Source of the DNA: Gemmatimonadota bacterium
Lineage (GTDB): Bacteria > Gemmatimonadota > Gemmatimonadetes > Longimicrobiales > Gaopeijiaceae
Direction of reading: 5' to 3'
Length of the DNA stretch: 64,000 nt
Assembly (NCBI GenBank): GCA_022823225.1
Contig: JAJDXM010000081.1
Coordinates: forward strand, 1 to 64,000
Shown here: positions 1-64,000 of the stretch, piece by piece
How the letters are laid out: every line of letters starts with the position of its first letter
Numbering within the stretch: position 1 is the first letter of the stretch
Notes under the pieces: generated by a model
Databases searched by the model: none
The model's input: the letters and a program-made list of their open reading frames with translations, nothing else
What the model was told of the DNA's origin: nothing
Program-made: the position numbers and the translations under genes

Positions 1-1
1 A

Positions 2-175
2 AGGTTGTCCGAGCAGTACGAAACGGAACAGCGGCGGCACTCCGAGCAGATCGGAGCGTTGCGAGAACAGGTCGAAGCCTTGCAGCGGCAAGTCGAGCGG
101 CTGAACGCGCGGGTGACGGACTTGACCGGATACTCCGGGACCTACGGCGCAGGGCCAGGGCACAGGTGGAGATGA
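2..175 (+). CDS. C-terminal fragment of a coiled-coil protein
   Basis: An open frame enters from the left edge and stops at TGA 173-175, leaving about 57 residues. The visible part is rich in Glu, Gln, Arg and Leu with heptad-like spacing (motifs such as LREQVEALQRQVERLNARV), which suggests a coiled coil, followed by a short Gly/Tyr-rich tail. Third codon positions are mostly G or C, as in real genes here. The start and any catalytic domain lie outside the window, so no function is assigned. Positions 176-458 that follow hold no convincing gene. Confidence 0.45.
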   Translation, partial: RLSEQYETEQRRHSEQIGALREQVEALQRQVERLNARVTDLTGYSGTYGAGPGHRWR

Positions 176-458
176 CGCGGCAACTGCTGGAAAGGATTCG
201 GCGGCCCGGGCCGGACCGCGATTCAGGGCCGAGTCGCTGAGGCCAAGGGAGCGGAGCACCGCCCACGTAGCTTCGCTCGGTTGAGCATGGCTTGGCGATC
301 GCCCGTAGCACTATGCAGCCTTGGGTGTCCGTTGCCATTAGATTGCTGGACCCTCTGGTCGGGACACGGACACGGCGGCGGCTTGCGTCGGGACGGCTAC
401 GGCTCAATCCGCGTCTCCGACATTCCCTCAGCCAACACCAAGCAGAAGGAGCAACGCC

Positions 459-1277
459 TTGGGCAAGGTCATATTGATAACAGGAGCTTCCTCCGGCATG
501 GGCCGGGAGACGGCGATCCTGCTGGCCCGCAAGGGCCACACCGTCTACGCCGGCGCGCGCCGTGCGGATCGCATGGCGGACCTGTCGGAACACGACATCG
601 CCCCGGTCGAGATGGATGTCTCGAAGGGCGCGGACAACGAACGGGCCGTGCGCCGGATCATCGACGCCGACGGACGCATCGACGTTCTGATCAACAACGC
701 GGGCTTCGGCCTCTACGGCACGGTCGAGGACATCCCGCTCGAAGACGCCAGATACCAGTTCGAGGTGAACCTGTTCGGCCTCGCCCACCTCACCCAACTC
801 GTCCTGCCTCACATGAGGGCGCAGGGCGCGGGCCGGATCGTCAACACCTCCTCGATGGGCGGCCGGATCTTCACGCCCTTCGGGGCCTGGTATCATGCGA
901 CCAAGCACGCGCTCGAAGGCTGGTCGGACTGCCTCCGAATCGAGACGGCCCCCTTCAACATCCAGGTCGTCCTCATCCAACCCGGCCTCATCCAGACCGA
1001 GTTCGGCGATGTGGTTGGAGGGAGCCTTCAGAAGTACTACGCGGACAGCGCCTACAAGGCCGGTCTGGACCGGCTCTTCGCGATGGCGTCCGATCCCAAG
1101 GCCGCGAGTCGCGGCACCGACGCAGAGGTGCTCGCCCGCGTGTTCGTCGAGGCGGCGACCGCCGCCCGTCCGCGACGGCGGTACGTGAAGGGCGCGACGG
1201 CGCGCCCGCTGATGTTCATCCGCAAGTGGTTCGGCGACGGGATCTACGAGTCCGTGTTGCGCCGCACCTTCGGCTGA
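459..1277 (+). CDS. SDR family NAD(P)-dependent oxidoreductase
   Basis: A 272-residue classical short-chain dehydrogenase/reductase, expected to be cytoplasmic. The cofactor motif TGASSGMG lies at residues 8-15, NNAG near residue 80, the catalytic serine in NTSSMGGR near 130, and the catalytic YxxxK as YHATKHA near 148. Length is typical for the family. The start is TTG at 459, preceded by AGAAGGA about 8 bases upstream; no ATG in this frame would keep the Rossmann motif intact. The C-terminus is basic (RPRRRYVKG) and resembles SDRs with a membrane-associated tail. The substrate cannot be read from sequence. It stands alone and converges with the barrel gene on the other strand. Confidence 0.9.
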   Translation: MGKVILITGASSGMGRETAILLARKGHTVYAGARRADRMADLSEHDIAPVEMDVSKGADNERAVRRIIDADGRIDVLINNAGFGLYGTVEDIPLEDARYQFEVNLFGLAHLTQLVLPHMRAQGAGRIVNTSSMGGRIFTPFGAWYHATKHALEGWSDCLRIETAPFNIQVVLIQPGLIQTEFGDVVGGSLQKYYADSAYKAGLDRLFAMASDPKAASRGTDAEVLARVFVEAATAARPRRRYVKGATARPLMFIRKWFGDGIYESVLRRTFG

Positions 1278-1370
1278 CCAGATCAGCTAGTCTATAGAGG
1301 CACGGCGCAACGCGGGACGGCGCTGCCGCCCGTTCCCCCGGTCGGGATAGCGTGCTCGCGGACCTGCCGG

Positions 1371-1991
1371 TTAGCCGATCGGGATGACGAAGCCGCTCTG
1401 AATGGTCAGGTGCCGCGTCTTGGAGTCGTCCTCGTCTATCGAGGCGAGGCCGAGCGAGTAGAGGGCGTCGAGCCCCAGCCGGACGCTGCCGGCGACAGGA
1501 AACTCGACGCCTCCGCCGAATGCCACCCCGAAGTCCAAGGTTTTGATTTCGAAATCCGCGAAAGGCGGATCGACGCAAGGCGTTACGACGCTCAACCCCT
1601 CCAGAGTGCCCTCCACTTCGCACGAGAGTCGATAGGCCGCCCATGGGCCGGCCATCACGCCGACGGAAACCCCGCCGTTGCCGGACGTGCCGACCCTCGC
1701 CAAGGCCGAGAGTTGGACGTAGTCGAAGCCGAGCGTGATCTTGCCACCCTCGACGTTGCCGCTGCCGCCCTTCTGCGCGTACGTTCCGCCGAACCTCAGG
1801 CTCAACGCGTTGGACACCGGAACACCGAGTTCCATCCCCGCGACGAAGCTGGAAACGGATTCCTCCTCGACTCCCTCCTGCTCGATGGTGACGGTGCCGA
1901 AGCCGACTCCGCCCTTCAAACCCAGGGTGGTCTGAGCGGTCGCAGGGGCCGCGATCAGCGCAAGACCGGCCAACACAACAAGCTTTCGCAT
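1371..1991 (-). CDS. Outer-membrane beta-barrel (porin-like) protein
   Basis: A 206-residue protein beginning MRKLVVLAGLALIAAPATAQ, a clear Sec signal peptide with cleavage after TAQ. The mature part has alternating polar/hydrophobic strands rich in Gly (LGLKGGVGFG, LRFGGTYAQKGG, SVRLGLDALYSLGL) and ends GFVIPIG, as in small 8-stranded outer_membrane/OmpW-like barrels. Start 1991 was chosen because it begins the signal peptide; a longer frame upstream has no signal character. A Cys pair near residues 130-145 (SCEVEG, VTPCVD) may form a loop disulfide. It lies directly downstream of the TonB receptor on the same strand and may be co-transcribed with it. Ligand unknown. Confidence 0.75.
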   Translation of the reverse strand: MRKLVVLAGLALIAAPATAQTTLGLKGGVGFGTVTIEQEGVEEESVSSFVAGMELGVPVSNALSLRFGGTYAQKGGSGNVEGGKITLGFDYVQLSALARVGTSGNGGVSVGVMAGPWAAYRLSCEVEGTLEGLSVVTPCVDPPFADFEIKTLDFGVAFGGGVEFPVAGSVRLGLDALYSLGLASIDEDDSKTRHLTIQSGFVIPIG

Positions 1992-2169
1992 AGCAGGCAT
2001 TCTCACTTTGGTTGGGTCAAGGTGACCAAGGGACCGTAGCGTGGCCCCGCTGGATCGCACACCAATCCAAACACTTGACCGACGGCCTGCCGAGCGTCCA
2101 TCCGTCCCCCGGCAATGGATCGTAGGCGATGCCGACGGCAACCCGGTAGAGGATGACGGCCTCCTCCTT

Positions 2170-5100
2170 TCAGTTCCCGGGGCGGTAGGTCACCGAGAGC
2201 TTGAGGCGTCTGCCCTTGGGGCTGTGGGTAAACGCGTCGTAGGACTGTTCCCAGTTGACGAGTGGCGGATCGGCGTCGAGAAGGTTGATCACCGACAGCG
2301 CGACATCGGTCGTGCTCGACGTACGCCGCAGCAGACTGAGATCCCAGCCCACGAACCGGTCGATGTGCTCGAACTCGGTGCCGGGGAACACTTCGTTCGT
2401 GTACCCGGAGACGGTGTTGAGGTAGTTGACCACGCTGTAGTCGCCCCAGTGGTATCCGGCCGAGAAGCGGAGTTTCCACTGCGGCAGCGGGGGCGCGATC
2501 GGATTGCCCCAGTTGAGCTGGCCCGCCGCGTCCTGCGCGGCGAATACCTCGGCCCCGTTGAGTTCGAGCGCCTTGACGAAGAACTCCCGGGTGTAGGTGC
2601 CGTCGGCCCCCAGAGAGAAGATGCCCGCACCGACCGGCAGGCGCGTGCTCGCGTGCAGGTCGATTCCCGACATGCGGATGCCCGGCCAGTTCACGTTCGT
2701 CACCCTGATCCGTTCCACGGCCGACACGTGGCAGGTTCCCGTTCCCGGCCCGTCGGGGCAGGTCACGAACTCCTGCACGGCGGCCCGCGAGGCCCCGCCC
2801 GCCGCGTACAGCCGGGTCACCCCTCCGAAGGGCACTTGGTCGATCACGTCGCGGAAGTCGTAGCTCCAGTAGTCGGCCGTGGCCCGAAACCGCGGAAGCT
2901 GCACGGTCAGTCCGACGTTGTAGGTCAGCGCGCGCTCGGGAACGAGTTGGCTGTTGCCGAACGCGTCCACCGCCTTGTAGATGCCCGCCTCGGACACGTA
3001 TTCGAGCCCGGTGCTGCGGTCTTCGTTCAGGTCGTCCACCGATGGCGTGCGGAAGGTCGTCTGGAGCGAGGCGCGCAGCGCCAGCGGGTCGGCCAACGAC
3101 ACGCGGACGGCCAGCTTGGGATCGAAGCTGCTCACCGAGCCATGGAACTCGTAGTTGGCGGCGGCCTGCCCCTCCACCCTGTCGCCGAGTGTGAAGCGGC
3201 TCTCGGCGAAGAACCTGTTCACCATCTGGGCGTCCTGGTACTCGTAGTGCCCGGTGGTGAAGGTGAACGCCCCGGCCTTCTCGAGGCAGCTGCGGTCGCC
3301 CGGCACGGGACACGGGTTGATCGACAGGTCGCCCGGCTGGTTGGGGGTCGCGGACACACCGAACCTGCGGAACTGATACCCGACGGCGTAGTCGAGCCCC
3401 TCCGTGACGGCCCCCTTGAGCATCGCGTCGGCGACGAACAGATCCGCCGAACTGTCCAGATTCACCTCCTCGTTGATCCAGTCGATCAGTTCGGCGCTGT
3501 TCTCCAGTCCGGGCATGTAGTCCGGGTTCGGCTGGTCCCGGTAGAGCGCGCCCGGCTGCGCCGATAGCCGGTGCGCGTTGCTGAACGGGTTGTAGTACCG
3601 GCAGTTGCCCTGGCCCGCCACCGCCCCGTTGAGCGGACCGAGCGCCATCCCGGACGGACTCGACGGGTCGACCACGACCGTCACTCCGCAGTCCGGGCCT
3701 CCGAAGCCGCGGAAGGCCAGGAACTTCCGGTAGGCGTACTCGGCCGGAAGGTTCGCGTTGCCGGAGGCCCGGGAATAGCTGGCGGACAACTCGATGGCCG
3801 CCCCGCCCAGCGACTCGATGCCGCGCTCCAGCGAGGCGGCGATCCGCTGGGTGCGGGACGCGCGCTCCAGCGTCCGTCCGGGTCCCGAGTTGCCGACGAG
3901 CCGCCCGTAGAAGTACCAGTTGTCCTCCAGACACGCCTGTTGGCTCGCGAAACCGGCGCTCTGTCCGTGGGTCCCGCAGAACGCCTGTCTGCCCGGATTT
4001 CCGGGTTCGATCACCTGGGCTCCGTTGTACGGAGAGATCGGCGGATAGGACGGGGTCGTGAACCACTCGGGAGTCGTGGCCTCTGACCAGAGCGCCTCGA
4101 CGTGGTAGCTCGAACGGTCCCCTAGGTCGCCGTTGATCTCGGCGAAGCCCCGGAATTGGCGGGACGCCTGGAGCAGATTGTCCCACTGCTGGTAGCGGAA
4201 GCGGCAGGTCTCGCCCTCGCGGTGCCCCCCAAAGTCCGTGCAGCGGGGATCCACGAAGACGCCGCCCCAGCCTCCGAACTGCGCGTCCGAAAGGGCCGCC
4301 GTGAACTCTTCGATCGTCTCGTCGCCCGTCAACCTCGGGAAGAGGAACGCGCCGGGATTCCCCGTATACGACCAAGCCCCGCCGCCGGACGTGAAGGGAC
4401 GAAGCGCCCAATCGCGATCCTCGGGGTGCAACTCCTGGCCGACCAGTGCCTCGGCGGATACGACGGCGTGCGCGCCGTCACCGAGCCGCATGCCCCAAAT
4501 CGCTCCCGCGTGCGTCTCCCCGGCCCCGGCGAAGTACTCGTGCGAGCCCGACACCTCCAACCCCTCGAAATCGCTGCGGGTCAGAAAGTTGGCCACGCCC
4601 GCCACGGCGTCCGAGCCGTAGACCGCCGACGCGCCCTCCTTCACCACCTCGATCCGGTCCAGCGCGACCGACGGAAAGGCGTTCACGTCCACGAACCTCC
4701 CTCCGGAGAGCCGCGCCGGCAGGTACACTTGCCGGCGGCCGTTGAGCAGCACGAGGGTGCGGGACGGCCCGATGCCCCTGAGGTTGACGCTGGCGACCGT
4801 CTCCGACACCGCTGCGGGCGGGCGGGTATTGTACCAACCCTGGCGGTCTCCAAGAACCCCGGCGCTTGATCCGAGGTTGCGGAAGAAGTCCACGGCTTGA
4901 GGAGACCCCTGCTCCGCCAGCGTCCTCCGGCTCGAAACGGCCACCGCATACGGCAACTGCACGAGTGACTCCGAGAACGCGGTGCCCGTCACCACCAGTT
5001 CCGCGAGGCCCAGGACGGTTGTTGTCAGCCTGAGTTCGACGGCGGCAGCGCCGTCCACCGTGACGGTTACGCTCACCGAAGCGGCCGCATAGCCCAGCCT

Positions 5101-5415
5101 CTCGGCGCGGAGTTCGTGCGTGCCGACGGGCACGCCCGGCAGGCTGAACCGCCCGCTTCCGCTGGAGAGCACTCCGATCCCGAGCGCGGGCACGCTGATC
5201 TGCGCACTGGCCAGCGGTTCGCCGGTCTCCGCGTCTTCCACGGTGCCCGTGATGGTGCCGGTCTGCTGAGCCGACACCGGGGCCACCCAGGATAGTCCTG
5301 CGGCCGTGATGACCAAGGCGAACGTCACCAACTTGAAGGCCCGGCGTGAACGGCCGGTCTCCCGAGTGGCGTGCGTCACGGGATCCGCGTTCAGTGCAGC
5401 TTCTACGGTTTCCAT
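2170..5415 (-). CDS. TonB-dependent receptor with carboxypeptidase-regulatory-like N-domain
   Basis: A 1081-residue outer-membrane receptor. After a basic pre-sequence and signal peptide (cleavage near residue 49, APVSA/QQ) comes a carboxypeptidase-regulatory-like beta-sandwich (about 52-130, GTVEDAETGEPLASAQI), then a plug domain (about 140-270, with LRGIGPSRTLVLLNGRR and ASAVYGSDAVAGVANF), then a long beta-barrel ending SVTYRPGN. The plug motifs are those of TonB receptors that import substrate through the outer membrane with TonB/ExbBD energy. The start at 5415 has AAGGAG about 8 bases upstream; an ATG 45 bases further upstream lacks such a site. Paired extracellular-loop cysteines are frequent. 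No adjacent SusD-like or ABC gene identifies the ligand; peptide, glycan or siderophore are all possible. Confidence 0.93.
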   Translation of the reverse strand: METVEAALNADPVTHATRETGRSRRAFKLVTFALVITAAGLSWVAPVSAQQTGTITGTVEDAETGEPLASAQISVPALGIGVLSSGSGRFSLPGVPVGTHELRAERLGYAAASVSVTVTVDGAAAVELRLTTTVLGLAELVVTGTAFSESLVQLPYAVAVSSRRTLAEQGSPQAVDFFRNLGSSAGVLGDRQGWYNTRPPAAVSETVASVNLRGIGPSRTLVLLNGRRQVYLPARLSGGRFVDVNAFPSVALDRIEVVKEGASAVYGSDAVAGVANFLTRSDFEGLEVSGSHEYFAGAGETHAGAIWGMRLGDGAHAVVSAEALVGQELHPEDRDWALRPFTSGGGAWSYTGNPGAFLFPRLTGDETIEEFTAALSDAQFGGWGGVFVDPRCTDFGGHREGETCRFRYQQWDNLLQASRQFRGFAEINGDLGDRSSYHVEALWSEATTPEWFTTPSYPPISPYNGAQVIEPGNPGRQAFCGTHGQSAGFASQQACLEDNWYFYGRLVGNSGPGRTLERASRTQRIAASLERGIESLGGAAIELSASYSRASGNANLPAEYAYRKFLAFRGFGGPDCGVTVVVDPSSPSGMALGPLNGAVAGQGNCRYYNPFSNAHRLSAQPGALYRDQPNPDYMPGLENSAELIDWINEEVNLDSSADLFVADAMLKGAVTEGLDYAVGYQFRRFGVSATPNQPGDLSINPCPVPGDRSCLEKAGAFTFTTGHYEYQDAQMVNRFFAESRFTLGDRVEGQAAANYEFHGSVSSFDPKLAVRVSLADPLALRASLQTTFRTPSVDDLNEDRSTGLEYVSEAGIYKAVDAFGNSQLVPERALTYNVGLTVQLPRFRATADYWSYDFRDVIDQVPFGGVTRLYAAGGASRAAVQEFVTCPDGPGTGTCHVSAVERIRVTNVNWPGIRMSGIDLHASTRLPVGAGIFSLGADGTYTREFFVKALELNGAEVFAAQDAAGQLNWGNPIAPPLPQWKLRFSAGYHWGDYSVVNYLNTVSGYTNEVFPGTEFEHIDRFVGWDLSLLRRTSSTTDVALSVINLLDADPPLVNWEQSYDAFTHSPKGRRLKLSVTYRPGN

Positions 5416-5715
5416 GTTCGGTCTCCTTTGCCCGAGGTCGTGCGAGGTCCTCATCTCCAATCTAATGACGGGGCTTCCGCAGCCGGAAGGTGTTCATCCG
5501 CCAATGCTTCGGCGACGGACTGGCGCATTCCTTTTTGCGCCACACCTCCGGTTTGCGGGACCGAAACTCGGCCTGCTGCGCGGAAACCGATCCACGCCTT
5601 GCCGACCGCGAGTGAGTGTGGTCTCATCCATGGGTCGGTGAATCGGTGTTTCTTGGCGTCGGCGGGAGGCGGTTGAGCGTACTTGCGCTTCCCGCGAAAA
5701 CGGGCGAGAGAGGGA

Positions 5716-6168
5716 ATGGGCGACAAGGCTGGAGGAGCACTTGGTCGTGAGCCGAACAAGGATGTCTCGGTCGTCGGCCCGGACATGAAAATACTCGGCG
5801 GAGTCAAATGCGAAGGGACGATCCGCGTTCAAGGCAAGATCGGAGGCCCCGTGCAAACGTCGGGTCCGGTCGTCGTGGGCAAGCGCGGACGGATTGATGG
5901 CGATGTCGAAGCGGTCGAAGTCGTGGTTGCGGGCACCGTCATGGGGAGCATCGTTGGCGCGAGGCGCGTGGAGCTGCGGGAGACTGGCCGGATCAAGGGG
6001 GATATCCAGACCGATCGGATGAAAGTGGACGAGGGCGCTCGGTTCGAGGGCCACCTTCGCTTGGGCAAGTCCACATCCAATATAGCGGCGGGCTCCCCGA
6101 CGTCGAGCAAGCATCGTGAGGACAAGACCGAGAAGCGCCGCCCCAGACCAAAGACGGTAGGCAGGTAG
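5716..6168 (+). CDS. Bactofilin (polymer-forming cytoskeletal protein)
   Basis: A 150-residue protein with a central bactofilin domain of short beta-strand repeats (SVVGPDMKILGGVKCEGT, IRVQGKIGGPV, IDGDVEAVEVVVAG, GSIVGARRVEL, GRIKGDIQTDR), which fold into a right-handed beta-helix and polymerise without nucleotide near the membrane. Disordered N- and C-termini flank it; the C-terminal tail is Lys/Arg-rich. ATG 5716 is preceded by GAGAGAGGGA, better than the TTG 33 bases upstream. The last codons contain the likely ribosome site of the next gene, which starts one base after the stop. Bactofilins act in cell shape, stalk or polarity. Confidence 0.88.
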   Translation: MGDKAGGALGREPNKDVSVVGPDMKILGGVKCEGTIRVQGKIGGPVQTSGPVVVGKRGRIDGDVEAVEVVVAGTVMGSIVGARRVELRETGRIKGDIQTDRMKVDEGARFEGHLRLGKSTSNIAAGSPTSSKHREDKTEKRRPRPKTVGR

Positions 6169-6169
6169 C

Positions 6170-6403
6170 TTGACGAACGATGCCAAGAGGGTGCTTAGTC
6201 GTTGGTGCGACGGATCGCGCTTCGGCCTCCGCGCTGTGGCCGACCTGCTGGATTGCAGCCACCGGCACGCCAAGCTCACCATCGACCAGTTGACCGACTC
6301 GGGCTGGGCCATGAAGATCGACCGCAAGCGCGAACTCTATCGCCTTAGTAGCCGGGGGCGCGACCTCGGGGAGGGGGTCGACGCGCATGCAACCTCGCTG
6401 TGA
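6170..6403 (+). CDS. Small winged-helix DNA-binding protein
   Basis: A 77-residue basic protein starting at TTG 6170, one base after the bactofilin stop, so translational coupling is likely. Residues 16-65 read as helix-turn-helix (FGLRAVADLLDCSHRHAKLTIDQLTDSGW) followed by a wing (AMKIDRKRELYRLSSRGRDL), the layout of MarR/ArsR-like winged helices. There is no effector domain. It may regulate the bactofilin or be a general small regulator; a direct family match cannot be given from reading alone. Confidence 0.6.
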   Translation: MTNDAKRVLSRWCDGSRFGLRAVADLLDCSHRHAKLTIDQLTDSGWAMKIDRKRELYRLSSRGRDLGEGVDAHATSL

Positions 6404-6510
6404 GCCGCCAAGGAGTTTCGAGGTCGAGGAGACGGAAGGATCCATCCATTCTCGATCCAGCCGCGTCCGATAGCGTAGCAGGTATTCCCGTTCATTTCTG
6501 CATACCCCAA

Positions 6511-6555
6511 GTGATATATCACCGACATGAAGTGACGTAAGATATTGGTATATCA
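6511..6555. promoter_or_regulatory. AT-rich palindromes in a convergent intergenic region
   Basis: Between two gene ends lies an AT-rich stretch unlike its surroundings. It contains the perfect 12-bp palindrome GTGATATATCAC (6511-6522) and, 18 bases on, GATATTGGTATATC (6541-6554), an imperfect inverted repeat. TATATCA at 6515-6521 and 6549-6555 equals the half-site of the perfect palindrome before the PadR gene at 26339-26356. Both flanking genes end here, so the region is not an obvious promoter. It could be a transcription-factor site, a terminator for slow clearance, or a relic. Confidence 0.4.
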
Positions 6556-8691
6556 TAATTTACAAATGCCTACGTAGTTCGGGCGAATCGGCCCCGTCAG
6601 CCTGTTTTGGTCTAGCGCCAGTTCTTCCAATTGGCTGAGGCGACCCAGTTCCGGAGGGATCGGGCCCGTCAGGCGGGTATAGCGGATGACGAGGCGCTTC
6701 AGATTGGTCAGGTTACCGAGTTCTGGCGGGATCGTGCCCGTCAGCGCGTCTACTCCGGGGCCGCCGAGATAAAAAGTCGCCCCGCCGAGCTGCAGTGTTC
6801 GGAGGTTCGCGAGTTTCCCCAGCGCCGGTGGGATGGGGCCCGTAAGTGAGTCGTTCTGCCGGAGATCCAGCACTTCCAGGTTCGCGAGTCCCCCCAACTC
6901 CGGTGGAATCGACCCTGCGACGTCCGTGTTTCTCAGGTACATCACCCGCAGCTTCTGGAGTTGTCCCAGCTCGTGAGGAATCGGACCGCTGAGGTCGTTG
7001 TCATCGAGGTCCAGAGTCTCCAGGGCGGGCAGATTCCCAAGTTCCGGTGGGATCGGGCCGCGCAGGTTGTTGCGGTCCAGATACAAGGACTCGAGGTCGG
7101 TCAGGCTCGCGACTTCCGGCGGGATCGAGCCACTCAGGTTGTTGCGGCTCAGAAACAGGCGCGTAACGCGCCCCCGGTCGTTGAGCCGGATACCCCCCCA
7201 AGTTCGAAGTGGTGCGGGTGTCCCCCAGTTGTGACGGCGCGTCCAGCCAGGACCGCCAGTTGCATGGTAAATGGTATTCAGCGCCGCGCGGTCCGGGCTG
7301 ATTACCGTGATCTCGGCTCTTCCTTCCGCCGCGTCGGAGCGAACTACGATGGTAATCACACCCTCGTCGATCGCCACAACCAGACCGGAATCGTCAACCC
7401 GTGCCACGGATCGCCCGATCTTTGACCAGGCGAACTCCGCATCGGCAATGGGGTGCCCATTCGAATCGTAGGCGCGCGCCCGCAGGCGCAGCGTATCACC
7501 GGGCGCAATGGTATCGGCCGCAGGGGTGACTTCGATGGTCGCCACGCGCTGCCCCACGGTGATCTGTATCTCGCCGAAGATGCCGGGGGCGGCTGTCGCC
7601 GTGATTTGTGCCTCGCCGCGCCCAACCGCTGCCGCGAGCCCCAGCGAGTCGACCACCGCGATCGTCGTGTCCCCGCTCGACCAGGATACCCCTGCACCGT
7701 GTATCACCCGACCCAGCTGGTCGTAAACCGCTGCCGCAAGCGACCGGGTCTGCCCAAGGGCGGTAAACTCGACCGTTTGGGGGTCCACGGTCACGATAGT
7801 TGGTGCCGGAGCCACCGTGACGAACTCGGCACGGCCTGTTACCTCCGAGGAAGTAGCCGTGATGGTGGCTTTGCCCGCGCCCACTCCGGTCGCGAGCCCG
7901 GAGTTGTCCACCACCGCAACCAGGGTGTCGCTCGACGACCAGGCGAACCGAGCCTCGGGCACCGTGTGGCCGTTCGCGTCGGTGGCCGAGGCCGTCATTC
8001 GCAACGTGTCGTCCTGCACGACTGCGGCCGAGTCCGGCGACACGAGCACTTCTGCCACCACCTGCTCCACGGTGACCGCGGCGGTTCCGGAGACCAGGCC
8101 CGCCGTCGCTGTGATGGTCGCTGTACCGACCGTGACGGCCGTCACCAGCCCCGAGCCGTCCACCGATGCGACCGAATTGTCGCTGGACCACTCGAACTCG
8201 ACGCCCGCCACGGCATGGCCGTTGGAGTCCAGCGCCTCAGCCGCGAGCCGCGCCGTCTCCCCGAGGGCAAGAAGCGCCACCGAGTCGGGCGACACGAGCA
8301 CCCCTGCGACCACCTGCTCCACGGTGACCGCGGCGGCTCCGGAGACCAGGCCCGCCGTCGCGGTGATGGTTGCTGTACCGACCGTCACGGCCGTCACCAG
8401 CCCCGAAGCGTCCACCGATGCGATTGCCTGGTCGCTGGATGCGTAGGTCACGACCGCTGCGTCCATGATCTGACCATCCTGATCAAGCACGGTGGCTGTG
8501 AAGCGAATCGTGTCCCCCAGCGCGGACAGCGTCGCTGAAGAAGGCGACACCACAACCGTCGCGGCCATTGGGGACGGCGGTTCCGTAGGTGCGTCTCCGC
8601 AGCCCAGGAACAGGGCCAGGGAGGCCGCAAGGCGCAGCGCAGTCGGCTGACGGTGGCGCGCGACGACGGCCCCGTCTTCCACTCTATTCAC
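6553..8691 (-). CDS. Secreted Ig-like (BIG2) and leucine-rich-repeat lipoprotein
   Basis: A 712-residue protein with an N-terminal lipoprotein signal (LAASLALFLGC, Cys near 31). Residues about 43-470 contain five BIG2 Ig-like domains, recognised by repeats of the type VVVSPSSATLSALGDTIRF...SGLVTAVTVGTATITATAG. Residues about 475-705 are leucine-rich repeats of plant-like type (LSGSIPPEVASLTDLESLYL) with 23-24 residue periods. This is a surface adhesion or binding architecture, not an enzyme. The final repeat breaks off abruptly into RPNYVGICKL where the DNA turns AT-rich, so the 3' end may have been truncated or replaced. Two Ig domains are near-identical at DNA level. Confidence 0.85.
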   Translation of the reverse strand: MNRVEDGAVVARHRQPTALRLAASLALFLGCGDAPTEPPSPMAATVVVSPSSATLSALGDTIRFTATVLDQDGQIMDAAVVTYASSDQAIASVDASGLVTAVTVGTATITATAGLVSGAAAVTVEQVVAGVLVSPDSVALLALGETARLAAEALDSNGHAVAGVEFEWSSDNSVASVDGSGLVTAVTVGTATITATAGLVSGTAAVTVEQVVAEVLVSPDSAAVVQDDTLRMTASATDANGHTVPEARFAWSSSDTLVAVVDNSGLATGVGAGKATITATSSEVTGRAEFVTVAPAPTIVTVDPQTVEFTALGQTRSLAAAVYDQLGRVIHGAGVSWSSGDTTIAVVDSLGLAAAVGRGEAQITATAAPGIFGEIQITVGQRVATIEVTPAADTIAPGDTLRLRARAYDSNGHPIADAEFAWSKIGRSVARVDDSGLVVAIDEGVITIVVRSDAAEGRAEITVISPDRAALNTIYHATGGPGWTRRHNWGTPAPLRTWGGIRLNDRGRVTRLFLSRNNLSGSIPPEVASLTDLESLYLDRNNLRGPIPPELGNLPALETLDLDDNDLSGPIPHELGQLQKLRVMYLRNTDVAGSIPPELGGLANLEVLDLRQNDSLTGPIPPALGKLANLRTLQLGGATFYLGGPGVDALTGTIPPELGNLTNLKRLVIRYTRLTGPIPPELGRLSQLEELALDQNRLTGPIRPNYVGICKL
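8030..8425. repeat. Near-identical direct repeat of one Ig-domain segment
   Basis: About 140 bases at 8030-8173 recur at 8282-8425 with only scattered differences. The period is 252 bases (84 codons), exactly one Ig-like domain of the enclosing gene. This is a recent in-frame domain duplication and a substrate for recombination that would change domain number. Confidence 0.8.
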
Positions 8692-9005
8692 GGAATGTTG
8701 GCTTCATGCCGAATGCCGATTTGCGCGTCGGTGTCCTGTTTCCTGGGTGGACGCCGACCGGTTACGAGCGCTTTCTGGAACGGTCGCTGCCATTTGCGAT
8801 CAATATAACGATCATGGGGTCGGCGGTTGTTCCCGCGCAAGAGGAAGCACAGATGCCAGGACAGGCCCCGTTTGGCGGTAGCGATCCGTGGCTCACATCG
8901 CCCCGTGCCGTTGTGGTTGTTCTCGCCGGTCGTTCGCCCGTCCAGCGCCGACTGCGGGCACACCTCGTTGGCACCGTGTAGGCCGGCCGCACCTCCCGCA
9001 CTACG
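8692..9005. other. Intergenic region without a recognisable gene
   Basis: This 314-base stretch separates the divergently oriented Ig/LRR gene and the vapBC pair. Both strands were read; the open frames present lack start signals and family-like motifs. It probably carries the promoter of the Ig/LRR gene, but no convincing -35/-10 pair was seen. Confidence 0.4.
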
Positions 9006-9037
9006 ATGACATCATGATGCTTTGATGTTATGATGTC
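9006..9037 (+). promoter_or_regulatory. vapBC promoter overlapped by an inverted repeat
   Basis: ATGACA (9006-9011), a 17-base spacer and TATGAT (9029-9034) match a sigma-70 promoter with one mismatch in each hexamer. The inverted repeat GACATCAT (9008-9015) / ATGATGTC (9030-9037) overlaps both hexamers, as expected for autorepression by a ribbon-helix-helix antitoxin. Transcription would start near 9041, only about three bases before the antitoxin ATG at 9044, so the message would be essentially leaderless. Confidence 0.6.
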
Positions 9038-9043
9038 TACACG

Positions 9044-9268
9044 ATGAGAACCACACTGACGTTGGATACGGACATCTACCAGGCGGCCAGAAGCATCGCC
9101 CGGGAACGCGGGGAGAGCCTGGGCAAGGTGCTGTCCGCCCTGGCGAGAGCGGGCTTGCGGCCCCGCGAACACACGGCGCGCGCTGACGGTTTCCCCATCT
9201 TCGACGTTCCGCCGGAGACGCCGCCGCTCACCTCCGAGATGGTGCGCGACGCCCTGGAGGACCACTGA
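9044..9268 (+). CDS. VapB-type ribbon-helix-helix antitoxin
   Basis: A 74-residue protein. Residues 1-45 (MRTTLTLDTDIYQAARSIA) have the beta-strand then helix-helix pattern of CopG/Arc-type antitoxins: the strand inserts in the DNA major groove. The C-terminal part, rich in Pro (FPIFDVPPETPPLTSEMV), is the toxin-neutralising tail. The stop overlaps the first codon of the toxin. It should bind the VapC toxin and repress the overlapping promoter through the inverted repeat at 9008-9037. Confidence 0.85.
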   Translation: MRTTLTLDTDIYQAARSIARERGESLGKVLSALARAGLRPREHTARADGFPIFDVPPETPPLTSEMVRDALEDH

Positions 9269-9714
9269 CGAAGCTTCTGGACGTCAACGTGCTCGTGGCG
9301 CTCGCGTGGCCGAATCACGTGCATCACGCCGCTGCCCACCATTGGTTCCGGGCGAACCGGGAAGGTGGCTGGGCGACCTGCCCGCTGACCGAGTCCGGAT
9401 TCGTACGGGTGTCGAGCAACCGGCGGGCGATACCGGAGGCGTGTGAACCGCGCGAAGCCATCGCACTTCTCCAGCGGATCCGGGCGCTGGAGGGGCACGT
9501 TTTCTGGGCCGACGACATCTCGCCGGCTGACCCGCTGTGGACGCCGTTTGCCCGCGTCACCGGCTACCGTCAGGTGACCGATGCGCATCTGCTCGCGCTG
9601 GCCATCCGCCACGGGGGGCGTCTGGCGACCTTCGACCGGCGCCTGGCCGAACTGGGAGCAGGGGACTGCCTGGATGCGTTGGAAGTAATCGGTATCGGGG
9701 ATTCGCCGGGCTGA
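9265..9714 (+). CDS. VapC-type PIN-domain toxin ribonuclease (apparent CTG start)
   Basis: A PIN-domain endoribonuclease of about 149 residues. Acidic metal-binding residues are visible in LLDVNVL (Asp6), TESGFVRV (Glu), TDAHLLALA (Asp) and TFDRRLAEL (Asp). The first ATG/GTG/TTG in frame is GTG 9289, which would begin after the essential first Asp (codon 9280-9282). Upstream in frame the only plausible initiation codon is CTG 9265, overlapping the antitoxin stop as CTGA, where related pairs have ATGA or GTGA. The start at 9265 is therefore inferred from the domain and overlap, not from a canonical codon. It would cleave RNA and be held inactive by the upstream antitoxin. Confidence 0.85.
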   Translation: MTKLLDVNVLVALAWPNHVHHAAAHHWFRANREGGWATCPLTESGFVRVSSNRRAIPEACEPREAIALLQRIRALEGHVFWADDISPADPLWTPFARVTGYRQVTDAHLLALAIRHGGRLATFDRRLAELGAGDCLDALEVIGIGDSPG

Positions 9715-9735
9715 GCAGGGGGTCGCCACTCGGGG

Positions 9736-10179
9736 ATGAAGCGCTGGGGACCGTTCCTTCTGCGGGTGACCACGGGCTGGCTACTGGTCCTGTGGGGTCT
9801 CGACAAACTCCAGAATGTTGCGCACGCCCAGGCGGTCGCGGAGACGTACTACTTCGGGATTGGGACGCAGATGATGGTGCAGCAGATCTTTGGTGTCCTC
9901 GAAACCTTGCTCGGGGCCATGGTCATCCTGGGTCGGCACCGGCGGAGGCTCTACCCCGTGATGCTGGTCGTCCTGCTCTTCACGTCCATCGGCGTCTGGA
10001 AGTCGATCATCGACCCGTGGGGATGGTTCCTCGACGGCTCGAACGTGCTCTTCTACCCGTCGGCGATCATTGCGGCGGGAGCGCTCCTGTTGTGGGGCAC
10101 GATCGACGAGGACGACCTGGCGCTGGATGCGATCATGATGCTCGCTGCACGTACCGGATCGAGCTCTGAACGCTCGTGA
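9736..10179 (+). CDS. DoxX-like membrane protein
   Basis: A 147-residue protein with four hydrophobic segments (about 8-24, 50-68, 75-92, 105-122). The first begins FLLRVTTGWLLVLWGLDKLQN, the typical N-terminus of DoxX/DoxD-like inner-membrane proteins. These proteins are linked to thiosulfate:quinone oxidation or redox homeostasis, but the role here is not defined. It starts 22 bases after vapC and precedes the molybdenum hydroxylase operon by about 105 bases, where a consensus TATAAT (10228-10233) is present without a good -35. Confidence 0.7.
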   Translation: MKRWGPFLLRVTTGWLLVLWGLDKLQNVAHAQAVAETYYFGIGTQMMVQQIFGVLETLLGAMVILGRHRRRLYPVMLVVLLFTSIGVWKSIIDPWGWFLDGSNVLFYPSAIIAAGALLLWGTIDEDDLALDAIMMLAARTGSSSERS

Positions 10180-10284
10180 ATCCGTTCACAAGCCGCCCGC
10201 GCCCTCGCGCGCGCTTCCCGGCCACCCTATAATTGCCCACAGGTCACAGCCCGGCCCTTCCATCCGGAGTGAGGTGCAGAGCAG

Positions 10285-10917
10285 ATGTTGCAAACCGAAG
10301 CCATTCAGGCGCGGCGCGGTGGGTTCACCCGCCGCAAGTTCATCAAGGGGGTCGTCGCCGCCGGCGCCACCGCCTCCGTGTCGGGATACCTGTTCCGCGG
10401 CAGCGGGGTGTTCGCGCCGATGCTGACCGCGCAGGGCGCCGTTGAGCGGCTCATCACCCTCAACGTCAATGGCCAGCAGCGCCGCGTCGACGTTCCCAAG
10501 TACGAGACGCTCGCGATGACGCTGCGCTACCAGCTCGGCCTCACCGGCACCAAGCTTGGCTGCGACCGCGCGGAGTGCGGCGCGTGCACGGTGCTGCTCG
10601 ACGGCGTCACCCATTACGGCTGCTCGATCCTCACGCACTCCGTGCGCGGCCGCGCGGTCGCCACCATCGAGGGGCTGGAACAGGACGGGCAGCTCCACCC
10701 GGTACAGCAGGCGGTCATGGACGAGGGCGGCTTCCAGTGCGCCTTCTGCGCGCCCGGCTTCGCCATGAGCATGGTCGGAATGCTCGAGAAGAACCCGAAT
10801 CCGACCCGCGAGGAGGCGGCGGTGCTGCTTTCGGGCAACCTCTGCCGCTGCGGCGACTACGACAAGATCCTGAACACGGCGATGCGGGCGGCCGAGCTGT
10901 CCCGTTCGCGCGCTTAG
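10285..10917 (+). CDS. Exported 2Fe-2S subunit of a molybdenum hydroxylase
   Basis: A 210-residue small subunit of the xanthine dehydrogenase/aldehyde oxidoreductase family. A Tat signal is at the N-terminus (FTRRKFIKG, residues 14-22, then a hydrophobic stretch). A plant-type ferredoxin domain follows with CDRAECGAC and a further Cys, then the all-helical second 2Fe-2S domain (CAFCAPGF near 153 and LCRCGDYDKI near 188). Electrons would pass from the Mo centre through both clusters to FAD. The Tat signal, absent from the other soluble subunits, suggests that the folded complex is carried to the periplasm by this subunit, as in PaoABC. SD GGAGTGAGG precedes the ATG. Confidence 0.92.
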   Translation: MLQTEAIQARRGGFTRRKFIKGVVAAGATASVSGYLFRGSGVFAPMLTAQGAVERLITLNVNGQQRRVDVPKYETLAMTLRYQLGLTGTKLGCDRAECGACTVLLDGVTHYGCSILTHSVRGRAVATIEGLEQDGQLHPVQQAVMDEGGFQCAFCAPGFAMSMVGMLEKNPNPTREEAAVLLSGNLCRCGDYDKILNTAMRAAELSRSRA

Positions 10918-10921
10918 CAGC

Positions 10922-11158
10922 CCGTGGACAGAATCCCCCCGGCATTCGAGCGGCGATGCATCCAGGCTGGACCGCGGTGCTCACGCATTCCCAATGTCAA
11001 GACAACCTTATCAAAAGTCATGTTTTCTTTACTTTTCGTGCCCCCGAAGCACCGCTCTGCGTTGCTCCTCGGGCGAATAGCTCCGCTATGCGCCTTTCGT
11101 CGCGCCTTGCCAGCTTGGCGCCTCGCCGCTCTCGGTGCTCACGGGGCTCTGTCCACGG
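10922..11158. repeat. Repeat-like element with terminal inverted repeats inside the operon
   Basis: The space between the 2Fe-2S and Mo subunit genes is bounded by CCGTGGACAGA (10922-10932) and its exact inverse TCTGTCCACGG (11148-11158); the match continues imperfectly for five more bases. The 237-base interior encodes no recognisable protein, has an AT-rich core near 11000-11040 and several small hairpins such as ATAGC-TCC-GCTAT. This resembles a MITE or another mobile noncoding repeat that inserted between co-transcribed genes. No direct target duplication was found. Confidence 0.5.
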
Positions 11159-11180
11159 ACTACTTAGGGAGGGACTCACG

Positions 11181-13580
11181 ATGGCTGAGAACGTAATCGG
11201 CACCGACATCTCCCCACCGGATCTGAGGGCGAAGATCACGGGACGGGCCCGCTACGCCGAGGACTTCCGCGCCGAGGGGATGGTATTCGCGAAGCTCCTC
11301 CTGAGCCCGATGCCGCACGCGCGCGTCCGCAGCGTGGACACGAGCGCGGCGGAGGCGATGGAGGGGGTGCTTGGCATCCTGCGCGCGGACGAGTTGCCCG
11401 TGCAGTCGGAAGGACTGCGCGAGGGGGCGCTCACCGACGAGCCGAAGTACGAAGGGGAGCCGATCCTGGCGGTCGCGGCGGTGGACGAGACGACCGCGGC
11501 GGCGGCGGTGGAGGCGATCCGGGTGGACTTCGAGCAGTTGCCATTCGTGCTCGACCCGCTGGAGAGCCTGCGCGAAGGCGGTCCCGATGCCCATGTGGGC
11601 GGGAACATCTCGGCGGGGCGGGGCGAGTTGGGCTCGGTGAAGTGGCCCGCATCCGTCTTCGAGGAAGCGGGGGCCGACCGGCTGCCTATGGGTGAGCCGG
11701 CCACCGAGTGGACCCTCGGCGACATCGACGCCGGGTTCGACGAAGCGGACGTGGTCGTCGAGGAGACGATCGTGCATCAGTCCGTCACCCACCACCCCAT
11801 GGAGCCGCGCAGCTGCATGGCGTACTGGCAGAACGGGAAGCTGTTCCTGCACGGCTCCACGCAGAGCACCGAGCGGACGCGCGGGGGTGTGGCGCGGATG
11901 GCCGGCGTGGAATCGGAGGACGTGGTGTTCATCGGCGAATACTGCGGCGGCGGCTTCGGCAGCAAGATCTCGGGTGCCCCGATCATGGCGGTGCCCGCGG
12001 TACTGTCGCGCAAGATCGGCCGCCCGGTGATGCTCCGGATCACGCGCTACGAGGAGAATTACATCGGACGGGCGCGGGCCGGGTTCCAGGGCTGGGCGAA
12101 GATGGGCTTCCGCGCCGATGGTCGCATGACCGCGCTCGACCTGTACCTGGTCCAGGACAGTGGGCCTTTCGGGGCCAGTGACCTCTTCACGGCCGGAACC
12201 GTCGCCACGGCGTCGTACCAGCCGGAGAACATGCGGTTCCGCGGGGCGGCGATCCTCACCAACACGCCGCCCCGTTCGGCGCAGCGGGCACCCGGCGGCG
12301 CCCAGATCGTCGCCATGCTCGAGCCGCTGGTCGACAAGGCCGCGCGCGAACTCGACGTCGACCGCCTCGAGATCCGCAAGATCAACGCGCCGGGCCACGA
12401 CGGCTGGCTCGGACCGCAGCAGGGGCAGTTTACCAGCGCCTACGTGCGCGAGGCACTCGACCTGGGCGGCGAGCTCTTCAACTGGGAAGAGAAGCGGCAG
12501 CTGTCCGGTCAGCGCAACGGCACGAAGGTGACCGGGGTGGGGATGGGCCTCAGCCCCTTCACCGCCGGCAGCGCCGGACGCGACGGTCTGCTCGTCATCC
12601 GCCCGGACGGCAAGCTCCATGTGCACCAGGGCATCGGCAACCTGGGCACGCACTCGATCGCCGACACCGCGCGCCCGGCAGCCGACGTCCTCGACCTCTC
12701 GTGGGACCAGGTCGAGATAGTCTGGGGCGACACCAGCAAGCACCTGCCGTTCAGCACGGTGCAGGCGGGCAGCCAGACGACGCACGCCCACACCCGCGCC
12801 AACCACGCGGCGGGCACGGCCATGCTCGGCCTCCTGCAGGAGCTGGCGGCCCGCGAGCTTGGCGGTTCGCCCGCCGACTACCGAGTCGCCGACGGCCGCG
12901 TCTTCCGGGCCGGTAACCGCGCGGCCGGGATGGACTTCGCCGAGGCGGCGCGCCGCGCGATCGCGATCGGCGGCAAGTTCAGCGGGGGTGTGGTCCCGGA
13001 AGACCTCAACGATGCCACCAAGGCGGCGGTAGCGGGGCTCGCCGGCGAGGGCCTCATCGCCGCCGCGCGGGACAACTACTCGCGCGGCGGCTCGGTCTAC
13101 ACCTGGGTCGCCACCTTCGCGCAGGTCGAGCTGGACGTCGAGACCGGCGAGGTGGAGATCATCGACCTCGCGTCGACCACCGACTGCGGCACGGTGATGC
13201 ACCCGCGCTCCCTGGCCGCACAGACCAACGGCGGCGTCTTCCAGGGGATCGGGATGGCGAAGGGCCAGCGCTGGGTCTTCGATCCCAAGTGGGGCATCCC
13301 GTTCACCAAGCGCTTCTACACCGCCCGGCCGCCCGGCATCCTGGATGTGCCGCTGAGCCCGCGCTTCGCGGCCGTCAACGAGCCCGATCCGCACACGCCC
13401 GTGGGCGCCAAGGGGATCGGGGAGCCGCCGGTGGGCGCCGGCGAGGCCGCATATGTCTGCGCGGTCGCCGACGCCATGGGCGGACTCTGCCTCTGCAGGA
13501 CGCCGCTCACCGCCGACATGATCCTCGCGGAGCTGGAGGGCCGTCCGCGGCCCTACGGCCTGCTGGAAACCCACGTCTGA
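11181..13580 (+). CDS. Molybdopterin-binding (large) subunit of the exported hydroxylase
   Basis: A 799-residue catalytic subunit of the xanthine dehydrogenase family. The N-terminal domain (to about 150) has the a/b-hammerhead (ITGRARYAEDF, VLGILRADELP). The Mo-cofactor domain includes CGGGFGSKISG near residue 255, the RAPGG segment near 370, QGIGNLGTHS near 475 and GSQTTHAHTRANHAAG near 530. The likely catalytic Glu lies in KGIGEPP (Glu about 748). There is no CoxL active-site signature, so CO dehydrogenase is unlikely; an aldehyde or N-heterocycle is a better guess. ATG 11181 follows GGGAGGGACT. It has no signal peptide and should be co-exported with the Tat-bearing small subunit. Confidence 0.92.
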   Translation: MAENVIGTDISPPDLRAKITGRARYAEDFRAEGMVFAKLLLSPMPHARVRSVDTSAAEAMEGVLGILRADELPVQSEGLREGALTDEPKYEGEPILAVAAVDETTAAAAVEAIRVDFEQLPFVLDPLESLREGGPDAHVGGNISAGRGELGSVKWPASVFEEAGADRLPMGEPATEWTLGDIDAGFDEADVVVEETIVHQSVTHHPMEPRSCMAYWQNGKLFLHGSTQSTERTRGGVARMAGVESEDVVFIGEYCGGGFGSKISGAPIMAVPAVLSRKIGRPVMLRITRYEENYIGRARAGFQGWAKMGFRADGRMTALDLYLVQDSGPFGASDLFTAGTVATASYQPENMRFRGAAILTNTPPRSAQRAPGGAQIVAMLEPLVDKAARELDVDRLEIRKINAPGHDGWLGPQQGQFTSAYVREALDLGGELFNWEEKRQLSGQRNGTKVTGVGMGLSPFTAGSAGRDGLLVIRPDGKLHVHQGIGNLGTHSIADTARPAADVLDLSWDQVEIVWGDTSKHLPFSTVQAGSQTTHAHTRANHAAGTAMLGLLQELAARELGGSPADYRVADGRVFRAGNRAAGMDFAEAARRAIAIGGKFSGGVVPEDLNDATKAAVAGLAGEGLIAAARDNYSRGGSVYTWVATFAQVELDVETGEVEIIDLASTTDCGTVMHPRSLAAQTNGGVFQGIGMAKGQRWVFDPKWGIPFTKRFYTARPPGILDVPLSPRFAAVNEPDPHTPVGAKGIGEPPVGAGEAAYVCAVADAMGGLCLCRTPLTADMILAELEGRPRPYGLLETHV

Positions 13581-13598
13581 CCCGTAAGGAGAACCAAG

Positions 13599-14600
13599 AT
13601 GGCTGTCATGCGTGACATGATCCCGCCGTTCGAGCTCTATCAGCCGACGGAGGTCGAGGACGCGGTGCGCCTGATGCGCCAGCACGGCGACCGTGGCTGG
13701 GTGCTCGCGGGCGGGCTGGACACTTTCGACTGGTTCAAGGACCGGATCAAGCGGCCGGAGGCGGTGATCGACCTGGCCGCCGTGGACGCGATCCGCGGCA
13801 TCTCGGCCGGCGAGGACGGCGGGCTCCGGATCGGGGCCATGACCAGCCTCACCGATGTCGCCGAAAGCGCCGACGTGATGGACCGCTATCCGCTCCTCGC
13901 CGAGGCGGCGGGGCTGGTGGCGACGCCCCAGATCCGCAACCAGGGGACGCTGGGCGGCAACATCGCGCAGGACACCCGCTGCTGGTATTACCGGAGCGGG
14001 TGGCCGTGCTACCGGGCCGGGGGCAACGTCTGCTACGCGGCGACCTCGCGCGCAATGAACCGCGAGCACTGCATCATGGGGGCTAGCCGCTGCGTCGCGG
14101 TGAACCCGTCGGACACGGCCCCCGCGCTGGTCGCGCTGGACGCCGAGATGGTGGTGGCCAGCACATCAGGCGAGCGCACCTACCCGGCCGCCGACTTCTT
14201 CATCGGCCCGGACATCGACATCGAACGCATGACCGTGCTCAAGCCGGGCGACCTGCTGACCCGCATCGACCTCCCGGCCGCGTGGCCGAACGCACGCTGG
14301 TACTTCGAGAAGATCCGCGACCGCAAGTCATGGGACTTTTCGCTGATGAGCGTCGCGTCGTCGATGAGGGTCGAGGCCGGGATGATCCAGGACGTGCGGA
14401 TCGTCGTGAACAGCGTGGCCCCGTACCCGGTGCGGCTGGGCGCGGTCGAGTCGGCGATCCGCGGCAGGGCGCCCAGCGAGGAAACCGGGCAGATGGCCGG
14501 CGAGATCGCGGTCGAAGGCGCCCGCACGCTCCGCCACAACGACTACAAGGTTGCGCTGATGCGGAATCTGGTGAAGCGCTCGATCCGGGACGCGGCGTAG
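13599..14600 (+). CDS. FAD-binding subunit with extra cysteine loop
   Basis: A 333-residue FAD subunit (CoxM/XdhB/PaoB type). FAD motifs are AGGLDTFDWF near residue 34 and QGTLGGNIAQD near 115-126. A loop right after the second motif holds cysteines at about 128, 137, 146, 159 and 166. In 4-hydroxybenzoyl-CoA reductase beta and in PaoB an insertion at this place binds an additional 4Fe-4S cluster, and the same is inferred here. SD TAAGGAG precedes ATG 13599, 18 bases after the Mo subunit stop. The C-terminal domain closes with the CO-dehydrogenase flavoprotein C-terminal fold. Confidence 0.9.
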   Translation: MAVMRDMIPPFELYQPTEVEDAVRLMRQHGDRGWVLAGGLDTFDWFKDRIKRPEAVIDLAAVDAIRGISAGEDGGLRIGAMTSLTDVAESADVMDRYPLLAEAAGLVATPQIRNQGTLGGNIAQDTRCWYYRSGWPCYRAGGNVCYAATSRAMNREHCIMGASRCVAVNPSDTAPALVALDAEMVVASTSGERTYPAADFFIGPDIDIERMTVLKPGDLLTRIDLPAAWPNARWYFEKIRDRKSWDFSLMSVASSMRVEAGMIQDVRIVVNSVAPYPVRLGAVESAIRGRAPSEETGQMAGEIAVEGARTLRHNDYKVALMRNLVKRSIRDAA

Positions 14601-14603
14601 CCC

Positions 14604-15479
14604 ATGGAATTCCTGCGGAGGGCACTGAACCCCTGGGGCGAAAACGTTCCCATCGGAGTCTCGTGGGACCTGATCTGGGCCGCGGTCATCATCGGGGCGG
14701 TCTTCGTCGTGGCTCACGCGCTGCTGGTCCCGAAGAAGGTCGGCGCGGGCGAAATCGACGAGTCCGAGGCGAAGGGATTGCCGGACAGGATCCAGCGCCA
14801 CAAGCCTGGCGCGCGGGGATTCCACTGGACGATGTCCGTGACCATGTTCGTGCTGCTCATCACCGCCTTCTTTCCGGTGATCGGGATCCAGTTCCCCTGG
14901 GTCACGATCCACTGGATCGCCGGTGTGCTTCTGATCCTCACGGTGCTGTACCACATCTACCATGTGTTCGCCAAGCAGGACATCCGGAACATGTGGATCG
15001 GGCGGCGCGACATGAAGGAGGGCGCGCTCGGGCTCCAGGCGGCGATGCGCCGGCCGGTGCATCGCCCGCGCGCCGCCAAGTATCCGGTCGACCAGAAGAT
15101 GTTCCACCACGCCGCCACGATCCTGACGCTGGGCGCGGTGGTGACGGGCGTCCTGATGATGTACCGGGTCGACAACTTCCTCCTGCCGCAGAACACCTAC
15201 ATGTTCAGCGACGCCACCTGGGGATGGGTCTACGTCATCCACGGCGTCTGCGGGATCGGCCTCATCTTCCTGGTGATCGCGCACGTCTACTTCGCGATCC
15301 GCCCCGAAAAGCGCTGGATGACCTGGTCGATGATCAACGGCTGGATCACCCGCGAGCGCTATTTGGAGAACCACGATCCGGAGCGGTGGGCGGTGACGGA
15401 GGCGGATGGGGCCGGGGAGATGGAGGGGACCGCGGCCGGTGGCGGCACCGGGCAGCCGGCGCTGAGCGACAAGGCCTAA
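14604..15479 (+). CDS. Membrane cytochrome b subunit (electron acceptor of the hydroxylase)
   Basis: A 291-residue integral membrane protein starting three bases after the FAD subunit. Hydrophobic helices lie at about 22-42, 78-95, 103-120, 168-187 and 208-231. Histidines suited to bis-His haem b binding sit in or next to them: FHWTMS, IHWIAG, YHIYHVF, FHHAAT, IHGVCG, AHVYF. This matches the formate dehydrogenase gamma/cytochrome b561 type. In this operon it would anchor the periplasmic Mo hydroxylase and pass electrons to the quinone pool. The acidic, low-complexity C-terminus is probably cytoplasmic. Confidence 0.88.
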   Translation: MEFLRRALNPWGENVPIGVSWDLIWAAVIIGAVFVVAHALLVPKKVGAGEIDESEAKGLPDRIQRHKPGARGFHWTMSVTMFVLLITAFFPVIGIQFPWVTIHWIAGVLLILTVLYHIYHVFAKQDIRNMWIGRRDMKEGALGLQAAMRRPVHRPRAAKYPVDQKMFHHAATILTLGAVVTGVLMMYRVDNFLLPQNTYMFSDATWGWVYVIHGVCGIGLIFLVIAHVYFAIRPEKRWMTWSMINGWITRERYLENHDPERWAVTEADGAGEMEGTAAGGGTGQPALSDKA

Positions 15480-15495
15480 GCGACACGCCGCCCCC

Positions 15496-15918
15496 ATGAC
15501 CCTGGACGACCTGAAGGCCCGCATCGACGCCATCGAGGAGGGCTATGAGTTCTTCCTCGCTTACGCGGCCCAGGGGCTGACGGGCGACCAGGCCGGCAAG
15601 GCCGACGAGCAGGTACGCGGATACCTGCTCGGCTTCGAGGAGGCCCTGGACGGCCTTGCGGAGGCTTTCCGGGAGCATCTGCCGGGCGGAGCCGCGGCGA
15701 ATGCCGGTAGTGAGGCGGCCACGGAGGACGCGGCAGCGGCGGCCAAGGACGTGCTCGAGGTCCTCCGCCGCGACGCCGAAGCCTCGCGGGCGCTGCTGCG
15801 GCTGGTTGCGGCCCAGAGCGCCGTTTCATCCCAGCTGATCGACAACCTCAACGCGTCGATCCACGTCCGCGCACTGCTGACGGACGTGTTCGTGCTGGGG
15901 GAGATGGTGGGGGTGTAG
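15496..15918 (+). CDS. Small helical protein, last gene of the hydroxylase operon
   Basis: A 140-residue, strongly acidic, Ala/Leu-rich protein beginning 16 bases after the cytochrome b gene. It appears entirely helical, with a low-complexity Ala/Gly linker at about 69-87. There is no signal peptide, cofactor motif or Cys. I do not recognise a family. Its position suggests an assembly or maturation chaperone for the exported enzyme, but this is only inference. Confidence 0.6.
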   Translation: MTLDDLKARIDAIEEGYEFFLAYAAQGLTGDQAGKADEQVRGYLLGFEEALDGLAEAFREHLPGGAAANAGSEAATEDAAAAAKDVLEVLRRDAEASRALLRLVAAQSAVSSQLIDNLNASIHVRALLTDVFVLGEMVGV

Positions 15919-15932
15919 GGGCCCGCGCCCCT
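15917..15932. terminator. GC-rich hairpin between convergent genes
   Basis: AGGGGC (15917-15922) pairs perfectly with GCCCCT (15927-15932) around a four-base loop, overlapping the stop codons of both converging genes. No U-run follows on either strand, so its role as a bidirectional terminator is tentative. Confidence 0.35.
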
Positions 15933-16414
15933 CACCCGATCGACAGCAACTCGATCCGGAAGATCAGAATCGCGTTCGGGGGCACCGGTCCGCTTCCCCG
16001 GCTGCCGTACCCCAGCGCGGGCGGAATGAGGATTCGCCGCACCCCGCCGACGCGCATCCCGATGACGCCCTCGTCGAACCCGGGCACGACCTGACCCGCA
16101 CCGAGGGTGAAGGGAAACTCACCGCTGTCGAACAGGCTGCCGTCGCTCAGTCGGCCGGCGTACCCGACCAGCACATGATCTCCTGCCCCGGCGGGCTCCC
16201 CCGCGCCCGCCTCGATGTCCTCGTAGTAGAGGCCTGACGCCGTTCTGGTCATCTTCGTCAGATCGATTCCAAGCGAAGGCGCGAATTCGACTTCCTCGAT
16301 CACTTCGACTTCGGGGCCGGTCATGTCGTCTCCTCCGCAAACCGCCAGCATGAGTATGGTGCCCGCGAGGCCTGCCATCCCGGGAAGCAGCGCTCTGATG
16401 GAGCCGCTCGCCAT
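15932..16414 (-). CDS. FKBP-type peptidyl-prolyl cis-trans isomerase lipoprotein
   Basis: A 160-residue protein with a lipoprotein signal (TILMLAVCGG, Cys near 26) and one FKBP domain at about 55-160. Family motifs are LVGYAGRLSDGSLFDSG, VVPGFDEGVIGMRVGG and RILIPPALGYG, followed by the closing strand ILIFRIELLSIG. It would catalyse prolyl isomerisation and assist folding in the periplasm. A longer upstream frame overlaps the desaturase gene and is rejected because the signal peptide begins at ATG 16414, eight bases downstream of the desaturase stop. Confidence 0.9.
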   Translation of the reverse strand: MASGSIRALLPGMAGLAGTILMLAVCGGDDMTGPEVEVIEEVEFAPSLGIDLTKMTRTASGLYYEDIEAGAGEPAGAGDHVLVGYAGRLSDGSLFDSGEFPFTLGAGQVVPGFDEGVIGMRVGGVRRILIPPALGYGSRGSGPVPPNAILIFRIELLSIG

Positions 16415-16422
16415 AGCGCCGC

Positions 16423-17448
16423 TCACGAATGCGCTGCCGCGGTCCGCAGCCGCCGGTGCTCCCTGAAAGAGATCAGCTTGCGGCGTCCCTCGTCCCAGAG
16501 CGCCAGGCGCAGGGTCTTGAGGCCGTCCCACAGGGTCATCATCGGGGCCTTCCACAGCTCCGGGTTCTCGTCGTGGCATCGCTGCAGCCGGTAGTTCGGA
16601 ATCCGCGCGCTCAGATGGTGGACATGGTGGAGTCCGATGTTCGCGGTGAACCACTGCAGAACCTTGGGCAGCTTCAGGAAGGATGAGCCGTGCAGGGCGG
16701 CGTCGTAGTAGTCCCAGTCCTCCTGCCAGTGCCAATACGCGTCCTCGAACTGGTGCTGCACGTAGAAAAGCCACACGCCGAAGGTGCAGGCGAACAGGGT
16801 AATCGGGAGCTGGATCATCAGGAAGGGCACGATTCCGATGCTGAACCAGGCGGCCGCCAGGATCCCGGCGATGGCCGCGTTGGTCCACCACACGGACTGC
16901 CACTCGCGCTTCCAGGCCCGGGGCACGTCCCACGGGAACCGGTGCTTGATGAGGAAGTGAAACGCAGCCCCGGGGCCGAAGAGCACCGCGGGGTTGCGAT
17001 AGATCCGGTATCCCAGGCGCTGCATCCAGGACATCGCCTCGTATTCGCGAACGGTAATCGTGACGATGTCCCCGAAGGTGCGCAGATCCAGGTTGCCCGA
17101 GTGCGCGTGATGGATGGCGTGCGTCTTCCGCCAGTAGTGGTACGGAGTCAGGTTGAGCACTCCGATCACAGACCCCGTGATGCAGGCCAGCCGCCTCGAC
17201 CTGAAGTACGATCCGTGACCGCAGTCGTGCTGGAACATGAATAGCCGCATCTGCAGCCCGGCGGTCGGCACGGCCAGCAGCAGGGTGAGCCAGTACCCCA
17301 CGCCGAGGCTGAAATACATGAGCGCCCACGCGGCGGCGAAGAGCACGGCGGTGTAGCCCATCTGCCAGGCACTGCGGCGGTTGTCCGGGCCGAAGTAGGG
17401 GGAGAGGACCCTCTTCCAGTGCTGGATTTGTGCGCGATGCGGTTTCAT
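16423..17448 (-). CDS. Membrane fatty acid desaturase
   Basis: A 341-residue membrane di-iron desaturase. The three histidine boxes are present: HDCGHGSYF near residue 75, HAIHHAHSG near 110 and HHVHH near 285. Hydrophobic pairs at about 30-65, 175-215 fit the four-helix topology. These enzymes insert a double bond in acyl chains of membrane lipid using O2 and an electron donor, so the cell is likely aerobic. ATG 17448 (MKPHRAQIQHWKR) was preferred; an upstream GTG-type extension is Arg/Pro-rich and has no family counterpart. It is followed by the FKBP gene on the same strand. Confidence 0.93.
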   Translation of the reverse strand: MKPHRAQIQHWKRVLSPYFGPDNRRSAWQMGYTAVLFAAAWALMYFSLGVGYWLTLLLAVPTAGLQMRLFMFQHDCGHGSYFRSRRLACITGSVIGVLNLTPYHYWRKTHAIHHAHSGNLDLRTFGDIVTITVREYEAMSWMQRLGYRIYRNPAVLFGPGAAFHFLIKHRFPWDVPRAWKREWQSVWWTNAAIAGILAAAWFSIGIVPFLMIQLPITLFACTFGVWLFYVQHQFEDAYWHWQEDWDYYDAALHGSSFLKLPKVLQWFTANIGLHHVHHLSARIPNYRLQRCHDENPELWKAPMMTLWDGLKTLRLALWDEGRRKLISFREHRRLRTAAAHS

Positions 17449-17516
17449 GGGCTCAAACCTGCTTGACGGGCCACTTGGGCGCAACCGCGACCGCGACCGG
17501 GGACGAGGGCGGGGAT

Positions 17517-17648
17517 GCACCGCTGGTAGCGCTGACCAGGCTGCAGCAGACGGTCCGCGAACGCGGCGTTGACATTGCCGATTGGGGGCGCGAACTGAAG
17601 GCGGAACGCCGCGCTGCCGAGCGGCGGTTCACATCCGGCCCGAAGTGA
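17517..17648 (+). pseudogene. Antitoxin gene remnant
   Basis: The frame ending at 17648 carries a C-terminal antitoxin-like helix (RLQQTVRERGVDIADWGREL) and a basic tail, but there is no N-terminal DNA-binding part; upstream sequence runs into the start of the desaturase gene on the other strand. Its stop overlaps the next frame's GTG as GTGA, the junction typical of toxin-antitoxin pairs. I read it as the remaining 3' end of an antitoxin gene. Confidence 0.35.
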
Positions 17649-17722
17649 TCCATCTGGACACCAGCTTCCTGATCCGGGACCTCCGGCCGCTGCGCGAGTT
17701 CGGGGTGACGTTGGCAGGGTGA
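17645..17722 (+). pseudogene. PIN toxin gene with large internal deletion
   Basis: A 25-codon frame starting GTG 17645 reads VIHLDTSFLIRDL, the opening strand and first catalytic Asp of a PIN domain, joined directly to RPLREFGVTLAG, which resembles the end of the same domain. About a hundred central residues with the remaining acidic positions are missing, so the product cannot be an active nuclease. Confidence 0.45.
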
Positions 17723-17745
17723 GGGAACGGGCCTCGGCCCACGCC

Positions 17746-19361
17746 TCACCGTCGCTTGTCCGGGGTGCCGTACGGGTACATCCCGCTCAGATCCACGTTC
17801 TCGTAAGGGAGCGCGTCGAGGAACGTCGTCCCCACGAAGGGACCGGGTGCCTCCACGACCAGGATGGTGCGCGCGTAGCCGGTCTCGTCGAAGCCGCGGC
17901 GGAAGTGGACCCGGGACTTGACCACGAAGACGTCGTAGTCGGCGGGATCAATCGGCCCGAAGCGGAAAGCGTCCGGGTAGAGGACCTGCTCGTAGGCCGG
18001 GGTGAGGAATACGACGTTGCCGTTGCCGAAGGAAACGGCGGCGATGCGGTCGTAGCCGAAGCCCTCGCCGAAATACCGCAGCGTACCGGTGACGCGGTGG
18101 GGCGAGCCGCCGGAGGGGGTGAAGCCGCCGATCTCGTGGTCGAAGGGGTCGCCGGGTTGGGCGCCGCTGGCGGTGAGGGCCTCCAGGGTGACGGGGGAGG
18201 TGATCGTGCCGTAGAGGACGTTGCCGATGCCGGCCGCTTCGAAGGCGCTGAGGATGTGTGTGGCGTCGCCGGGGCGGTCGCTGTAGTCGCCGACCGCGAC
18301 GGGGGTCTCGCCGCGCGAGATGGCCGCCGCGACGATTCGGGCGGCTTCGGTGGGGCGGGGGTAGCTGCCGAGCGCGAAGTCCTCGCGCACGCGCCACATG
18401 AAGTCGTCCATGTCGTCGGCGATCTCGTCCGCGAGCGCCTGGTCGCCGTTGGTCATGACCTGGATGGTGGCGCCCACGTCGGGTACGTCGGACCAGGGAT
18501 AGCCGAAGAAGACGCTCACGTACGCGTCGTGCTCGCGCGCCTCCCAGCGCCGGGCGTGCTCCATGATGTCCATCGCGGGGGACTGGCCGGTCCACTGAAG
18601 CACGGTGGCGGTGATGATCCCGGGTTTGCGGGTCGCCGTCGTGGGCTCGTATTCGCCCCGCGCGGCGAGGCGCAGGGCGCGGGCCGCGCGCTCGCCCTGG
18701 ATGTACGAGTCGTAGTGGGGGAAGCGCTTGGTCACGAGCGAGAAGTTCGCGTGCGCGAGGAACTCGGCGTCCTCGTTGCCGTGGAGGTCGAAGGTGGCGG
18801 CGATGGGTACCTCCGGACCGACGACTTCGCGGAAGCGCCGGGCGATCTCGGCTTCGGGGCGGGGAACGTCCCGCACGGCCATGGCCCCGTGCAGCGCGAG
18901 GAAGACCCCGTCGACCGGCATCTGCTCTTCCAGCTCGGCCAGCATGGCGTCCAGGAAGTGCTCGAACGTCTCCCTGGTGTTCCAACTCCGCGACGACCCC
19001 CCGAAGACCCCGACCGGCGAGGTCAGCGGCACTAGTTCAACGTCGCCGAACTCGCGGGACCGCTCTACGAAGCCGCCGATGTAGCCGCCGGAGTTCAGCA
19101 GCGCTGCTCCGGAACGCGGCTCGCTGTAACGAAGCCAGTCCTCGACCTCGGTGTCCCCGCCGGGGCAGAAGGTGCAGGTCTCGTGCTGGTAGCTCGCGAC
19201 GGCGAAGCGGATTCGGTGGGGTCGTCGGCGGGGGGAGAGCCGCAGGCGAGGAGCGTTGTGGCGAGGGCTGTGGTGGAGGCGATCTCAAGAGGCCGCCCCA
19301 AGCATCGCCCCGTCCGCAGCGTTGGCCGTTGGTACAAGCGGGCAAAACCGGGGTTATTCAT
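17746..19361 (-). pseudogene. M81-family metallopeptidase lipoprotein, frameshifted
   Basis: The M81 (MlrC-like) domain is encoded in one frame from about 19220 down to 17746: it opens RIRFAVASYQHETCTFCP, then GAALLNSGGYIGGF, VDGVFLALHGAM, the metal motif FDLHGNED and VGDYSDRPGDATH, ending PYGTPDKRR. No start codon exists in this frame upstream of the domain. A lipoprotein signal (start ATG 19361, TTLLACGSPP) is in another frame; the two join if the G run 19230-19235 (C6 in the message) had one more base. The complete protein would have about 538 residues. Options are a real inactivating or phase-variable slip, or an assembly error. Other M81 members hydrolyse small cyclic or linear peptides. 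It is last in the minus-strand block after the glycosidase-like gene. Confidence 0.75.
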
Positions 19362-19412
19362 ACACTTGCTCAGTCCTTTGCCATTTCAGGTCGCTCGTTC
19401 TTGGGTGCCCTG

Positions 19413-20552
19413 CTACAACACCTCCCGCAGTGCCGCAAGGTGCTCATCGGTCAGGCCGTGCATTTCGAAGGTCGACACGCCGGCGGCTCCGGCGTCCCGG
19501 GCGGTCGACACCGCCTCCGCCAGCTGCCCGGGATCAAGCGCCGGCAGGTAAAGCCCTGCGTTCAGCGGCGTGCCGGCGCGCGGACCGCCCTCGACATCGC
19601 CGTCGGCGAGCGCGGCGACCCCTTCGCGCACTCCGTCCCCGATCCAGGGGATGTCGTCCAGGTAGAAGCTGTGGTAGAGCATCGGGAAGAAGCGGTCCAG
19701 CGGCCACTCGTCCCACGCCTGGCGGACGAGGGTGCGCGCGATCGTCGGGGTGGGGAAGACCGCCGCGGTGATGGGCTTGCCGTGGGCGTGTACCCCGGCG
19801 GCCAGATCCCGGACGGCCCCGGTCACGGAGTCCCAGCGAAAGCGCCGCCACGCCTCGTCGGACGGGGGGTCGGGGATCTCCAGCGGATCCCTGCCGTCGA
19901 GGGCGGCGAACTGCTCGCGGCACACGTCGCAGTAGCAGAAGTCGAACTCGGGGTGCTCCACATCCTGCACGAGGTTGTAGGTCTCCCAGAGCGCGCGCGG
20001 CAGGATGACGTCGCAGTGGCGCACGTAGTCGAGGTGCACGCCGTCGATGGCGGGGTTCGCGGCCAGCTCGCCCACGCGGCCGCGGAGGTACTCCCGCACC
20101 GGCTCCCGCGACGGGCACACCCACCTGTAGTAGCCCACGTAGGGCGGGTGCTCGAGCGAAGACTCCAGGTTGCGGCTGACCGTGAACCACTCCGGGTGGT
20201 TCTCCGTCACCCAGGCGTCTCCGTTGCGGTTCATCGTCCAGAACCAGCGGTGGAACTCCAGACCTTCGGCGTGGGCCGCGGCCGAGACCAGTTCGGTGTC
20301 CCCCCCGCCCACCAGCACGGCATGGAATCCGGCTTCGCGCAGCCGTGCGAAGCGCCGCCGCCATTCCTCCGAGTCGTAGTCGCGGTTGCCGTGGACCCAG
20401 GTCCAGACGCTGAAGTCGGGAAGGCTGGTGGCTGGGGGTCGCCCGGGGTCCTGGCCTTGCTCGGGCAAGCACCCGGACAGCGCGGCGGTGCCGGCTGCGC
20501 CGCCCAGAAGGACCGAGCTGCCGGCCGCCTTGACAAAGTCCCTGCGTTTCAT
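19413..20552 (-). CDS. Tat-exported glycoside hydrolase-like protein (GHL10 type)
   Basis: A 379-residue protein starting at ATG 20552 with MKRRDFVKAAGSS, a Tat signal, and a Cys-containing cleavage region (SGCLPEQ). The rest reads as a TIM-barrel: FSVWTWVHGNRDYDSEEW, LREAGFHAVLVGG, AIDGVHLDYVRHCD and CYCDVCREQFAAL, patterns of GHL10/family-10-like glycosyl hydrolases, followed by TFEMHGLTDEHL near the end. Catalytic acids may be Asp of HLDYVR and Glu of TFEMHG. It overlaps the CBM9 gene by four bases (ATGA), so the two are translated together. Substrate unknown. Confidence 0.75.
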   Translation of the reverse strand: MKRRDFVKAAGSSVLLGGAAGTAALSGCLPEQGQDPGRPPATSLPDFSVWTWVHGNRDYDSEEWRRRFARLREAGFHAVLVGGGDTELVSAAAHAEGLEFHRWFWTMNRNGDAWVTENHPEWFTVSRNLESSLEHPPYVGYYRWVCPSREPVREYLRGRVGELAANPAIDGVHLDYVRHCDVILPRALWETYNLVQDVEHPEFDFCYCDVCREQFAALDGRDPLEIPDPPSDEAWRRFRWDSVTGAVRDLAAGVHAHGKPITAAVFPTPTIARTLVRQAWDEWPLDRFFPMLYHSFYLDDIPWIGDGVREGVAALADGDVEGGPRAGTPLNAGLYLPALDPGQLAEAVSTARDAGAAGVSTFEMHGLTDEHLAALREVL

Positions 20553-21526
20553 GGACCCGCTCCCTCGATGAATCGCACGATCCCCCACATCTCCGGGATG
20601 TGCATGTTGATCTCTCCCTGCGGCGACCACACCCAGTTGTGCTCGGGGTGCCGATTCTCACGCGACGGGAGTTCCGCTCTCCGGTATCCGCCGTCGACCA
20701 TCTCGACCGGCCACTGCACCCGCGAGAAGTTGATCCGCCATTTATCGCCGGCCCGCGGCCCGGCGCCAGGCATGTGCCGGCCACCCGCGCCGGTCGCGTA
20801 GCGGTCGGTCTCCCTGGGATCGTCCGCGGCCGCGCCCCCCTCGGGTGGCCGGAACGCCGACCACGGAATCGCGATCTCGGCGGTCCATCCCCGGTCCTCG
20901 TCCGACGGGTCGTTCAGCGTACCGTCAAGCGCCACCGCCGTACGGAGGCCCACCATGTCCCACCCCACGTTGGCTCTGCCCCTGCGATTGTAGGGCCGCG
21001 GCAGAAAAAGGTCGAACTCGGTGCCCAGGGCGTTGACTTCGAGCTCGTAGTAGTCGAGCGCGTCCCCGTCGGGATCGATGAAGACCTCGAAATCGTGCTC
21101 GTGGTAGAGGATGTCGTCGCGGTCGGCGAGGGTGGCCCACAGGTGGGGTTCCTCGAGTTGCGCGGCGACATAGAGGTGGTCGTCGTCCCACACGATCTTC
21201 GCGCGCGTGTCCCACTCCGGAGCGGGCCAGTCGTCGCCGCGGATGTCGATGAACGACTCGGTCCAGGGGGCGGCCTGCCACGCCGCGTCGTCCAGGACGC
21301 CATCGATTGCCGGGGGCGACGCGGCCCTGGGGGCGTCGTAGGACCTCGGCGCTGCAAATCGCTCCGGGAGTGCGCGAACCGTCCCTTGGGTCGCCAGGGA
21401 CACGGCGGGTCCGACAGACTCGGGTCCCGCCCACGAGCCAGCCGCCCACGAGGCAACCGCCCACAGGCCGGCTGCGGCGATCAGGCGCCGGGGCGCTCTC
21501 CGGAGACTAGAGACACGGTCGTACAT
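20549..21526 (-). CDS. CBM9-like carbohydrate-binding protein
   Basis: A 325-residue exported protein. After an N-terminal hydrophobic signal (about 14-33) comes a CBM9-like domain at about 60-300: PPAIDGVLDDAAWQAAPWTESF, AKIVWDDDHLYVAAQLEEPHLWA, HDFEVFIDPDGDALDYYELEVNALGT and WTAEIAIPWSAF, the standard motif order of this family. CBM9 modules bind reducing sugar ends. The stop overlaps the start of the glycosidase-like gene (ATGA 20549-20552). It begins 23 bases after the Cache-barrel gene, and the block is probably one operon. Confidence 0.85.
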   Translation of the reverse strand: MYDRVSSLRRAPRRLIAAAGLWAVASWAAGSWAGPESVGPAVSLATQGTVRALPERFAAPRSYDAPRAASPPAIDGVLDDAAWQAAPWTESFIDIRGDDWPAPEWDTRAKIVWDDDHLYVAAQLEEPHLWATLADRDDILYHEHDFEVFIDPDGDALDYYELEVNALGTEFDLFLPRPYNRRGRANVGWDMVGLRTAVALDGTLNDPSDEDRGWTAEIAIPWSAFRPPEGGAAADDPRETDRYATGAGGRHMPGAGPRAGDKWRINFSRVQWPVEMVDGGYRRAELPSRENRHPEHNWVWSPQGEINMHIPEMWGIVRFIEGAGP

Positions 21527-21549
21527 GACTGGTCCCCAACATGGCAGGC

Positions 21550-24120
21550 CTACCAGCGCATGGACAGACTCACCGCCCCCCGGTGGGCGGCTCCGGATCC
21601 GGGTGCTCCGGCAATCCGTCCGGCCTCGATGCTTGCCGCCAAGTCCGGACCCAGGCGGAGGCGTCCTCCGAACTGGTACCCGTAGATCCCCTGGTTCGAG
21701 ACATCGAGCGGAGCGAAAGCGACGGAGCTGACCATACCGGCCGACGGGAAATACGCCGCGTCGAGGTGCTCGGTCAGCACGACCCTCGCGTAGGGCGTCA
21801 CGAGACCCCGGTCGTCCCAGGCCCTGACGCCATACCCGATTTCAGCGTCGAGCCGTCGGCTGCCGTAGTCGCGGCCACCCGCTGTCAGCCCCGCCGCGCC
21901 CTGGGCCCAGAGTCGCGTGACGTCGCTCGCCGTGGATCCCCACGACGGTCTCACGCCGAGCGAGAGCCCCTGTCCGCCGCCGCCCGGGTTTACGCCGATG
22001 GAGCCGCCAAGCCCCCACTCCTCGTACTCCTCCTCCTGGTGCATCACGAGTCTGCGGCCGTGCAAGCGAATGGTCAGGGTCCCGTTATGCGACAGATAGC
22101 TCATCCCGCCACCGACCTCCATGCCGAACCCGCTGTCGACTTCCCCGCCGTCCTGTCTCATGCCGATGCGCAACTGCGGCTGAAGCGTCCCGGCTCCCAT
22201 GCCGAATCCCTTGAGCGCCTCCACCATCAGCCTTACACGGCTGGCATCCGTGCTCAGCTCCCTGCGCCCCTCGACTTCGGCGGAGTGCATCCGCGCGATG
22301 AATCCGTCCGCGCGTACCGCAATCTCGAGGTCGGTCGGCGCTTCGGAATGGATGAGTTCCCCCCTGATCCCCAGTCCGGCCATCTGCATCGTGATGTCGC
22401 TGTCGGGATCGACCTCGCCTCCACCCTCGACGCCCAGCAGGCCCGAACCGTACCCGAATACGCCCCAGGTCAGGAGACGGTCGGTGATCAGGAGTCGGGC
22501 ATAGGGGAACCCGCTGGTAAGCGTGGTGGAAACATCTCCGAAGTCGTCATCGCCGGGGCGACCGAGTTCGAATCGTCCCGATCCGCTGCTATGGGTCACC
22601 GCCAGTCCGGCCACCAGCGGCCCGAAGCCGTAGTCGCCCCCGATCGCCGCAGTCGTGACCTCGCCCTCTCCGAACCCCTCGCCATCGCCGCTGTTGAACC
22701 TCATGACCTCGCCGCCGCCCCACAGGGAATAGCCCCCTGCGCCGTTGGCGGCCCCCGGCGTAACCTGGAAGGAGCTGCCGCCGAGCAGTGCGCTGGTCGA
22801 GAGCGGGATGAAGGACGCCAGTCCTGCCCGGCCGATGTTGCCGGAGGCTCCGGCCGAACCTGCGATTGCCGGACCGAACCCGAAGGGAGCCGATCCCGGG
22901 GTTCCGTATGGGTCGTCCCACCCACGCAGGAAGCCGAAATCGACCCCTCGTCCGCCGACCGTGACATGGTCCTCCATTCGATGCGGGTGCGACACCCGGT
23001 TGCCGATCATCTCCATTGCCTGGCTTGCCACCGAGCGGCCGAAGCGGTGGAGCCAGTCTTCGGCGGCCGTCTCCGCTTCCGCGGTCGAGAAGTTCCGGTA
23101 GAACCCCGCGCCGATGATGAACTCCTGCCCCGCGTAGACATCGAGATTGTTGGTGAAGGAGAGAGCGTAGCTCACCTTCGGCGATCCCGTGTCCTCGTCT
23201 CCCTCCACCGTCGGGTCGTCCCAGAAGTACTCGACGTACCCCCCTCCGGCCCGGGCCGCGGCAATGATGAGTTCGACGAACTTCGTCCCGTTGATGTCTT
23301 CGGTGTCCTCGGCGAAGCGGCCTTCGCGCCAGGCGTTGGCGCCGTGGAAGATCACGTAGCCGTCGGCGGTGAACATGAAGAGATAGATGGGACCGGACCT
23401 GAAGTGGCCGCCTTCCTCGCGGAGTACGGCCTTCCACTCGTTTGCGCGCTCGAAGCCGACGAGCGCGATCAGTTCCTGAAGCCACTCGAACGAGCCGTGC
23501 ACGAACTGTCTGAGGGTCTCGCGGTCGACCACGTCGGCGGCGGACACCTCCGGCAGCGGAATGTTGGGAAGCGGCGTTCCGGCGGAGCTCAGATCCTGGT
23601 AGTACCCCCCCACGACGACAAAGTCCGTTCTCGCCACCTGGGAGTAGTACTGGATGGCGTAGGCGTCCTTGCACCGGGTGTCGGTCAGATCATTGGGATC
23701 GTCCCAGCACCACTCCACGAAGTCGCCTCCCTCCCTGGCTCCGGCGCCAAGAAGTTGCTGAATGATCCTGGTTCCGTTGTCGTCGATCACGTCGGCGGCG
23801 TTCTTCCCGTCGATGTTGGGATCTTCGCCGTGGATGAACACATGTCCCGTGGGGGCGAACAGGATCAGGTACATGTTCCCCACATTCCAGTCGCTCCCCT
23901 CGACCCTGAACTCCTCGAGGACCTTCGAGCCCGTGGCGATGTCCGTGATGCTTGCGAACTCGGAAGTCGCCCAGGTCACGAATCCCTTCAGAGTCTCCCG
24001 GTCAACCACTTCGCCGGCTGTGACCTTCGGCACCTGGGCGTGGGCCGGCCGGGACAACGGCGCGGTGGTGACGAGGAAGAGCAGGGTGGCGGCGATGGTG
24101 GCGGGCCTGACGAATCGCAT
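21550..24120 (-). CDS. Double Cache-domain outer-membrane autotransporter-like barrel
   Basis: An 856-residue protein with signal peptide (cleavage after AHAQ near 29). Residues about 30-180 and 190-355 are two related Cache (sCache_2-like) domains: each begins VVDRETL, has a LILFAPTGHVFIHG/LFMFTADGYVIFHG strand pair, a GxxFVEWCWDDP/GGGYVEYFWDDP turn and a closing VVVGGYYQDL/IIGAGFYRNF. After a Gly-rich linker, residues about 450-856 form an autotransporter-type beta-barrel ending RGAVSLSMRW with terminal aromatic residue. Cache domains normally sense small ligands on chemoreceptors or kinases in the inner membrane; here they would be displayed at the outer membrane. First gene of the minus-strand block. 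Confidence 0.8.
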   Translation of the reverse strand: MRFVRPATIAATLLFLVTTAPLSRPAHAQVPKVTAGEVVDRETLKGFVTWATSEFASITDIATGSKVLEEFRVEGSDWNVGNMYLILFAPTGHVFIHGEDPNIDGKNAADVIDDNGTRIIQQLLGAGAREGGDFVEWCWDDPNDLTDTRCKDAYAIQYYSQVARTDFVVVGGYYQDLSSAGTPLPNIPLPEVSAADVVDRETLRQFVHGSFEWLQELIALVGFERANEWKAVLREEGGHFRSGPIYLFMFTADGYVIFHGANAWREGRFAEDTEDINGTKFVELIIAAARAGGGYVEYFWDDPTVEGDEDTGSPKVSYALSFTNNLDVYAGQEFIIGAGFYRNFSTAEAETAAEDWLHRFGRSVASQAMEMIGNRVSHPHRMEDHVTVGGRGVDFGFLRGWDDPYGTPGSAPFGFGPAIAGSAGASGNIGRAGLASFIPLSTSALLGGSSFQVTPGAANGAGGYSLWGGGEVMRFNSGDGEGFGEGEVTTAAIGGDYGFGPLVAGLAVTHSSGSGRFELGRPGDDDFGDVSTTLTSGFPYARLLITDRLLTWGVFGYGSGLLGVEGGGEVDPDSDITMQMAGLGIRGELIHSEAPTDLEIAVRADGFIARMHSAEVEGRRELSTDASRVRLMVEALKGFGMGAGTLQPQLRIGMRQDGGEVDSGFGMEVGGGMSYLSHNGTLTIRLHGRRLVMHQEEEYEEWGLGGSIGVNPGGGGQGLSLGVRPSWGSTASDVTRLWAQGAAGLTAGGRDYGSRRLDAEIGYGVRAWDDRGLVTPYARVVLTEHLDAAYFPSAGMVSSVAFAPLDVSNQGIYGYQFGGRLRLGPDLAASIEAGRIAGAPGSGAAHRGAVSLSMRW

Positions 24121-24186
24121 GGCGGGTTCTCCTTCCGGGTCGAGCCATCGGTAACGATAAGACCGGCCTCTCCACGGTGTCTATAT

Positions 24187-24200
24187 TAACCGCCAGGTTA
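24187..24200. promoter_or_regulatory. Short inverted repeat in the divergent promoter region
   Basis: TAACC (24187-24191) and GGTTA (24196-24200) form an inverted repeat with a 4-base spacer, between the Cache-barrel gene and the symporter gene. AT-rich TAATAT-like sequence lies next to it on the minus strand (24182-24188). It could be an operator for one or both genes; evidence is weak. Confidence 0.25.
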
Positions 24201-24305
24201 CCCACTTGACGAAACGCGGTCTCGGGCACCACCTTGCCGCTTGGGGCGAATCCTGTCGTCCCCGGAACACGCCCGCCCATACCCCACCCACCACGGAGAG
24301 ACCTC

Positions 24306-25568
24306 ATGGAATACGCCCCCGACCGGCCCTGGTACATGCGCCTTCACTGGCAGGTGCTGATCGCGATGATTCTCGGCATAGGCGTCGGCCTCCTGCCGAT
24401 CGGGGAAAGAGTCGAGTTCTACGTCGGATGGGTCGGCGACCTGTTCATGCGCCTCCTGAAGATGATCATCCTGCCGCTGGTCATCACCTCGATCGTCTCG
24501 GGGGTGGCGTCGGCCGGAAGCGGGCGCACCGTGGGCCGGATGTTCGGCAAGACGCTGGGGTACTACATGGCGTCGAGCCTTCTGGCCGCGCTGACCGGCC
24601 TGCTCCTGTTCAACCTGATCAACCCGGGCCGGGGGTATCCGGTCACCGACACCGGAGCGCCGGCGCCCGAGCTTGCGACACCCAGCTCGATCGACGACCT
24701 GATCAATACGATCGTTCCCGACAACTTCTTCGATGCGGCGTCGGCCGGTGAAATGCTGATGGTCATCTTCTTCTGCATCGTCTTCGGAGCGGCCGTCACA
24801 ACCCTGCCGGAGAATCCCCGCGCGAAAATCACGGATCTGGTCGACGCGCTCTTCAAGGCGATGATGGCCCTGACGACGGGCATCATCAAGCTGCTCCCGA
24901 TCGGGGTCTTCGGGCTGATACTCACCACGGTCACCACCACGGGTCTGGAGTCCTTCCCCAACCTCGCCAAGTATGTCGCGGGGCTGGGCTCGGGCCTCGC
25001 CATCCACTTCCTGATCACGCTGCCGCTCCTGCTGTACTTCTGGGCGCGCGTGTCTCCATGGAAGCACCTGATGAACATGCGCGAGCCTCTGCTGGTCGCG
25101 TTCTCGACCAGTTCCTCGGCGGCCACCCTGCCAGTCACCATGAAGACGGTGAGGGAAAGGGTCGGGGTATCGCGTCGCGTGTCGTCGTTCACGCTGCCCA
25201 TGGGCGCCACGGTGAACATGGACGGGACTGCGGTGATGGAGTGCGTGGGCGCGCTCTTCATCGCGCAGGCGCTGGGAGCCGACATCGGGGTCGGGACGCA
25301 GATCATCGTCGTGCTTACGGCCCTGCTGGCGTCGATCGGCGCCGCGGCGGTGCCATCCGCGGGGCTGGTGGTGATCTTCATCATCCTCGGCGCCATCGGC
25401 ATCGGCGACAATCCCCAGGCGATGCTGATCGTGGCCGCGATGCTCTCCATCGACCGGCCGCTCGACATGGCGCGCACCGCCGTCAACGTCTACAGCGACT
25501 CCTGCGCAGCGGCGGTGGTCGGGAAATGGGAAGGCGAAGAGGGAATCGACGAGGAGATTCGGATGTAG
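24306..25568 (+). CDS. Dicarboxylate/amino acid:cation symporter (DAACS)
   Basis: A 420-residue inner-membrane secondary transporter of the GltP/DctA type. The hairpin motif SSSAATLPVTMK near residue 270, TLPMGATVNMDGTA near 297, PSAGLVVIF near 348 and the C-terminal DRPLDMARTAVNVYSDSC are the diagnostic substrate- and cation-binding segments. Eight transmembrane helices are visible. It would import glutamate, aspartate, alanine or C4-dicarboxylates with Na+ or H+. ATG 24306 follows ACGGAGAG; an upstream in-frame extension has no such site. It is transcribed away from the Cache-barrel operon. Confidence 0.93.
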   Translation: MEYAPDRPWYMRLHWQVLIAMILGIGVGLLPIGERVEFYVGWVGDLFMRLLKMIILPLVITSIVSGVASAGSGRTVGRMFGKTLGYYMASSLLAALTGLLLFNLINPGRGYPVTDTGAPAPELATPSSIDDLINTIVPDNFFDAASAGEMLMVIFFCIVFGAAVTTLPENPRAKITDLVDALFKAMMALTTGIIKLLPIGVFGLILTTVTTTGLESFPNLAKYVAGLGSGLAIHFLITLPLLLYFWARVSPWKHLMNMREPLLVAFSTSSSAATLPVTMKTVRERVGVSRRVSSFTLPMGATVNMDGTAVMECVGALFIAQALGADIGVGTQIIVVLTALLASIGAAAVPSAGLVVIFIILGAIGIGDNPQAMLIVAAMLSIDRPLDMARTAVNVYSDSCAAAVVGKWEGEEGIDEEIRM

Positions 25569-25611
25569 GGGTTGGTTGGGGGTGGGGCGGAGGCTCCGTG
25601 AGCCGAAGAAC

Positions 25612-26238
25612 TCATGTGTCCCACGACCCTCGCCTCTCGACCACCCACCCGCCGGCGCCCCGGGTGACCAACAGAAACTCGCCTCCCAGGTTGGCGTGAT
25701 CGCGGTCAAGCCACTCCCAGTAGTAGCTGCTCAGCCACGTGACGTGGACACCATGCCGTTCCGCTCCTGCCGTGGGTTCCCAGCAGAATCCCTCCGGCGG
25801 CGGCGGCGGCCGCGGCGGTACCGATTGCAACGCTGCGCAAGCCTCTCCGGAAGGAGGTACCAGGGAGAAGGTGAGATGCAGTTCCGTGGGATCCTTCAAG
25901 CGGCAGTCGCCGATGGGGAAGGCACAAGTCCCGGTGGGTACCAGTGGATCTTCCGTGGACCAGCGCCAGCCGCGGGCTTCAAGGGCGTTGTCCAGAAAAC
26001 CGCGCGTGGACTCGGAAAGCGGAGCCTCCCCGCCATAGGCCACGGCGGCTTTTCCCTCGACCAGCGTGGACCTGTCGCTGTCTCCCCACTTGAGCGCGGC
26101 GACATGCTCCAGCGCCGCAAGGACGGCTTCGCCTTCGGAGGTCTCCGGGTCCACCACGGCGGCAGGTTCCGCGCAGCCGACCAGGTGCCCGCCTAGCAGC
26201 ACGACAAAGCCTCCTTCCAGCAACCTGCGGTATCCCAC
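25612..26238 (-). CDS. Hypothetical lipoprotein
   Basis: A 208-residue protein from GTG 26238, preceded by GGAGG at nine bases. The N-terminus (RRLLEGGFVVLLGGHLVGC) is a lipoprotein signal with Cys near 22. The mature protein contains a Cys-rich middle (TGTCAFPIGDCRLKDPTE, EACAALQ), a run of prolines (PPRPPPPPEGFC) and ends with strand-like GGEFLLVTRGAGGWVVERRG. I do not recognise the family; paired cysteines fit a periplasmic disulfide protein. It is divergent from the PadR regulator and its start lies about 70 bases from that promoter. Confidence 0.65.
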   Translation of the reverse strand: MGYRRLLEGGFVVLLGGHLVGCAEPAAVVDPETSEGEAVLAALEHVAALKWGDSDRSTLVEGKAAVAYGGEAPLSESTRGFLDNALEARGWRWSTEDPLVPTGTCAFPIGDCRLKDPTELHLTFSLVPPSGEACAALQSVPPRPPPPPEGFCWEPTAGAERHGVHVTWLSSYYWEWLDRDHANLGGEFLLVTRGAGGWVVERRGSWDT

Positions 26239-26308
26239 TCTGTGATCCTCCGGTTCGTGCGGCGCTCTTCCAGGGCCCTTCGCTGAAAGATAGAACCAGG
26301 CCCTCTCC

Positions 26309-26336
26309 TTGACACACCTGCCACAATCCATATCTT
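26309..26336 (+). promoter_or_regulatory. Sigma-70-like promoter of the PadR operon
   Basis: A consensus -35 TTGACA (26309-26314), a 16-base spacer and TATCTT (26331-26336) precede the PadR gene. Transcription would start near 26343, leaving a 36-base leader. The palindrome at 26339-26356 covers the predicted start point. Confidence 0.6.
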
Positions 26337-26338
26337 AC

Positions 26339-26356
26339 TATATCAATATTGATATA
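26339..26356. promoter_or_regulatory. Perfect 18-bp palindromic operator
   Basis: TATATCAATATTGATATA is a perfect palindrome placed at the predicted transcription start, 23 bases before the PadR ATG. PadR dimers bind AT-rich palindromes of about this size in their own promoters, so autorepression is likely. The half-site TATATCA recurs at 6515-6521 and 6549-6555. Confidence 0.7.
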
Positions 26357-26378
26357 CCTGTATCCGGGCCACACCCCC

Positions 26379-27017
26379 ATGAGCCTGAAACACATCCTCC
26401 TCGGACTCCTGCGGGAACCGGGCACCGGGTACGACCTGAAGTCCGTCTTCGATGAGCGTATCTCGCACTTCTGGAGCGCGGAGTTCGGGCAGATCTACCC
26501 GACCCTCAACCGACTGGAAGAGCACGGCCTGCTCGAGAGCCGCGTCGAGCCGTCGGAAAAGGGGCCGAACCGCAGGGTCTATACGCTGACCGGGGAAGGC
26601 CGGCAGGAACTCCTGCGGTGGCTGAACAGCGGCCCGGCGGTGGGCGCGGAGCGCTTCGGGTATCTGGCCCAGCTCTACTTCATGGATGCGCTCGGCGACC
26701 TCCACGAAACCCGCGCATTCATGACCGCCCTGAAGGGCCGGCTGAACGAGTGGCTCGGCCGGCTCGAGGCGATCGAGACCGCAGTCACGACCGCGCACGG
26801 AAATGCGCCGGAGCGGTACAGCGACGGCGGGTTCCATCAGTTCGCGACGCTGCGGATGGGGATTCTCTCGATCGGATCGAAGGTGAAGTGGTGTGACGAG
26901 ACCCTGGCCGCGATCGACCGGCGGCTAGCGCGCGCGAACGCCGCCGGCACCGGCAAGGAGTGCCGAATCCCAGGCGGATCGACGGGGTCAGACAAGCCAG
27001 GGGAGGCCTTGTCATGA
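26379..27017 (+). CDS. PadR-family transcriptional regulator
   Basis: A 212-residue PadR-s2-like regulator. The N-terminal winged helix (MSLKHILLGLLREPGTGYDLKS, then FWSAEFGQIYPTLNRLEEHGLLES and RVYTLTGEGRQEL) covers residues 1-85 and carries the PadR signature. A C-terminal helical dimerisation domain (Vir-type) occupies about 95-195. ATG 26379 is chosen because the PadR fold begins exactly there; a frame extension upstream would run over the operator. The stop overlaps the next start as ATGA (27014-27017), so it is co-translated with the membrane protein it probably controls. Confidence 0.92.
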   Translation: MSLKHILLGLLREPGTGYDLKSVFDERISHFWSAEFGQIYPTLNRLEEHGLLESRVEPSEKGPNRRVYTLTGEGRQELLRWLNSGPAVGAERFGYLAQLYFMDALGDLHETRAFMTALKGRLNEWLGRLEAIETAVTTAHGNAPERYSDGGFHQFATLRMGILSIGSKVKWCDETLAAIDRRLARANAAGTGKECRIPGGSTGSDKPGEALS

Positions 27018-27745
27018 ACTTTGCCACCCACCTGCTCAACGGCTTGATCATGGTCCACGTCGTGGCCGGTTTCTTGGGGCTGGTCGCGTTCTGGATCCCG
27101 GTGTTCGCGCGGAAGGGTGGGCGCGCGCACGTGCGGGCCGGGCGGGTGTACGCGTACGCAGTGTACGTCGTCACCCTGTCGGCCGTGGTCGCCTCTGCCG
27201 GACGGATCGGGTCCTACGTTAATCAGGGCGTGGGATTCGCGGAGCGTCCCGATCTCTACGGCATGGCGGTCTTTCTTGGCTACCTCGGGGTGGTCACCTT
27301 CGCGAACGTCCGCCACGGGATCCGGGTCCTGGCCACGCGCAGGACTCCGGAGGCGCTCCGCACCCGGTTCCATTGGGGGCTTGCCTGGGCGTGCATTGCG
27401 TGCAGCACCGTCGTGGTCGTGTTGGCCATTGCGGTCTGGTCCGACGCTTCGCCGATCCTGCTCGGGCTGAGTCCGGTGGGGTTCATCACCGCTTCCAACA
27501 TGCTCAGAGTCATGCGGAATCCGGGCTCGCCGCCGATGGACTGGCTGTACAGCCATCTGGGGTCGATGCTCGGGGGTGGAATCGCGTTCCACACGGCTTT
27601 CGCCGTCTTCGGGGTCCAGCGCCTCATCGCCTACGAGTTGCCCGGGCCGCTCACCATCCTGCCGTGGCTTCTGCCCACGATCATCGGAGTGCCGGCGATC
27701 ATTGTGTGGAGCCGCCACTACCGGCGGAAGTTCTCGCGGGGGTGA
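27014..27745 (+). CDS. DUF2306-like polytopic membrane protein
   Basis: A 243-residue inner-membrane protein with about seven hydrophobic helices. The first helices (LNGLIMVHVVAGFLGLVAFWIPVFARKGG, then HVRAGRVYAYAVYVV) resemble DUF2306/heme-A-synthase-like membrane proteins with His in the membrane. A YRRKFSR tail is probably cytoplasmic. It overlaps the PadR gene by four bases. PadR regulators often control an adjacent membrane or efflux gene; transport or membrane-stress function is inferred, not shown. Confidence 0.7.
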   Translation: MNFATHLLNGLIMVHVVAGFLGLVAFWIPVFARKGGRAHVRAGRVYAYAVYVVTLSAVVASAGRIGSYVNQGVGFAERPDLYGMAVFLGYLGVVTFANVRHGIRVLATRRTPEALRTRFHWGLAWACIACSTVVVVLAIAVWSDASPILLGLSPVGFITASNMLRVMRNPGSPPMDWLYSHLGSMLGGGIAFHTAFAVFGVQRLIAYELPGPLTILPWLLPTIIGVPAIIVWSRHYRRKFSRG

Positions 27746-28067
27746 GGTGCGGGCGTGGCCGATGCGCACTTGACATACCAAACGGTCGATTGAGGATGTG
27801 CTAAGATCCTGAATTGCACGCATCAAGCCCGGTAAGGCCACTATTCGCTGTTCTTATTGAGATTTAGTGCCACTCTCGACCCCGTCTGGATGCTTCAACT
27901 GTTTCCTTGACGCTCGGACATGTCAGACACTATCAATGACCAGGAGTCGGCCACGAAGACCGGCTCCGGTAGAGCAGAATCAATCAGATGCGTTAGCGGG
28001 GCCGGCATGCGGGATCGCCGCCGGTCCTGCCGCCCAACGGACCTGACGGTCCGAAAGGAGATACACC
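27746..28067 (+). other. Intergenic region with an extended -10 promoter candidate
   Basis: This 322-base region has no convincing coding frame. TGC-TAAGAT (TG at 27799, hexamer 27802-27807) matches an extended -10 element; a TTGACA at 27770-27775 is too far away to be its -35. If used, the leader of the downstream secreted-protein gene would be about 255 bases. The strong ribosome site AAAGGAG lies at its end. Confidence 0.35.
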
Positions 28068-28445
28068 ATGATCAACCATATACACCTACCCATTGCGAAG
28101 CCCTTTGCCGCCGCTTGCCTGATTGTCCTTGGAACGGGACTTGCCGGTACTCCGACCGCCGCCGATGGGGGTCTGGAGGAGTTGGATGCAGGTCTGCTGG
28201 CCGACGATTGCGCCGAGTTCATTGACTACAAGGAAATGGACTTCTGGTTTATCTGGCAGCCGTACCACATGCATGACCACGGGCAGGGCTTTGAGGATCC
28301 TGCCGAGATGGAAGCGCCGTGGGGTGAATGGGAGCCGAAACGCATCATCATTGCCGATGGACCTAGGCACGGGCTGAAGGAGGGTTGGACCCTGGAGCAC
28401 GGAGAACACAAAGAATGTCTGTGGACTCCGACCTGGATGAGGTGA
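28068..28445 (+). CDS. Small secreted protein of unknown function
   Basis: A 125-residue protein with signal peptide (hydrophobic 12-28, probable cleavage after PTAA). The mature part is acidic and aromatic: DDCAEFIDYKEMDFWFIWQP, then HMHDHGQGF, a Trp/Glu-rich segment and a C-terminal CLWTPTWMR. Two cysteines could pair. I do not recognise a family. The start has AAAGGAG eight bases upstream. The stop is four bases before the first propeller gene, so the three genes form an operon. Small secreted peptides beside 6-bladed propeller genes also occur in other phyla. Confidence 0.65.
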   Translation: MINHIHLPIAKPFAAACLIVLGTGLAGTPTAADGGLEELDAGLLADDCAEFIDYKEMDFWFIWQPYHMHDHGQGFEDPAEMEAPWGEWEPKRIIIADGPRHGLKEGWTLEHGEHKECLWTPTWMR

Positions 28446-28449
28446 CGCC

Positions 28450-29607
28450 ATGCTCCAGAGGCTCATTCTTGCCGCAATCACCCTGGCCATTCCGATGGCG
28501 CTGGTTCGCCCCGAGGATGTCGAGTCCACCGTTCAGAGCCAATGCAGGGGCGAACCCGGGCGTGCCCTCCCGACAGGGAACGTGACCGTGATCAGTGACC
28601 GGAGGCCACCTTGCCGAATCGAGTTCCGCGAGACCGGAATCCGCCTTGAAGCGGTGGCCGACGGGTCTCATCCAGATCCGGGAAGGGCGGTAGTGAGGGA
28701 TTCCAATGGTCGATACATCACGGCGAACGCGCCCGGCTGGACGGGAGTCGTCACCGTATGGGATGCAAGGGGCAGGCACCTCTCGTCGTTCGGAGGGGTG
28801 GGTCGAGGCCCCGGAGAGTTCACTGTGCGGGGAAGGATGAATCTGTTCGTTGACCGACGGGACAATGTGCACGTTATGGATGGCGGTTTCATGTGGTCCG
28901 TCTTCTCACCCGAGCATGAGTTCCGGTGGAGCACCTCGGCCTATGCGGTCACGGGTCTTGAATTGAACACCGCCATTCTGGACGACGGAACGGTCTTGTC
29001 CAGCGAGTCCTCACGGGATCGATCAAGGTACTTCCGTGTCGTGGACACCACGGGTACAGTCCAAAGAACCTTCGGGCCGGTGGAGGGCGGCGTGTCGCAG
29101 TGGGCCTTGCGGATGATCGCGTATGCCGGAGGCGAGACCTTCTGGGCGGGTCCTCCCCTTGAAGGTGGAGACGCGTACGTTCTCGAGGAATGGGGGATTG
29201 ACGGAAGACCGCGTCGAACCCTCCGGCGCGAGGCACCCTGGTTCCGGTGGGCCGGTTACGGCGAGATATCGCCTGGCATAAGCCTGCTGCATGTCACGCA
29301 TGACGGTCTGCTATACGTCATGGTGCGCCGCCCGACCGAAGACTATCGAAGGGAGTTCGAGCGGGCCCAGCAAAGGGGTGAGAGTGTGCCGAGGGAAGCG
29401 CGGGACGGACTCACCGAGGGCCTCTTCGAGGTGATCGACACCAGGTCGGGTGAGCTTCTGGCTTCCGATCTTCACCCGGCGGGCTGGGCACGCGAATTCG
29501 CTCCCAGGTCCCTGTTCCGCGGCTCACTCACGGGTTACCGGTACAAGGAAGGCGACGACGGGCTCCCGTTCGTCGAGATCGTCAGGGTGGAGCTGGTGCC
29601 GCGATGA
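28450..29607 (+). CDS. Secreted 6-bladed beta-propeller protein
   Basis: A 385-residue exported protein with a hydrophobic N-terminus (LILAAITLAIPMALV). The remainder has repeated blade motifs: GRAVVRDSNGRYITANAP, TVWDARGRHLSSFGGVGRGP with the NHL/6-bladed-propeller signature GRGPGEF, DRRDNVHVMDGG, RYFRVVDTTGTVQRTF and HVTHDGLLYVMV. Such propellers act as binding scaffolds. The ATG lies closely after GGATGAGGTG. Its stop, TGA 29605-29607, falls inside a 17-base tandem duplication that precedes the next gene. Confidence 0.8.
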   Translation: MLQRLILAAITLAIPMALVRPEDVESTVQSQCRGEPGRALPTGNVTVISDRRPPCRIEFRETGIRLEAVADGSHPDPGRAVVRDSNGRYITANAPGWTGVVTVWDARGRHLSSFGGVGRGPGEFTVRGRMNLFVDRRDNVHVMDGGFMWSVFSPEHEFRWSTSAYAVTGLELNTAILDDGTVLSSESSRDRSRYFRVVDTTGTVQRTFGPVEGGVSQWALRMIAYAGGETFWAGPPLEGGDAYVLEEWGIDGRPRRTLRREAPWFRWAGYGEISPGISLLHVTHDGLLYVMVRRPTEDYRREFERAQQRGESVPREARDGLTEGLFEVIDTRSGELLASDLHPAGWAREFAPRSLFRGSLTGYRYKEGDDGLPFVEIVRVELVPR

Positions 29608-29626
29608 GGCTGGTGCCGCGATGAGG
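29593..29626. repeat. 17-bp exact tandem duplication at a gene junction
   Basis: CTGGTGCCGCGATGAGG is present twice in succession (29593-29609 and 29610-29626). The first copy contains the stop of the upstream gene overlapping an ATG (ATGA); the second carries the ATG used by the downstream gene. The duplication has thus separated two genes that originally overlapped by four bases. Confidence 0.85.
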
Positions 29627-30886
29627 CGCGGCCAGCCGTCGGCTGCCGTTGTGCTCGTGATGGCAGGCCAGTGCGGGTTGGTCGTGTTGTCCAGCGGTTG
29701 CTCGGACCCGGGCCCAGGGGCGGACGCGGAGGTTCCGGACGCGCCCCTGGGCTGGGACGGGTCGGTTGAGGCGGAGGAGGTCCGCGTGTGGGATGGCGAG
29801 AGCTTGGCAATGTCGTCCCGGTGGCGTGTTTCCAGCCAACCCGAATACTCGATGGTTCTCGACTCGGTGGACCTGATCATCGCAGGGCGCACGAGCAGGA
29901 TCCCACGATTCGTGACGGAAGGCGTCTTCCTGTCGGATGGCAGGGTTGCGCTCATCTATAGCACCGGCGGTTCGTCGCAGCCGGACTCCCTCCTATTGCA
30001 TTTCATTGACCCGGCGAGCGGTGAGGAAGTCGGAATCCTGGCACCACGGGGCGAGGATGGCGGGTTTCTTGACTGGGTCTCCTTCTCCATGGCGGCCATC
30101 GAGCAGGGCTTTGTGCTGGTGGGTGACAACACCGACTATTCGGGGCCTGTTCGGCCCATGGAACGCACGGTACTGGACGTATGGTACGCCGACCGGGACG
30201 GTGTGTTCACGCGGCCGCGCTCGTCCGTGAACGTGGATGGAGGATTTCTGGGAACCTTTGCGGACGGATCGCTGGTCATGTGGACCAGACCGGTGACCGT
30301 GGATACGACCATCGTTACCGGGATTGTGGCTGCTCGGGCGACGCAGGGTCTGCCCCAGGGTGCGGAAGGCGAACCGGGTGAAGTGCTCTTTACCACGGCG
30401 AATCGCCGCAACCCCGATCGCCATGAGGTCCGCGCGTCCTGGACCTCGCACCCGGCGCGCGTGACGGTCGTGGCGGGAGACACGATCTGGGTCCTGCCCA
30501 CCGAGCGGCCTGAGCTCGTGGCCGTGCACCGGTCGGGAGACGTCCTGCTCATGGTTGAGTGGGATGCGGGGGACCGCTCCATTTCGCCCGGGGCGCCACC
30601 CGACTTCTGGAAGGGAGCAGAGCGGTTCCCGGCGGCCGCGGAACTTCAGCTCGGAGCCGACGGTTTGCTCTACGTCAAGCGCTGGACGGTGCTGGACCAT
30701 CGCGGACCGATGCGCGGTCCGGAGTGGCTGGTCTTCTCCCAAGCCGGGGACCTGGTGGCCAGGCTCGATGTTCCACTGGGGTGGCGAGTCCTCGAATTCG
30801 GCCACGAAGAGGTGCTCGTGGTAGCGAGTGAGGACGACGGCCCGGACGAGGTCCGCATTCACGCAATCGAGCGACAGCCGGGGTGA
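29621..30886 (+). CDS. Propeller-like lipoprotein
   Basis: A 421-residue lipoprotein: MRRGQPSAAVVLVMAG, lipobox LVVLSSGC (Cys near 27). The body has propeller-like blades with Asp/Gly turns (IPRFVTEGVFLSDGRVALIY, NVDGGFLGTFADGSLVMWT, VVAGDTIWVLPTERPELVAV, GADGLLYVKRWTV). It is related in style to the preceding protein, though it is less clearly NHL-like. ATG 29621 is in the second copy of the tandem duplication. No operon member downstream; the next gene converges. Confidence 0.7.
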   Translation: MRRGQPSAAVVLVMAGQCGLVVLSSGCSDPGPGADAEVPDAPLGWDGSVEAEEVRVWDGESLAMSSRWRVSSQPEYSMVLDSVDLIIAGRTSRIPRFVTEGVFLSDGRVALIYSTGGSSQPDSLLLHFIDPASGEEVGILAPRGEDGGFLDWVSFSMAAIEQGFVLVGDNTDYSGPVRPMERTVLDVWYADRDGVFTRPRSSVNVDGGFLGTFADGSLVMWTRPVTVDTTIVTGIVAARATQGLPQGAEGEPGEVLFTTANRRNPDRHEVRASWTSHPARVTVVAGDTIWVLPTERPELVAVHRSGDVLLMVEWDAGDRSISPGAPPDFWKGAERFPAAAELQLGADGLLYVKRWTVLDHRGPMRGPEWLVFSQAGDLVARLDVPLGWRVLEFGHEEVLVVASEDDGPDEVRIHAIERQPG

Positions 30887-30901
30887 TAATGTAAAGGCGG
30901 C

Positions 30902-30916
30902 ATTACGAAATGTAAT
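30902..30916. promoter_or_regulatory. AT-rich inverted repeat in a convergent intergenic region
   Basis: ATTAC (30902-30906) and GTAAT (30912-30916) flank GAAAT. The surrounding 40 bases are AT-rich and repeat the AATGTAA motif twice. Both flanking genes end here, so it is not an obvious promoter element. It may be a relic of a lost toxin-antitoxin promoter or a protein-binding site. Confidence 0.3.
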
Positions 30917-30974
30917 GTAGACACGTCATATTCTGCCATTGTGCGGTGATTGCTGTTCCGCACAGACGCGAGTG

Positions 30975-31010
30975 GGGCTCGGCGGTTCAAGGGCAGCTAC
31001 CGCCTCGCCC
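30975..31010. terminator. Hairpin at the end of the rtcB gene
   Basis: GGGC-TC-GGCGGT (30975-30986) pairs with ACCGCC-TC-GCCC (30999-31010) with a 2-base internal mismatch and a 12-base loop. It spans the RtcB stop between converging genes. No U-tract is present. Confidence 0.35.
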
Positions 31011-32301
31011 CCGCCATGACGACCACGAGGGGCCGCAAGGTGTGAAGCACCCTGACCGTGTCTCCCTGCGCGGCCAGGACGTCGGGGAGGCGCCGGTAGA
31101 CGTGGGGACTCTCGTCCGGCCCCCCGCCCCGCAGCACCACCCCCCGCCCCTCCACCCACCGCCGCATCATCGCGCGGCTCACCTTCCCGCGCTTCACCAC
31201 CTTCCCGGTGCGGCGATGCCGCTTGCCCAGCGCGGCGGTGCGGCTCATCACCCGGCCAGCTCCGTGCACTGTGGAGTAGAGCGCGCGGGCCTGCAGGTCG
31301 GCTGTGCGCGGGTCCGCCGTCGCGGCTCCCGTCCCCTCCAGGATCACCGCATCGTCCCCCATCGACCCGCCGACGAAGCCCTTCTGTCCCGGGAACGCCG
31401 GCGTCGCGCCCTTGCGCACCACCACGAAGGTCCGCCCGAAGTGGTCCTCCTCCCACGCGAAGTTGTGATGGTTGTGCACCAGCTCGACTTCGCGCCCGCC
31501 GACGATCTTCACCGCCTTCCGCACCGCCCATTCCCGCCCCGCATAGGCATAGCGCCCGGCCAGATTCATCAGCGCCCAGTAGTCGTGGCCGATAGGCGCG
31601 TCCAGGTCCAGGATCACCTCCGCTTCGCGCACCCGTGTCCCCCACTCGGCGCCCTGCCCGATCGCCAGGAAGGACGACGCCACGGTATGCCCGAACCCGC
31701 GCGACCCGAAGTGCACGCCGACCCAGATCCGGTCTCGCTCGTCGGCGAAGATGTCCACATAGTGGTTGCCGGATCCGACCGTGCCAAGCTGCTTGCGCGC
31801 CTTGTCCCGCAGCGCGGCGCGGTGGCGGCGCGGCACCGCACCCCAGGCAGGGTGCTCGAAGAGCGGGTGGTCGGACGGGGCATCCGGCGACCGGTTGATC
31901 CCGCCCACGCCGAACGCGAGTTCATGCTGAATCTCGTCGGCGATGTCCTCGAGGCGCTGCCGGAGCCCACCTGCGGGGCGGCCCGCTCCGCCGGCACCTC
32001 CGGCACGGCTGCCCGACGCGCTCGCGCCACCCGCGCGGCGGCCCCCACCGCGCTCACGCCCGCCGCGCGCCTGCTCACCCAGATCCCCCAGCCGCAGATC
32101 CGTCCGGATCGCCGCGTTCCCGCACGCGATGTCGAACCCCACCCCCGCCACGCTCACCTGGTTGCGGTACGCCGCCACGCCCCCGATCGGCATGACGTAC
32201 CCGAGGTGGCCGTCGGCCATGAGCGCGGCGTGATCGGCCCGCTCGGCGACCCGCTCAAGCTGGGCGAGCGTCTGCTTCTCGTGTTGCCCGAAGACCTGCA
32301 T
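30997..32301 (-). CDS. rtcB: RtcB family RNA ligase
   Basis: A 434-residue 3'-phosphate RNA ligase/repair enzyme. Metal and active-site motifs are present: ADGHLGYVMPIGG near residue 30, GFDIACGNAA near 56, TVGSGNHYVDI near 172, HNHHNFAWEE near 275, and HGAGRVMSRTAALGK near 350 with the His that is guanylylated in RtcB proteins. It joins 2',3'-cyclic-phosphate ends to 5'-OH ends with GTP and Mn2+, in tRNA or rRNA repair. The start is ATG 32301, where the family begins. Odd: a Gly/Arg/Ala low-complexity insertion at about residues 79-112. No RtcA or archease gene is adjacent. Confidence 0.92.
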   Translation of the reverse strand: MQVFGQHEKQTLAQLERVAERADHAALMADGHLGYVMPIGGVAAYRNQVSVAGVGFDIACGNAAIRTDLRLGDLGEQARGGRERGGGRRAGGASASGSRAGGAGGAGRPAGGLRQRLEDIADEIQHELAFGVGGINRSPDAPSDHPLFEHPAWGAVPRRHRAALRDKARKQLGTVGSGNHYVDIFADERDRIWVGVHFGSRGFGHTVASSFLAIGQGAEWGTRVREAEVILDLDAPIGHDYWALMNLAGRYAYAGREWAVRKAVKIVGGREVELVHNHHNFAWEEDHFGRTFVVVRKGATPAFPGQKGFVGGSMGDDAVILEGTGAATADPRTADLQARALYSTVHGAGRVMSRTAALGKRHRRTGKVVKRGKVSRAMMRRWVEGRGVVLRGGGPDESPHVYRRLPDVLAAQGDTVRVLHTLRPLVVVMAGARR

Positions 32302-32388
32302 GGCGTCAGTCTCCCAGAGAGAATCGCCGGGCGCGCGGCAGGCGGCCCGGACCGGAGCGTTCAATGTACGTGCAACAGGGAGTTAACG

Positions 32389-34362
32389 ATGGAGACTCGT
32401 CGCAATTGCGCCACCGGAACGAGGGAGACGCGGGAGCCGGGTCCGGCCGTGGGAAGCGACGGCCGGGTGACTGCCGGCCGGTCCGGTCGGGTGGCTGCAG
32501 GCAGCTCCGGCCGGATGGCTGCAAGGCTCGCGTCCGCCATGCACGCGGCCCCGATACTCCCGGCCACCCTGCTCACGGCCGCCGTACTCGCTGCCGCCCC
32601 TTTCGCCACACCCCCCGCCGCCGCCCAGACCCCCGACGCCGGGCAATCCACCGTGCCCGACCTCGCCGGGGTCGTGGCCTTCGAAGGCTCCAGCCTGGCG
32701 CCCGTCGTCGACCGCTTCAGTGCCGACTGGGGTGCCCTCCAGCGCAAATGGGCCGACCTGCCATACTCGCCCGCGCGCCAGCAGCGGATGGGCGCATTCC
32801 TGGCCGAGTGGGCCGACGCGCTCGCCGCGCTGCCGGTGGCCGCGGACGATGTCGAAGGCAGCATCGACCACACCCTCCTCAGCGCCGAGATCCGCTACCG
32901 GCAAGAGTTGCTCGCGCGGGAAGGGCGCCTGCTGGACGAGGTCGCGCCGCTGCTGCCGTTCGGGGGGGAGATCATCGAGTTGCTCGAGATCCGGCACGCG
33001 GGCGGGGAGGTCGACGGCGAGGAGATGGCGGCGGCGCTGGCGGGGCTGGCGGTGGCGGTGCGTGAGGCCGAGGCCGCGCTGAGGTCGGGCGCAGCCGCCG
33101 GGGGGGCTGGCCTGGGTGGCGGGGGGCAGACGACCCCGACGCCGATCGCCGGTCTGCGCGCCGTGCGGGTTCTTCAGTCCTACAGAAACGCACTCGGCAG
33201 CTGGTACCGCCACTACGCCGGCTATGACCCGCTTTTCACCTGGTGGGCGAGCCAGCCGTTCGAGGAGGCGGAGGGCGCGCTGGGACGCTACCTGTCGACG
33301 CTGCGGGTGCGGGTGGTCGGCTGGCCGGAGGGCGGCGAGGAGCCGATCGTCGGCGATCCGATCGGGGCGGACGGCATGGCGGCGGACCTGGCCCGCGAGA
33401 TGATCCCGTACACGCCAGCCGAGCTGATTGCGCTCGCCAACGAGGAGTTCGCCTGGTGCGAGGAGGAGATGCTGAAGGCGTCGCGCGAGCTGGGGTTCGG
33501 GGAGGACTGGAAGGCGGCGCTGGAGCACGTCAAGACGCTGCACGCGGAGCCCGGCGGACAGCCCGAAATCGTCATGATGCTGGCCCACGAGGCCATCGAC
33601 TTCATCGAGGAGCGTGGGCTGGTGACGGTGCCGCCGCTCGCTAAGGAAGTCTGGCGGCTGGAGATGATGTCGCCGGCACGGCAGCGCGTGAGTCCGTTCT
33701 TCCTCGGCGGCGAGGTGATCCGCGTGTCCTTCCCGACCGACGAGATGACCCACGACGAGAAGCGGATGAGCATGCGCGGGAACAACACTCACTTCTCGCG
33801 CGCGACGGTGCACCACGAGCTCATCCCTGGGCACCACCTGCAGGGCTTCATGACCGACCGCTACAACTCGCACCGGGACCTCTTCGGCACGCCATTCTGG
33901 ACCGAAGGCTGGGCGCTCTACTGGGAAATGCTGCTCTGGGATCTCGGCTTCCCGACGACCCCCGAGGACCGGGTCGGCATGCTGTTCTGGCGGATGCACC
34001 GGGCCGCGCGGATCATCTTCTCGCTAAGCTTCCACCTGGAGGAGATGACGCCGGACGAGGCGATCGCTTTCCTGGTGGACCGGGTCGGGCATGAGCCCGC
34101 GAACGCCACCGCCGAGGTGCGCCGCTCATTCAACGGCAGCTATTCGCCGCTCTACCAGGCCGCGTACATGCTCGGCGGCCTGCAGATCCGCTCACTGCAC
34201 CGGGAGCTGGTCGGCGGCGGGCGGATGAGCGACCGCGAGTTCCACGACACGATCCTGCGGGGCGGCAGCATGCCGATCGAGATGGTGCGGGCGCGGCTGC
34301 TGGGGGAGGTGCCGGGGCGGGATTTCAGGGCGGAGTGGCGGTTTTATGGGGATCCGGGGTGA
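32389..34362 (+). CDS. DUF885 family metallopeptidase-like exported protein
   Basis: A 657-residue exported DUF885 protein. A long basic pre-sequence (residues 1-50) precedes the signal segment (MHAAPILPATLLTAAVLAAA); ATG 32539 is an alternative start giving a normal signal peptide. The Zn-site motif HHELIPGHHLQ lies near residue 481 and EGWALYWE near 505, as in M32-like DUF885 peptidases. The long frame upstream of 32389 is a shadow of rtcB. Expected to trim peptides in the periplasm. It is divergent from rtcB with an 87-base gap. Confidence 0.87.
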   Translation: METRRNCATGTRETREPGPAVGSDGRVTAGRSGRVAAGSSGRMAARLASAMHAAPILPATLLTAAVLAAAPFATPPAAAQTPDAGQSTVPDLAGVVAFEGSSLAPVVDRFSADWGALQRKWADLPYSPARQQRMGAFLAEWADALAALPVAADDVEGSIDHTLLSAEIRYRQELLAREGRLLDEVAPLLPFGGEIIELLEIRHAGGEVDGEEMAAALAGLAVAVREAEAALRSGAAAGGAGLGGGGQTTPTPIAGLRAVRVLQSYRNALGSWYRHYAGYDPLFTWWASQPFEEAEGALGRYLSTLRVRVVGWPEGGEEPIVGDPIGADGMAADLAREMIPYTPAELIALANEEFAWCEEEMLKASRELGFGEDWKAALEHVKTLHAEPGGQPEIVMMLAHEAIDFIEERGLVTVPPLAKEVWRLEMMSPARQRVSPFFLGGEVIRVSFPTDEMTHDEKRMSMRGNNTHFSRATVHHELIPGHHLQGFMTDRYNSHRDLFGTPFWTEGWALYWEMLLWDLGFPTTPEDRVGMLFWRMHRAARIIFSLSFHLEEMTPDEAIAFLVDRVGHEPANATAEVRRSFNGSYSPLYQAAYMLGGLQIRSLHRELVGGGRMSDREFHDTILRGGSMPIEMVRARLLGEVPGRDFRAEWRFYGDPG

Positions 34363-34388
34363 GCTCCGTTTGCCCCCGAGGGCCGCTC

Positions 34389-34417
34389 TTGCCACCAGGC
34401 ATGAGACGGTGTAGCAT
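34389..34417 (+). promoter_or_regulatory. Promoter of the AbrB-Doc pair
   Basis: TTGCCA (34389-34394), a 17-base spacer and TAGCAT (34412-34417) form a sigma-70-like promoter. Start would be near 34424, giving a 20-base leader with GGGAGCG before the ATG. The imperfect inverted repeat GGTGTAG/CTACCACC (34408-34433) overlaps it and may be the antitoxin operator. Confidence 0.45.
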
Positions 34418-34443
34418 TATTGTCCTACCACCGGGAGCGATCA

Positions 34444-34671
34444 ATGGTTCGAAACGTCAAGCTGCGGCGTATGGGGGGATCGGTCGGGGCTACACTGCCC
34501 AAGGACATGGCGGAGCGCCTCCACCTTGAGGCCGGAGACGAAGTAATGGCCGTCGAGACCGCAAACGGCATCCTGCTGAGCCCCTACGATTCCGACGTGG
34601 AGGAGGGGCTGGCGATCGCCATCGAGGCTCAGAAGCGGTACCGGGGCGCGCTTAGAGAACTTGCGAAGTGA
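34444..34671 (+). CDS. AbrB/MazE-fold antitoxin
   Basis: A 75-residue protein with a SpoVT/AbrB-type swapped-hairpin DNA-binding domain at residues 1-48 (VRNVKLRRMGGSVGATLPKDMAERLHLEAGDEVMAV) and a helical C-terminal tail for binding the toxin. It probably autoregulates the promoter just upstream. The stop overlaps the GTG start of the Doc gene as GTGA. The start 34444 was chosen over an in-frame upstream ATG because the AbrB fold begins there and GGGAGCG precedes it. Confidence 0.85.
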   Translation: MVRNVKLRRMGGSVGATLPKDMAERLHLEAGDEVMAVETANGILLSPYDSDVEEGLAIAIEAQKRYRGALRELAK

Positions 34672-35072
34672 CCCGGACGGAGCCGCGGTGGGTTCCCCGG
34701 CTGGTTGTCAAGGCTGTCCATCTCGACCAGATCCGTGAACACGGCGGCCTGATCGGCATCCGTGACGAGAACGCGCTCGAGGCAGGGCTGGCGCGGCCGC
34801 GGCAGAGGTGGGCCTATGAGCCGGAGTCGGATCTGGCGCGTCTCGCCGCAGCGTACGCCTTCGGAATCGGGGCCGGGCACCCGTTCCGGGATGGCAACAA
34901 GCGGATTTCGTTCCTGGCCGCAATCGTCTTTCTGGGGCTCAACGGATTCGATGTAGTTGCGCCGGAGGACGAAGTGGTCGAGCGGATGGTGGCGCTGGCG
35001 GCTGGCGAGCTGGATGAAGAAGCGGTTGCCGATTGGCTGCGGGGACGGATCAAACCGCGACGCGGTGTTTGA
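34668..35072 (+). CDS. Doc/Fic-fold toxin (death-on-curing family)
   Basis: A 134-residue Fic-fold protein with the Doc signature HPFRDGNKRISF near residue 66, including the catalytic His and the phosphate-binding DGNKR loop. Doc toxins phosphorylate and inactivate EF-Tu, arresting translation. GTG 34668 overlaps the antitoxin stop. The usual partner of Doc is a Phd antitoxin; here it is AbrB-like. Downstream is a convergent gene. Confidence 0.88.
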   Translation: MTRTEPRWVPRLVVKAVHLDQIREHGGLIGIRDENALEAGLARPRQRWAYEPESDLARLAAAYAFGIGAGHPFRDGNKRISFLAAIVFLGLNGFDVVAPEDEVVERMVALAAGELDEEAVADWLRGRIKPRRGV

Positions 35073-35126
35073 CGGGGGCCGAAGCGTCGGCGACCCGGTG
35101 TCTGGTCGCGTATCAGATTCTGTTGA

Positions 35127-36281
35127 TCAGGCGCTCCGCGCCCCCCACGCCTCGATCAGCTCCGCCTCGACCTGGAGCATCGTGTCCATTGTGGGTGGCC
35201 CCGACGGCGGCGGCATTCCCCGCTTGCGCGGCCCGGCCCGCGGCCTGCCGCCCGGGCGGTCCTCCTCGGTGAGCGTGCTCCACCACTCCAGGGTGTCGCG
35301 CATCGTGTCGGCGACGGGGCGGCTGGTGTAGCCGGCCGCGATCGCGCGGGAGATGTCCAGCATGTTGGCCCCGGCTGAGGGTCCGGTGCGGGGACCCCAG
35401 ATCGGGAAGAAGACGCCCTGCTCGGCAAGGAACCCGGCGTCGATCCAGTGGAAGACGGCGTCGCTTCCGCTCACCTCGCGGCAGACCTCCAGCATGGTTC
35501 CCATGTTCAGCGGTTCGGTCGGGCCGAGGCCGTTGAAGACGCCCCCGATGTCGTTTTCGAGCATGCGCACGATCCAGCCGCCCAGGTCGCGGGCGTCGAT
35601 GAACTGGATCGGGTCCTCCGGGGTGCCGGGAGCCGCCACGTCGCCACCCATCGACACGCGGACGGGCCAGTAGGTCAGCCGGTCGGTGGTGTCGCCGGGC
35701 CCGACGATGTAGCCGGGTCGCACGACGTTCGCGCGGTCACCGAACACGTCCTGCACCGCCTCTTCGCAGAGCGCCTTCAGGGGGCCGTAGGTGGGCCCCG
35801 TGACCTGCTCTACCGTGGGGTCTTCGAGCCGGCCGACTTCGTAGTCCTCGGTGATGCCGTCGGGGGTCAGATCCTTGTACGCCGAGATCGAGGAGACGAA
35901 GAGGTAGCGGCCGGAATCGGCCAGGAGTTCGGCCGAATCGCGAACGTGTCGGGGCACATAGCCGGAGTTGTCGATCACCGCGTCCCAGCGGCGGCCCTCC
36001 AGCGCGGCGAGGTCGCCGTCCCGGTCGCCGACCAGCTTTTCGAGCTCCGGGAAGAGGTGGGTGTTGGTGCGGCCGCGGTTGAAGAGGGTGACCGTGTGGC
36101 CGCGCGACATGGCGTAGCGCACCGTGTGCGGGCCGATGAACCCGGTGCCTCCCAGGATGAGGATGTTCATGGGGCCGCCGCCCCCGGAGCACGCGGTGGT
36201 GCCGGTGAGGCCGAGACCGAGAGCTCCGGCCGCCGCTGCCGTGGTCTTCAGGAACTCGCGTCTGTTCTGCAGATATGTCAT
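35127..36281 (-). CDS. Tat-exported NAD-dependent epimerase/dehydratase-like protein
   Basis: A 384-residue extended SDR. An N-terminal Tat lipoprotein-like signal (NRREFLKTTAAAAG, then GTTACSGGGG) is followed by the Rossmann fold: MNILILGGTGFIGPHTVRY, the SSISAY segment, and catalytic YGPLK near 170. Substrate-domain motifs such as VVRPGYIVGPGDTTDR and FIDARDLGGWIVRM are present. A periplasmic location for a NAD-dependent epimerase is unusual; the cofactor must be bound before Tat export. The C-terminus is Arg/Pro-rich. It lies 47 bases downstream of the choice-of-anchor-B gene and is likely co-transcribed. Confidence 0.85.
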   Translation of the reverse strand: MTYLQNRREFLKTTAAAAGALGLGLTGTTACSGGGGPMNILILGGTGFIGPHTVRYAMSRGHTVTLFNRGRTNTHLFPELEKLVGDRDGDLAALEGRRWDAVIDNSGYVPRHVRDSAELLADSGRYLFVSSISAYKDLTPDGITEDYEVGRLEDPTVEQVTGPTYGPLKALCEEAVQDVFGDRANVVRPGYIVGPGDTTDRLTYWPVRVSMGGDVAAPGTPEDPIQFIDARDLGGWIVRMLENDIGGVFNGLGPTEPLNMGTMLEVCREVSGSDAVFHWIDAGFLAEQGVFFPIWGPRTGPSAGANMLDISRAIAAGYTSRPVADTMRDTLEWWSTLTEEDRPGGRPRAGPRKRGMPPPSGPPTMDTMLQVEAELIEAWGARSA

Positions 36282-36328
36282 CCGGTTCCCGCCAGTGTTT
36301 TCGGTAGGTGTCAGCGCCCGCCGCCAAT

Positions 36329-38797
36329 TCAGCTGATCGGCCGCACCCTCTTCTTCAGCACGAAGAGCCCCTCCTGCATGCTGGTCACGATCACGGTGCC
36401 GCTCGGGAAGAACGGGTAGTTGCTCCAGGCGCCGCCGAACCCCGGCCCCTCCTTATATGGCGCCGTATCGAAATACCCGACTTCCCGCGGGTTCTCGGGA
36501 TCGGAGACGTCGAGCACGTGCAGGCCGTAGAGGTAGTTGGCCTGGAACATCAGGTCGTCCCTGATGTAGAGGTTGTGCGCGCTGGCGGCCATGGAGCCCA
36601 TGAATTCCCTGACCAGCACGGGGTCCTCGAGATCGCTGACGTCCCAGATGAGCGTCCGCGTGGTCTCGGCGTTCCCGGCGATCACGTCCGATTCGTCGTT
36701 CTGGTAGAAGTACCGGTGATCTTCGGTGAGCCAGCCCTGGTGGATGTATGCGGGGTTGGGCGATGAGGGACTTGCCAGATCGACCGGGTTGTCCCTGTCG
36801 GTCACGTCCTCGATCTGGAAGTTCCGGCCGCGTGAGTTGAAGCAGATCTCCCGGCCCTGGTACCGTTCGTCGGGACCGCGGTAGATGACGCACTGGGTGT
36901 CGTGGATGCCGCGCTCCTGAACGGCGGAACAGCCCACGAACTCGGGGTTCTTCGGATCGTTGACGTCGATCATGTGCAGGCCGCCGCCGCAGGTGTCGCC
37001 CGCCCCCCCTCCGCCGATCGTGTAGGCGATCCCGGTCTCCTCGTTGATCGCGATGTTGTGCGAGCTGCCGATGCGGGTGTAGTGCACGTCGGGCTCGAAG
37101 AGCACCGGCATCTCGTCCCGGGAGATGTCGCGCAAGCGGGTGAGGTCGAGGATTTGCAGGCCGTGCTCGCCCGCCCCGTCGGCGACCACGAAGGCGTGGT
37201 CCCTGAAGGTCTTGATGTCGCGCCAGAGCTGCGATGGCGGGGTGCCCCACGGCTTGGGCAGGTCGCCGACCAGCACCGGGTTCGTCGGGTCGGTGATGTC
37301 GACGAAGGAGGTGCCGTCGTTGCGGCCCACCAGCGCATACTCGCGCTCGGTCACCGGGTCGGTCCAGCCCCAGTTGTCGTTGGCGCGCACGCCGCGGGCG
37401 CGATCGCCGGCCCGGAGCAGCGACGGAGGGATGTACGCGAGCAGCTCGACCTCGCTGCAGTCGAAGGGGCCGACCTGGCCCTCCTCGGGGCAGCGGCGCT
37501 CCTCGCCGACCAGCGGCGCGAGCATGTCGGGTGCGCTCACGAGCATGCCCATGTCCTCCCAGCCGGCTTCGTCGCGCTCGTAGAGGTGGACCGAGCCGGC
37601 CCGGTGGTGCATCCCGGGCGCGGCGACGGCGACCACTCCGTCGTTGGCGACTACGAGGCCGCCGAACTGGTCCCTCTCGACCGTCATCTCCTGGGGGAGC
37701 TGGATGCGGCGCGGCTCGGAGGGCAGGGAACCGTCGGCCCGGGCCGTGTACACGAAGGCCGAGCCGAGTTCGTAGCCGCGCGTGGTGGGCGCACCGACCC
37801 ACACGTCGTCTCCGTCGAAGGCCACGGCCGCGCCGAAGCGGTCGCCCTCGTCGCCGTTTGCGAAGGTGAGCGGGTCGCCGGCGGGAACGTACCGCATGGC
37901 GCCGGCGTCCCAGGTATGCGCGTAGACCGCCCCGCGGCTGTCGTCGGTTCCGGGCGCCCCGATCAGGACCCGGTCGCCCGACGCCGCCAGCGAAGACCCG
38001 AAGTTTGCGTTCGATCCGCCCGCCGATTCGAGAGCGCCAGCCATCTCCCAGCCCCCGTCCACCAGGCTGTAGTGATAGACGCGGCCGGCCCGCTCCTGGT
38101 CCGCGCCGTCGCCGTTCCAGTTGGGCGCGCTGATCAGCAGGCCGTCGCGGGTGAAGGCCATGGCCGTGCCGAAGCCGTCGCCCCCCGTGCCGTCGTCGGG
38201 TTGAAGCCGGCCGCTGCGCGTCCACTGCCCGCTGGTGCCCCTGCGGTAGACGTAGACGACTCCCTGGGGTGCCTCGTCCTGCTGCGCGCCTGGGCGGCGG
38301 CGGGGGGCCTGGGCGGCGCCGGGAACTCCGACGAGCAACCAGTCCCCGTCCGCGGCCAGGCTGAGGCCGAAGTCCGTGCCGCAGTATCCGTCGAACCCGC
38401 AGGACGGCTCCATCCCCGCGATATCGTCCCCTTCGATCATCCCCGTGGCCCTCCAGGCGTTCCCGCCACTGCGCTCGAAGACGTGAATCGGGCCGCCGCG
38501 CTGGCCGACAAACAGGGTATTGCCGGACTTGGCGAGAAGCGTGCCGAAACCGTCCGCCCGCTCGGGGTCGGGGGCCCGCAGCACGCCGGATTCGCGCCAC
38601 TCCCCCCCGGCCTTCCGATAGACGTAGACGGCGCCTGGCCGGAAGCTGGTCGTCGGTTCGGTGATGAGTACCTCACCGCCTTCGATGACCACGGAATGGC
38701 CGAAGGCGCCAGATTGGGCGCTCAGAGGCGCCGCGGCGGCAGCAAGGGGAAGGGCTGCGAGGGCAGCCAGCAGGCGGGCGGCAGGAATGCGGACCAT
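36329..38797 (-). CDS. Choice-of-anchor-B family propeller protein
   Basis: An 822-residue exported protein with signal peptide (to about residue 27, PLSAQSG). Residues about 28-430 contain FG-GAP/integrin-like repeats (FGHSVVIEGGEVLITEP, DGFGTLLAKSGNTLFVGQ, FGSSLAASGDRVLIGAPGTDDSRG). Residues about 450-822 are the choice-of-anchor-B/LVIVD domain (YALVGRNDGTSFVDITDPTN, HNIAINEETGIAYTIG, NPREVGYFDTAPY), ending KKRVRPIS. These domains fold as beta-propellers on the cell surface. Strong SD AAGGAG six bases before ATG 38797. The DNA-level shadow frame on the other strand is not a gene. Confidence 0.9.
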   Translation of the reverse strand: MVRIPAARLLAALAALPLAAAAAPLSAQSGAFGHSVVIEGGEVLITEPTTSFRPGAVYVYRKAGGEWRESGVLRAPDPERADGFGTLLAKSGNTLFVGQRGGPIHVFERSGGNAWRATGMIEGDDIAGMEPSCGFDGYCGTDFGLSLAADGDWLLVGVPGAAQAPRRRPGAQQDEAPQGVVYVYRRGTSGQWTRSGRLQPDDGTGGDGFGTAMAFTRDGLLISAPNWNGDGADQERAGRVYHYSLVDGGWEMAGALESAGGSNANFGSSLAASGDRVLIGAPGTDDSRGAVYAHTWDAGAMRYVPAGDPLTFANGDEGDRFGAAVAFDGDDVWVGAPTTRGYELGSAFVYTARADGSLPSEPRRIQLPQEMTVERDQFGGLVVANDGVVAVAAPGMHHRAGSVHLYERDEAGWEDMGMLVSAPDMLAPLVGEERRCPEEGQVGPFDCSEVELLAYIPPSLLRAGDRARGVRANDNWGWTDPVTEREYALVGRNDGTSFVDITDPTNPVLVGDLPKPWGTPPSQLWRDIKTFRDHAFVVADGAGEHGLQILDLTRLRDISRDEMPVLFEPDVHYTRIGSSHNIAINEETGIAYTIGGGGAGDTCGGGLHMIDVNDPKNPEFVGCSAVQERGIHDTQCVIYRGPDERYQGREICFNSRGRNFQIEDVTDRDNPVDLASPSSPNPAYIHQGWLTEDHRYFYQNDESDVIAGNAETTRTLIWDVSDLEDPVLVREFMGSMAASAHNLYIRDDLMFQANYLYGLHVLDVSDPENPREVGYFDTAPYKEGPGFGGAWSNYPFFPSGTVIVTSMQEGLFVLKKRVRPIS

Positions 38798-39009
38798 CGG
38801 AGTCTCCTTCGGTTGGGCGAGTCGCTTCGGGTTCGAGCGTAGTGCAGGGGAGCGCGTGTGCGCAAGCGGGTGAATACTGGCGCGCCAACCACCAGCGTGT
38901 CTGACCAGAGGGCCGTTCCGCCGCGACTAGTGAAGCCGTGATGCGGCGGCGGGTGTCGATGTGCGCCAATGGCGTCACGTGGATCCCCGGATTCCTCTCT
39001 TGAACCGAC

Positions 39010-39030
39010 TTTGTTCGCCCTCCGAACAAA
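39010..39030 (-). terminator. Perfect hairpin adjacent to the tRNA 3' end
   Basis: TTTGTTCG (39010-39017) and CGAACAAA (39023-39030) form a perfect 8-bp stem with a 5-base loop, immediately after the tRNA 3' base. It may terminate or help process the tRNA transcript. A U-tract is missing. Confidence 0.5.
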
Positions 39031-39103
39031 CTCCCGCGGCAGGACTCGAACCTGCGACCCGACGGTTAACAGCCGTCTGCTCTACCAACTGAGCTACGCG
39101 GGA
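39031..39103 (-). tRNA. tRNA-Asn (GTT)
   Basis: A complete 73-base cloverleaf on the minus strand. The acceptor stem TCCCGCG pairs with CGCGGGA, with discriminator base G. The D-arm (GCTCAGTTGGTAGAGC), anticodon arm GACGG-CTGTTAA-CCGTC with anticodon GTT at 39068-39070 (complement), and T-arm (GCAGG-TTCGAGT-CCTGC) are all standard. CCA is not encoded. TTGACG at 39146-39151 (complement) upstream could be the promoter -35; the -10 is poor. Confidence 0.97.
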
Positions 39104-39202
39104 AAAGGAACTGCGGCCACGCAAACTCGCACGTCGGCGAGGGCCCGTCAATGGCAATTGCCGACCCCTCCGCCGGCCGCCCCGGCCGGTCGCCAGCCGC
39201 CC

Positions 39203-40243
39203 CTACACGTTGAACCGCACGTACACGATGTCGCCGTCGGCGACCACGTAGCCCTGCCCCTCCACCCGGAACCGCCCCGCCTCCTTCACCGCCTGCTCCG
39301 ATCCGTGCTCGGCGAACACCTCATACGGGATGACCTCCGCGCGGATGAACCCGCGCTCCATGTCGCTGTGGACCTGCCCCGCGGCGGCGCGTGCCACCGT
39401 GCCGCGCCGGACCGGCCACGCCCGCACCTCTTCGGGGTTCGCGGTAAAGAACGAGATCAGGTCCATCAGCTCGTACGCCGCGCGGATGAACCGGTCCAGC
39501 GTCGGCTCCGCCAGCCCCATCTCCTCCAGAAAATCGGCCTGGTCGGCGGGGTCGAGGGTCGCGATCTCCGCCTCGACCTGGGCCGACAGCACCATGGCCG
39601 CGCCCCCCATCTCGCAAACCGCGCCCGCCAGCTCCGGGTCGGCCGGTTCCCCCGCACGATCCTCGTCCACATTCACCGCGACAAGCAGCGGAAGGTCGGT
39701 GAGAAGCCCGTATCCCCTCAGGAACGCCCGGTGCAGCTCATCGGGGGACAGCAGCCGCAGCGCCCTGCCTTCTTCCAGCGTCGCGACCGCCGTCTCGAAT
39801 GCACCAATTTGTTGCACATGCGCACGTTCCTTGCGCAACCGGTCCAGTCGGCGCTCCACCACGCCGAGATCCGCGAGCACGCACTCGGCGTGAAATGCCC
39901 CCAGGTCCGCCAGCGGGTCGGGCGACCCCTCCAGGGCCGGGTTGAGAAAATCGCGCAGCACGAGGCAGATCGCCTCCCGGTCGCGGATCTGATTCAGCGC
40001 ACCGGGCGAGAGCACCTGCCGGCCGGCGCCATGCTCCCCCGGGACGTCGCGCAGGTTGATGGTGGCGTGGGTCGTCCGTTTGGGCGAATAGATGCGCGAA
40101 AGGGAATCGACGCGGGGGTCGGGCACCCCCACCGTGCCCACGCGCACCTCGCCGCCGTACCCGACCGGCACATCCAGTCCCGTCATGGCGTTGAAAAGGG
40201 TGGTCTTGCCGGAACCGCCGAATCCCGCCAGAACGAACTTCAT
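39203..40243 (-). CDS. YchF/OLA1-type P-loop NTPase
   Basis: A 346-residue TRAFAC-class NTPase of the OLA1/YchF branch. The P-loop is GFGGSGKTTLFNA (residues 6-18), switch II region DVPGEHGAG, and the NKxD position is NVDED, as expected for the relaxed nucleotide specificity of YchF. A coiled helical insertion (residues about 130-180) and a C-terminal TGS-like domain (HSDMERGFIRAEVIPYEVF to GDIVYVRFNV) are present. YchF proteins hydrolyse ATP and associate with ribosomes. ATG 40243 starts right at the first strand (MKFVLAG). The canonical GxxNVGKS P-loop is changed to GGSGKT, so it may be a divergent paralog. Confidence 0.85.
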   Translation of the reverse strand: MKFVLAGFGGSGKTTLFNAMTGLDVPVGYGGEVRVGTVGVPDPRVDSLSRIYSPKRTTHATINLRDVPGEHGAGRQVLSPGALNQIRDREAICLVLRDFLNPALEGSPDPLADLGAFHAECVLADLGVVERRLDRLRKERAHVQQIGAFETAVATLEEGRALRLLSPDELHRAFLRGYGLLTDLPLLVAVNVDEDRAGEPADPELAGAVCEMGGAAMVLSAQVEAEIATLDPADQADFLEEMGLAEPTLDRFIRAAYELMDLISFFTANPEEVRAWPVRRGTVARAAAGQVHSDMERGFIRAEVIPYEVFAEHGSEQAVKEAGRFRVEGQGYVVADGDIVYVRFNV

Positions 40244-40446
40244 CGGCGGGCCGGGCCTCCGCACACCGCAGTCATGGCCGGGGGCGCCAGGCAGCCCCGG
40301 CTGGCGGCCCCTGCCCGTGAAGCGCTAACCTGCTGGCTGAATGAAGACATGGCGTAACGTTGCACCGGCGCGCCACCCCACGGCAACAGGCCCCCGGTCG
40401 CAACCGCGAACCCGCCTCGACGACGGCGGGCCAAAGGTCCCTGCTA

Positions 40447-41868
40447 ATGACTGGATTGGTGGATAGGAGAGCCCCACCCGGCGACCACTTCCGCGCCCCC
40501 GGCGACGTCGGCGATCCCGGCTGCCGCCACCCCCTTTCCCGGCGCGGCTTCCTGGCCACGAGCGCCACGGGACTCGCGGGCGCGTCTCTCGCGGCATGCA
40601 CCGGCGCGCCTGACGGCGCCCCGGAAGGTGGCGCAACCGGCGACCCTGCGGGCCCGGCTGCCACCCCCGGCGCCCCGGCCCCCACCGCCGCCCGCGCCGC
40701 TGCCCTCCCACCCCCCGCCCGCCCCACCGCCCCCGACGACGCGGCCTGGGCCCACGTCCGCAGACACTTCATCCTGGACCCCGGCACCGCCTACATGAAC
40801 AACGCCAGCCTGGGGATGCCCCCGGCGTCGGTGGCGGGCGCGGTTGCGGCCGGCTACGAGGCCCTTTCCCGGGAGCCGATCCGCGCCAGGCACGACCTGG
40901 GCGGTGCGATGGCCGAGCGAGTCACCCCGCGGCTTGCGGCGTTCCTCGGCGCCGATCCCGGCGAGATCGTGCTGACCCGCAACGCCACCGAGGCCCTGCA
41001 CGCCGCCGCGATCGGAACGCGCCTCGATCCCGGCGACGAAGTGCTGATCACGAGCCAGGAGCACCCCGCCGGGCGGCGCCCCTGGGAGTACCGGGCGGCC
41101 CGGCACGGCGTCAAGGTCAACACCGTCTTCATCCCGAGCCCCTTCCGGAGCCCGGACCAGGTTGTATCGCTGGTCGAGGAGGCGCTCACGCCGATGACCC
41201 GCGCCCTCGCGTTCTGCCACGTGACGCGCGGCGGCCACCTCTACCCGGTCGCGCGGCTCTGCGCGCTGGTGCGCGAGCGGGGTATCGTGAGTCACGTCGA
41301 CGGCGCCCAGGCGGTGGGCATGTTCCCGGTCGACCTGCACGCGCTGGACTGCGATACGTATTCGGCCAGCCTGCACAAGTGGCTGCTGGGGCCGATGGGC
41401 ACCGGTGTCTTCTACGTGCGTGCGGGTGCCCGCGGCCGGGTGCAGTCCGCGTTTGCGCACGACGCCACGCCGGAAGCGCCCAACTACGGCCCCCCGGGGA
41501 CGGTCGGGCTGCCGCTGCGCGCCGGGCTGGCCGCTTCGCTCGATTTCGCCGACGCGCTCGGGATCGGGAACGTCGCCGCGCGGACACGCTTCCTGTCGGA
41601 TCATTTGAAGGAGCGGCTCGCGGCCATTCCGGGCGTGACCCCGCTGAGCGGCCCGGACCGCGCGACATCATGCCCCGGCTCCACGATCTTCGAGTTGGAG
41701 GGTGTCGATGCCGTCGAGGCGGTGGCGGTCCTCGCCGAGCGCGCGAGGATCCACATCGACGAACACCAGCGCGACGGCCACAACGCCATCCGGATCTCGA
41801 CGCATGTGTACAACACGGTCGACGAGGTCGAGCGGGTGGTGGAGGAGCTGGACGGACTGAGGCCCTAA
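40447..41868 (+). CDS. Tat-exported class V aminotransferase-fold PLP enzyme
   Basis: A 473-residue PLP enzyme with a Tat signal (LSRRGFLATSATGLAGASLAAC; RR near 32) and a long Pro/Ala-rich linker (about 60-95). The enzyme domain resembles isopenicillin-N-epimerase/cysteine-desulfurase-type class V proteins: YMNNASLGMPPASV, LTRNATEALHAAA, HVDGAQAVGMFPVDLH, and SLHKWLLGPMGTG with the PLP-binding Lys. It probably acts on an amino acid or peptide derivative in the periplasm; reaction unknown. ATG 40447 was chosen over an upstream Arg-rich extension. It is followed at 31 bases by the acetamidase gene. Confidence 0.85.
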   Translation: MTGLVDRRAPPGDHFRAPGDVGDPGCRHPLSRRGFLATSATGLAGASLAACTGAPDGAPEGGATGDPAGPAATPGAPAPTAARAAALPPPARPTAPDDAAWAHVRRHFILDPGTAYMNNASLGMPPASVAGAVAAGYEALSREPIRARHDLGGAMAERVTPRLAAFLGADPGEIVLTRNATEALHAAAIGTRLDPGDEVLITSQEHPAGRRPWEYRAARHGVKVNTVFIPSPFRSPDQVVSLVEEALTPMTRALAFCHVTRGGHLYPVARLCALVRERGIVSHVDGAQAVGMFPVDLHALDCDTYSASLHKWLLGPMGTGVFYVRAGARGRVQSAFAHDATPEAPNYGPPGTVGLPLRAGLAASLDFADALGIGNVAARTRFLSDHLKERLAAIPGVTPLSGPDRATSCPGSTIFELEGVDAVEAVAVLAERARIHIDEHQRDGHNAIRISTHVYNTVDEVERVVEELDGLRP

Positions 41869-41899
41869 TCGCCCATCAACCCAAAGGAGAACAGGCGCC

Positions 41900-42922
41900 A
41901 TGTCACCCAATCGCGGAACCATCGCCCTCCGGCTGCTGATCGCGGGCCTGATCCTCGCGGCCACCGCCTGCGCGGTCGAGCCGATGCCGGACGACGCGGG
42001 AACGGCTGCCCCGCGGCCCGAGCCCCAATACACGCTCGGCGCCGAGAACACCCACGCGCGGTGGAGCGCCGCCATCCCCCCGGTGCTGACCGTCCCCTCC
42101 GGCGCGGTGGTGGAAGTCCTCACCAAGGAGGCTTCCGACGGGCAGATCACCCCGGCGACGCTCGAGGCCGACCTCGCGAACGTCGACTTCGGTCTCATCC
42201 ACCCATTGACCGGCCCGATCGCCGTCGAAGGCGCCAGTCCGGGCGACATCCTCGCGGTGACCATCCAGGAGGTCGAGGTAACCGGCTGGGGGTGGGCCAC
42301 GATCCTGCCCGGCTTCGGGTTTCTCGCCGACGAGTTCACCGAGCCCTGGATCCGCGGGTTCGACATGGAGCCGGGCGCGACCGAAGTGGCCTTCAACGAC
42401 GACATCACGATCCCGCTCGACCCCTTCCCCGGCGTGATGGGCGTCGCTCCGGCCACCGACTCGATGCTGGTGACGATCCCGCCACGCGAGAACGGCGGCA
42501 ACATGGACAACCGCTACCTGGGCCCCGGCACGACCGTGTACTTCCCGGTGCAGGTTGAGGGGGCCAACTTCTCCATCGGGGACGCGCACGCTGTCCAGGG
42601 GGACGGAGAAGTGTCCGGTACCGCCATCGAAGCGCCCGTGCGCGTCGTCTTCACCGTCGAGGTGATTGACAACCCGCGCGGCATGGTCGAGCCCCAGTAC
42701 GAGACCGACGACTACTACGCCGTCACCGGCTTCGGCACGACGATCGACGAGGCGGCCCGCAAGGCGACCCGCTACATGATCGACTACCTGGTCGCCGAGC
42801 ACGGGCTGACGCGCAACGAGGCCTACGTGCTCTGCTCGCTGGCGGGCGACCTGAAGATCTCCGAGACGGTGGACGTGCCGCACATGCTGGTGAGCATGCA
42901 CATGCCGAAGGGCATCTTCTGA
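41900..42922 (+). CDS. Acetamidase/formamidase family lipoprotein
   Basis: A 340-residue FmdA/AmdA-type amidohydrolase with a lipoprotein signal (LRLLIAGLILAATAC; Cys near 26). Motifs are ENTHARWSAAIPPVL, LIHPLTGPIAVEGA, PGDILAVTI, the metal region GGNMDNRYLGPGTTVYFP and DAHAVQGDGEVSGTAIE. The enzyme releases ammonia from formamide or short amides. SD AAAGGAG precedes the ATG. It is probably co-transcribed with the preceding aminotransferase-fold gene, so both may act on amide/amino acids in the periplasm. Confidence 0.9.
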   Translation: MSPNRGTIALRLLIAGLILAATACAVEPMPDDAGTAAPRPEPQYTLGAENTHARWSAAIPPVLTVPSGAVVEVLTKEASDGQITPATLEADLANVDFGLIHPLTGPIAVEGASPGDILAVTIQEVEVTGWGWATILPGFGFLADEFTEPWIRGFDMEPGATEVAFNDDITIPLDPFPGVMGVAPATDSMLVTIPPRENGGNMDNRYLGPGTTVYFPVQVEGANFSIGDAHAVQGDGEVSGTAIEAPVRVVFTVEVIDNPRGMVEPQYETDDYYAVTGFGTTIDEAARKATRYMIDYLVAEHGLTRNEAYVLCSLAGDLKISETVDVPHMLVSMHMPKGIF

Positions 42923-43020
42923 GGGGAATCGGCCGAGCGCCCATTGGGGTGCCTTTGTCGGACATGTTAGCGTTACTGTTGCCGTGGTGACGATACACGA
43001 ATGAGAAGGAGCCGGTCTCA

Positions 43021-44280
43021 ATGCGCCAACACATCTTCCTGCCCGCTACGGCCCTGATCGCTGTTCTCGCGTCTTCGGGATGCACCGATACGACCGCACC
43101 GCCGGGATTCGAGCCGGGGCCGCTGGGGGCGGTCACGCTGGAACCCGGGGAGGCCATCCGGATCCGCATGCTGCTCTCGGCCACGGTGGCGCCGACCCTG
43201 GCGGCCGTGTCCATCGCGGGAGCGGAGTTCGCCGTCGAGGACATGGGTCTCATTCTGGGCCGTGAGGTCGAGCTGGGAGACCCCGTTGACACGAGCTGTT
43301 CGCCGGCGGGTGGTCGCGCGGGGGCGCTCGGGATCGTCGGGGACCCACAGGTGGCGGGCGTCATCGGGACGAACTGCTCGGCCGCGGCCGTGGCGGCGTC
43401 GCCCGCAATCAGCGACGCGGGTCTGGTCATGATTTCGCCGAGCAACACTTCCCCGCGGCTCACCTCGAACCTGGCCGGCGGCGCGAGTCCGGACTACCGC
43501 CCCGGCTACTTCCGCGTGTCGTCCAACGACCTCCACCAGGCACGCGCCCTCTCCGACTTCGTTTACAACCAGCTCGAGCTGCGAAGCGTGGCCACCCTTC
43601 ACGACGGCGACCCGTACACCTCCGCCCTCGTGGAGGCGTTCGCCGACGCGTTCGGGGCCCTCGGGGGCGGAGTGCCGGTCCAGGCGGAGATCGAGAAGGG
43701 CGAGACCGACATGACGGACGTTCTGGCGCAGTTCGCGGCCGCCGACCCGGACGCCATCTTCTTCCCGCTGTTCGTGACCGAGGGATCGGCCCTTGCGGCG
43801 CAGGCGCGGGCCTACGGCGGGCTTGAGGGGACGACTTTGATTTCGGCGGCAGCGCTGTTGGTCTCGGCGTTCCTGGAGACACCGCAGTCGGAGGGGATGT
43901 ACTTCGCCGGACCGGAAGCGGACTTTCGCGCCAACGTCAGCGAGCTGACGGGACGCAGCGGCGAGCAGGTTCTCGCCGCATACGAGGCCGAGAGCGGCGG
44001 TTTCCCCGGGTCACCCTATTGGGCGCACGCCTACGACGCGACCGCCATGCTGCTAGCGGCCATCGAGTCGGTTGCCGTGGAAGAGGGTGAAATGCTGCAC
44101 ATCGACCGGGCGGCGCTGCGCGCGGCGTTGCACGCGACCGCAATCGACGGCATCGTCGGGAGGGTAGCCTGCGACCGGTTCGGCGACTGCGGCACGGGGC
44201 GAATGAACATCTACCACCACACGGACAGGAACATCACCGACGTTTCAAGGCTGCCGGTCGTTTTCGTCTACAACCCCTGA
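43021..44280 (+). CDS. Type-1 periplasmic binding protein (orphan, lipoprotein)
   Basis: A 419-residue substrate-binding protein of the branched-chain amino acid (LivJ) fold. A lipoprotein signal (ATALIAVLASSGC; Cys near 21) leads into a two-lobed domain: a disulfide-sized segment DTSCSPAGG, GIVGDPQVAGVIGTNCSA, NTSPRLTSNLAGG, YFRVSSNDLHQARALSDFV, ATLHDGDPYTSALVEAF and VSAFLETPQSEG. It would bind an amino acid or amide. There are no permease or ATPase genes next to it. The 3' end overlaps the converging M28 gene by 36 bases. Confidence 0.85.
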   Translation: MRQHIFLPATALIAVLASSGCTDTTAPPGFEPGPLGAVTLEPGEAIRIRMLLSATVAPTLAAVSIAGAEFAVEDMGLILGREVELGDPVDTSCSPAGGRAGALGIVGDPQVAGVIGTNCSAAAVAASPAISDAGLVMISPSNTSPRLTSNLAGGASPDYRPGYFRVSSNDLHQARALSDFVYNQLELRSVATLHDGDPYTSALVEAFADAFGALGGGVPVQAEIEKGETDMTDVLAQFAAADPDAIFFPLFVTEGSALAAQARAYGGLEGTTLISAAALLVSAFLETPQSEGMYFAGPEADFRANVSELTGRSGEQVLAAYEAESGGFPGSPYWAHAYDATAMLLAAIESVAVEEGEMLHIDRAALRAALHATAIDGIVGRVACDRFGDCGTGRMNIYHHTDRNITDVSRLPVVFVYNP

Positions 44281-47013
44281 ATCCTCGGCCGACGGCGTGT
44301 CGCCGGGCCCCCCGATGCTCACAACGGTCCGGATCATCGCGCGGTCCGACAACATCGTGACGTTGGGCGCCAGCTCCGGCGGGCGCGTGAAGCGCTCCGC
44401 GCCGACCAGCTCGCCGGGCCTGAGGTGGTGCTCGACAAGAACGAACTCCAGGCGGTTGTCCCCGGGCGGGCGGATGAAATCGAGGATCAGGCCGCCTTCG
44501 GGAGGCGCGCCCCAGTGCGACAACCGGGTGTTGGACGCGCCTTCGGGGAGCAATTCTCCGTTCACCGAGACCAGTCGTGGCCCGTCTTCGGGGATGCGGA
44601 AGTACAGCCTTTCGGCCCCGATCGTGGAAGTGACCGAGATGCGCAGCACGTCGCCGGGGAGCGCCGGGTCCTCGACCACCGTGACGCTGGGGGGCGAAAG
44701 CTCAACCGGGTCGGCCGGCGCGAGCGCGTAGTTCGCGCCCCCCTTCCCGAATTCGGCGAGGGGGTCGGGGTCGACAGGTGGCGCGAAGGGGCCCAGCGCC
44801 GCGGTTGCCCAGGCGACGCCCGGGTCCGAATCGTCCCGGTCGGGGTTGGTTCCCCAGTAGGCGAATCCGGTCTCCCTGTCCAGGGCGTAGACCAGGGTGG
44901 ACGGAGCGGGTCGGTCGGGCGAAGGCCTGGCCGCCGACACCGCCACTGCAAAAAACGACCCGGCTGCCACGGCGACGGCAAGGGGAGCCCACCACGCGTT
45001 CGGCTCGCGCATGGCGTCCAGGGCGGGCAGCAGCATCACGACCAGAAGTCCGGTGAGCACAGGCACGAAGGCGCCCCTGATCCCCATCGCAGCCCACACG
45101 CCCTCGGTAAGCGGCGTCAGGGTCACCAAAACGGGAACCGTGGCCACCAGCACGACGGCCCACCGAACCGGTCCCATGCGTTGATCGCGCGCCAGGCCCG
45201 CCACCGCAACCGCGCCCACGCACCCTCCCAGCGCCGGCCACTGCAGGTTCATCGCCGCCATCGGGAACATGACGGTTGCGAGTGCCGCCAGCGCGACCGG
45301 GCCCACCATGGCGCCCACGGCAAGCTCGGCCACTGTGAACCACCGCCTCAGTACGCCCGAGATCACGGCCGCCAGCGCGAGCGCCCCGCCCACGATCGTT
45401 GCCACGTACCACCCCTCCGAGTGGAAGGAGCCCGCGTGCAGCGCCCCAAGTTCCGGGTGAGCACCCGCGCGCCAGTCGATGAGCTGGTCCGCGCCGATCC
45501 AGACCAGGAAGCTGTAGACGGCCGACGCCCCCAGCCCCACGAGCACGCCCGTCAGACGGGCTCCGCGCTTTAGGCCCACGAAAAACGCCGCCAGCCACGC
45601 GGCCACCGCGGCCGCGCCCAGAAGCCGGATCAAGAGTGGTCCGTAGGTCACCAGCCCCACGAACGGGACCGCGATGTAGCTCACGTCCGGCGCGTCGACG
45701 TCTGAGAGGTCGGCGTTGCCCAGGTGCTCCATCATGGCGAGCAGATGTTCACCGTGGTGCTGGAGCGTCCCCTCGGAGAGGTTCTCGGGCGAGTCGTAAT
45801 GCTGGTGGTAGACGTGGGGCTTGCCCACCGCCGCGAAGTTCAGTCCCTGCTTGCCGGCCTCCCTGAAGGGCGTGAAGTCGGTGTCGTTGGGCATGCGCCG
45901 GTAGATCTCGTAGCTCACCGAGTTCGCTGCCGGGTAGGGGTCTGCGCGCCGCAGCGCCTCGATGACCCAGCCGTTGTCGGCGCCGGTCTCGAACATCAGC
46001 GATGGGCCGCCGCCCCCCCGCATTTCGATCCCCAGAAACACCGCCACATCGTCGAACCAGGGATGCTCGTCGACGAAGGCGCGCGCGCCCAGCAGCCCGA
46101 TTTCCTCGGCGTCGGTGATGAGCACGATCAGATCGTTCCGGAGCGGCGGGCGCGCACCGAGCGCGCGGACCGCCTCGAGGATGGCGACCACACCCGCGCC
46201 GTCGTCGGCCGCACCGAGCGCGATCTCGCGGCTGTCGTAGTGCGCGGTCACCAGGACGGCAGGGGCGCCGGGCTGTTCACCCGGGATTCGGGCGAGGACG
46301 TTGCGAACGGTCGCCACGGTGGGAGCGCCGAAGCCTCTGGAGAACGAGGTGGCCATCTGCACCGAGGGCTGGTGGCCGAGGGCGCGGAGTTCTTCTTGCA
46401 GGTAATCGCGTGCGCGTGCGTGATTGGGGGAACCGGGTGGCCGCGCCTCCGAGGCGATGCGCGCCAGGTGCGTCATGGCCCGCGCCGAGGAGAATACCGA
46501 GTCGGGAGCGCTGGCCGGGACGGGCGCAGGGATGGCGCGATAGGAACTCGAAAGCCACGCCGTGACGAGGAGGAAGAGGAGCGTCGCCGGGCCGCGAACG
46601 CCGCCCCAGGGTGCCGGAGTGGCCGTCGTGTCGGGGCTGGCCGCTGGCGCCGAGCTGGTCGCCGGGCCGTCCGCCGGGATGGTTGCGGGTGTTGCGGCTT
46701 CGCGCGTCCGCTTCGGCTTGCGCGCCGACTTCGGCCTGGGGGTCGGCTTCGCCTTCGGCTTGCGTCTCCGCCGCAGTCCCCACGTTCGGTCCTCCTGGCT
46801 CTCGGCACCCTTCTTCTTCGCCGGGGCGGGCGACGCTGCCGTCGGCTCACCGCCCGCAGGAGCCGGCGGTCCCTCCCCCGGTCCCTTGGCACCCTGACGC
46901 TGCTTGCGGGTAGCCGATTCCTCCGCGATTTCCCGTTCCAGCTCCTCGATTTCGTCTTCGCTGATGCCGAGTTCGGCGAAGGAGGGGATGCGCGGCAGCT
47001 TGTCGTCGCCCAT
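44245..47013 (-). CDS. Polytopic M28 family aminopeptidase
   Basis: A 922-residue protein. Residues 1-130 are a charged Lys/Arg/Pro/Ala-rich tail with coiled-coil start (ISEDEIEELEREIAEE), predicted cytoplasmic. A first membrane helix at about 138-155 leads to an M28 domain (about 170-430) with zinc-ligand motifs VTAHYDSRE, GAADDGAGVVA, LITDAEEIGLLG and a C-terminal HQHYDSPENL. Eight or nine membrane helices follow (about 450-720), then a beta-rich periplasmic domain (about 740-922). The plan resembles Fxna/ERMP1-type peptidases. It overlaps the binding-protein gene tail to tail. Confidence 0.88.
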   Translation of the reverse strand: MGDDKLPRIPSFAELGISEDEIEELEREIAEESATRKQRQGAKGPGEGPPAPAGGEPTAASPAPAKKKGAESQEDRTWGLRRRRKPKAKPTPRPKSARKPKRTREAATPATIPADGPATSSAPAASPDTTATPAPWGGVRGPATLLFLLVTAWLSSSYRAIPAPVPASAPDSVFSSARAMTHLARIASEARPPGSPNHARARDYLQEELRALGHQPSVQMATSFSRGFGAPTVATVRNVLARIPGEQPGAPAVLVTAHYDSREIALGAADDGAGVVAILEAVRALGARPPLRNDLIVLITDAEEIGLLGARAFVDEHPWFDDVAVFLGIEMRGGGGPSLMFETGADNGWVIEALRRADPYPAANSVSYEIYRRMPNDTDFTPFREAGKQGLNFAAVGKPHVYHQHYDSPENLSEGTLQHHGEHLLAMMEHLGNADLSDVDAPDVSYIAVPFVGLVTYGPLLIRLLGAAAVAAWLAAFFVGLKRGARLTGVLVGLGASAVYSFLVWIGADQLIDWRAGAHPELGALHAGSFHSEGWYVATIVGGALALAAVISGVLRRWFTVAELAVGAMVGPVALAALATVMFPMAAMNLQWPALGGCVGAVAVAGLARDQRMGPVRWAVVLVATVPVLVTLTPLTEGVWAAMGIRGAFVPVLTGLLVVMLLPALDAMREPNAWWAPLAVAVAAGSFFAVAVSAARPSPDRPAPSTLVYALDRETGFAYWGTNPDRDDSDPGVAWATAALGPFAPPVDPDPLAEFGKGGANYALAPADPVELSPPSVTVVEDPALPGDVLRISVTSTIGAERLYFRIPEDGPRLVSVNGELLPEGASNTRLSHWGAPPEGGLILDFIRPPGDNRLEFVLVEHHLRPGELVGAERFTRPPELAPNVTMLSDRAMIRTVVSIGGPGDTPSAEDSGVVDENDRQP

Positions 47014-47019
47014 GTCGAT

Positions 47020-48480
47020 CTAGATAGGCCCTTCCTCCCACGGTCCCCACAGGGCGTAGGTTGTGCTGGGCACCGGGTCTCCGATCTCCCGGTCGCCCTG
47101 GACGTTGAAGAACAGCACCCTTCCGTCCGGGCTGAAGCAGGAGCCCGCGAACTCGCCCGGTTGGACCCCATCCTCTACGAGCGGAGCCCTCACAAGGTTC
47201 ACGATGCGGCCTTCGCGGTCCAGCCCTCGCACGAACTGCTCGCCCGAACCGTCCTCGCACATGATCAGACCGCCCCCGGGGCTCAGGCAGATGTTGTCGG
47301 GCGCCTCCAGCACTTCCCTCGACGGCGATTCAAACACCACGCGGAGTTCGCCCGTATCGTCGGTGAGGGGACGGTAGTGGAAGACCTGTCCCGCCGTTGC
47401 ATCGCCCCCGTTCGTCGAGACGACATAGATCCCGTCGTCCCCGTGGAAAGCCCCTTCAAGCCTGGCGAACCTGGCCGCTCCCCTCGCCATGCCCTGCCAG
47501 AAGACAGCCAGGTGATTCTCGCCCGCGTTCGGCGGATCGGGGTCGTCGATGTCGACCCAGTGGACCGGATGCACCTGGCCCGTCGACTGGCCGCGGGCGG
47601 TGAGGTACGTCGGCTTGCCGGTGACCGCCATCATCTGCAGCCTCCCACCGGCGGCAAGCTCGCCGGGCCGGTTGGGGATGAAGCGATAGAGGCCCGCCCC
47701 CGGACGCCCCCCGGGGTCGTACCAGGTGTCCTCGGTCTCGTACACGATGCCGGTTGCTGGGTCGACCGCCACCGCTTCGTGGATGAAGCGGCCCATCTCG
47801 CGCAGCGGGACCGGGTCCACCGGACCGGTGGCGTCGACCGGCACCTCGAAGATGTAGCCGTGGGGCTTGTCGTACCCGTCCTCGGGACCCGAGGTGATCT
47901 CCTCGCAGGAGAGCCAGCTGCCCCACGGGGTCGCCCCCCCGGCACAGTTGACGCGCGTGCCCGCGAGCGACACGAATTCATCGATCAGTTCGACCCCGAG
48001 GTCGGCGCCCGAACCCGATATGCGCACCTCGAGAGATGTCGTCCCGCCGCTGCCCTTCGGATCGTAGGCGGGCTCGCCGATCGGGCGGGCGCTTTCCGCA
48101 TCGTCGATCATTTCGTGGTTGCGGATCAGGCGCACGTTTCCGTTGGGAAGAGGGAACGCGGCCATTCCGTCGAAGGCGTTCGGCACGGTCAGCCCATCGC
48201 GAACCGACGATGGCACGCCGCCCCGGCTCAACCGGACGCAGCGGAAACGCTCCGGGATTTCCAGTTCGGGACAGTCGGCGCTGGGTGCGAGCCGGCCGTA
48301 GGGCGTGATCAGGAGGTCGCGGGGATCCCGAGTGCGGCCAGCCACGCCACCGCCGGCTGCGGAACGACCGTCGCTGGGGGACAGGCTCCAGGCGCTGAGG
48401 CCGGCCAGCGACGGCGTCAGAATGGCGCTCCCGCTGGCGGTCGCGAACTGTCTGAGAAACGCACGGCGGGCAATCGTCAT
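47020..48480 (-). CDS. PhoX/DUF839-like Tat-exported protein
   Basis: A 486-residue protein with Tat signal (ARRAFLRQFATASGSA). The body has the PhoX (DUF839) pattern: GLTVPNAFDGMAAFPLPNGNVRLIRNHE near 90, NCAGGATPWGSWLSCEE near 188, IHEAVAVDPATGIVYETED near 240, LYRFIPN near 280 and APDNICLSPGGGLIMCEDG near 410. PhoX enzymes are Ca/Fe-dependent periplasmic alkaline phosphatases. The main metal-binding Glu/Asp/Cys positions appear present, but activity cannot be confirmed by eye. It overlaps the DUF1028 gene (ATGA 48477-48480). Confidence 0.87.
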   Translation of the reverse strand: MTIARRAFLRQFATASGSAILTPSLAGLSAWSLSPSDGRSAAGGGVAGRTRDPRDLLITPYGRLAPSADCPELEIPERFRCVRLSRGGVPSSVRDGLTVPNAFDGMAAFPLPNGNVRLIRNHEMIDDAESARPIGEPAYDPKGSGGTTSLEVRISGSGADLGVELIDEFVSLAGTRVNCAGGATPWGSWLSCEEITSGPEDGYDKPHGYIFEVPVDATGPVDPVPLREMGRFIHEAVAVDPATGIVYETEDTWYDPGGRPGAGLYRFIPNRPGELAAGGRLQMMAVTGKPTYLTARGQSTGQVHPVHWVDIDDPDPPNAGENHLAVFWQGMARGAARFARLEGAFHGDDGIYVVSTNGGDATAGQVFHYRPLTDDTGELRVVFESPSREVLEAPDNICLSPGGGLIMCEDGSGEQFVRGLDREGRIVNLVRAPLVEDGVQPGEFAGSCFSPDGRVLFFNVQGDREIGDPVPSTTYALWGPWEEGPI

Positions 48481-49343
48481 GGCTGCTTTCTCCCCTCGTA
48501 GCGTCTGGCTTCAAACGCCTTCCACCGCTCGTAACGCATCCGGAGCGTCCTGACCGGGTTGGCGTTTTCGTCCGGCTGAATGTTTTCGTCGGTCACGTCG
48601 ATGAAGAGCGAATACTCGCCGTCGTTGAAGGACTCGCCCGCCGGATCGTCGGCGTTCGCCACCAGCAGGTAGGCGACATGGGATGTCTTCCCGGCGCACG
48701 GCGCGTCGGGGATCGGTTCGGACTCGCAGGTGCAGCGGCGGTCGCCCCCCGCCGCGTCGGCGGCCTCCATCGCCGCCATGACCCGGTCGGCCATCGTCCC
48801 GCCACCGGCCTTGAAAGCCGCCACGGCCAGGTGAACCACGTCGTCCGACGCGAGGATGTTGCCCTGGACCGAGAAGTAGATGCCGTCGCCGGGGATGCTG
48901 TCGGCCACGGCCAGCGACGACTGTCCGTTGCCGGCGCCCGAGTGGCCCGCGCAACGCCCCCGCATGTCCACGATCCCGAACTGGCGCCGATCGAATCGCG
49001 GGTCCTCCGAGAGCATCTCGATGATCTGCTCCGGCGGCGTGCCCTTCTTCAGCTCCGCATGGATCAGCTGCTGGTTGGCGCGCGTGCGGTCTACCCCGGC
49101 CTGCGCGGCGGCGACCCCCACACCGGGCACGACGATGGCCTGAACGTCCATCAGACCCTTCGCGGGGAAATTGGGAAAGGCCGCCTGCGGCACGCACGTC
49201 GCCGACGCGATGATCACCTGTCCTGTCCGCGTGTCGACGCCGATCACGGACCAGGTTGCGGACAGGGCGGCGGGCAGAAGAAGCAGCAAAAGCAGCGCAA
49301 CGCACAGATGGCGCCCTTGCCGGCTGAGGGAGAAACGGATCAT
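48477..49343 (-). CDS. DUF1028 family exported protein
   Basis: A 288-residue DUF1028 protein with a clear signal peptide ([14 protein letters not shown], cleavage near 29). Motifs of the family: [58 protein letters not shown] and [15 protein letters not shown]. It has the N-terminal nucleophile-hydrolase-like arrangement proposed for this family, but no confirmed reaction. The gene overlaps the PhoX-like gene by four bases and is co-translated; the pair may handle an extracellular phosphorylated or amide substrate. Confidence 0.87.
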
Positions 49344-49389
49344 GATAGGCTCCGGATTGCGGGTTCATGCCAACTTACGGAGTGTCGCA

Positions 49390-50913
49390 ATGTCTGACCA
49401 ACTGAACCGAACGGACAAGTCGAAGGGCGGAGACCAACTGAGCCGGCGAGACTTCGTAGGCCGGACCTCTGCGCTTGCCGCCGGGGCGATGATCGTGCCG
49501 CGCCACGTGCTCGGCGGGCCCGGATACCAGGCCCCCTCCGACCAGTTGAACATCGCCATCGTCGGCGTGGGCGGGCAGGGGACCGAGAACGCGCAGGAGT
49601 TCGGCACGGAGCACATCGCCGCGATCTGCGATGTCGACTTCGGGATCGTCTACCGCCGGGTCAAGGAGCGGCTGGTCGACAACCGGGGCAATCCGCGTGA
49701 GAAGGGCGAGCGCTGGCAGGAGCAGTTCATGCAGACGCGGAAGTACACCGACTACCGCGAGTTGCTGGACGAGGGATCGGACATCGACGCGGTTCTGATC
49801 GCCACGCCCGACCACCTGCACGCCCCCATCGCGAAGGCCGCCATGGAGGCGGGCAAGCACGTCTATGTGGAGAAGCCGCTGGCGTTCACGCCGCACGAGT
49901 GCCGGGTCCTGGCGGAGGTGGCGGCGAGGACCGGCGCAGTCACGCAGATGGGAAACCAGGGGCATTCCGGGGACGGCGGGCGGCTGGTCAACGAATGGGT
50001 GCAGGCGGGAGTGATCGGGGATGTGACCGAAGTCCACATCTGGACGAACCGGCCGATCTGGCCGCAGGGAATCCATCGCCCCGCGCGCTGGGAGGAAGGC
50101 CTCAACCCGGGATGGTACCAGCAGTGGCACCAGGGCGCGATCCTGTCGCTTGCCGCGGATCTGATGGACGCGGGCTACCGGAAGCCGGTCGGTCTTGATT
50201 GGGACCTCTATCTCGGCCCGACAACGAAGGAAATCCCCTACCACCCCGTCTACCATCCCTTCAACTGGCGCGGGTGGGTCGACTTCGGGGTCAGCGCGCT
50301 GGGAGACATGGGCGCACACCTCGTCGATCACCCGTACTGGGCGCTCGGCCTCACCTACCCGACGACCATCGAGGCCACCTCCACCCCCTGGGGCGGCCCG
50401 TCGGACGATCCCGCGTCCTACCCGCTCGCCATGCGCGCGCACTACGAATTCCCCGCCCGGGACGGGATGCCGCCCGTCGACATGCACTGGTACGACGGCG
50501 GCCTGATGCCCCCCCGCCCCCCGACACTGCCCGACGAGGTGCAGTTGAACCGAACGGGCGGCGTGATGTACGTGGGCGACCGGGGGATCCTCATCCACGA
50601 GACCTATGGACGGAACCCGAGGCTGTTCCCCGAGACGCTGACCGCGGCGGCGGAGTCCGTGCCGCAGAGCTATCCACGCATCGAGGAAAACCACCAGATG
50701 AACTGGGTGAAGGCGTGCAAGGAGGGCGGCGAGGCTGTGAGCCCGTTCGACTACGCCGCGCGCCTCACCGAGGTCATGCTCCTTGGGATCGTCGCGTTGC
50801 GGACGGGACAGGGGAGGCGGATCCACTACGACGCGCCCAACATGCGGGTGACCAACGTCGAGGAGGCGAACCGGTTCCTGACCCGGGAATACCGGGCGGG
50901 CTGGGAGGTGTGA
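49390..50913 (+). CDS. Tat-exported Gfo/Idh/MocA family oxidoreductase
   Basis: A 507-residue NAD(P)-dependent oxidoreductase with a Tat signal ([18 protein letters not shown] near 19). The Rossmann motif [14 protein letters not shown] near 56, [19 protein letters not shown] near 138, and [12 protein letters not shown] near 168 (the conserved EKP Lys) are present. Substrate-domain residues include [15 protein letters not shown] near 315 with the His typical of sugar dehydrogenases. The enzyme would act on an exported sugar derivative. ATG 49390 was chosen since ACGGAG precedes it; a longer frame upstream overlaps the divergent DUF1028 gene. Confidence 0.9.
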
Positions 50914-50964
50914 GGGGGCGTCTGGCAGCAGGGGCACCCCGGATGGAGGCTGTCTGGTTTTTTC

Positions 50965-51019
50965 TTCCCGATCGGGAAAATTTCAAGGGGTTTTAGCCAA
51001 TTCTATTCCCGATCGGGAA
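50965..51019. promoter_or_regulatory. Two identical 14-bp palindromes 41 bp apart
   Basis: TTCCCGATCGGGAA occurs at 50965-50978 and again at 51006-51019, both perfectly self-complementary and each followed by AT-rich AAATTT/GATTTTT. The centre-to-centre distance of 41 bp is about four helical turns, suited to cooperative binding. The region lies between two gene ends, so neither flanking gene would start here. It looks like an operator without its gene, such as an XRE-antitoxin operator left after deletion. Confidence 0.55.
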
Positions 51020-51141
51020 GATTTTTCCGGACATGCTGCGGGAAGGAACCCTGGGGCGGTTGCCAGCGTGCGGGACGCACCTCCGGCGGCTGCCGAGCGT
51101 GCGGACGTGGAGCGGACACTCGCGTTTTGAGGTGGGTTCGT

Positions 51142-52269
51142 TCAACGCGTCGCCTCGTTCAACACCTGCACGAACTCGTCGATCTCGTCCGCCGTGTTGT
51201 AGAAGTGCGGACTCGCGCGGACCACGCCGGGACGGCTGTCGACGATGATGTCCCGCTCGGCAAGATGTCCCACCGCGGACTCCGGCCGGGGGTGCGGGAT
51301 CGTGATCACCGCCGAGCGGGTTGCCGGTGAGTCGCTGACCCGCGGAGTGAATCCCGCCGCGCGGGCGCCATGCACCAACCGGTCGGTGAGTGCGATATTC
51401 CGGGCCCGGATCGCCTCCATGCCAACTTCGTCGACGATCTCCTGGCCGCCCAGCGCGGTGTGCACGGTGGCGAGGCCCGGCGTACCGAGTTCGAAGCGGC
51501 GCGCGTCTGGGTGGTAGCGGAATTCTCCGGGGTTGAAGTCGAACTGGTCCCGGCTGGCGAACCAGCTGGTGATGCGGGGTTCCAACGTGGGAATGAGTGC
51601 TTCGCGGGTGTACAGGTAAGCAAGACCGGTGCCGCCGCAGAGCCACTTGAGCGGGCCGGCCGTGTAGAAATCGACGTCGGTGGCGGGCAGATCGACGGGG
51701 ACCTGGCCCGCACCCTGGTAGCCATCGATCAGGCTGTACGCGCCGGCGCGCCGGGCGATGTCGGCGATGGCCCCGAGATCCTGGATGGCCCCCGTCGTGA
51801 AGAAGACGTGACTGGTGGCGATCGCCAGGGTGCGGTCGTCGACCGCGTCGGCGAACTGCTGCGGGTCGATGTGGACGCCGTCCGGGCTTTCCAGCACGAC
51901 CATCTCGGCGTCCGGGCGGACCTTCCACTGGTAGAGAAGGGTGGGGAAGTCCAGCGCCGTCGTGACGATGCGGTTGCGCACGGTCCAGTCCAGGCTGGAC
52001 GCGATCGCGGCCAGACAGGCCGAAGTGGAGGGCATGAGCGCAACGGTGCCGGGTGGGGCGGCGAAGAGGGACTCGACCCGTCCGCGCAGTTCGCCAAGCC
52101 GTTCCCACCAGTGATCATACCACGCAGACGCGCCAAAACCATGCCACTGTGCAACGAAATCCTGCAGCCGGGCCTCGGCGCGGGTGGACAGCGCGCCGAG
52201 CGAGCACGAATTCAGGTAGTTCCGGCGCTGCAGGATCGGGAAGGAGGCGCGGATCCGGTCGATGTTCAT
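51142..52269 (-). CDS. Class V aminotransferase/kynureninase-fold PLP enzyme
   Basis: A 375-residue cytoplasmic PLP enzyme. Motifs: YLNSCSLGALSTRAEARLQ near 18, LMPSTSACLAAIASSLDW near 76, SHVFFTTGAIQDLGAIA near 152, YSLIDGYQGAGQVPVDL with the PLP-stacking Asp, and TAGPLKWLCGGTGLAYLY with the Schiff-base Lys near 200. The C-terminal domain (RIVDSRPGVVRASPHFYNT type) is normal. Resembles kynureninase/cysteine desulfurase-like proteins; substrate unknown. ATG 52269 (MNIDRIRASFP) matches the usual family start; ATG 52305 lacks a usable ribosome site. Divergent from queG. Confidence 0.85.
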   Translation of the reverse strand: MNIDRIRASFPILQRRNYLNSCSLGALSTRAEARLQDFVAQWHGFGASAWYDHWWERLGELRGRVESLFAAPPGTVALMPSTSACLAAIASSLDWTVRNRIVTTALDFPTLLYQWKVRPDAEMVVLESPDGVHIDPQQFADAVDDRTLAIATSHVFFTTGAIQDLGAIADIARRAGAYSLIDGYQGAGQVPVDLPATDVDFYTAGPLKWLCGGTGLAYLYTREALIPTLEPRITSWFASRDQFDFNPGEFRYHPDARRFELGTPGLATVHTALGGQEIVDEVGMEAIRARNIALTDRLVHGARAAGFTPRVSDSPATRSAVITIPHPRPESAVGHLAERDIIVDSRPGVVRASPHFYNTADEIDEFVQVLNEATR

Positions 52270-52342
52270 GGCAGGGAAAATGGGCGGTTGCGATTCCAAT
52301 GTCATCCTTGGGGCACGGGCGCGGCCGATGTATCATCCGGTC

Positions 52343-53473
52343 ATGGAACACATCCGGACGGGCGGGACCGGGGCGGGTGCGGGTCCTCGCGCAAGGACGG
52401 ACTGGGCCGTCGAGCAGGCGCGCGCCCTCGGCTTCGACATGGCGGGGGTCGTGGCGGAGGGGCGCAGCCGCCACCTGGACCGCTTCCGCGAATGGCTCGC
52501 AGCGGGGATGCACGGCACGATGGACTATCTTGCGCGACCGGACGCGGTGCGGCGCCGGGGCGACCTCGATTTCACCATGCCGGCATTTCGCAGCGCTCTG
52601 GTCGTCGCCCACTCCTACGCCGGCCCGAACCCCACCACCTCACCCCGCGACCCTGCCCGCGCGATCTTCGCCCGCTATGCGCGCGGCCGCGACTACCACC
52701 ACGTCATCGCGGAGAAGCTGGAGGAGCTGGGGCACCGCCTCGAACGCGCGGCCGGGCACGCCGTGCGGTGGCGCGTCTACGTCGATACCGGGCCCCTGCT
52801 GGAACGGGAACTTGCCGCGCGCGCCGGCCTGGGCTGGTTCGGCAGGAACACCATGCTGATCCACCCGCAACGCGGGTCGTACTTCTTTCTGGGCGTGCTC
52901 CTCACCGACCTGGCGCTGGAGCCCGGCACACCCTTCGCCGACGACCACTGCGGCACCTGCCGGCGCTGCCTCGACGCCTGCCCGACCGGCGCGCTGCTCG
53001 GCCACGACGACTCCGGCGCCCCCGTGATGGACGCGGCCCGCTGCATCTCCTACCTCACCATCGAACTGAAGGGGCCCATTCCCGTGGAGTTGCGGCCCGC
53101 CATCGGCAACCGCGTCTACGGCTGCGACATCTGCCAGGAGGTCTGCCCCTGGAACGAGAAGTTCTCGGCGCCGGCGACCGAGCCCGGCTACGCCCCGCGC
53201 GCGGACCTGGACGGCGCGGCGCTCGTCGGCCTGGCCGAGCGGCTGCTGGCGATGTCCGGCAAGGCCTTCCTGCGCGAGTTCCGTGAGTCTCCCGTCTCGC
53301 GGGCACGGCGCAACGGCCTGCTGCGAAACGTCTGCGTGGCGCTCGGGAACTGGGGTGCGGAGGAGGCGCTGCCGATTCTGGAGCGCGCGTCCCGCGACCG
53401 GTCGGCGCTGGTGCGCGAGCACGCAGAGTGGGCGCTGGAGCGGATCCGCACGGGCGCGAGTGGGGAGTCCTGA
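52343..53473 (+). CDS. queG: Epoxyqueuosine reductase QueG
   Basis: A 376-residue Fe-S/cobalamin enzyme that reduces epoxyqueuosine to queuosine in tRNA. The cobalamin-binding N-terminal domain (about 20-190) includes GMHGTMDYLARP and ARYARGRDYHHVI. Two 4Fe-4S cluster motifs follow: CGTCRRCLDACPTGAL near 206 and CDICQEVCPWN near 265, then a HEAT-like C-terminal extension (LPILERASRDRSALVREHAEWAL). Start 52343 or 52328 are both possible; neither has a strong Shine-Dalgarno site. The tail precedes the Phd-PIN pair. Confidence 0.93.
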   Translation: MEHIRTGGTGAGAGPRARTDWAVEQARALGFDMAGVVAEGRSRHLDRFREWLAAGMHGTMDYLARPDAVRRRGDLDFTMPAFRSALVVAHSYAGPNPTTSPRDPARAIFARYARGRDYHHVIAEKLEELGHRLERAAGHAVRWRVYVDTGPLLERELAARAGLGWFGRNTMLIHPQRGSYFFLGVLLTDLALEPGTPFADDHCGTCRRCLDACPTGALLGHDDSGAPVMDAARCISYLTIELKGPIPVELRPAIGNRVYGCDICQEVCPWNEKFSAPATEPGYAPRADLDGAALVGLAERLLAMSGKAFLREFRESPVSRARRNGLLRNVCVALGNWGAEEALPILERASRDRSALVREHAEWALERIRTGASGES

Positions 53474-53485
53474 CATCAGTTGTCC

Positions 53486-53514
53486 TTGAACATGTACATC
53501 CAGTTGTCCATATT
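53486..53514 (+). promoter_or_regulatory. Promoter of the Phd-PIN operon with direct repeats
   Basis: TTGAAC (53486-53491), a 17-base spacer and CATATT (53509-53514) give a sigma-70-like promoter. CAGTTGTCC occurs twice (53477-53485 and 53501-53509), 24 bases apart, and ACATGTACAT lies between; Phd-type antitoxins bind such repeats. The start would be near 53521, so the antitoxin ATG at 53522 would be leaderless. Confidence 0.45.
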
Positions 53515-53521
53515 CATGTCC

Positions 53522-53770
53522 ATGAACAAGGTCAACATTGCCGATGCCCGATCGAATCTGTCGCGCTACCTGGCCCGGGTGGAGGCTGGTGAGATCATCA
53601 CCCTCTGCCGCCGCAACGTCCCCATCGCCGAGATCCGTCCCATCCGCACGGAGGCGGCCGAGCAGCGGCCGGTCGGGATAGACCGGGGAATGACGGTGCC
53701 GTCGAGCTTCTTCGAACCGCTTCCGGACGAAGTCATTCGCGCCTTCGAGCGCAGTCCCGAAGAGCCATGA
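53522..53770 (+). CDS. Phd/YefM-type antitoxin
   Basis: An 82-residue antitoxin. Residues 1-50 (NKVNIADARSNLSRYLARVEAGEIITLCRRNVPIAEIRPI) show the Phd/YefM N-terminal fold that dimerises and binds operator DNA; the C-terminal tail (PSSFFEPLPDEVIRAFERS) binds and blocks the toxin. MSMNKV or a further upstream ATG are alternatives; ATG 53522 matches the family start. It is followed by the PIN toxin at 34 bases. Confidence 0.85.
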   Translation: MNKVNIADARSNLSRYLARVEAGEIITLCRRNVPIAEIRPIRTEAAEQRPVGIDRGMTVPSSFFEPLPDEVIRAFERSPEEP

Positions 53771-53804
53771 CGGGTTGCAGGACATCCATGACAGGCAGCA
53801 GGCC

Positions 53805-54191
53805 ATGAAGCTGCTCGTCGACACCTGCACCTTTCTGTGGCTGGCCGCGGACGACCCGGAGCTTTCGTGCACGGCCCGCTCCGCCTGCCGCGATCCGGCC
53901 AACACCGTCTACCTGAGCGCGCTCTCGGCCTGGGAGATCGCGATCAAGCACCGCATCGGGCGGCTGCCGCTGCCCGAGTCCCCACGGCGCTACATTCCCG
54001 GCCGGCGCCAATGGCTCCGTCTCGAACCGCTGCCCTTCGACGAAGCGGCGGCCGCCCTCGACGCCCGTCTGCCCCCGCTCCACACCGACCCCTTCGACCG
54101 GGGACTGGTCTGTCAGTCCATACACCACGGCATGACCATCGTCACCCCGGACGACACGATCGCCTGCTACCCCGCACCCGTCCTATGGTAA
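53805..54191 (+). CDS. PIN-domain toxin ribonuclease
   Basis: A 128-residue PIN toxin of the Phd-associated type: MKLLVDTCTFLWLAADDPEL with the first acidic residue, SALSAWEIAIKHRIGRL with the conserved Glu, DPFDRGLVCQSIHHG with an Asp and a final TPDDTIACYP. Expected to cleave RNA and be neutralised by the upstream Phd-like protein. It starts with ATG 53805; the upstream frame extension is not needed. The last codons overlap the next gene's ATG by seven bases, so translation of the deacylase is coupled to the toxin. Confidence 0.88.
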   Translation: MKLLVDTCTFLWLAADDPELSCTARSACRDPANTVYLSALSAWEIAIKHRIGRLPLPESPRRYIPGRRQWLRLEPLPFDEAAAALDARLPPLHTDPFDRGLVCQSIHHGMTIVTPDDTIACYPAPVLW

Positions 54192-55933
54192 GTAGAGCCC
54201 GCACACCGTCCGCCCTCGCAGTCGGCCTCCTCGTACTCGCAGCAGCCACCACCTCCGCCCACGCCCAGCATTTCGATCTCCTCATCCGCGGCGGCATGGT
54301 GCTCGACGGCAGCGGGAGCCCCGCATTCGCCGCCGACATCGGCATCGACGGCGACGAAATCGTCGCGATCGGTCGGCTCGCCGGCGCCACCGCGGAGCGC
54401 GTCATCGACGCCGCCGGGAAGTACGTCGTGCCCGGGTTCATCGACATGCACTCGCACGCCGACCGCGTCTTCGCGTCGGACAACATCGAGGGGCGGCGCG
54501 CCCACAACCTGGTCATGCAGGGCATCACCACCTCGGTCTTCGGTCCCGACGGGCGCAACCCCGTATGGCCGATCTCGGCCGAGATGGATGCGTACCGGAC
54601 GCCTGGGGTCGCGACCAACGTGGTGCCGATGGTGGGGCACGGGACCGTGCGCGGGATGGTCATGGGAGACGACTACGAGCGCCCCGCGACGGACGAGGAG
54701 ATCGCCGAGATGGCCGCGCTCGTGCGCGGCGCGATGGAGGACGGGGCGTGGGGGCTCGGCGCCGGTCCCGAGTACCGGCCGGGGCGGTTCAGCACCACCG
54801 AAGAGCTGATCGCGCTGGCGAAGGAGGTCGCGCCCTACGCCGGCTTCTACTACTCCCACCAGCGCAGCCAGTCGCCGCTTCCGCTCTGGCAGCTCCCCTC
54901 GATGGTGGACGCCCAGCCGCTCACCGGCACCGAGGGCATGCGGGAGACGATCGAGATCGGCCGCGCGGCGGGGATCCGGGTGGTCGGGACGCACATCAAG
55001 GCCAAGGGCACCGACACCTGGGGCCATTCGCAGACCGACATCCTCATGATCGAGGCCGCCCGGCAGGACGGCGTGGATGTCTACCTCGACCAGTACCCCT
55101 ACGAGACCTTCGGGGGCGGGCCCGTCGACGTGATCCCCGACTGGGGCTACGCGCCCCCCGGGACCGACCGCTCAGGGGGAACCGACTCGCCGCTCTGGCG
55201 CGACGAAGACCTCATGAGCCGCCCGAAGGACAACCTGCGGGCCAACCTGGCGGATCCGGTGGCCGCGGCCGAACTGGAACGCGACACCGAGTACATCCTC
55301 AGGCTTCAGGGCGGCGCCGGCCGCCACATCGTCTTGGCCGCCCCGGACTTCCCGGAGATGGTCGGCCGCACCCTCGACGAAATCGCCGCCGAGGCGGGCC
55401 GCACCCCCTTCGAGCAGCTCGTGCACTTCGCGCTGGAATCGACCAGCCTTCCGCCCGGCGGCATTCGCTTCCGCCCGGTCGCCGGCCACCGCTTCGACAT
55501 CGAGAACTACATGCGGCAGGAGTACACGGCGACGTCCACGGACGGCTTCGTGTCCCTCCAGACCCGGCCCGGTCAGCACCCGCGTTCCTACGGCGCCTTC
55601 GTGCGCAAGATTTCGCACTACGTGAAGGAGCGCGAAGCGATCACGCTGCCCTTTGCGATCCGCTCGTCCACCGGGCTGCCCGCCCAGATCATCGGCCTGC
55701 GCGACCGGGGGTATCTGCGCGAAGGCAACAAGGCCGACATCGTCGTCTTCGACTACGACGAACTATCGGCACCCGCCACGATCATGGAACCCGACCTGTA
55801 TCCGACTGGTATTGAGTATGTGTTAACCAACGGACAGTTCACCGTGGACGGCCGCCGGCCTACCGGCGCCCTGCCCGGGGAGGTCCTCGATCGGCGGGAG
55901 AGGGACTCGGCCGCCAAAGGAGTAAGCGAATGA
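54185..55933 (+). CDS. Exported N-acyl-D-amino-acid deacylase-like amidohydrolase
   Basis: A 582-residue metal-dependent hydrolase with signal peptide (ALAVGLLVLAAATTSAHAQ). Metal motifs are GFIDMHSHADRVF near 81, THIKAKGTDTWGHSQ near 276 (a Lys/His pair) and a C-terminal GLRDRGYLREGNKADIVVFDYD near 505 seen in D-aminoacylases. The N-terminal composite beta domain starts FDLLIRGGMVLDGSG. It releases D-amino acids from N-acylated forms, for example from peptidoglycan or D-amino-acid-rich material. The start overlaps the PIN toxin gene by seven bases and its stop overlaps the barrel gene (ATGA). Confidence 0.88.
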   Translation: MVSRARTPSALAVGLLVLAAATTSAHAQHFDLLIRGGMVLDGSGSPAFAADIGIDGDEIVAIGRLAGATAERVIDAAGKYVVPGFIDMHSHADRVFASDNIEGRRAHNLVMQGITTSVFGPDGRNPVWPISAEMDAYRTPGVATNVVPMVGHGTVRGMVMGDDYERPATDEEIAEMAALVRGAMEDGAWGLGAGPEYRPGRFSTTEELIALAKEVAPYAGFYYSHQRSQSPLPLWQLPSMVDAQPLTGTEGMRETIEIGRAAGIRVVGTHIKAKGTDTWGHSQTDILMIEAARQDGVDVYLDQYPYETFGGGPVDVIPDWGYAPPGTDRSGGTDSPLWRDEDLMSRPKDNLRANLADPVAAAELERDTEYILRLQGGAGRHIVLAAPDFPEMVGRTLDEIAAEAGRTPFEQLVHFALESTSLPPGGIRFRPVAGHRFDIENYMRQEYTATSTDGFVSLQTRPGQHPRSYGAFVRKISHYVKEREAITLPFAIRSSTGLPAQIIGLRDRGYLREGNKADIVVFDYDELSAPATIMEPDLYPTGIEYVLTNGQFTVDGRRPTGALPGEVLDRRERDSAAKGVSE

Positions 55934-56661
55934 TTCACGCCACACTGAAGCGACCCGGTACAGCGGCACTCCTGCCGGCGGCGTTCCTGGCCGCGCTGGC
56001 CGTCCCCGGAGAGGCAGGCGCCCAGCTCCCGGGCCGCGTCGGGGGCGAGGGATTCATGTGGGGCCAGGTGGCCGCACCCGTCGGTGAGTTCAACAACCAC
56101 GTGGAACTCGCGGGCGGATTCGGGCTGGGCGGGCTTCTCTACCTGAACGACCAGCGTTACGCGGCGCTGCGTGTGGAGGGCAACCTGGTCATCTACGGCT
56201 CGGAAACCATCCGCACGCCGCTGAGCCCCACCGTTCCCTTCGTCGATGTCGACGTCAGAACCACCAATTCAATCCTGTCGGCCGGAGTGGGGCCGCAGGT
56301 TTTCCTCACCACGGGTCCGATCAGGCCCTACATCTTCGGCACCGTCGGCCTGTCCTACTTCGTCACCGAGACGAGCGTGCAGGGGGACTACGACGAGGAG
56401 CCGTTCGCCTCCACGACCAACTTCGACGACCTCAACCTGTCGCTGGGCGGGGGCGGCGGGCTTTCCGTAGGCTTCTACCAGGGAGAGGTTGCGCTGAATC
56501 TGGACCTGTCCGTGGCCTACAGCCACAATGGCCTGACGGAATACCTGACCAAGGGCGACCTGCGCCGCCTGCCGCGTGGCGGATGGGTGGCGGACCCCAT
56601 CCTGAGCGACGCGAACCTGATGACCTACCGCGTGGGGATCTCGGTCGGACCGGGCTGGTAG
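55930..56661 (+). CDS. Outer-membrane beta-barrel protein
   Basis: A 243-residue exported barrel: signal peptide to about residue 34 (AGAQLPG), then strands such as GGEGFMWGQVAAPVGEF, FGLGGLLYLNDQRYAALRVEG, SAGVGPQVFLTTGPIRPYIFG, SLGGGGGLSVGFYQG and a final YRVGISVGPGW. Size and pattern fit an 8-stranded OmpA/OmpW-type barrel. It is translationally coupled to the deacylase gene, suggesting it helps the uptake of its products. Confidence 0.75.
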   Translation: MIHATLKRPGTAALLPAAFLAALAVPGEAGAQLPGRVGGEGFMWGQVAAPVGEFNNHVELAGGFGLGGLLYLNDQRYAALRVEGNLVIYGSETIRTPLSPTVPFVDVDVRTTNSILSAGVGPQVFLTTGPIRPYIFGTVGLSYFVTETSVQGDYDEEPFASTTNFDDLNLSLGGGGGLSVGFYQGEVALNLDLSVAYSHNGLTEYLTKGDLRRLPRGGWVADPILSDANLMTYRVGISVGPGW

Positions 56662-56671
56662 CGGGGCGGGC

Positions 56672-58705
56672 CTATCTCTCGTTGGCCAGCCGCCGCACCG
56701 CGGTCATGAGCTCGCGGACCTTCGCGGCGTCCGCTGCGTCCGGAGCCGCCTCGCGCAGCGTCCGGGCCAGAGCGACAAGGCGGTCCCCCCGATCCGATCC
56801 GGCCGCGGCTTCGGCCCCATCAAGTGCCTGCCGGGCCGACGCGATCCCGGAGGCCCCGAGCCCGCCCAACCGATCCAGCTGGTCCAGATACGCGCGCGCC
56901 AGCGCAAAGGTGGCAGGCCATTCATAGACCGGCTGCCCCTGCGAGTTCAGGTGCGTCAGATGCACCGAGTTGGCCGCGTCGATCTCGTTCTGCGTCAGCA
57001 CTTCGCTCGGGACGAGCTCGAAGACGTCGAGTCCGCGGGCGATCTCGGAGTTGACGATCACGCCGTTGTACCAGTAGACCGACCAGCTGCCGGCGCTCTG
57101 CATCCGCTCCGGGTTGAGCGGGCCGCGGTCGTGGTAGGCGATCTCGACGGGGTTCTTCGGGTCCGTCCAGTCGATCAACGAGATGCCGCCCTGGTACCAG
57201 CCCTGGATCATGATGTCGCGGCCGGGGATCGGGATGAGCGAACCGTTGTGCGCGACGCAGTTCTCCAGCGAGGACTGGGGGGCGGGCAGCTTGAAGTAGC
57301 TCTGGAAGACCATCTCGCCGTCTTCGATCGTGAAGATGGCGTTGGCGCCCCATTCCATGGGGTCGTCGTAGCGGCACTTCGGCGAGCCGCCGCCGCCCCA
57401 CTCGTCGGTGAAGAGCACCTTGCTGCCATCGTTGCTGAAGGTGGCCGAGTGCCAGTAGGAGAAGTTTGAGTCGGCGACCGCCGCGAGGCGGAAGGGGTTG
57501 GCGGGGTCGGAGATGTCAAGGAGCAGTCCGTAGCCGCCGCAGGCGCCGCCTGCGAGGCCTATCGCGGGATAGACGGTGATGTCGTGGCACTGGGTCGGGC
57601 CCGGACGGGGGCCCTGATTCGGTTGCCGCTGGGCCATGCGTTCCGCTGCCTGGGCCGCTGCTGCCGCATCTTCATCGGCGAGCATGGATCGCAGTGTCGC
57701 GCTGTCGGCGGCGGTGGGGGCGCCTTCACCACCCCGCGCGGCGACGATCTGCTCCAGCCTGCGCTGGACGACCTGCTCCGGCAACACCCGAAGCCGGCCG
57801 TTCCGCTCCTGCACGAACGCACCCCGGTCCCGCGCGGCTTCGGCCTCGGCCTGCGCCGCTTCCTGCTCCCGGATGTCGGCGGGCGACAGTCCGTGGCGCG
57901 GCGGCGCGACCAGGTCCTGGAAGATTCGGGGCGAGGTCACGATCGCTGCCTCCTGGGGGTTGTCCACCGGGACGCGGATCACCTCGATCCGGAACAGCGC
58001 CGAGTTGGGGTCTTCGTCGGGGGACAGCCCCGAGCATCCGGGAAGCTCCTCCGGTGGCCGCACCGACGACGATCCGGAGACGTAGATGTAGACATTGTCC
58101 TCATCGCCGGGGTGCTCGAGCACGGTGTGGGTGTGCGAGCCCCGGCACGTCTGCACATTCGCGACGTACTCCGGGTTCCGGATGTCGCTGATGTCGAAGA
58201 TGCGGATGCCGCGCAGCCGTTCGTGGCTGACCGCCTCCGGAACCCCCTGGTCGCCGCAGTCCAGCCGCCCGCCCCGTCCCTCGCCGGAGACGAAGAGCAG
58301 GTGCCTGTAGACGGAAACGTCGCTCTGCGAGGCCGGGCAGACGTAGGTGATCACCGAGGCCGGGTTCCGGGGATCGGAGATGTCCCACACCTGGATTCCG
58401 TTGTAGTTGCCCTGAATGGCGTAGTTGCCGGTGAAGGCGAGGTCGGAGTTGGTGCTGCCGACGAACGGCTCTTCGGACGGCGTGGTCGACAGCATGCGCA
58501 TGTTCCAGATCGCCTCGCCGGCGTCGAAGAACCCCGGCGCGAGACCGACCCGCGGGTCGGGCGTGGGGGGGTTGACGCTTAGGCGGCTGACTGCGGCGTC
58601 CGAAGCACAACCGGACAACGTGGCCGCCACGGCCGTGAGAAGGAGGAGCGCGGGCAGGCGCGGTGCGAACCGGGTACGGGCTTTCGCGGGGGACATCGTG
58701 GTCAT
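56672..58705 (-). CDS. LVIVD-repeat lipoprotein, copy C
   Basis: A 677-residue lipoprotein (LLLLTAVAATLSGC; Cys near 33). The propeller has the LVIVD-type repeats shared with copies A and B: NSDLAFTGNYAIQGN, GIQVWDISDPRNPA, GSHTHTVLEHPGDEDN, CHDITVYPAIGLAGGAC, WHSATFSNDGSKVLFTDEW and NCVAHNGSLIPIPGRDIM. A charged helical linker separates the blades around residues 265-350. A helical C-terminal region ends AVRRLANER. Conserved His/Cys positions hint at metal binding or catalysis but no known site is recognised. Last gene of the operon, 18 bases after DUF305. Confidence 0.87.
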   Translation of the reverse strand: MTTMSPAKARTRFAPRLPALLLLTAVAATLSGCASDAAVSRLSVNPPTPDPRVGLAPGFFDAGEAIWNMRMLSTTPSEEPFVGSTNSDLAFTGNYAIQGNYNGIQVWDISDPRNPASVITYVCPASQSDVSVYRHLLFVSGEGRGGRLDCGDQGVPEAVSHERLRGIRIFDISDIRNPEYVANVQTCRGSHTHTVLEHPGDEDNVYIYVSGSSSVRPPEELPGCSGLSPDEDPNSALFRIEVIRVPVDNPQEAAIVTSPRIFQDLVAPPRHGLSPADIREQEAAQAEAEAARDRGAFVQERNGRLRVLPEQVVQRRLEQIVAARGGEGAPTAADSATLRSMLADEDAAAAAQAAERMAQRQPNQGPRPGPTQCHDITVYPAIGLAGGACGGYGLLLDISDPANPFRLAAVADSNFSYWHSATFSNDGSKVLFTDEWGGGGSPKCRYDDPMEWGANAIFTIEDGEMVFQSYFKLPAPQSSLENCVAHNGSLIPIPGRDIMIQGWYQGGISLIDWTDPKNPVEIAYHDRGPLNPERMQSAGSWSVYWYNGVIVNSEIARGLDVFELVPSEVLTQNEIDAANSVHLTHLNSQGQPVYEWPATFALARAYLDQLDRLGGLGASGIASARQALDGAEAAAGSDRGDRLVALARTLREAAPDAADAAKVRELMTAVRRLANER

Positions 58706-58723
58706 CGTACGCTTCCTGACTGG

Positions 58724-59458
58724 TTAGTGGATTGGTCCACCCATCGCCTCCAGCATCTTCTGCATGCGGTCGATCTCGGAGCCCTGATCGGCCTGGATGT
58801 CGGAGGCGAGCTTGAACACAAAGTCGTCCTGGGCGGCGCCATCGGTGGCGAAGAGCTCCAGGACCATCGTCACGGCACCCTCGTGGTGCATGATCATGTA
58901 CTCGAGGAAGAGGCGGTCGAAGTCGCGCCCGCGCGCGTGCCGCAGCTCGTCCAGCTGTTCGTCGGTCAGCATCCCGGGCATGTGCATGGCGTGCGCGGGG
59001 CCGTGAATCATCAGATGGCCGTCCTCGATGTGGATCTCGGGGACTTCCTGGTCGCGGTCGCGCAGCCACTCCTGCATGATGTTGATCTCGTCCTTCTGCG
59101 CATTGATGATCCGGGCGCAGAGCGTCTGAATCGTCTCACTGGCGCCGTTCTCCGGCGCGAACCCGGACATGACGAGCGCCTGCGCGTGATGGTTGATCAT
59201 CCCCGTCATGAAGTGGACGTCGGCCTCGTGGAAGTGCATGAGGGCGCTGTCCGCGCGGGCCCGGTAGATGGCCTCGAGGCGCGCGGCGGTTGCCGCGTCG
59301 GGGCGGGTGACGGGAGGGACGGGTTCGGTGGGTGGGACGACTTCGGCGGCGGGGACCGCCGGTACGGGAGCTTCGGCTGCGGGTGTGGAACCCGTTCCTG
59401 CCGCGCAGCCGCTCGCTGCCACGGGCAGGATCACGAGAAAGAGATTACGGCTGTTCAT
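58724..59458 (-). CDS. DUF305 family lipoprotein
   Basis: A 244-residue lipoprotein (ILPVAASGC; Cys near 18), Pro/Ala-rich linker to about 50, then a DUF305 domain: DVHFMTGMINHHAQALVMSGFAP near 80, INAQKDEINIMQEWL near 115 and a second FLEYMIMHHEGAVTMVLEL near 192. The MxxHH-type motifs form the ferritin-like four-helix family, some of which (CopM) bind copper or silver. Start ATG 59458 or TTG 59464. It lies between LVIVD copies B and C and after a strong hairpin; the shared context suggests joint function with the LVIVD proteins. Confidence 0.87.
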   Translation of the reverse strand: MNSRNLFLVILPVAASGCAAGTGSTPAAEAPVPAVPAAEVVPPTEPVPPVTRPDAATAARLEAIYRARADSALMHFHEADVHFMTGMINHHAQALVMSGFAPENGASETIQTLCARIINAQKDEINIMQEWLRDRDQEVPEIHIEDGHLMIHGPAHAMHMPGMLTDEQLDELRHARGRDFDRLFLEYMIMHHEGAVTMVLELFATDGAAQDDFVFKLASDIQADQGSEIDRMQKMLEAMGGPIH

Positions 59459-59538
59459 AGGCAAATCATGGTTTGACCGCGATGGACACCCGGCCCACGC
59501 GGTGCTGAGTGAGCGTCCGACTCCATATCATAGGCGCG

Positions 59539-59583
59539 CCGGTCCCGCGCTCGCCAGTCCCGGAGGGGCGAGCGCGGGACCGG
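59539..59583 (-). terminator. Perfect 17-bp hairpin between LVIVD copy B and DUF305
   Basis: CCGGTCCCGCGCTCGCC (59539-59555) is the exact inverse complement of 59567-59583, with an 11-base loop. It lies 11 bases downstream of the copy B stop. Without a U-tract it may be a rho-dependent or attenuating terminator, an mRNA stabiliser, or a processing site that changes the ratio of DUF305 to LVIVD products. TATGAT (59527-59532, complement) just after could be a -10 for DUF305. Confidence 0.55.
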
Positions 59584-59593
59584 GCGGCCTGTC

Positions 59594-61666
59594 CTACCCC
59601 TCGTCAGCCAGGCGCTGAACCGCGTCGGCGAGCTTTGCAACCTTGGCGGGATCCCCGGAACCCTCGGCGACCGCCGCCAGAGAGTTGGCCAGACCCCGCA
59701 GCGTATCGCGCCGGGCCGTCCCGGACCCCTGCTCGGCCGAGTCGAGCGCGTTGCGTGCCGCGGCGATCTGCGAGGCCTGCATCCCGTGCCAGCGTTCGAG
59801 CTGGTCAAGATAAGCGCGTGCCAGCGCGAAGGTCGCGGGCCACTCGAAGATGGGCTGGCCCTGGGAATTCAGGTGGGTCAGCTGAACCGAGTTGGCCGCG
59901 TCGATCTCGTTCTGCGTCAGCGCGCTGCTCGGCACCAGCTCGAAGATGTCGAGCCCACGCGAGATCTCCGAGTTGACGATCACGCCGTTGTACCAGTAGA
60001 CGGACCAGCTGCCGGCCATCGACGGCTGGTCGGCCATGAACGGACCGCGGTCGTGGTAGCCGATCTCGACGGGGTTCTGCGGGTCCGTCCAGTCGATCAG
60101 CGAGATGCCGCCCTGGTACCACCCCTGGATCATGATGTCGCGCCCCGGCACCGGGATGAGCGAGCCGTTGTGGGCGACGCAGTTCTCAAGGTCGGTCTGC
60201 TCGGCCGGCATCTTGAAGTAGCTCTGGAACACCATTTCGCCGCCCTCAACCGTGAAGATGGCGTTGGCGCCCCACTCCATCGGGTCGTCGGCCCGGCACT
60301 TCGGGCCCATCCCGCCCCCCCACTCGTCCGTGAACATGATCTTGCTGCCGTCGTTGCTGAACGTGGCCGAGTGCCAGTACGCGAAGTTGGAGTCGGCGAC
60401 GGCAGCGAGTCGGCGCGGACTGGCGGGGTCGGTGATGTCGAGGAGCAGCCCGTATCCCTCGCAAGCACCGCCGGCGAGCCCGATCGCCGGGTACACGGTG
60501 ATGTCATGGCACTGGTTCGGGCCGGGCGCAGGGCCGTCGCCGGGGTCCGGTGACATACTGGCCATTATCTCGGCGACCAGGTTGTCGAAGTGTTCCTGAA
60601 CGCCAGCGCTGTCGGCGGCGGTCGGGGGCCCCTCACCGCCTCGTGCCGCGACAACGCTGTCCATAACAGGCGTAACGGCCTGGGGAGGCAGAACCTGGAC
60701 CTGCCCCATGATCTCAATGACGAACTGCCCTTGCGCGCGGGCTTCCTCGGCCATCTTCAAGTCGGCCGGGGATGCGCCGTGTTGCGGCGGCGCGACCAGA
60801 TCCTCGAAGATCCGTGGAGAGTTCACGATTGCCGCCGACGCGGGATCCGCCAGCGGGACTCGGATCACTTCGATCCGGAACAGCGAGGTATTGGGATCCT
60901 CGGCCGGAGCGAGGGCCGAGCAGCCGGGGAGTTCCTCGGCGGGCCGGACTGGTGCGGATCCTGAGACGTAGATGTACACGTTCTCGTCGTCGCCCGGGTG
61001 CTCCAGCACAGTGTGGGTGTGCGATCCGCGGCAGGTCTGCACGTTCCCGACATACCGGGGATTCGTAATCTCCGAGATGTCGAAGATGCGGATTCCCCGA
61101 ATCCGCTCGTGGCTGACGGCTCCCTGCACGCCCTGCCTGCCGCAGTCGAGCCGGGCGCTGTTGTCCTCGCCGGATACGAAGAGGAGGTTCCCGGACACCG
61201 ACACGTCGCTCTGGGAGGCCGGGCAGACGTAGCTCACCACGGAAACCGGATTGGCCGGATCCGAGATGTCCCACACCTGGATCCCGTTGAAGTTGCCCTG
61301 GATGGCGTACTTCCCGGTAAAGGCGAGATCGGAGTTGACTCCCCCGACGAACTCGTCGCGGGGCGGCGTGGTCGACAGCATGCGCATGTTCCAGATCGCT
61401 TCGCCGGCATCGAACATGCCCGGTGACAGGCCGACACGGGGGTCCGGAGTTGGCGCGTTGACCTGCAGGCCGGCCGGTGTCGTAAACTGCGCGGGCTCAT
61501 CCTGCAGCAGGAGTGCGGGGAAGGTCCGTGCGGGGTCGTCGACCGGACTCTGGGCCGGCCCGGTCGCGCACCCGGGCAGAGTGGCCAGCAGGGCCACGAG
61601 GGGAAGGAGCGCCGCAAGGCGGCTCCGGAAGGGGAACGCTGCATTCTCTTCGAAGATCCGTGTCAT
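59594..61666 (-). CDS. LVIVD-repeat lipoprotein, copy B
   Basis: A 690-residue paralog of copies A and C with a lipoprotein signal (LLPLVALLATLPGC, Cys near 33) and the same blade order: LVNAPTPDPRVGLSPGMFD-like lead, NSDLAFTGKYAIQGNFNG, GIRIFDISEITNPRYVGN, CRGSHTHTVLEHPGDDEN, YWHSATFSNDGSKIMFTDEW and NCVAHNGSLIPVPGRDIM. The linker (about 270-350) is shorter and less charged than in copy A. The helical tail ends LADAVQRLADEG. Starts 31 bases after copy A; its 3' end is followed by the 17-bp hairpin. Confidence 0.87.
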   Translation of the reverse strand: MTRIFEENAAFPFRSRLAALLPLVALLATLPGCATGPAQSPVDDPARTFPALLLQDEPAQFTTPAGLQVNAPTPDPRVGLSPGMFDAGEAIWNMRMLSTTPPRDEFVGGVNSDLAFTGKYAIQGNFNGIQVWDISDPANPVSVVSYVCPASQSDVSVSGNLLFVSGEDNSARLDCGRQGVQGAVSHERIRGIRIFDISEITNPRYVGNVQTCRGSHTHTVLEHPGDDENVYIYVSGSAPVRPAEELPGCSALAPAEDPNTSLFRIEVIRVPLADPASAAIVNSPRIFEDLVAPPQHGASPADLKMAEEARAQGQFVIEIMGQVQVLPPQAVTPVMDSVVAARGGEGPPTAADSAGVQEHFDNLVAEIMASMSPDPGDGPAPGPNQCHDITVYPAIGLAGGACEGYGLLLDITDPASPRRLAAVADSNFAYWHSATFSNDGSKIMFTDEWGGGMGPKCRADDPMEWGANAIFTVEGGEMVFQSYFKMPAEQTDLENCVAHNGSLIPVPGRDIMIQGWYQGGISLIDWTDPQNPVEIGYHDRGPFMADQPSMAGSWSVYWYNGVIVNSEISRGLDIFELVPSSALTQNEIDAANSVQLTHLNSQGQPIFEWPATFALARAYLDQLERWHGMQASQIAAARNALDSAEQGSGTARRDTLRGLANSLAAVAEGSGDPAKVAKLADAVQRLADEG

Positions 61667-61697
61667 CTTGCCTTTCCTTTTTCGGCTGGTCTCGACA

Positions 61698-63887
61698 TCA
61701 GTTCGCCAGACGCTCCACCGCCTCGGCGAGTTTCCCCACCCTTGCGGGATCGGTCGCGTCTTCCGCCTGCTCCCGGAGCGAGGCGGCCAACGAAGTTAGC
61801 ATATTCCGCCGCGCCGCTCCCATCGCGCCTTCGGCTTCGGCCAGCGCACGGCGCGCCGCCGCGACGCCCGATGCCGGCATTCCATGCCAGCGCTCCAGCT
61901 GATCCAGATAGGCGCGGGCCAGCGCGAAGGTGGCCGGCCATTCGAAGATCGGCTGGCCCTGCGAATTGAGTTCGGTCAGCCGCACCGAGTTCGCCGCGTC
62001 GATCTCGTTCTGCGTCAGCGCCGCGTTGGGAACGAGTCTGAAGATGTCGAGCCCGCGGGCGATCTCGGAATTGACGATCAGGCCGTTGTACCAGTAGACC
62101 GACCAGCTGCCGCCGGCCTGCATGCGCTCGGCGTTGAGCGGTCCGCGGTCGTGGTAGGCGATCTCGACGGGGTTGTTCGGGTCGGTCCAGTCGATCAGCG
62201 AGATCCCGCCCTGGTACCACCCCTGGATCATGATGTCGCGTCCGGGGATCGGGATCAGCGAACCGTTGTGTGCGACGCAGTTCTCCTGGTCCGATTGCGC
62301 GGCCGGGAGCTTGTAGTAGCTCCGGAAGACCATCCGGCCGCCCTCGATCGTGAAGATCGCGTTGGCCCCCCACTCCACGGGGTCGTCCACGCGGCACTTG
62401 GGCGCAAGGCCGCCGCCCCACTCGTCGGTGAACATGATCTTGCTACCGTCGTTGCTGAAGGTGGCCGAGTGCCAGATCGAGAAGTTGGAATCGGCCACCG
62501 CCTGGAGGCGGACCGGGTTGGCCGGATCGGTGATGTCGAGGAGCAGTCCGTAGCCCAGGCACGCGCCCCCGGCGAGCCCGATCGCGGGATACACGGTGAT
62601 GTCGTGACACTGGCTGGGACCGGGGCGCGGCTCGCTGGCGGCACCGGGGCGGCGGGCCCCCATCGGGGTCATCATGGCGGGCATCGAGGCACGCCGCTCC
62701 GCGACGAGCTCGGTGCGCAGCGCCGCACTGTCGGCGGCGGTGGCCGGGCCGTCGCCCCCACGCGCGGTAACGATGCCGTCGAGCCGCGCCAGGGCCTCGG
62801 CGGCCGGCATCGTGATCAGGATGTCGCCCTGCTCGATCACCAGGTCGCCGCGCTCACGCGCTTCGGCAGCCGCGACCCTGCGCTGTTCGGCGGCCGCGCG
62901 CCTTCTCTCCTCGGCGCGGGCCTCGAACTCCTCCCGGGCCCGGATGTCGCCCGGCGCCGGCCCGTGCCGCGGCGGCGCGACCAGGTCCTGGAAGATTCGG
63001 GGCGAGTTCACCACCGCAGCGGCCGCCGGATCGTCCAGCGGGACGCGGATCACCTCGATCCGGAAAAGCGACGAATTGGGGTCCTCGTCCGGCGCGAGCG
63101 CCGAACAGCCGGCGAGCTCCTCGGAGGGCCTCACGGTGGAGGAGCCGGATACGTAGATGTAGACGTTCTCGTCGTCGCCCGGGTGCCGCAGCACGGTGTG
63201 CGTGTGCGAGCCCCGGCAGGTCTGCACGTTCGCGACGTACCGGGGACTGGCGATATCCGAGATGTCGAAGATGCGGATGCCGCGAAGCCGTTCATGGCTT
63301 ATCGCCTCCGACACGCCCTCGTCGCCGCAGTCCAGACGGGCGCTGTTGTCCTCGCCCGAGACGAAGAGGAGGTTCCCGTACACCGACACGTCGCTCTGCG
63401 AAGCGGGGCAGTAGTAGGTGACGACCGACCGCGGACTGGCCGGGTCGGAGATGTCCCACACCTGGATCCCGTTGAAGTTGCCCTGGATGGCGTAGTTGCC
63501 GGTGAAGGCCAGGTCGGAGTTGAAGGCGCCGACGAACTCCTCGGGCGGAGGCGTGGTCGACAGCATTTCGAGGTTCCAGATCGCCTCCTCCGCGTCGAAC
63601 ATCCCGGCGCCCAGGCCGACCCGGGGATCGGGGGTGGGGGGATTGACCTGAAGCCCGGCAGGGGCGGTGAAGGTGGGGGGTGCGAGGTCGACGGCGGGCG
63701 TGGAGCCCGGCCCGGCGGCGCTCTGAGGCGCGCAGCCCGGCAGCGTGGCGGCCAGTGCCGCGAGCGAAAGCAGCGCGGCCGCGTGAGCCGCTGCAGACTT
63801 GGGCGGCCGGGGCGTGGACGATCGGGCGATTCCGCGGACGGCGGCGCGAGTCCGGGAATCGGGATTTGTGGCTTCGGGCGTTGTCAT
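61698..63887 (-). CDS. LVIVD-repeat lipoprotein, copy A
   Basis: A 729-residue first paralog, with lipoprotein signal (LLSLAALAATLPGC; Cys near 51). Blade motifs match copies B and C: NPPTPDPRVGLGAGMFDAEE, NSDLAFTGNYAIQGNFNG, GIRIFDISDIASPRYVAN, WHSATFSNDGSKIMFTDEW, NGSLIPIPGRDIM. The linker around residues 300-375 is the longest and carries Glu/Arg/Ala repeats with coiled-coil character. The helical end is KLAEAVERLAN. ATG 63887 (MTTPEAT) follows AGGAAAG; the upstream frame is less likely. First gene of the minus-strand operon; TAATAT (63971-63976, complement) may be its -10. Confidence 0.87.
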   Translation of the reverse strand: MTTPEATNPDSRTRAAVRGIARSSTPRPPKSAAAHAAALLSLAALAATLPGCAPQSAAGPGSTPAVDLAPPTFTAPAGLQVNPPTPDPRVGLGAGMFDAEEAIWNLEMLSTTPPPEEFVGAFNSDLAFTGNYAIQGNFNGIQVWDISDPASPRSVVTYYCPASQSDVSVYGNLLFVSGEDNSARLDCGDEGVSEAISHERLRGIRIFDISDIASPRYVANVQTCRGSHTHTVLRHPGDDENVYIYVSGSSTVRPSEELAGCSALAPDEDPNSSLFRIEVIRVPLDDPAAAAVVNSPRIFQDLVAPPRHGPAPGDIRAREEFEARAEERRRAAAEQRRVAAAEARERGDLVIEQGDILITMPAAEALARLDGIVTARGGDGPATAADSAALRTELVAERRASMPAMMTPMGARRPGAASEPRPGPSQCHDITVYPAIGLAGGACLGYGLLLDITDPANPVRLQAVADSNFSIWHSATFSNDGSKIMFTDEWGGGLAPKCRVDDPVEWGANAIFTIEGGRMVFRSYYKLPAAQSDQENCVAHNGSLIPIPGRDIMIQGWYQGGISLIDWTDPNNPVEIAYHDRGPLNAERMQAGGSWSVYWYNGLIVNSEIARGLDIFRLVPNAALTQNEIDAANSVRLTELNSQGQPIFEWPATFALARAYLDQLERWHGMPASGVAAARRALAEAEGAMGAARRNMLTSLAASLREQAEDATDPARVGKLAEAVERLAN

Positions 63888-64000
63888 GGGCTTTCCTGCA
63901 CCTCCGATCGGGGCACAATCTTCTCCCGGTACGGCACGTCCAGGGTACGGATTGGCACTTGAATCCACGAAGATATTAGGGTTCGCCGCCGGGAGAGGCC

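What the first reader, a model, noticed from the sequence alone, without database searches (positions are those of the whole stretch)
9262..9291. VapC appears to start at CTG in a CTGA overlap
The first canonical start (GTG 9289) would delete the essential first Asp of the PIN domain. The only in-frame codon at the right place is CTG 9265, overlapping the antitoxin TGA exactly as ATGA/GTGA does in other pairs. Inefficient initiation would naturally keep toxin lower than antitoxin.
Basis: partly seen in the sequence, partly recalled or inferred. Interest (0 to 1): 0.55.

Follow-up and report, generated by a model that had tools for sequence, protein, structure and literature searches.

The report
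Toxin gene with conserved CTG start
A bacterial growth-stopping toxin gene appears to begin with the rare, weak start codon CTG, which overlaps the end of its antidote gene; the same odd start is kept in related bacteria of several genera, so it is probably a built-in way to keep toxin low rather than an error.

Summary
CTG 9265-9267 overlaps the VapB stop TGA 9266-9268. The VapC frame has no ATG/GTG/TTG from its upstream stop to GTG 9289, which lies past the catalytic Asp. VapC is a TIGR00028 PIN toxin. Of 89 homologues kept, 66 have ATG/GTG/TTG four to eight codons before that Asp; 17 (window included) have CTG at exactly five. The 17 CTG and 4 TTG genes group together (support 82, quick tree), in several genera and two families of the window's phylum. 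Two are in chromosome-level records. So this is neither an assembly error nor a private oddity. All 21 keep the PIN residues. In three orthologues the next canonical start is codon 19. Codon periodicity flips at the junction. GGAGG lies 4 nt upstream in 15 of 17 CTG genes, 1 of 37 GTG, 0 of 16 ATG. A promoter-like pair ends 5-9 nt before the vapB ATG in 19 of 19 genes examined, so the antitoxin mRNA may be leaderless. Most likely the ribosome reinitiates weakly at CUG. Selection for weakness is suggested, not proven. New variant of a known kind.

The parts
9006..9034 (+). promoter-like ATGACA-17-TATGAT with TGATG repeats (possible VapB operator); transcription would start within a few nt of the vapB ATG, so possibly a leaderless antitoxin mRNA
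   Evidence: 10 of 12 matches; 2 sites found in the region, 0.2 expected; such a pair ends 5-9 nt before the vapB ATG in 19 of 19 clade genes examined, 17 of 19 score at least 9 of 12, against 0 of 207 stretches taken 100-600 nt upstream. Operator and leaderless state are inferred
9044..9268 (+). vapB antitoxin, 74 aa, ATG start, TGA stop 9266-9268
   Evidence: intact VapB upstream in 15 of 17 CTG genes; only sub-threshold ribbon-helix-helix hits in Pfam
9256..9260 (+). Shine-Dalgarno GGAGG inside vapB, 4 nt before CTG
   Evidence: same word at same spacing in 15 of 17 CTG genes and 4 of 4 TTG genes of the clade; GGATCACCTCCTTT, the usual 16S 3' end (recalled), occurs once in the genome; the 16S gene itself was not checked
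9265..9267 (+). CTG, inferred vapC start codon, overlapping TGA 9266-9268 (CTGA)
9265..9714 (+). vapC toxin, PIN-domain protein of the TIGR00028 group, 149 aa when begun at CTG
   Evidence: PF01850, 2.4e-10; TIGR00028, 135.3 bits, cut-off 73.6; Asp6, Asn8, Glu43, Asp106, Asp124 in 21 of 21 clade members
9289..9291 (+). GTG, first canonical start; rejected because it removes Asp6 and Asn8 and is not conserved

Best explanation
This is a chromosomal VapBC toxin-antitoxin pair, in a bacterium of the phylum Gemmatimonadota, whose toxin is translated from a CUG codon that overlaps the antitoxin stop codon. Steps shown by sequence: CTG is the only start-like codon where homologues start; it is conserved in a clade; coding constraint switches frame there; a strong Shine-Dalgarno precedes it at fixed spacing in most members. 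Steps inferred: the ribosome ending VapB at UGA is held by GGAGG and reinitiates with initiator tRNA at the overlapping CUG, inefficiently, so that VapC is made at low yield and only where VapB has just been made; the antitoxin itself is translated from a (nearly) leaderless mRNA.
For: (1) Of 89 homologues kept, 66 have ATG/GTG/TTG at 4-8 codons before the PIN Asp, 48 of them at exactly 5; 17 (window included) have CTG at exactly 5. (2) The 17 CTG and 4 TTG genes form one 21-member group (SH-aLRT 82); no CTG outside it among the 89. One later find, L158, is also CTG. (3) In L029, L030 and L035 there is no canonical or listed near-cognate codon between the upstream stop and CTG, and the next canonical start is codon 19. 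(4) Across 14 genes of the genus, upstream variation sits on VapB's third codon positions (0.322 against 0.115 and 0.081), and in codons 2-8 on VapC's third positions (0.297 against 0.000 and 0.091); median dN/dS over 91 pairs 0.15. (5) GGAGG at exactly 4 nt in 15 of 17 CTG genes, 4 of 4 TTG genes of the clade, 1 of 37 GTG, 0 of 16 ATG (energies). (6) TIGR00028 matches from profile position 2 at residue 2, so residue 1 falls at the model's first position. (7) All 21 clade members keep Asp6, Asn8, Glu43, Asp106 and Asp124. (8) Of the 23 other PIN loci of this genome, 22 have a canonical start within 12 codons before the Asp; one (L016) could not be read.
Against: No expression or peptide data. 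The 21-member group is not a starred branch, the tree has few columns and 40 open forks, and L041, L042 and L043 sit on long branches whose place is unsure. In 2 of 17 CTG genes (L041, L043) the Shine-Dalgarno is weak. GGAGG and CTG are both clade-wide, so their pairing is not a set of independent events. L042 and L143 have a VapB whose N-terminus is missing in frame or replaced. Some CTG genes have longer upstream frames that hold distant ATG/GTG/TTG codons (L038, L136, L143). In a mycobacterial selection, CTG was not enriched as a leadered start even with a Shine-Dalgarno (PMC4633059, passages). The 4-nt spacing is on the short side by E. coli standards (recalled).
Confidence: 0.88

Rival explanations
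1. VapC starts at GTG 9289, as a gene finder limited to ATG/GTG/TTG would call it.
For: It is the first canonical start in the frame and is also GTG in L026 and L027.
Against: It removes Asp6 and Asn8 of the PIN motif, kept in 21 of 21 clade members. The codon is GTG, GTT or GTC in 6, 5 and 3 of 14 genus members. Of nine CTG genes checked, the first canonical start is codon 7 in five, 9 in one and 19 in three. Codons 2-8 are under protein-level constraint.
Confidence: 0.03
2. The CTG is a sequencing or assembly error, or the gene is a decayed pseudogene.
For: The genome is a draft of 97 contigs; TA genes decay often (recalled).
Against: CTG occurs in 16 other genomes of the counted set (handles), two of them the same as the chromosome-level records OX638356.1 and OX639991.1. 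dN/dS is 0.15 and the active-site residues are kept.
Confidence: 0.02
3. VapC is made as a VapB-VapC fusion by a -1 frameshift before the TGA.
For: VapC is in the -1 frame of VapB, and an internal GGAGG can stimulate shifting (recalled, dnaX).
Against: No slippery site is apparent: the last VapB codon varies among CAC, ATC, GTC, ACC, TCC, CCC, GCT and AGT, and by my reading none re-pairs after a -1 slip. Most homologues have their own start codon at that place.
Confidence: 0.03
4. CTG is the real start, but its weakness is not selected: the base is inherited by descent and any NTG would do.
For: One clade. In the fair controls 5 of 134, 2 of 73 or (seven representatives) 3 of 81 fourfold columns in the same genes are also all-pyrimidine. 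TTG appears in 4 of 21 members.
Against: The last VapB codon encodes seven residues in 19 genes, always with C or T third, although G would be synonymous in many and is as common in 33 long ORFs of the window (Val GTG 0.44, GTC 0.44). A looser control gave 1 of 148 columns. Median synonymous divergence is near 1.
Confidence: 0.5

Closest known systems
VapBC toxin-antitoxin pairs, TIGR00028 (Mtu_PIN) toxins
   Same: PIN toxin downstream of a small antitoxin gene, here overlapping it by 4 nt; 66 of 89 homologues start with ATG/GTG/TTG near the same codon
   Different: toxin start is CTG, conserved in one clade
KacT4 GNAT toxin of Klebsiella (PMC9431474, passages)
   Same: type II toxin overlapping its antitoxin gene; weak start codon (GUG in 369 of 370, CUG in one); the authors report growth suppression only with AUG in their assay
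   Different: different toxin family, 14-bp overlap; the usual codon there is GUG, and CUG is a single case
FIB plasmid rep gene (PMC11983097, passages)
   Same: CTG start combined with a good ribosome-binding site; often annotated at a GTG 14 codons downstream
   Different: replication protein, not a toxin pair; shown experimentally
Rhs toxin ORF1 of Salmonella (PMC7043789, passages)
   Same: CTG start from which a functional toxin can be made; a small reporter signal for one of two genes
   Different: internal translation within an rhs gene, not VapBC
Type I toxins with non-AUG start (PMC8167048, passages)
   Same: non-canonical start described as a secondary brake on toxin production
   Different: RNA antitoxin

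Membership tests
VapBC type II toxin-antitoxin | toxin with a PIN domain of the VapC type | tested here: met
   TIGR00028 135.3 bits over cut-off 73.6; PF01850 41.5 over 23.6
VapBC type II toxin-antitoxin | acidic PIN active-site residues present | tested here: met
   Asp6, Glu43, Asp106, Asp124 in 21 of 21 clade members; which residues form the site is recalled
VapBC type II toxin-antitoxin | small antitoxin gene directly upstream, overlapping | tested here: met
   intact in 15 of 17 CTG genes
VapBC type II toxin-antitoxin | antitoxin with a DNA-binding fold | tested here: inconclusive
   RHH_4 E 0.064 and DUF6364 E 0.0085, both under cut-off
VapBC type II toxin-antitoxin | ribonuclease toxicity neutralised by the antitoxin | not testable with these tools
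   needs expression assays
CTG-initiated bacterial genes | start shown by N-terminus, reporter or start-codon mutation | not testable with these tools
   only comparative evidence here
CTG-initiated bacterial genes | no canonical start available at the homologous position | tested here: met
translationally coupled overlapping pair (termination-reinitiation) | NTGA overlap with Shine-Dalgarno inside the upstream gene | tested here: met
translationally coupled overlapping pair (termination-reinitiation) | toxin translation depends on antitoxin translation | not testable with these tools
   needs reporter constructs

The most novel reading that the evidence does not exclude
A toxin lineage in which natural selection keeps a weak, pyrimidine-first start codon (CUG, sometimes UUG) in a CUGA overlap, balanced by a strong Shine-Dalgarno, while the antitoxin is translated from a leaderless mRNA: two different initiation modes on one short transcript set the antitoxin-to-toxin ratio, and would respond differently to stress that alters ribosomes.
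Probability: 0.35. Interest if true: 0.65.

Novelty: new variant of a known kind. Interest (0 to 1): 0.5.

Why it matters
CTG starts are rarely annotated: one paper cites 20 of nearly 85,000 genes in model bacteria (PMC11983097, passage). A clade of toxins that needs CTG would be truncated or missed by gene finders restricted to ATG/GTG/TTG. It also gives a naturally replicated case of a possible codon-level brake on a toxin, testable with simple reporters.

Tried and rejected
First junction script gave no anchor for many loci, mainly those lying on the minus strand; replaced. First paralogue script anchored only six loci; replaced. Viral contigs: two pattern matches, no relative. Plasmids: 106 records with relatives, all under 60% identity, not used for the start-codon count. 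A first control for pyrimidine conservation looked stronger (1 of 148 columns) than the fair one with the same 13 rows (5 of 134; 2 of 73 when all 13 rows are fourfold; 3 of 81 with seven representatives); the fair one is relied on. RNA folding around the start gave no shared structure by eye (six sequences). Considered and rejected: start at GTG 9289; start at codon 2 (ACC 8, ACG 5, ACA 1 of 14) or codon 5 (CTG 11 of 14, otherwise CTT, CTC, CCG); frameshift fusion; sequencing error. Structure prediction was not run, as it could not decide the start codon.

Rows dropped before counting: 132 loci went into; L040, L047 and L068 lack the N-terminus at a contig end; 19 were merged with an earlier locus of identical 120-base context (L072 and L137 among them); 110 were left. 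Of these, 21 were left out of the 89: 17 under 45% identity, 3 without the anchor Asp (L050, L129, L133) and L051 (CTG, 91 aa, no recognisable VapB upstream). The 19-row tests are the 21 clade members less L042 and L143, whose VapB lacks its usual N-terminus.

Literature: 10 searches. No title or abstract start in the listings named a CTG-started VapC; only part of each hit list is shown and most papers were not opened. In two papers on overlapping gene pairs, 'CTGA' does not occur in the main text (PMC6728339, PMC10666635). All this covers only the held open-access library.

Full report
The junction. In the window, vapB (9044-9268) ends ...GAG GAC CAC TGA and the vapC frame reads CTG ACG AAG CTT CTG GAC GTC AAC across the same bases. 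The vapC frame is open from 9187 and contains no ATG, GTG or TTG until GTG 9289. The product from CTG is 149 aa and matches TIGR00028 over residues 2-131 against profile positions 2-133 at 135.3 bits (cut-off 73.6), and PF01850. Starting at GTG 9289 would delete Asp6 and Asn8.

Homologues. Relatives were collected from whole genomes of the order (35 of 154 with a match at E 0.001), of the phylum (42 of 395 at E 1e-8) and from the species-level genome collection (best 80 of 105 relatives kept). Of 132 loci, 110 distinct junctions were read and 89 passed filters on identity, anchor and length. Of these, 66 have ATG/GTG/TTG four to eight codons before the Asp (48 at exactly five) and 17, the window's own included, have CTG at exactly five. 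Of the remaining six, five have a canonical start 9-12 codons before the Asp; the sixth (L074, Myxococcales) has ACG where its nearest relatives mostly have ATG.

One group. On a tree of the 89 proteins (142 columns, quick method, 40 open forks) the 17 CTG and 4 TTG members fall in one group of 21 (SH-aLRT 82, not starred), with no CTG elsewhere among the 89; 4 changes of the CTG label against a shuffled mean of 15.8. L041, L042 and L043 are on long branches, so their exact place is unsure. The group holds genera g1, g17, g34, g36 and g37 of family f1 and g85 of family f7, all of the window's phylum; contigs of the same lengths in the named collection are titled Gemmatimonadetes, Gemmatimonadota or Longimicrobiales, which is how I name the phylum. 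A further g85 locus found later is also CTG (L158); it resembles L136 closely and adds little independence. L035 and L038 correspond to the chromosome-level records OX638356.1 and OX639991.1.

Why this codon is the start. For nine CTG genes I listed every canonical and several near-cognate codons between the upstream in-frame stop and the CTG: eight have none, and one (L041) has an AAG 30 codons upstream. Downstream, the first canonical start is codon 7 in five, 9 in one and 19 in three (L029, L030, L035). Some other CTG genes have longer upstream frames with ATG, GTG or TTG codons (L038 at 82-83, L136 at 88-90, L143 at 39-99 codons before the Asp); these are not shared across the clade. Codon periodicity in 14 genus members switches from VapB's frame to VapC's frame at the junction, and codon 2 is Thr in 14 of 14 by three different codons. 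Median dN/dS over 91 pairs is 0.15 (first 135 codons, compared without gaps). All 21 group members keep Asp6, Asn8, Glu43, Asp106 and Asp124, and end in a stop codon after 142-197 codons. So the toxin is maintained.

Initiation context. GGAGG lies exactly 4 nt before the start in 15 of 17 CTG genes and 4 of 4 TTG genes of the group, against 1 of 37 GTG and 0 of 16 ATG homologues (pairing energies). L041 and L043 have only weak pairing. The pairing of strong Shine-Dalgarno with weak codon resembles the FIB rep gene, where the authors suggest that CTG with a good ribosome-binding site gives just enough expression (PMC11983097, passages). Because both traits run through one clade, they are not independent events.

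Upstream. A promoter-like pair ends 5-9 nt before the vapB ATG in 19 of 19 clade genes examined; 17 of 19 score at least 9 of 12, and 0 of 207 stretches 100-600 nt further upstream do. 17 of 19 show no Shine-Dalgarno-like pairing before vapB; L135 and L136 have a weak one. This predicts a leaderless or nearly leaderless vapB mRNA; TGATG repeats in the same stretch may be the VapB operator (inference).

Is weakness selected? The base before TG is the third base of VapB's last codon. In 19 genes that codon encodes seven residues, yet the base is C (15) or T (4), never G or A. In 33 long ORFs of the window, G-ending codons are about as common as C-ending ones for several of these residues. As a control, among other codon columns of the same genes restricted to the same 13 fourfold rows, 5 of 134 are all-pyrimidine (2 of 73 when all 13 rows count; 3 of 81 with seven representatives); a looser control gave 1 of 148. 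I take this as suggestive only. Of the 23 other PIN loci in this genome, 22 have a canonical start within 12 codons before the Asp and one could not be read, which argues against a general use of CTG in this genome.

Known relatives. The closest functional precedent is KacT4, a type II toxin with a conserved GUG start (369 of 370; one CUG) that suppressed growth only when the codon was made AUG (PMC9431474, passages). A functional CTG-started Rhs toxin is reported (PMC7043789, passages), and non-AUG starts are described as a brake on type I toxins (PMC8167048, passages). One study groups several E. coli type II pairs as keeping toxin synthesis low at the level of translation (PMC5535158, passages). 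A start-stop overlap read as translational coupling is reported for a VapBC pair (PMC4701950, passages). Against easy CTG use, a mycobacterial selection did not enrich CTG (PMC4633059, passages). I therefore place this as a new variant of a known kind: a VapBC pair with a clade-conserved CTG start.

Noticed in passing
window 9736-10179; L026, L028: A DoxX-like gene follows vapBC in the window; in L026 and L028 two DoxX-like genes lie in the fetched stretch, one on each side of vapBC, and in L027, L029, L030 and L035 one was found. The pair may sit in a fixed chromosomal slot beside a duplicated DoxX gene.
   Followed up: partly
L032 and L143 (one genome, about 4 kb apart): Two vapC copies in one genome: one starts TTG behind an intact VapB, the other CTG behind a VapB whose N-terminal part is different.
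   Followed up: partly
L074: A Myxococcales homologue has ACG where its nearest relatives mostly have an ATG start, with the next upstream canonical codon 22 codons earlier; possible ACG initiation or an error.
   Followed up: no
window 6553-8691, minus strand: Large predicted protein with repeated Ig-like-looking segments and leucine-rich-looking repeats (impression from the translation; no family search run; its first 400 residues matched only the window's own locus among the 22 loci compared).
   Followed up: no
L042: CTG-started vapC behind a VapB that lacks its usual N-terminus in frame: possibly a damaged antitoxin or a sequence error.
   Followed up: no

Follow-up and report, generated by a model that had tools for sequence, protein, structure and literature searches.

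The window, a stretch of 64,000 nucleotides from a Gemmatimonadota contig, carries on its minus strand an open reading frame (ORF; 21550-24120) for an 856-residue protein that combines Cache domains with a predicted outer-membrane barrel. The order of the fusion is signal peptide, two copies of sCache_2, pore helix, spacer, barrel and extra strands. The segments and the gene upstream of them are as follows.

24037-24120, minus strand: signal peptide, residues 1-28 (MRFVRP...RPAHA/Q), judged by eye
23587-24033, minus strand: Cache copy 1 (sCache_2), residues 30-178; Pfam and fold match
23086-23550, minus strand: Cache copy 2 (sCache_2), residues 191-345; Pfam and fold match
22993-23085, minus strand: pore helix, residues 346-376; a helix in both models, aligning with the start of the NalP and Hbp translocators
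22735-22992, minus strand: spacer, residues 377-462; poorly conserved, of low model confidence, ending after a conserved LLGGSSFQ
21985-22734, minus strand: predicted 12-strand barrel like that of type Va autotransporters, residues 463-712; structure matches
21553-21984, minus strand: C-terminal region, residues 713-856; six additional predicted strands (amphipathic) and the end SLSMRW
24234-25568, plus strand: gene of the sodium:dicarboxylate symporter family (PF00375; Pfam, 8e-118)

The signal peptide, read by eye from the sequence, has a basic start, a hydrophobic core and an AHA/Q site, and AHAQ is kept among the orthologues. Across 27 distinct sequences conservation peaks in the pore helix, at 90% identity, and spacer residues 379-440 reach 49%. 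The symporter gene is transcribed divergently, and this adjacency is kept in close relatives only; more distant orthologues of the fusion lie in other gene contexts. A dedicated partner gene was rejected because neighbours are conserved in close relatives only, so the symporter is considered a neighbour and not a proven partner, one that would fit the use of organic acids. The Cache-barrel gene works as a single unit. On the same strand after it (17746-21526) lie genes for a CBM9-like protein, a glycosyl hydrolase-like 10 protein and an M81/MlrC peptidase; several close relatives keep the first and second of these.

Tandem Cache domains and their ligand pockets

The preliminary description had placed two Cache copies in the N-terminal region, and both profile and fold searches bear this out. 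Pfam sCache_2 matched two stretches of the protein (E 6.5e-25, 88.3 bits against a cut-off of 25), and dCache_2 matched at 5.4e-19. When the DNA of the genome was searched with the profile, each copy alone exceeded the curated cut-off (50.7 and 44.4 bits), and sCache_2 was found nowhere else in the genome. The predicted structures matched the Cache fold of 2qhk, 4exo, 4k08, 5g4y and 3ub6 at Z 12.9-14.2; copy 1 matched 2qhk at Z 14.2, 4k08 at Z 13.8 and the PscD domain 5g4y at Z 13.0, and copy 2 matched 4exo at Z 14.1. NCBIfam returned MctS and CtpM, through the Cache parts only, and neither Pfam nor NCBIfam detected an output domain (MCP signalling or kinase) in the protein, Cache families alone being matched. 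The MCPsignal domain was likewise absent from nine genomes of the three genera that carry the gene, with control genomes positive. With MCPs missing from these nine genomes and sCache_2 confined to this protein in its own genome, the protein is not a chemoreceptor, and a role in chemotaxis was rejected.

In the PscD chemoreceptor domain, Tyr90, His103, Tyr143 and Lys156 hold propionate, with Trp92 and Trp145 sandwiching it, and the critical contacts for the carboxylate are considered to be Tyr90, His103 and Lys156 (PMC5062169). Mapping these positions by HMMER alignments gave Y84, I86, H97, W137, W139 and K151 in copy 1 and Y246, F248, H259, Y298, W300 and K315 in copy 2. The critical triad corresponds to Y84/H97/K151 and Y246/H259/K315. 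Tyr143 is a Trp in copy 1 (W137) and a Tyr in copy 2 (Y298), Trp145 is kept in both (W139, W300), and Trp92 is replaced by Ile (I86) and Phe (F248), respectively; the residues flanking the carboxylate clamp differ from those of PscD.

Eleven of the 12 pocket positions, including all of those in copy 2, are invariant in the 27 distinct sequences, and Y84 is kept in 26 of 27. The background rate of invariance over residues 30-349 is 42%, at which at least 11 of 12 would be expected by chance with a probability of about 5e-4, a significance that is inflated by the constraints of the fold; the pocket residues may be kept for the fold rather than for a ligand. Since the clamp residues are nearly invariant in both copies, both probably still bind a carboxylate-like ligand, and it is these conserved residues that point to carboxylates as the ligand class.

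The pore helix, the barrel and the extra C-terminal strands

The C-terminal half of the protein matched nothing in Pfam or NCBIfam, including PF03797 and TIGR01414, and the profile match to autotransporter families that had been anticipated for the barrel was not obtained. Among the barrels of the family, four of 29 matched PF03797 (best 1e-4) and two of 29 matched TIGR01414. Structure prediction did recover the barrel. Two AlphaFold2 models were built, one of the full protein from an alignment of 28 relatives and one of the helix and barrel alone from 29 sequences; their confidence is moderate (pLDDT 69; pTM 0.45 and 0.62), and the spacer is mostly below pLDDT 50. In the full model, the two Cache domains are followed by a helix (346-376), then by a disordered spacer and, from residue 463 on, by numerous long strands, so the earlier limits for the Cache and barrel regions (30-355 and 450-856) were about right. 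In this model, only about four residues separate the last strand of Cache copy 2 from the pore helix.

The best eleven PDB matches from Foldseek were all type Va autotransporters. By VIA-align, the full model superimposed on NalP (Z 28.5, 2.1 Å over 260 residues) and Hbp (Z 28.4), helix included in both cases. The helix-barrel model gave similar values, again with the helix, for Hbp 3aeh (Z 29.1, rmsd 2.5 over 261) and NalP 1uyn (Z 28.9, rmsd 2.2 over 260), and EspP matched at Z 27-28 (27.9 with the helix-barrel model). The rmsd to the three translocators ranged from 2.1 to 3.3 Å. The genome also has four matches above cut-off for Omp85 (BAM). The domain content, order and predicted fold of the protein are well supported.

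After the 12-strand barrel, which ends at about residue 712, six further membrane-like strands are predicted, whose amphipathicity lies in the range of strands 1-12, and most members of the barrel family have such extra strands. The aromatic end noted earlier (SLSMRW) also recurs: the last residue of the protein is W856, and that of most relatives is W or F. Residues 713-856 lie outside the main PDB matches, and neither Foldseek nor VIA gave them a match of their own, which carries no weight because they were modelled within longer segments. One divergent homologue (L078) stops soon after the position of strand eleven in the long form, at nearly classical length. Either the barrel has more than 12 strands and was closed too early by the models, or a second beta domain follows it.

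In these genomes, numerous other proteins also terminate in this type of barrel. Related barrels carry Pfam-verified FN3 passengers (for example, L002) and occur in ORFs of up to 13,298 residues (G114) and more than 11,900 residues (G196), at loci including L112/L115. Because the barrel is common to FN3 proteins and very long ORFs, the Cache pair is one passenger among several, a pattern suggestive of a display platform used across the lineage.

Distribution of the fusion and interruption of the gene

The full-length fusion is present in 11 of the 23 genomes of the window's genus, and tandem-Cache genes were found in 26 of 298 sampled Gemmatimonadota genomes, spread over three genera and two families. 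The same fusion, for which a search had been suggested, therefore exists in other genomes: 26 further distinct tandem-Cache sequences were collected, most of them full-length with the barrel, so the fusion is no artefact of assembly. A divergent homologue (L078; genome G198, 1843-4107, minus strand), with an ORF of 755 residues and 26% identity, exceeds the Pfam cut-offs for both Autotransporter (PF03797) and dCache_2 in one ORF and so confirms this type of fusion by sequence alone. In a scan of public genomes, the matches were mostly Gemmatimonadetes/Gemmatimonadota metagenome assemblies, of which one bears the name Candidatus Palauibacter denitrificans; Palauibacterales are frequent in marine sponges (PMC10469786). 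The bearers appear to be uncultured, mostly sponge-associated Gemmatimonadota.

Transfer between phyla was considered for three loci labelled as Gammaproteobacteria (L036, L038 and L040) and was dropped for two of them. L036 equals G300 in contig number, coordinates and score, and L040 equals G252 in coordinates; as these two genomes fall within the same family as the window's genome, the labels look wrong. An assembly labelled as Bacteroidota contains a copy that has diverged and is broken across two contig ends (L041, L127). Its G+C of 0.58-0.59, against 0.65-0.70 for the examined Gemmatimonadota loci, fits that assembly, so a copy of the fusion outside Gemmatimonadota is possible.

Single Cache domains also occur as separate proteins. 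Secreted stand-alone genes lie beside the fusion in two genomes (L030, 1448-2029, in G019; L031, 5213-5749, in G007), and their products have about 60% identity to Cache copy 1. Four related genomes encode proteins that have one Cache domain and a lipobox (LAAVGGC or similar; L079-L082) and are apparently anchored as lipoproteins.

In three genomes the gene is split at an identical site, GAGFYR/NFST, which is the junction between the Cache region and the pore helix (G033, L074/L075; G106, L076/L077; G116, L072/L073). In all three, GTTCTACCGG is common to both junctions, and the intact gene of the window has it too. A tyrosine recombinase gene precedes the barrel half in G106 and G116, with an arm-binding domain where the recombinase is complete, and the contig of G033 ends short of this position. 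A fourth genome (G332, L118) has a similar recombinase and barrel half together with relaxase-like and MobC-like ORFs, recognized by eye, and on this basis the insert resembles an integrative mobilizable element. Counting this case, the interrupted gene occurs in four genomes of two genera. As read from the sequences, the insertion would part the Cache half, still a secreted protein, from its barrel. The copy at L038 (11379-12637) breaks off close to its 3' end, behind YQLGG, and is followed immediately by a gene for a different, phage-type integrase; this is a putative second insertion site within the same gene.

Probable surface display, its alternatives and comparison with known systems

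We consider it probable, with room for doubt, that the protein is an autotransporter whose displayed tandem Cache domains would bind a small carboxylate on the outside of the cell, either to capture it or to make adhesion depend on it. The steps of export follow established type Va biology. The signal peptide would direct Sec export to the periplasm, the BAM machinery would insert the C-terminal barrel into the outer membrane, and the Cache pair would move through the barrel and be held outside by the helix staying in the pore. The anatomy of pore helix and barrel suggests that the passenger lies outside the cell. Both Cache copies would then bind a small organic acid of the C2-C4 carboxylate type, or a close analogue, and the output in the host niche would be ligand capture or ligand-dependent adhesion, not chemotaxis. 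The biological role, whether capture, ligand-controlled adhesion or signalling, is speculative. Small carboxylates cross outer-membrane porins freely, so capture at the surface would bring no obvious benefit, which speaks against display for that purpose.

It is less likely, but deserves weight, that in the same autotransporter the Cache domains serve as an adhesive or dimerisation module towards the host or neighbouring cells, with no small ligand, and form a head like the FN3 passengers. The FN3 repeats on paralogous barrels agree with this, as does the apparent lack of a signalling partner, and sponge symbionts are rich in FN3 and cadherin proteins (PMC8163846). However, adhesin heads usually change fast, whereas this passenger shows higher conservation than the barrel (73-78% versus 60-67% identity), and its pocket residues are nearly invariant.

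That the Cache domains stay in the periplasm, with the C-terminal domain as a mere outer-membrane anchor of a periplasmic binding protein, is doubtful. The secreted single-Cache genes adjoining the fusion in two genomes and the Cache lipoprotein family are in line with such an arrangement, and the element insertion frees Cache halves, so that Cache proteins without a barrel do exist here. Nevertheless, the helix that directly follows Cache copy 2 can be overlaid on the pore helices of NalP and Hbp, and the barrel is common to FN3 proteins of the adhesin type. A bolder idea, for which we see little probability, is that the Cache output helix has become the autotransporter pore helix and that an external metabolite alters an enlarged barrel of up to 18 strands, a change that would be read in the periplasm. 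Least probable is a trans-envelope receptor in which the ligand shifts the pore helix and a periplasmic or barrel-borne event signals inward: the short join at the place where chemoreceptors have their output helix, the high conservation of the pore helix and the long unexplained C-terminal region would suit it, but no periplasmic signalling domain was found, distant orthologues have no conserved partner gene, MCP is absent, and conservation of the pore helix is also expected for translocation.

In summary, we favour surface display of a ligand-binding Cache pair. If surface binding is true, small-metabolite binding would join the known uses of autotransporter passengers, sponge-associated Gemmatimonadota would have a route for sensing or taking hold of extracellular metabolites, and the protein would hint at a family of autotransporter barrels that exceed the textbook twelve strands. 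Cache domains count as the chief sensor modules by which receptors of the inner membrane sample the space outside the cytoplasm; in these genomes without chemoreceptors, sCache_2 domains occur only on the autotransporter, with the ligand pocket intact. The preliminary description knew of no protein with this arrangement, and this holds for the open literature of 5.39 million papers: no precedent for a Cache-autotransporter fusion was found there, and the single paper that mentions both "cache domain" and "autotransporter" concerns an unrelated Desulfovibrio adhesin system. The protein thus seems to be an autotransporter with a passenger type new to the literature searched.

Compared with type Va autotransporters (NalP, Hbp, EspP, EstA and BrkA), the predicted pore helix and 12-strand barrel superimpose at Z 24-29, and the signal peptide, N-terminal passenger and aromatic last residue are held in common. 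The differences are a tandem Cache passenger instead of a beta-helix, protease or esterase, a sequence below the PF03797 cut-off, and about 145 C-terminal residues with six strands that the classical proteins do not have. The FN3-passenger proteins such as L002 have a homologous barrel (25-35% identity in the alignment) and carry FN3 repeats where the window protein has Cache domains. With the sCache_2 chemoreceptor domains (PscD 5g4y/5g4z, Adeh_3718 4k08 and V. parahaemolyticus 4exo/2qhk) it shares the fold, the Tyr/His/Lys clamp and Trp145, but it has no transmembrane helices and no MCP or kinase domain, and its Cache copies are in tandem and joined to an outer-membrane barrel. The closest curated family for the Cache region is the MctS sensor kinase (NCBIfam NF052443, E 3.7e-17), whose score of 61.8 bits against a cut-off of 700 reflects the Cache part alone, the kinase having no counterpart in a protein that ends instead in a barrel.
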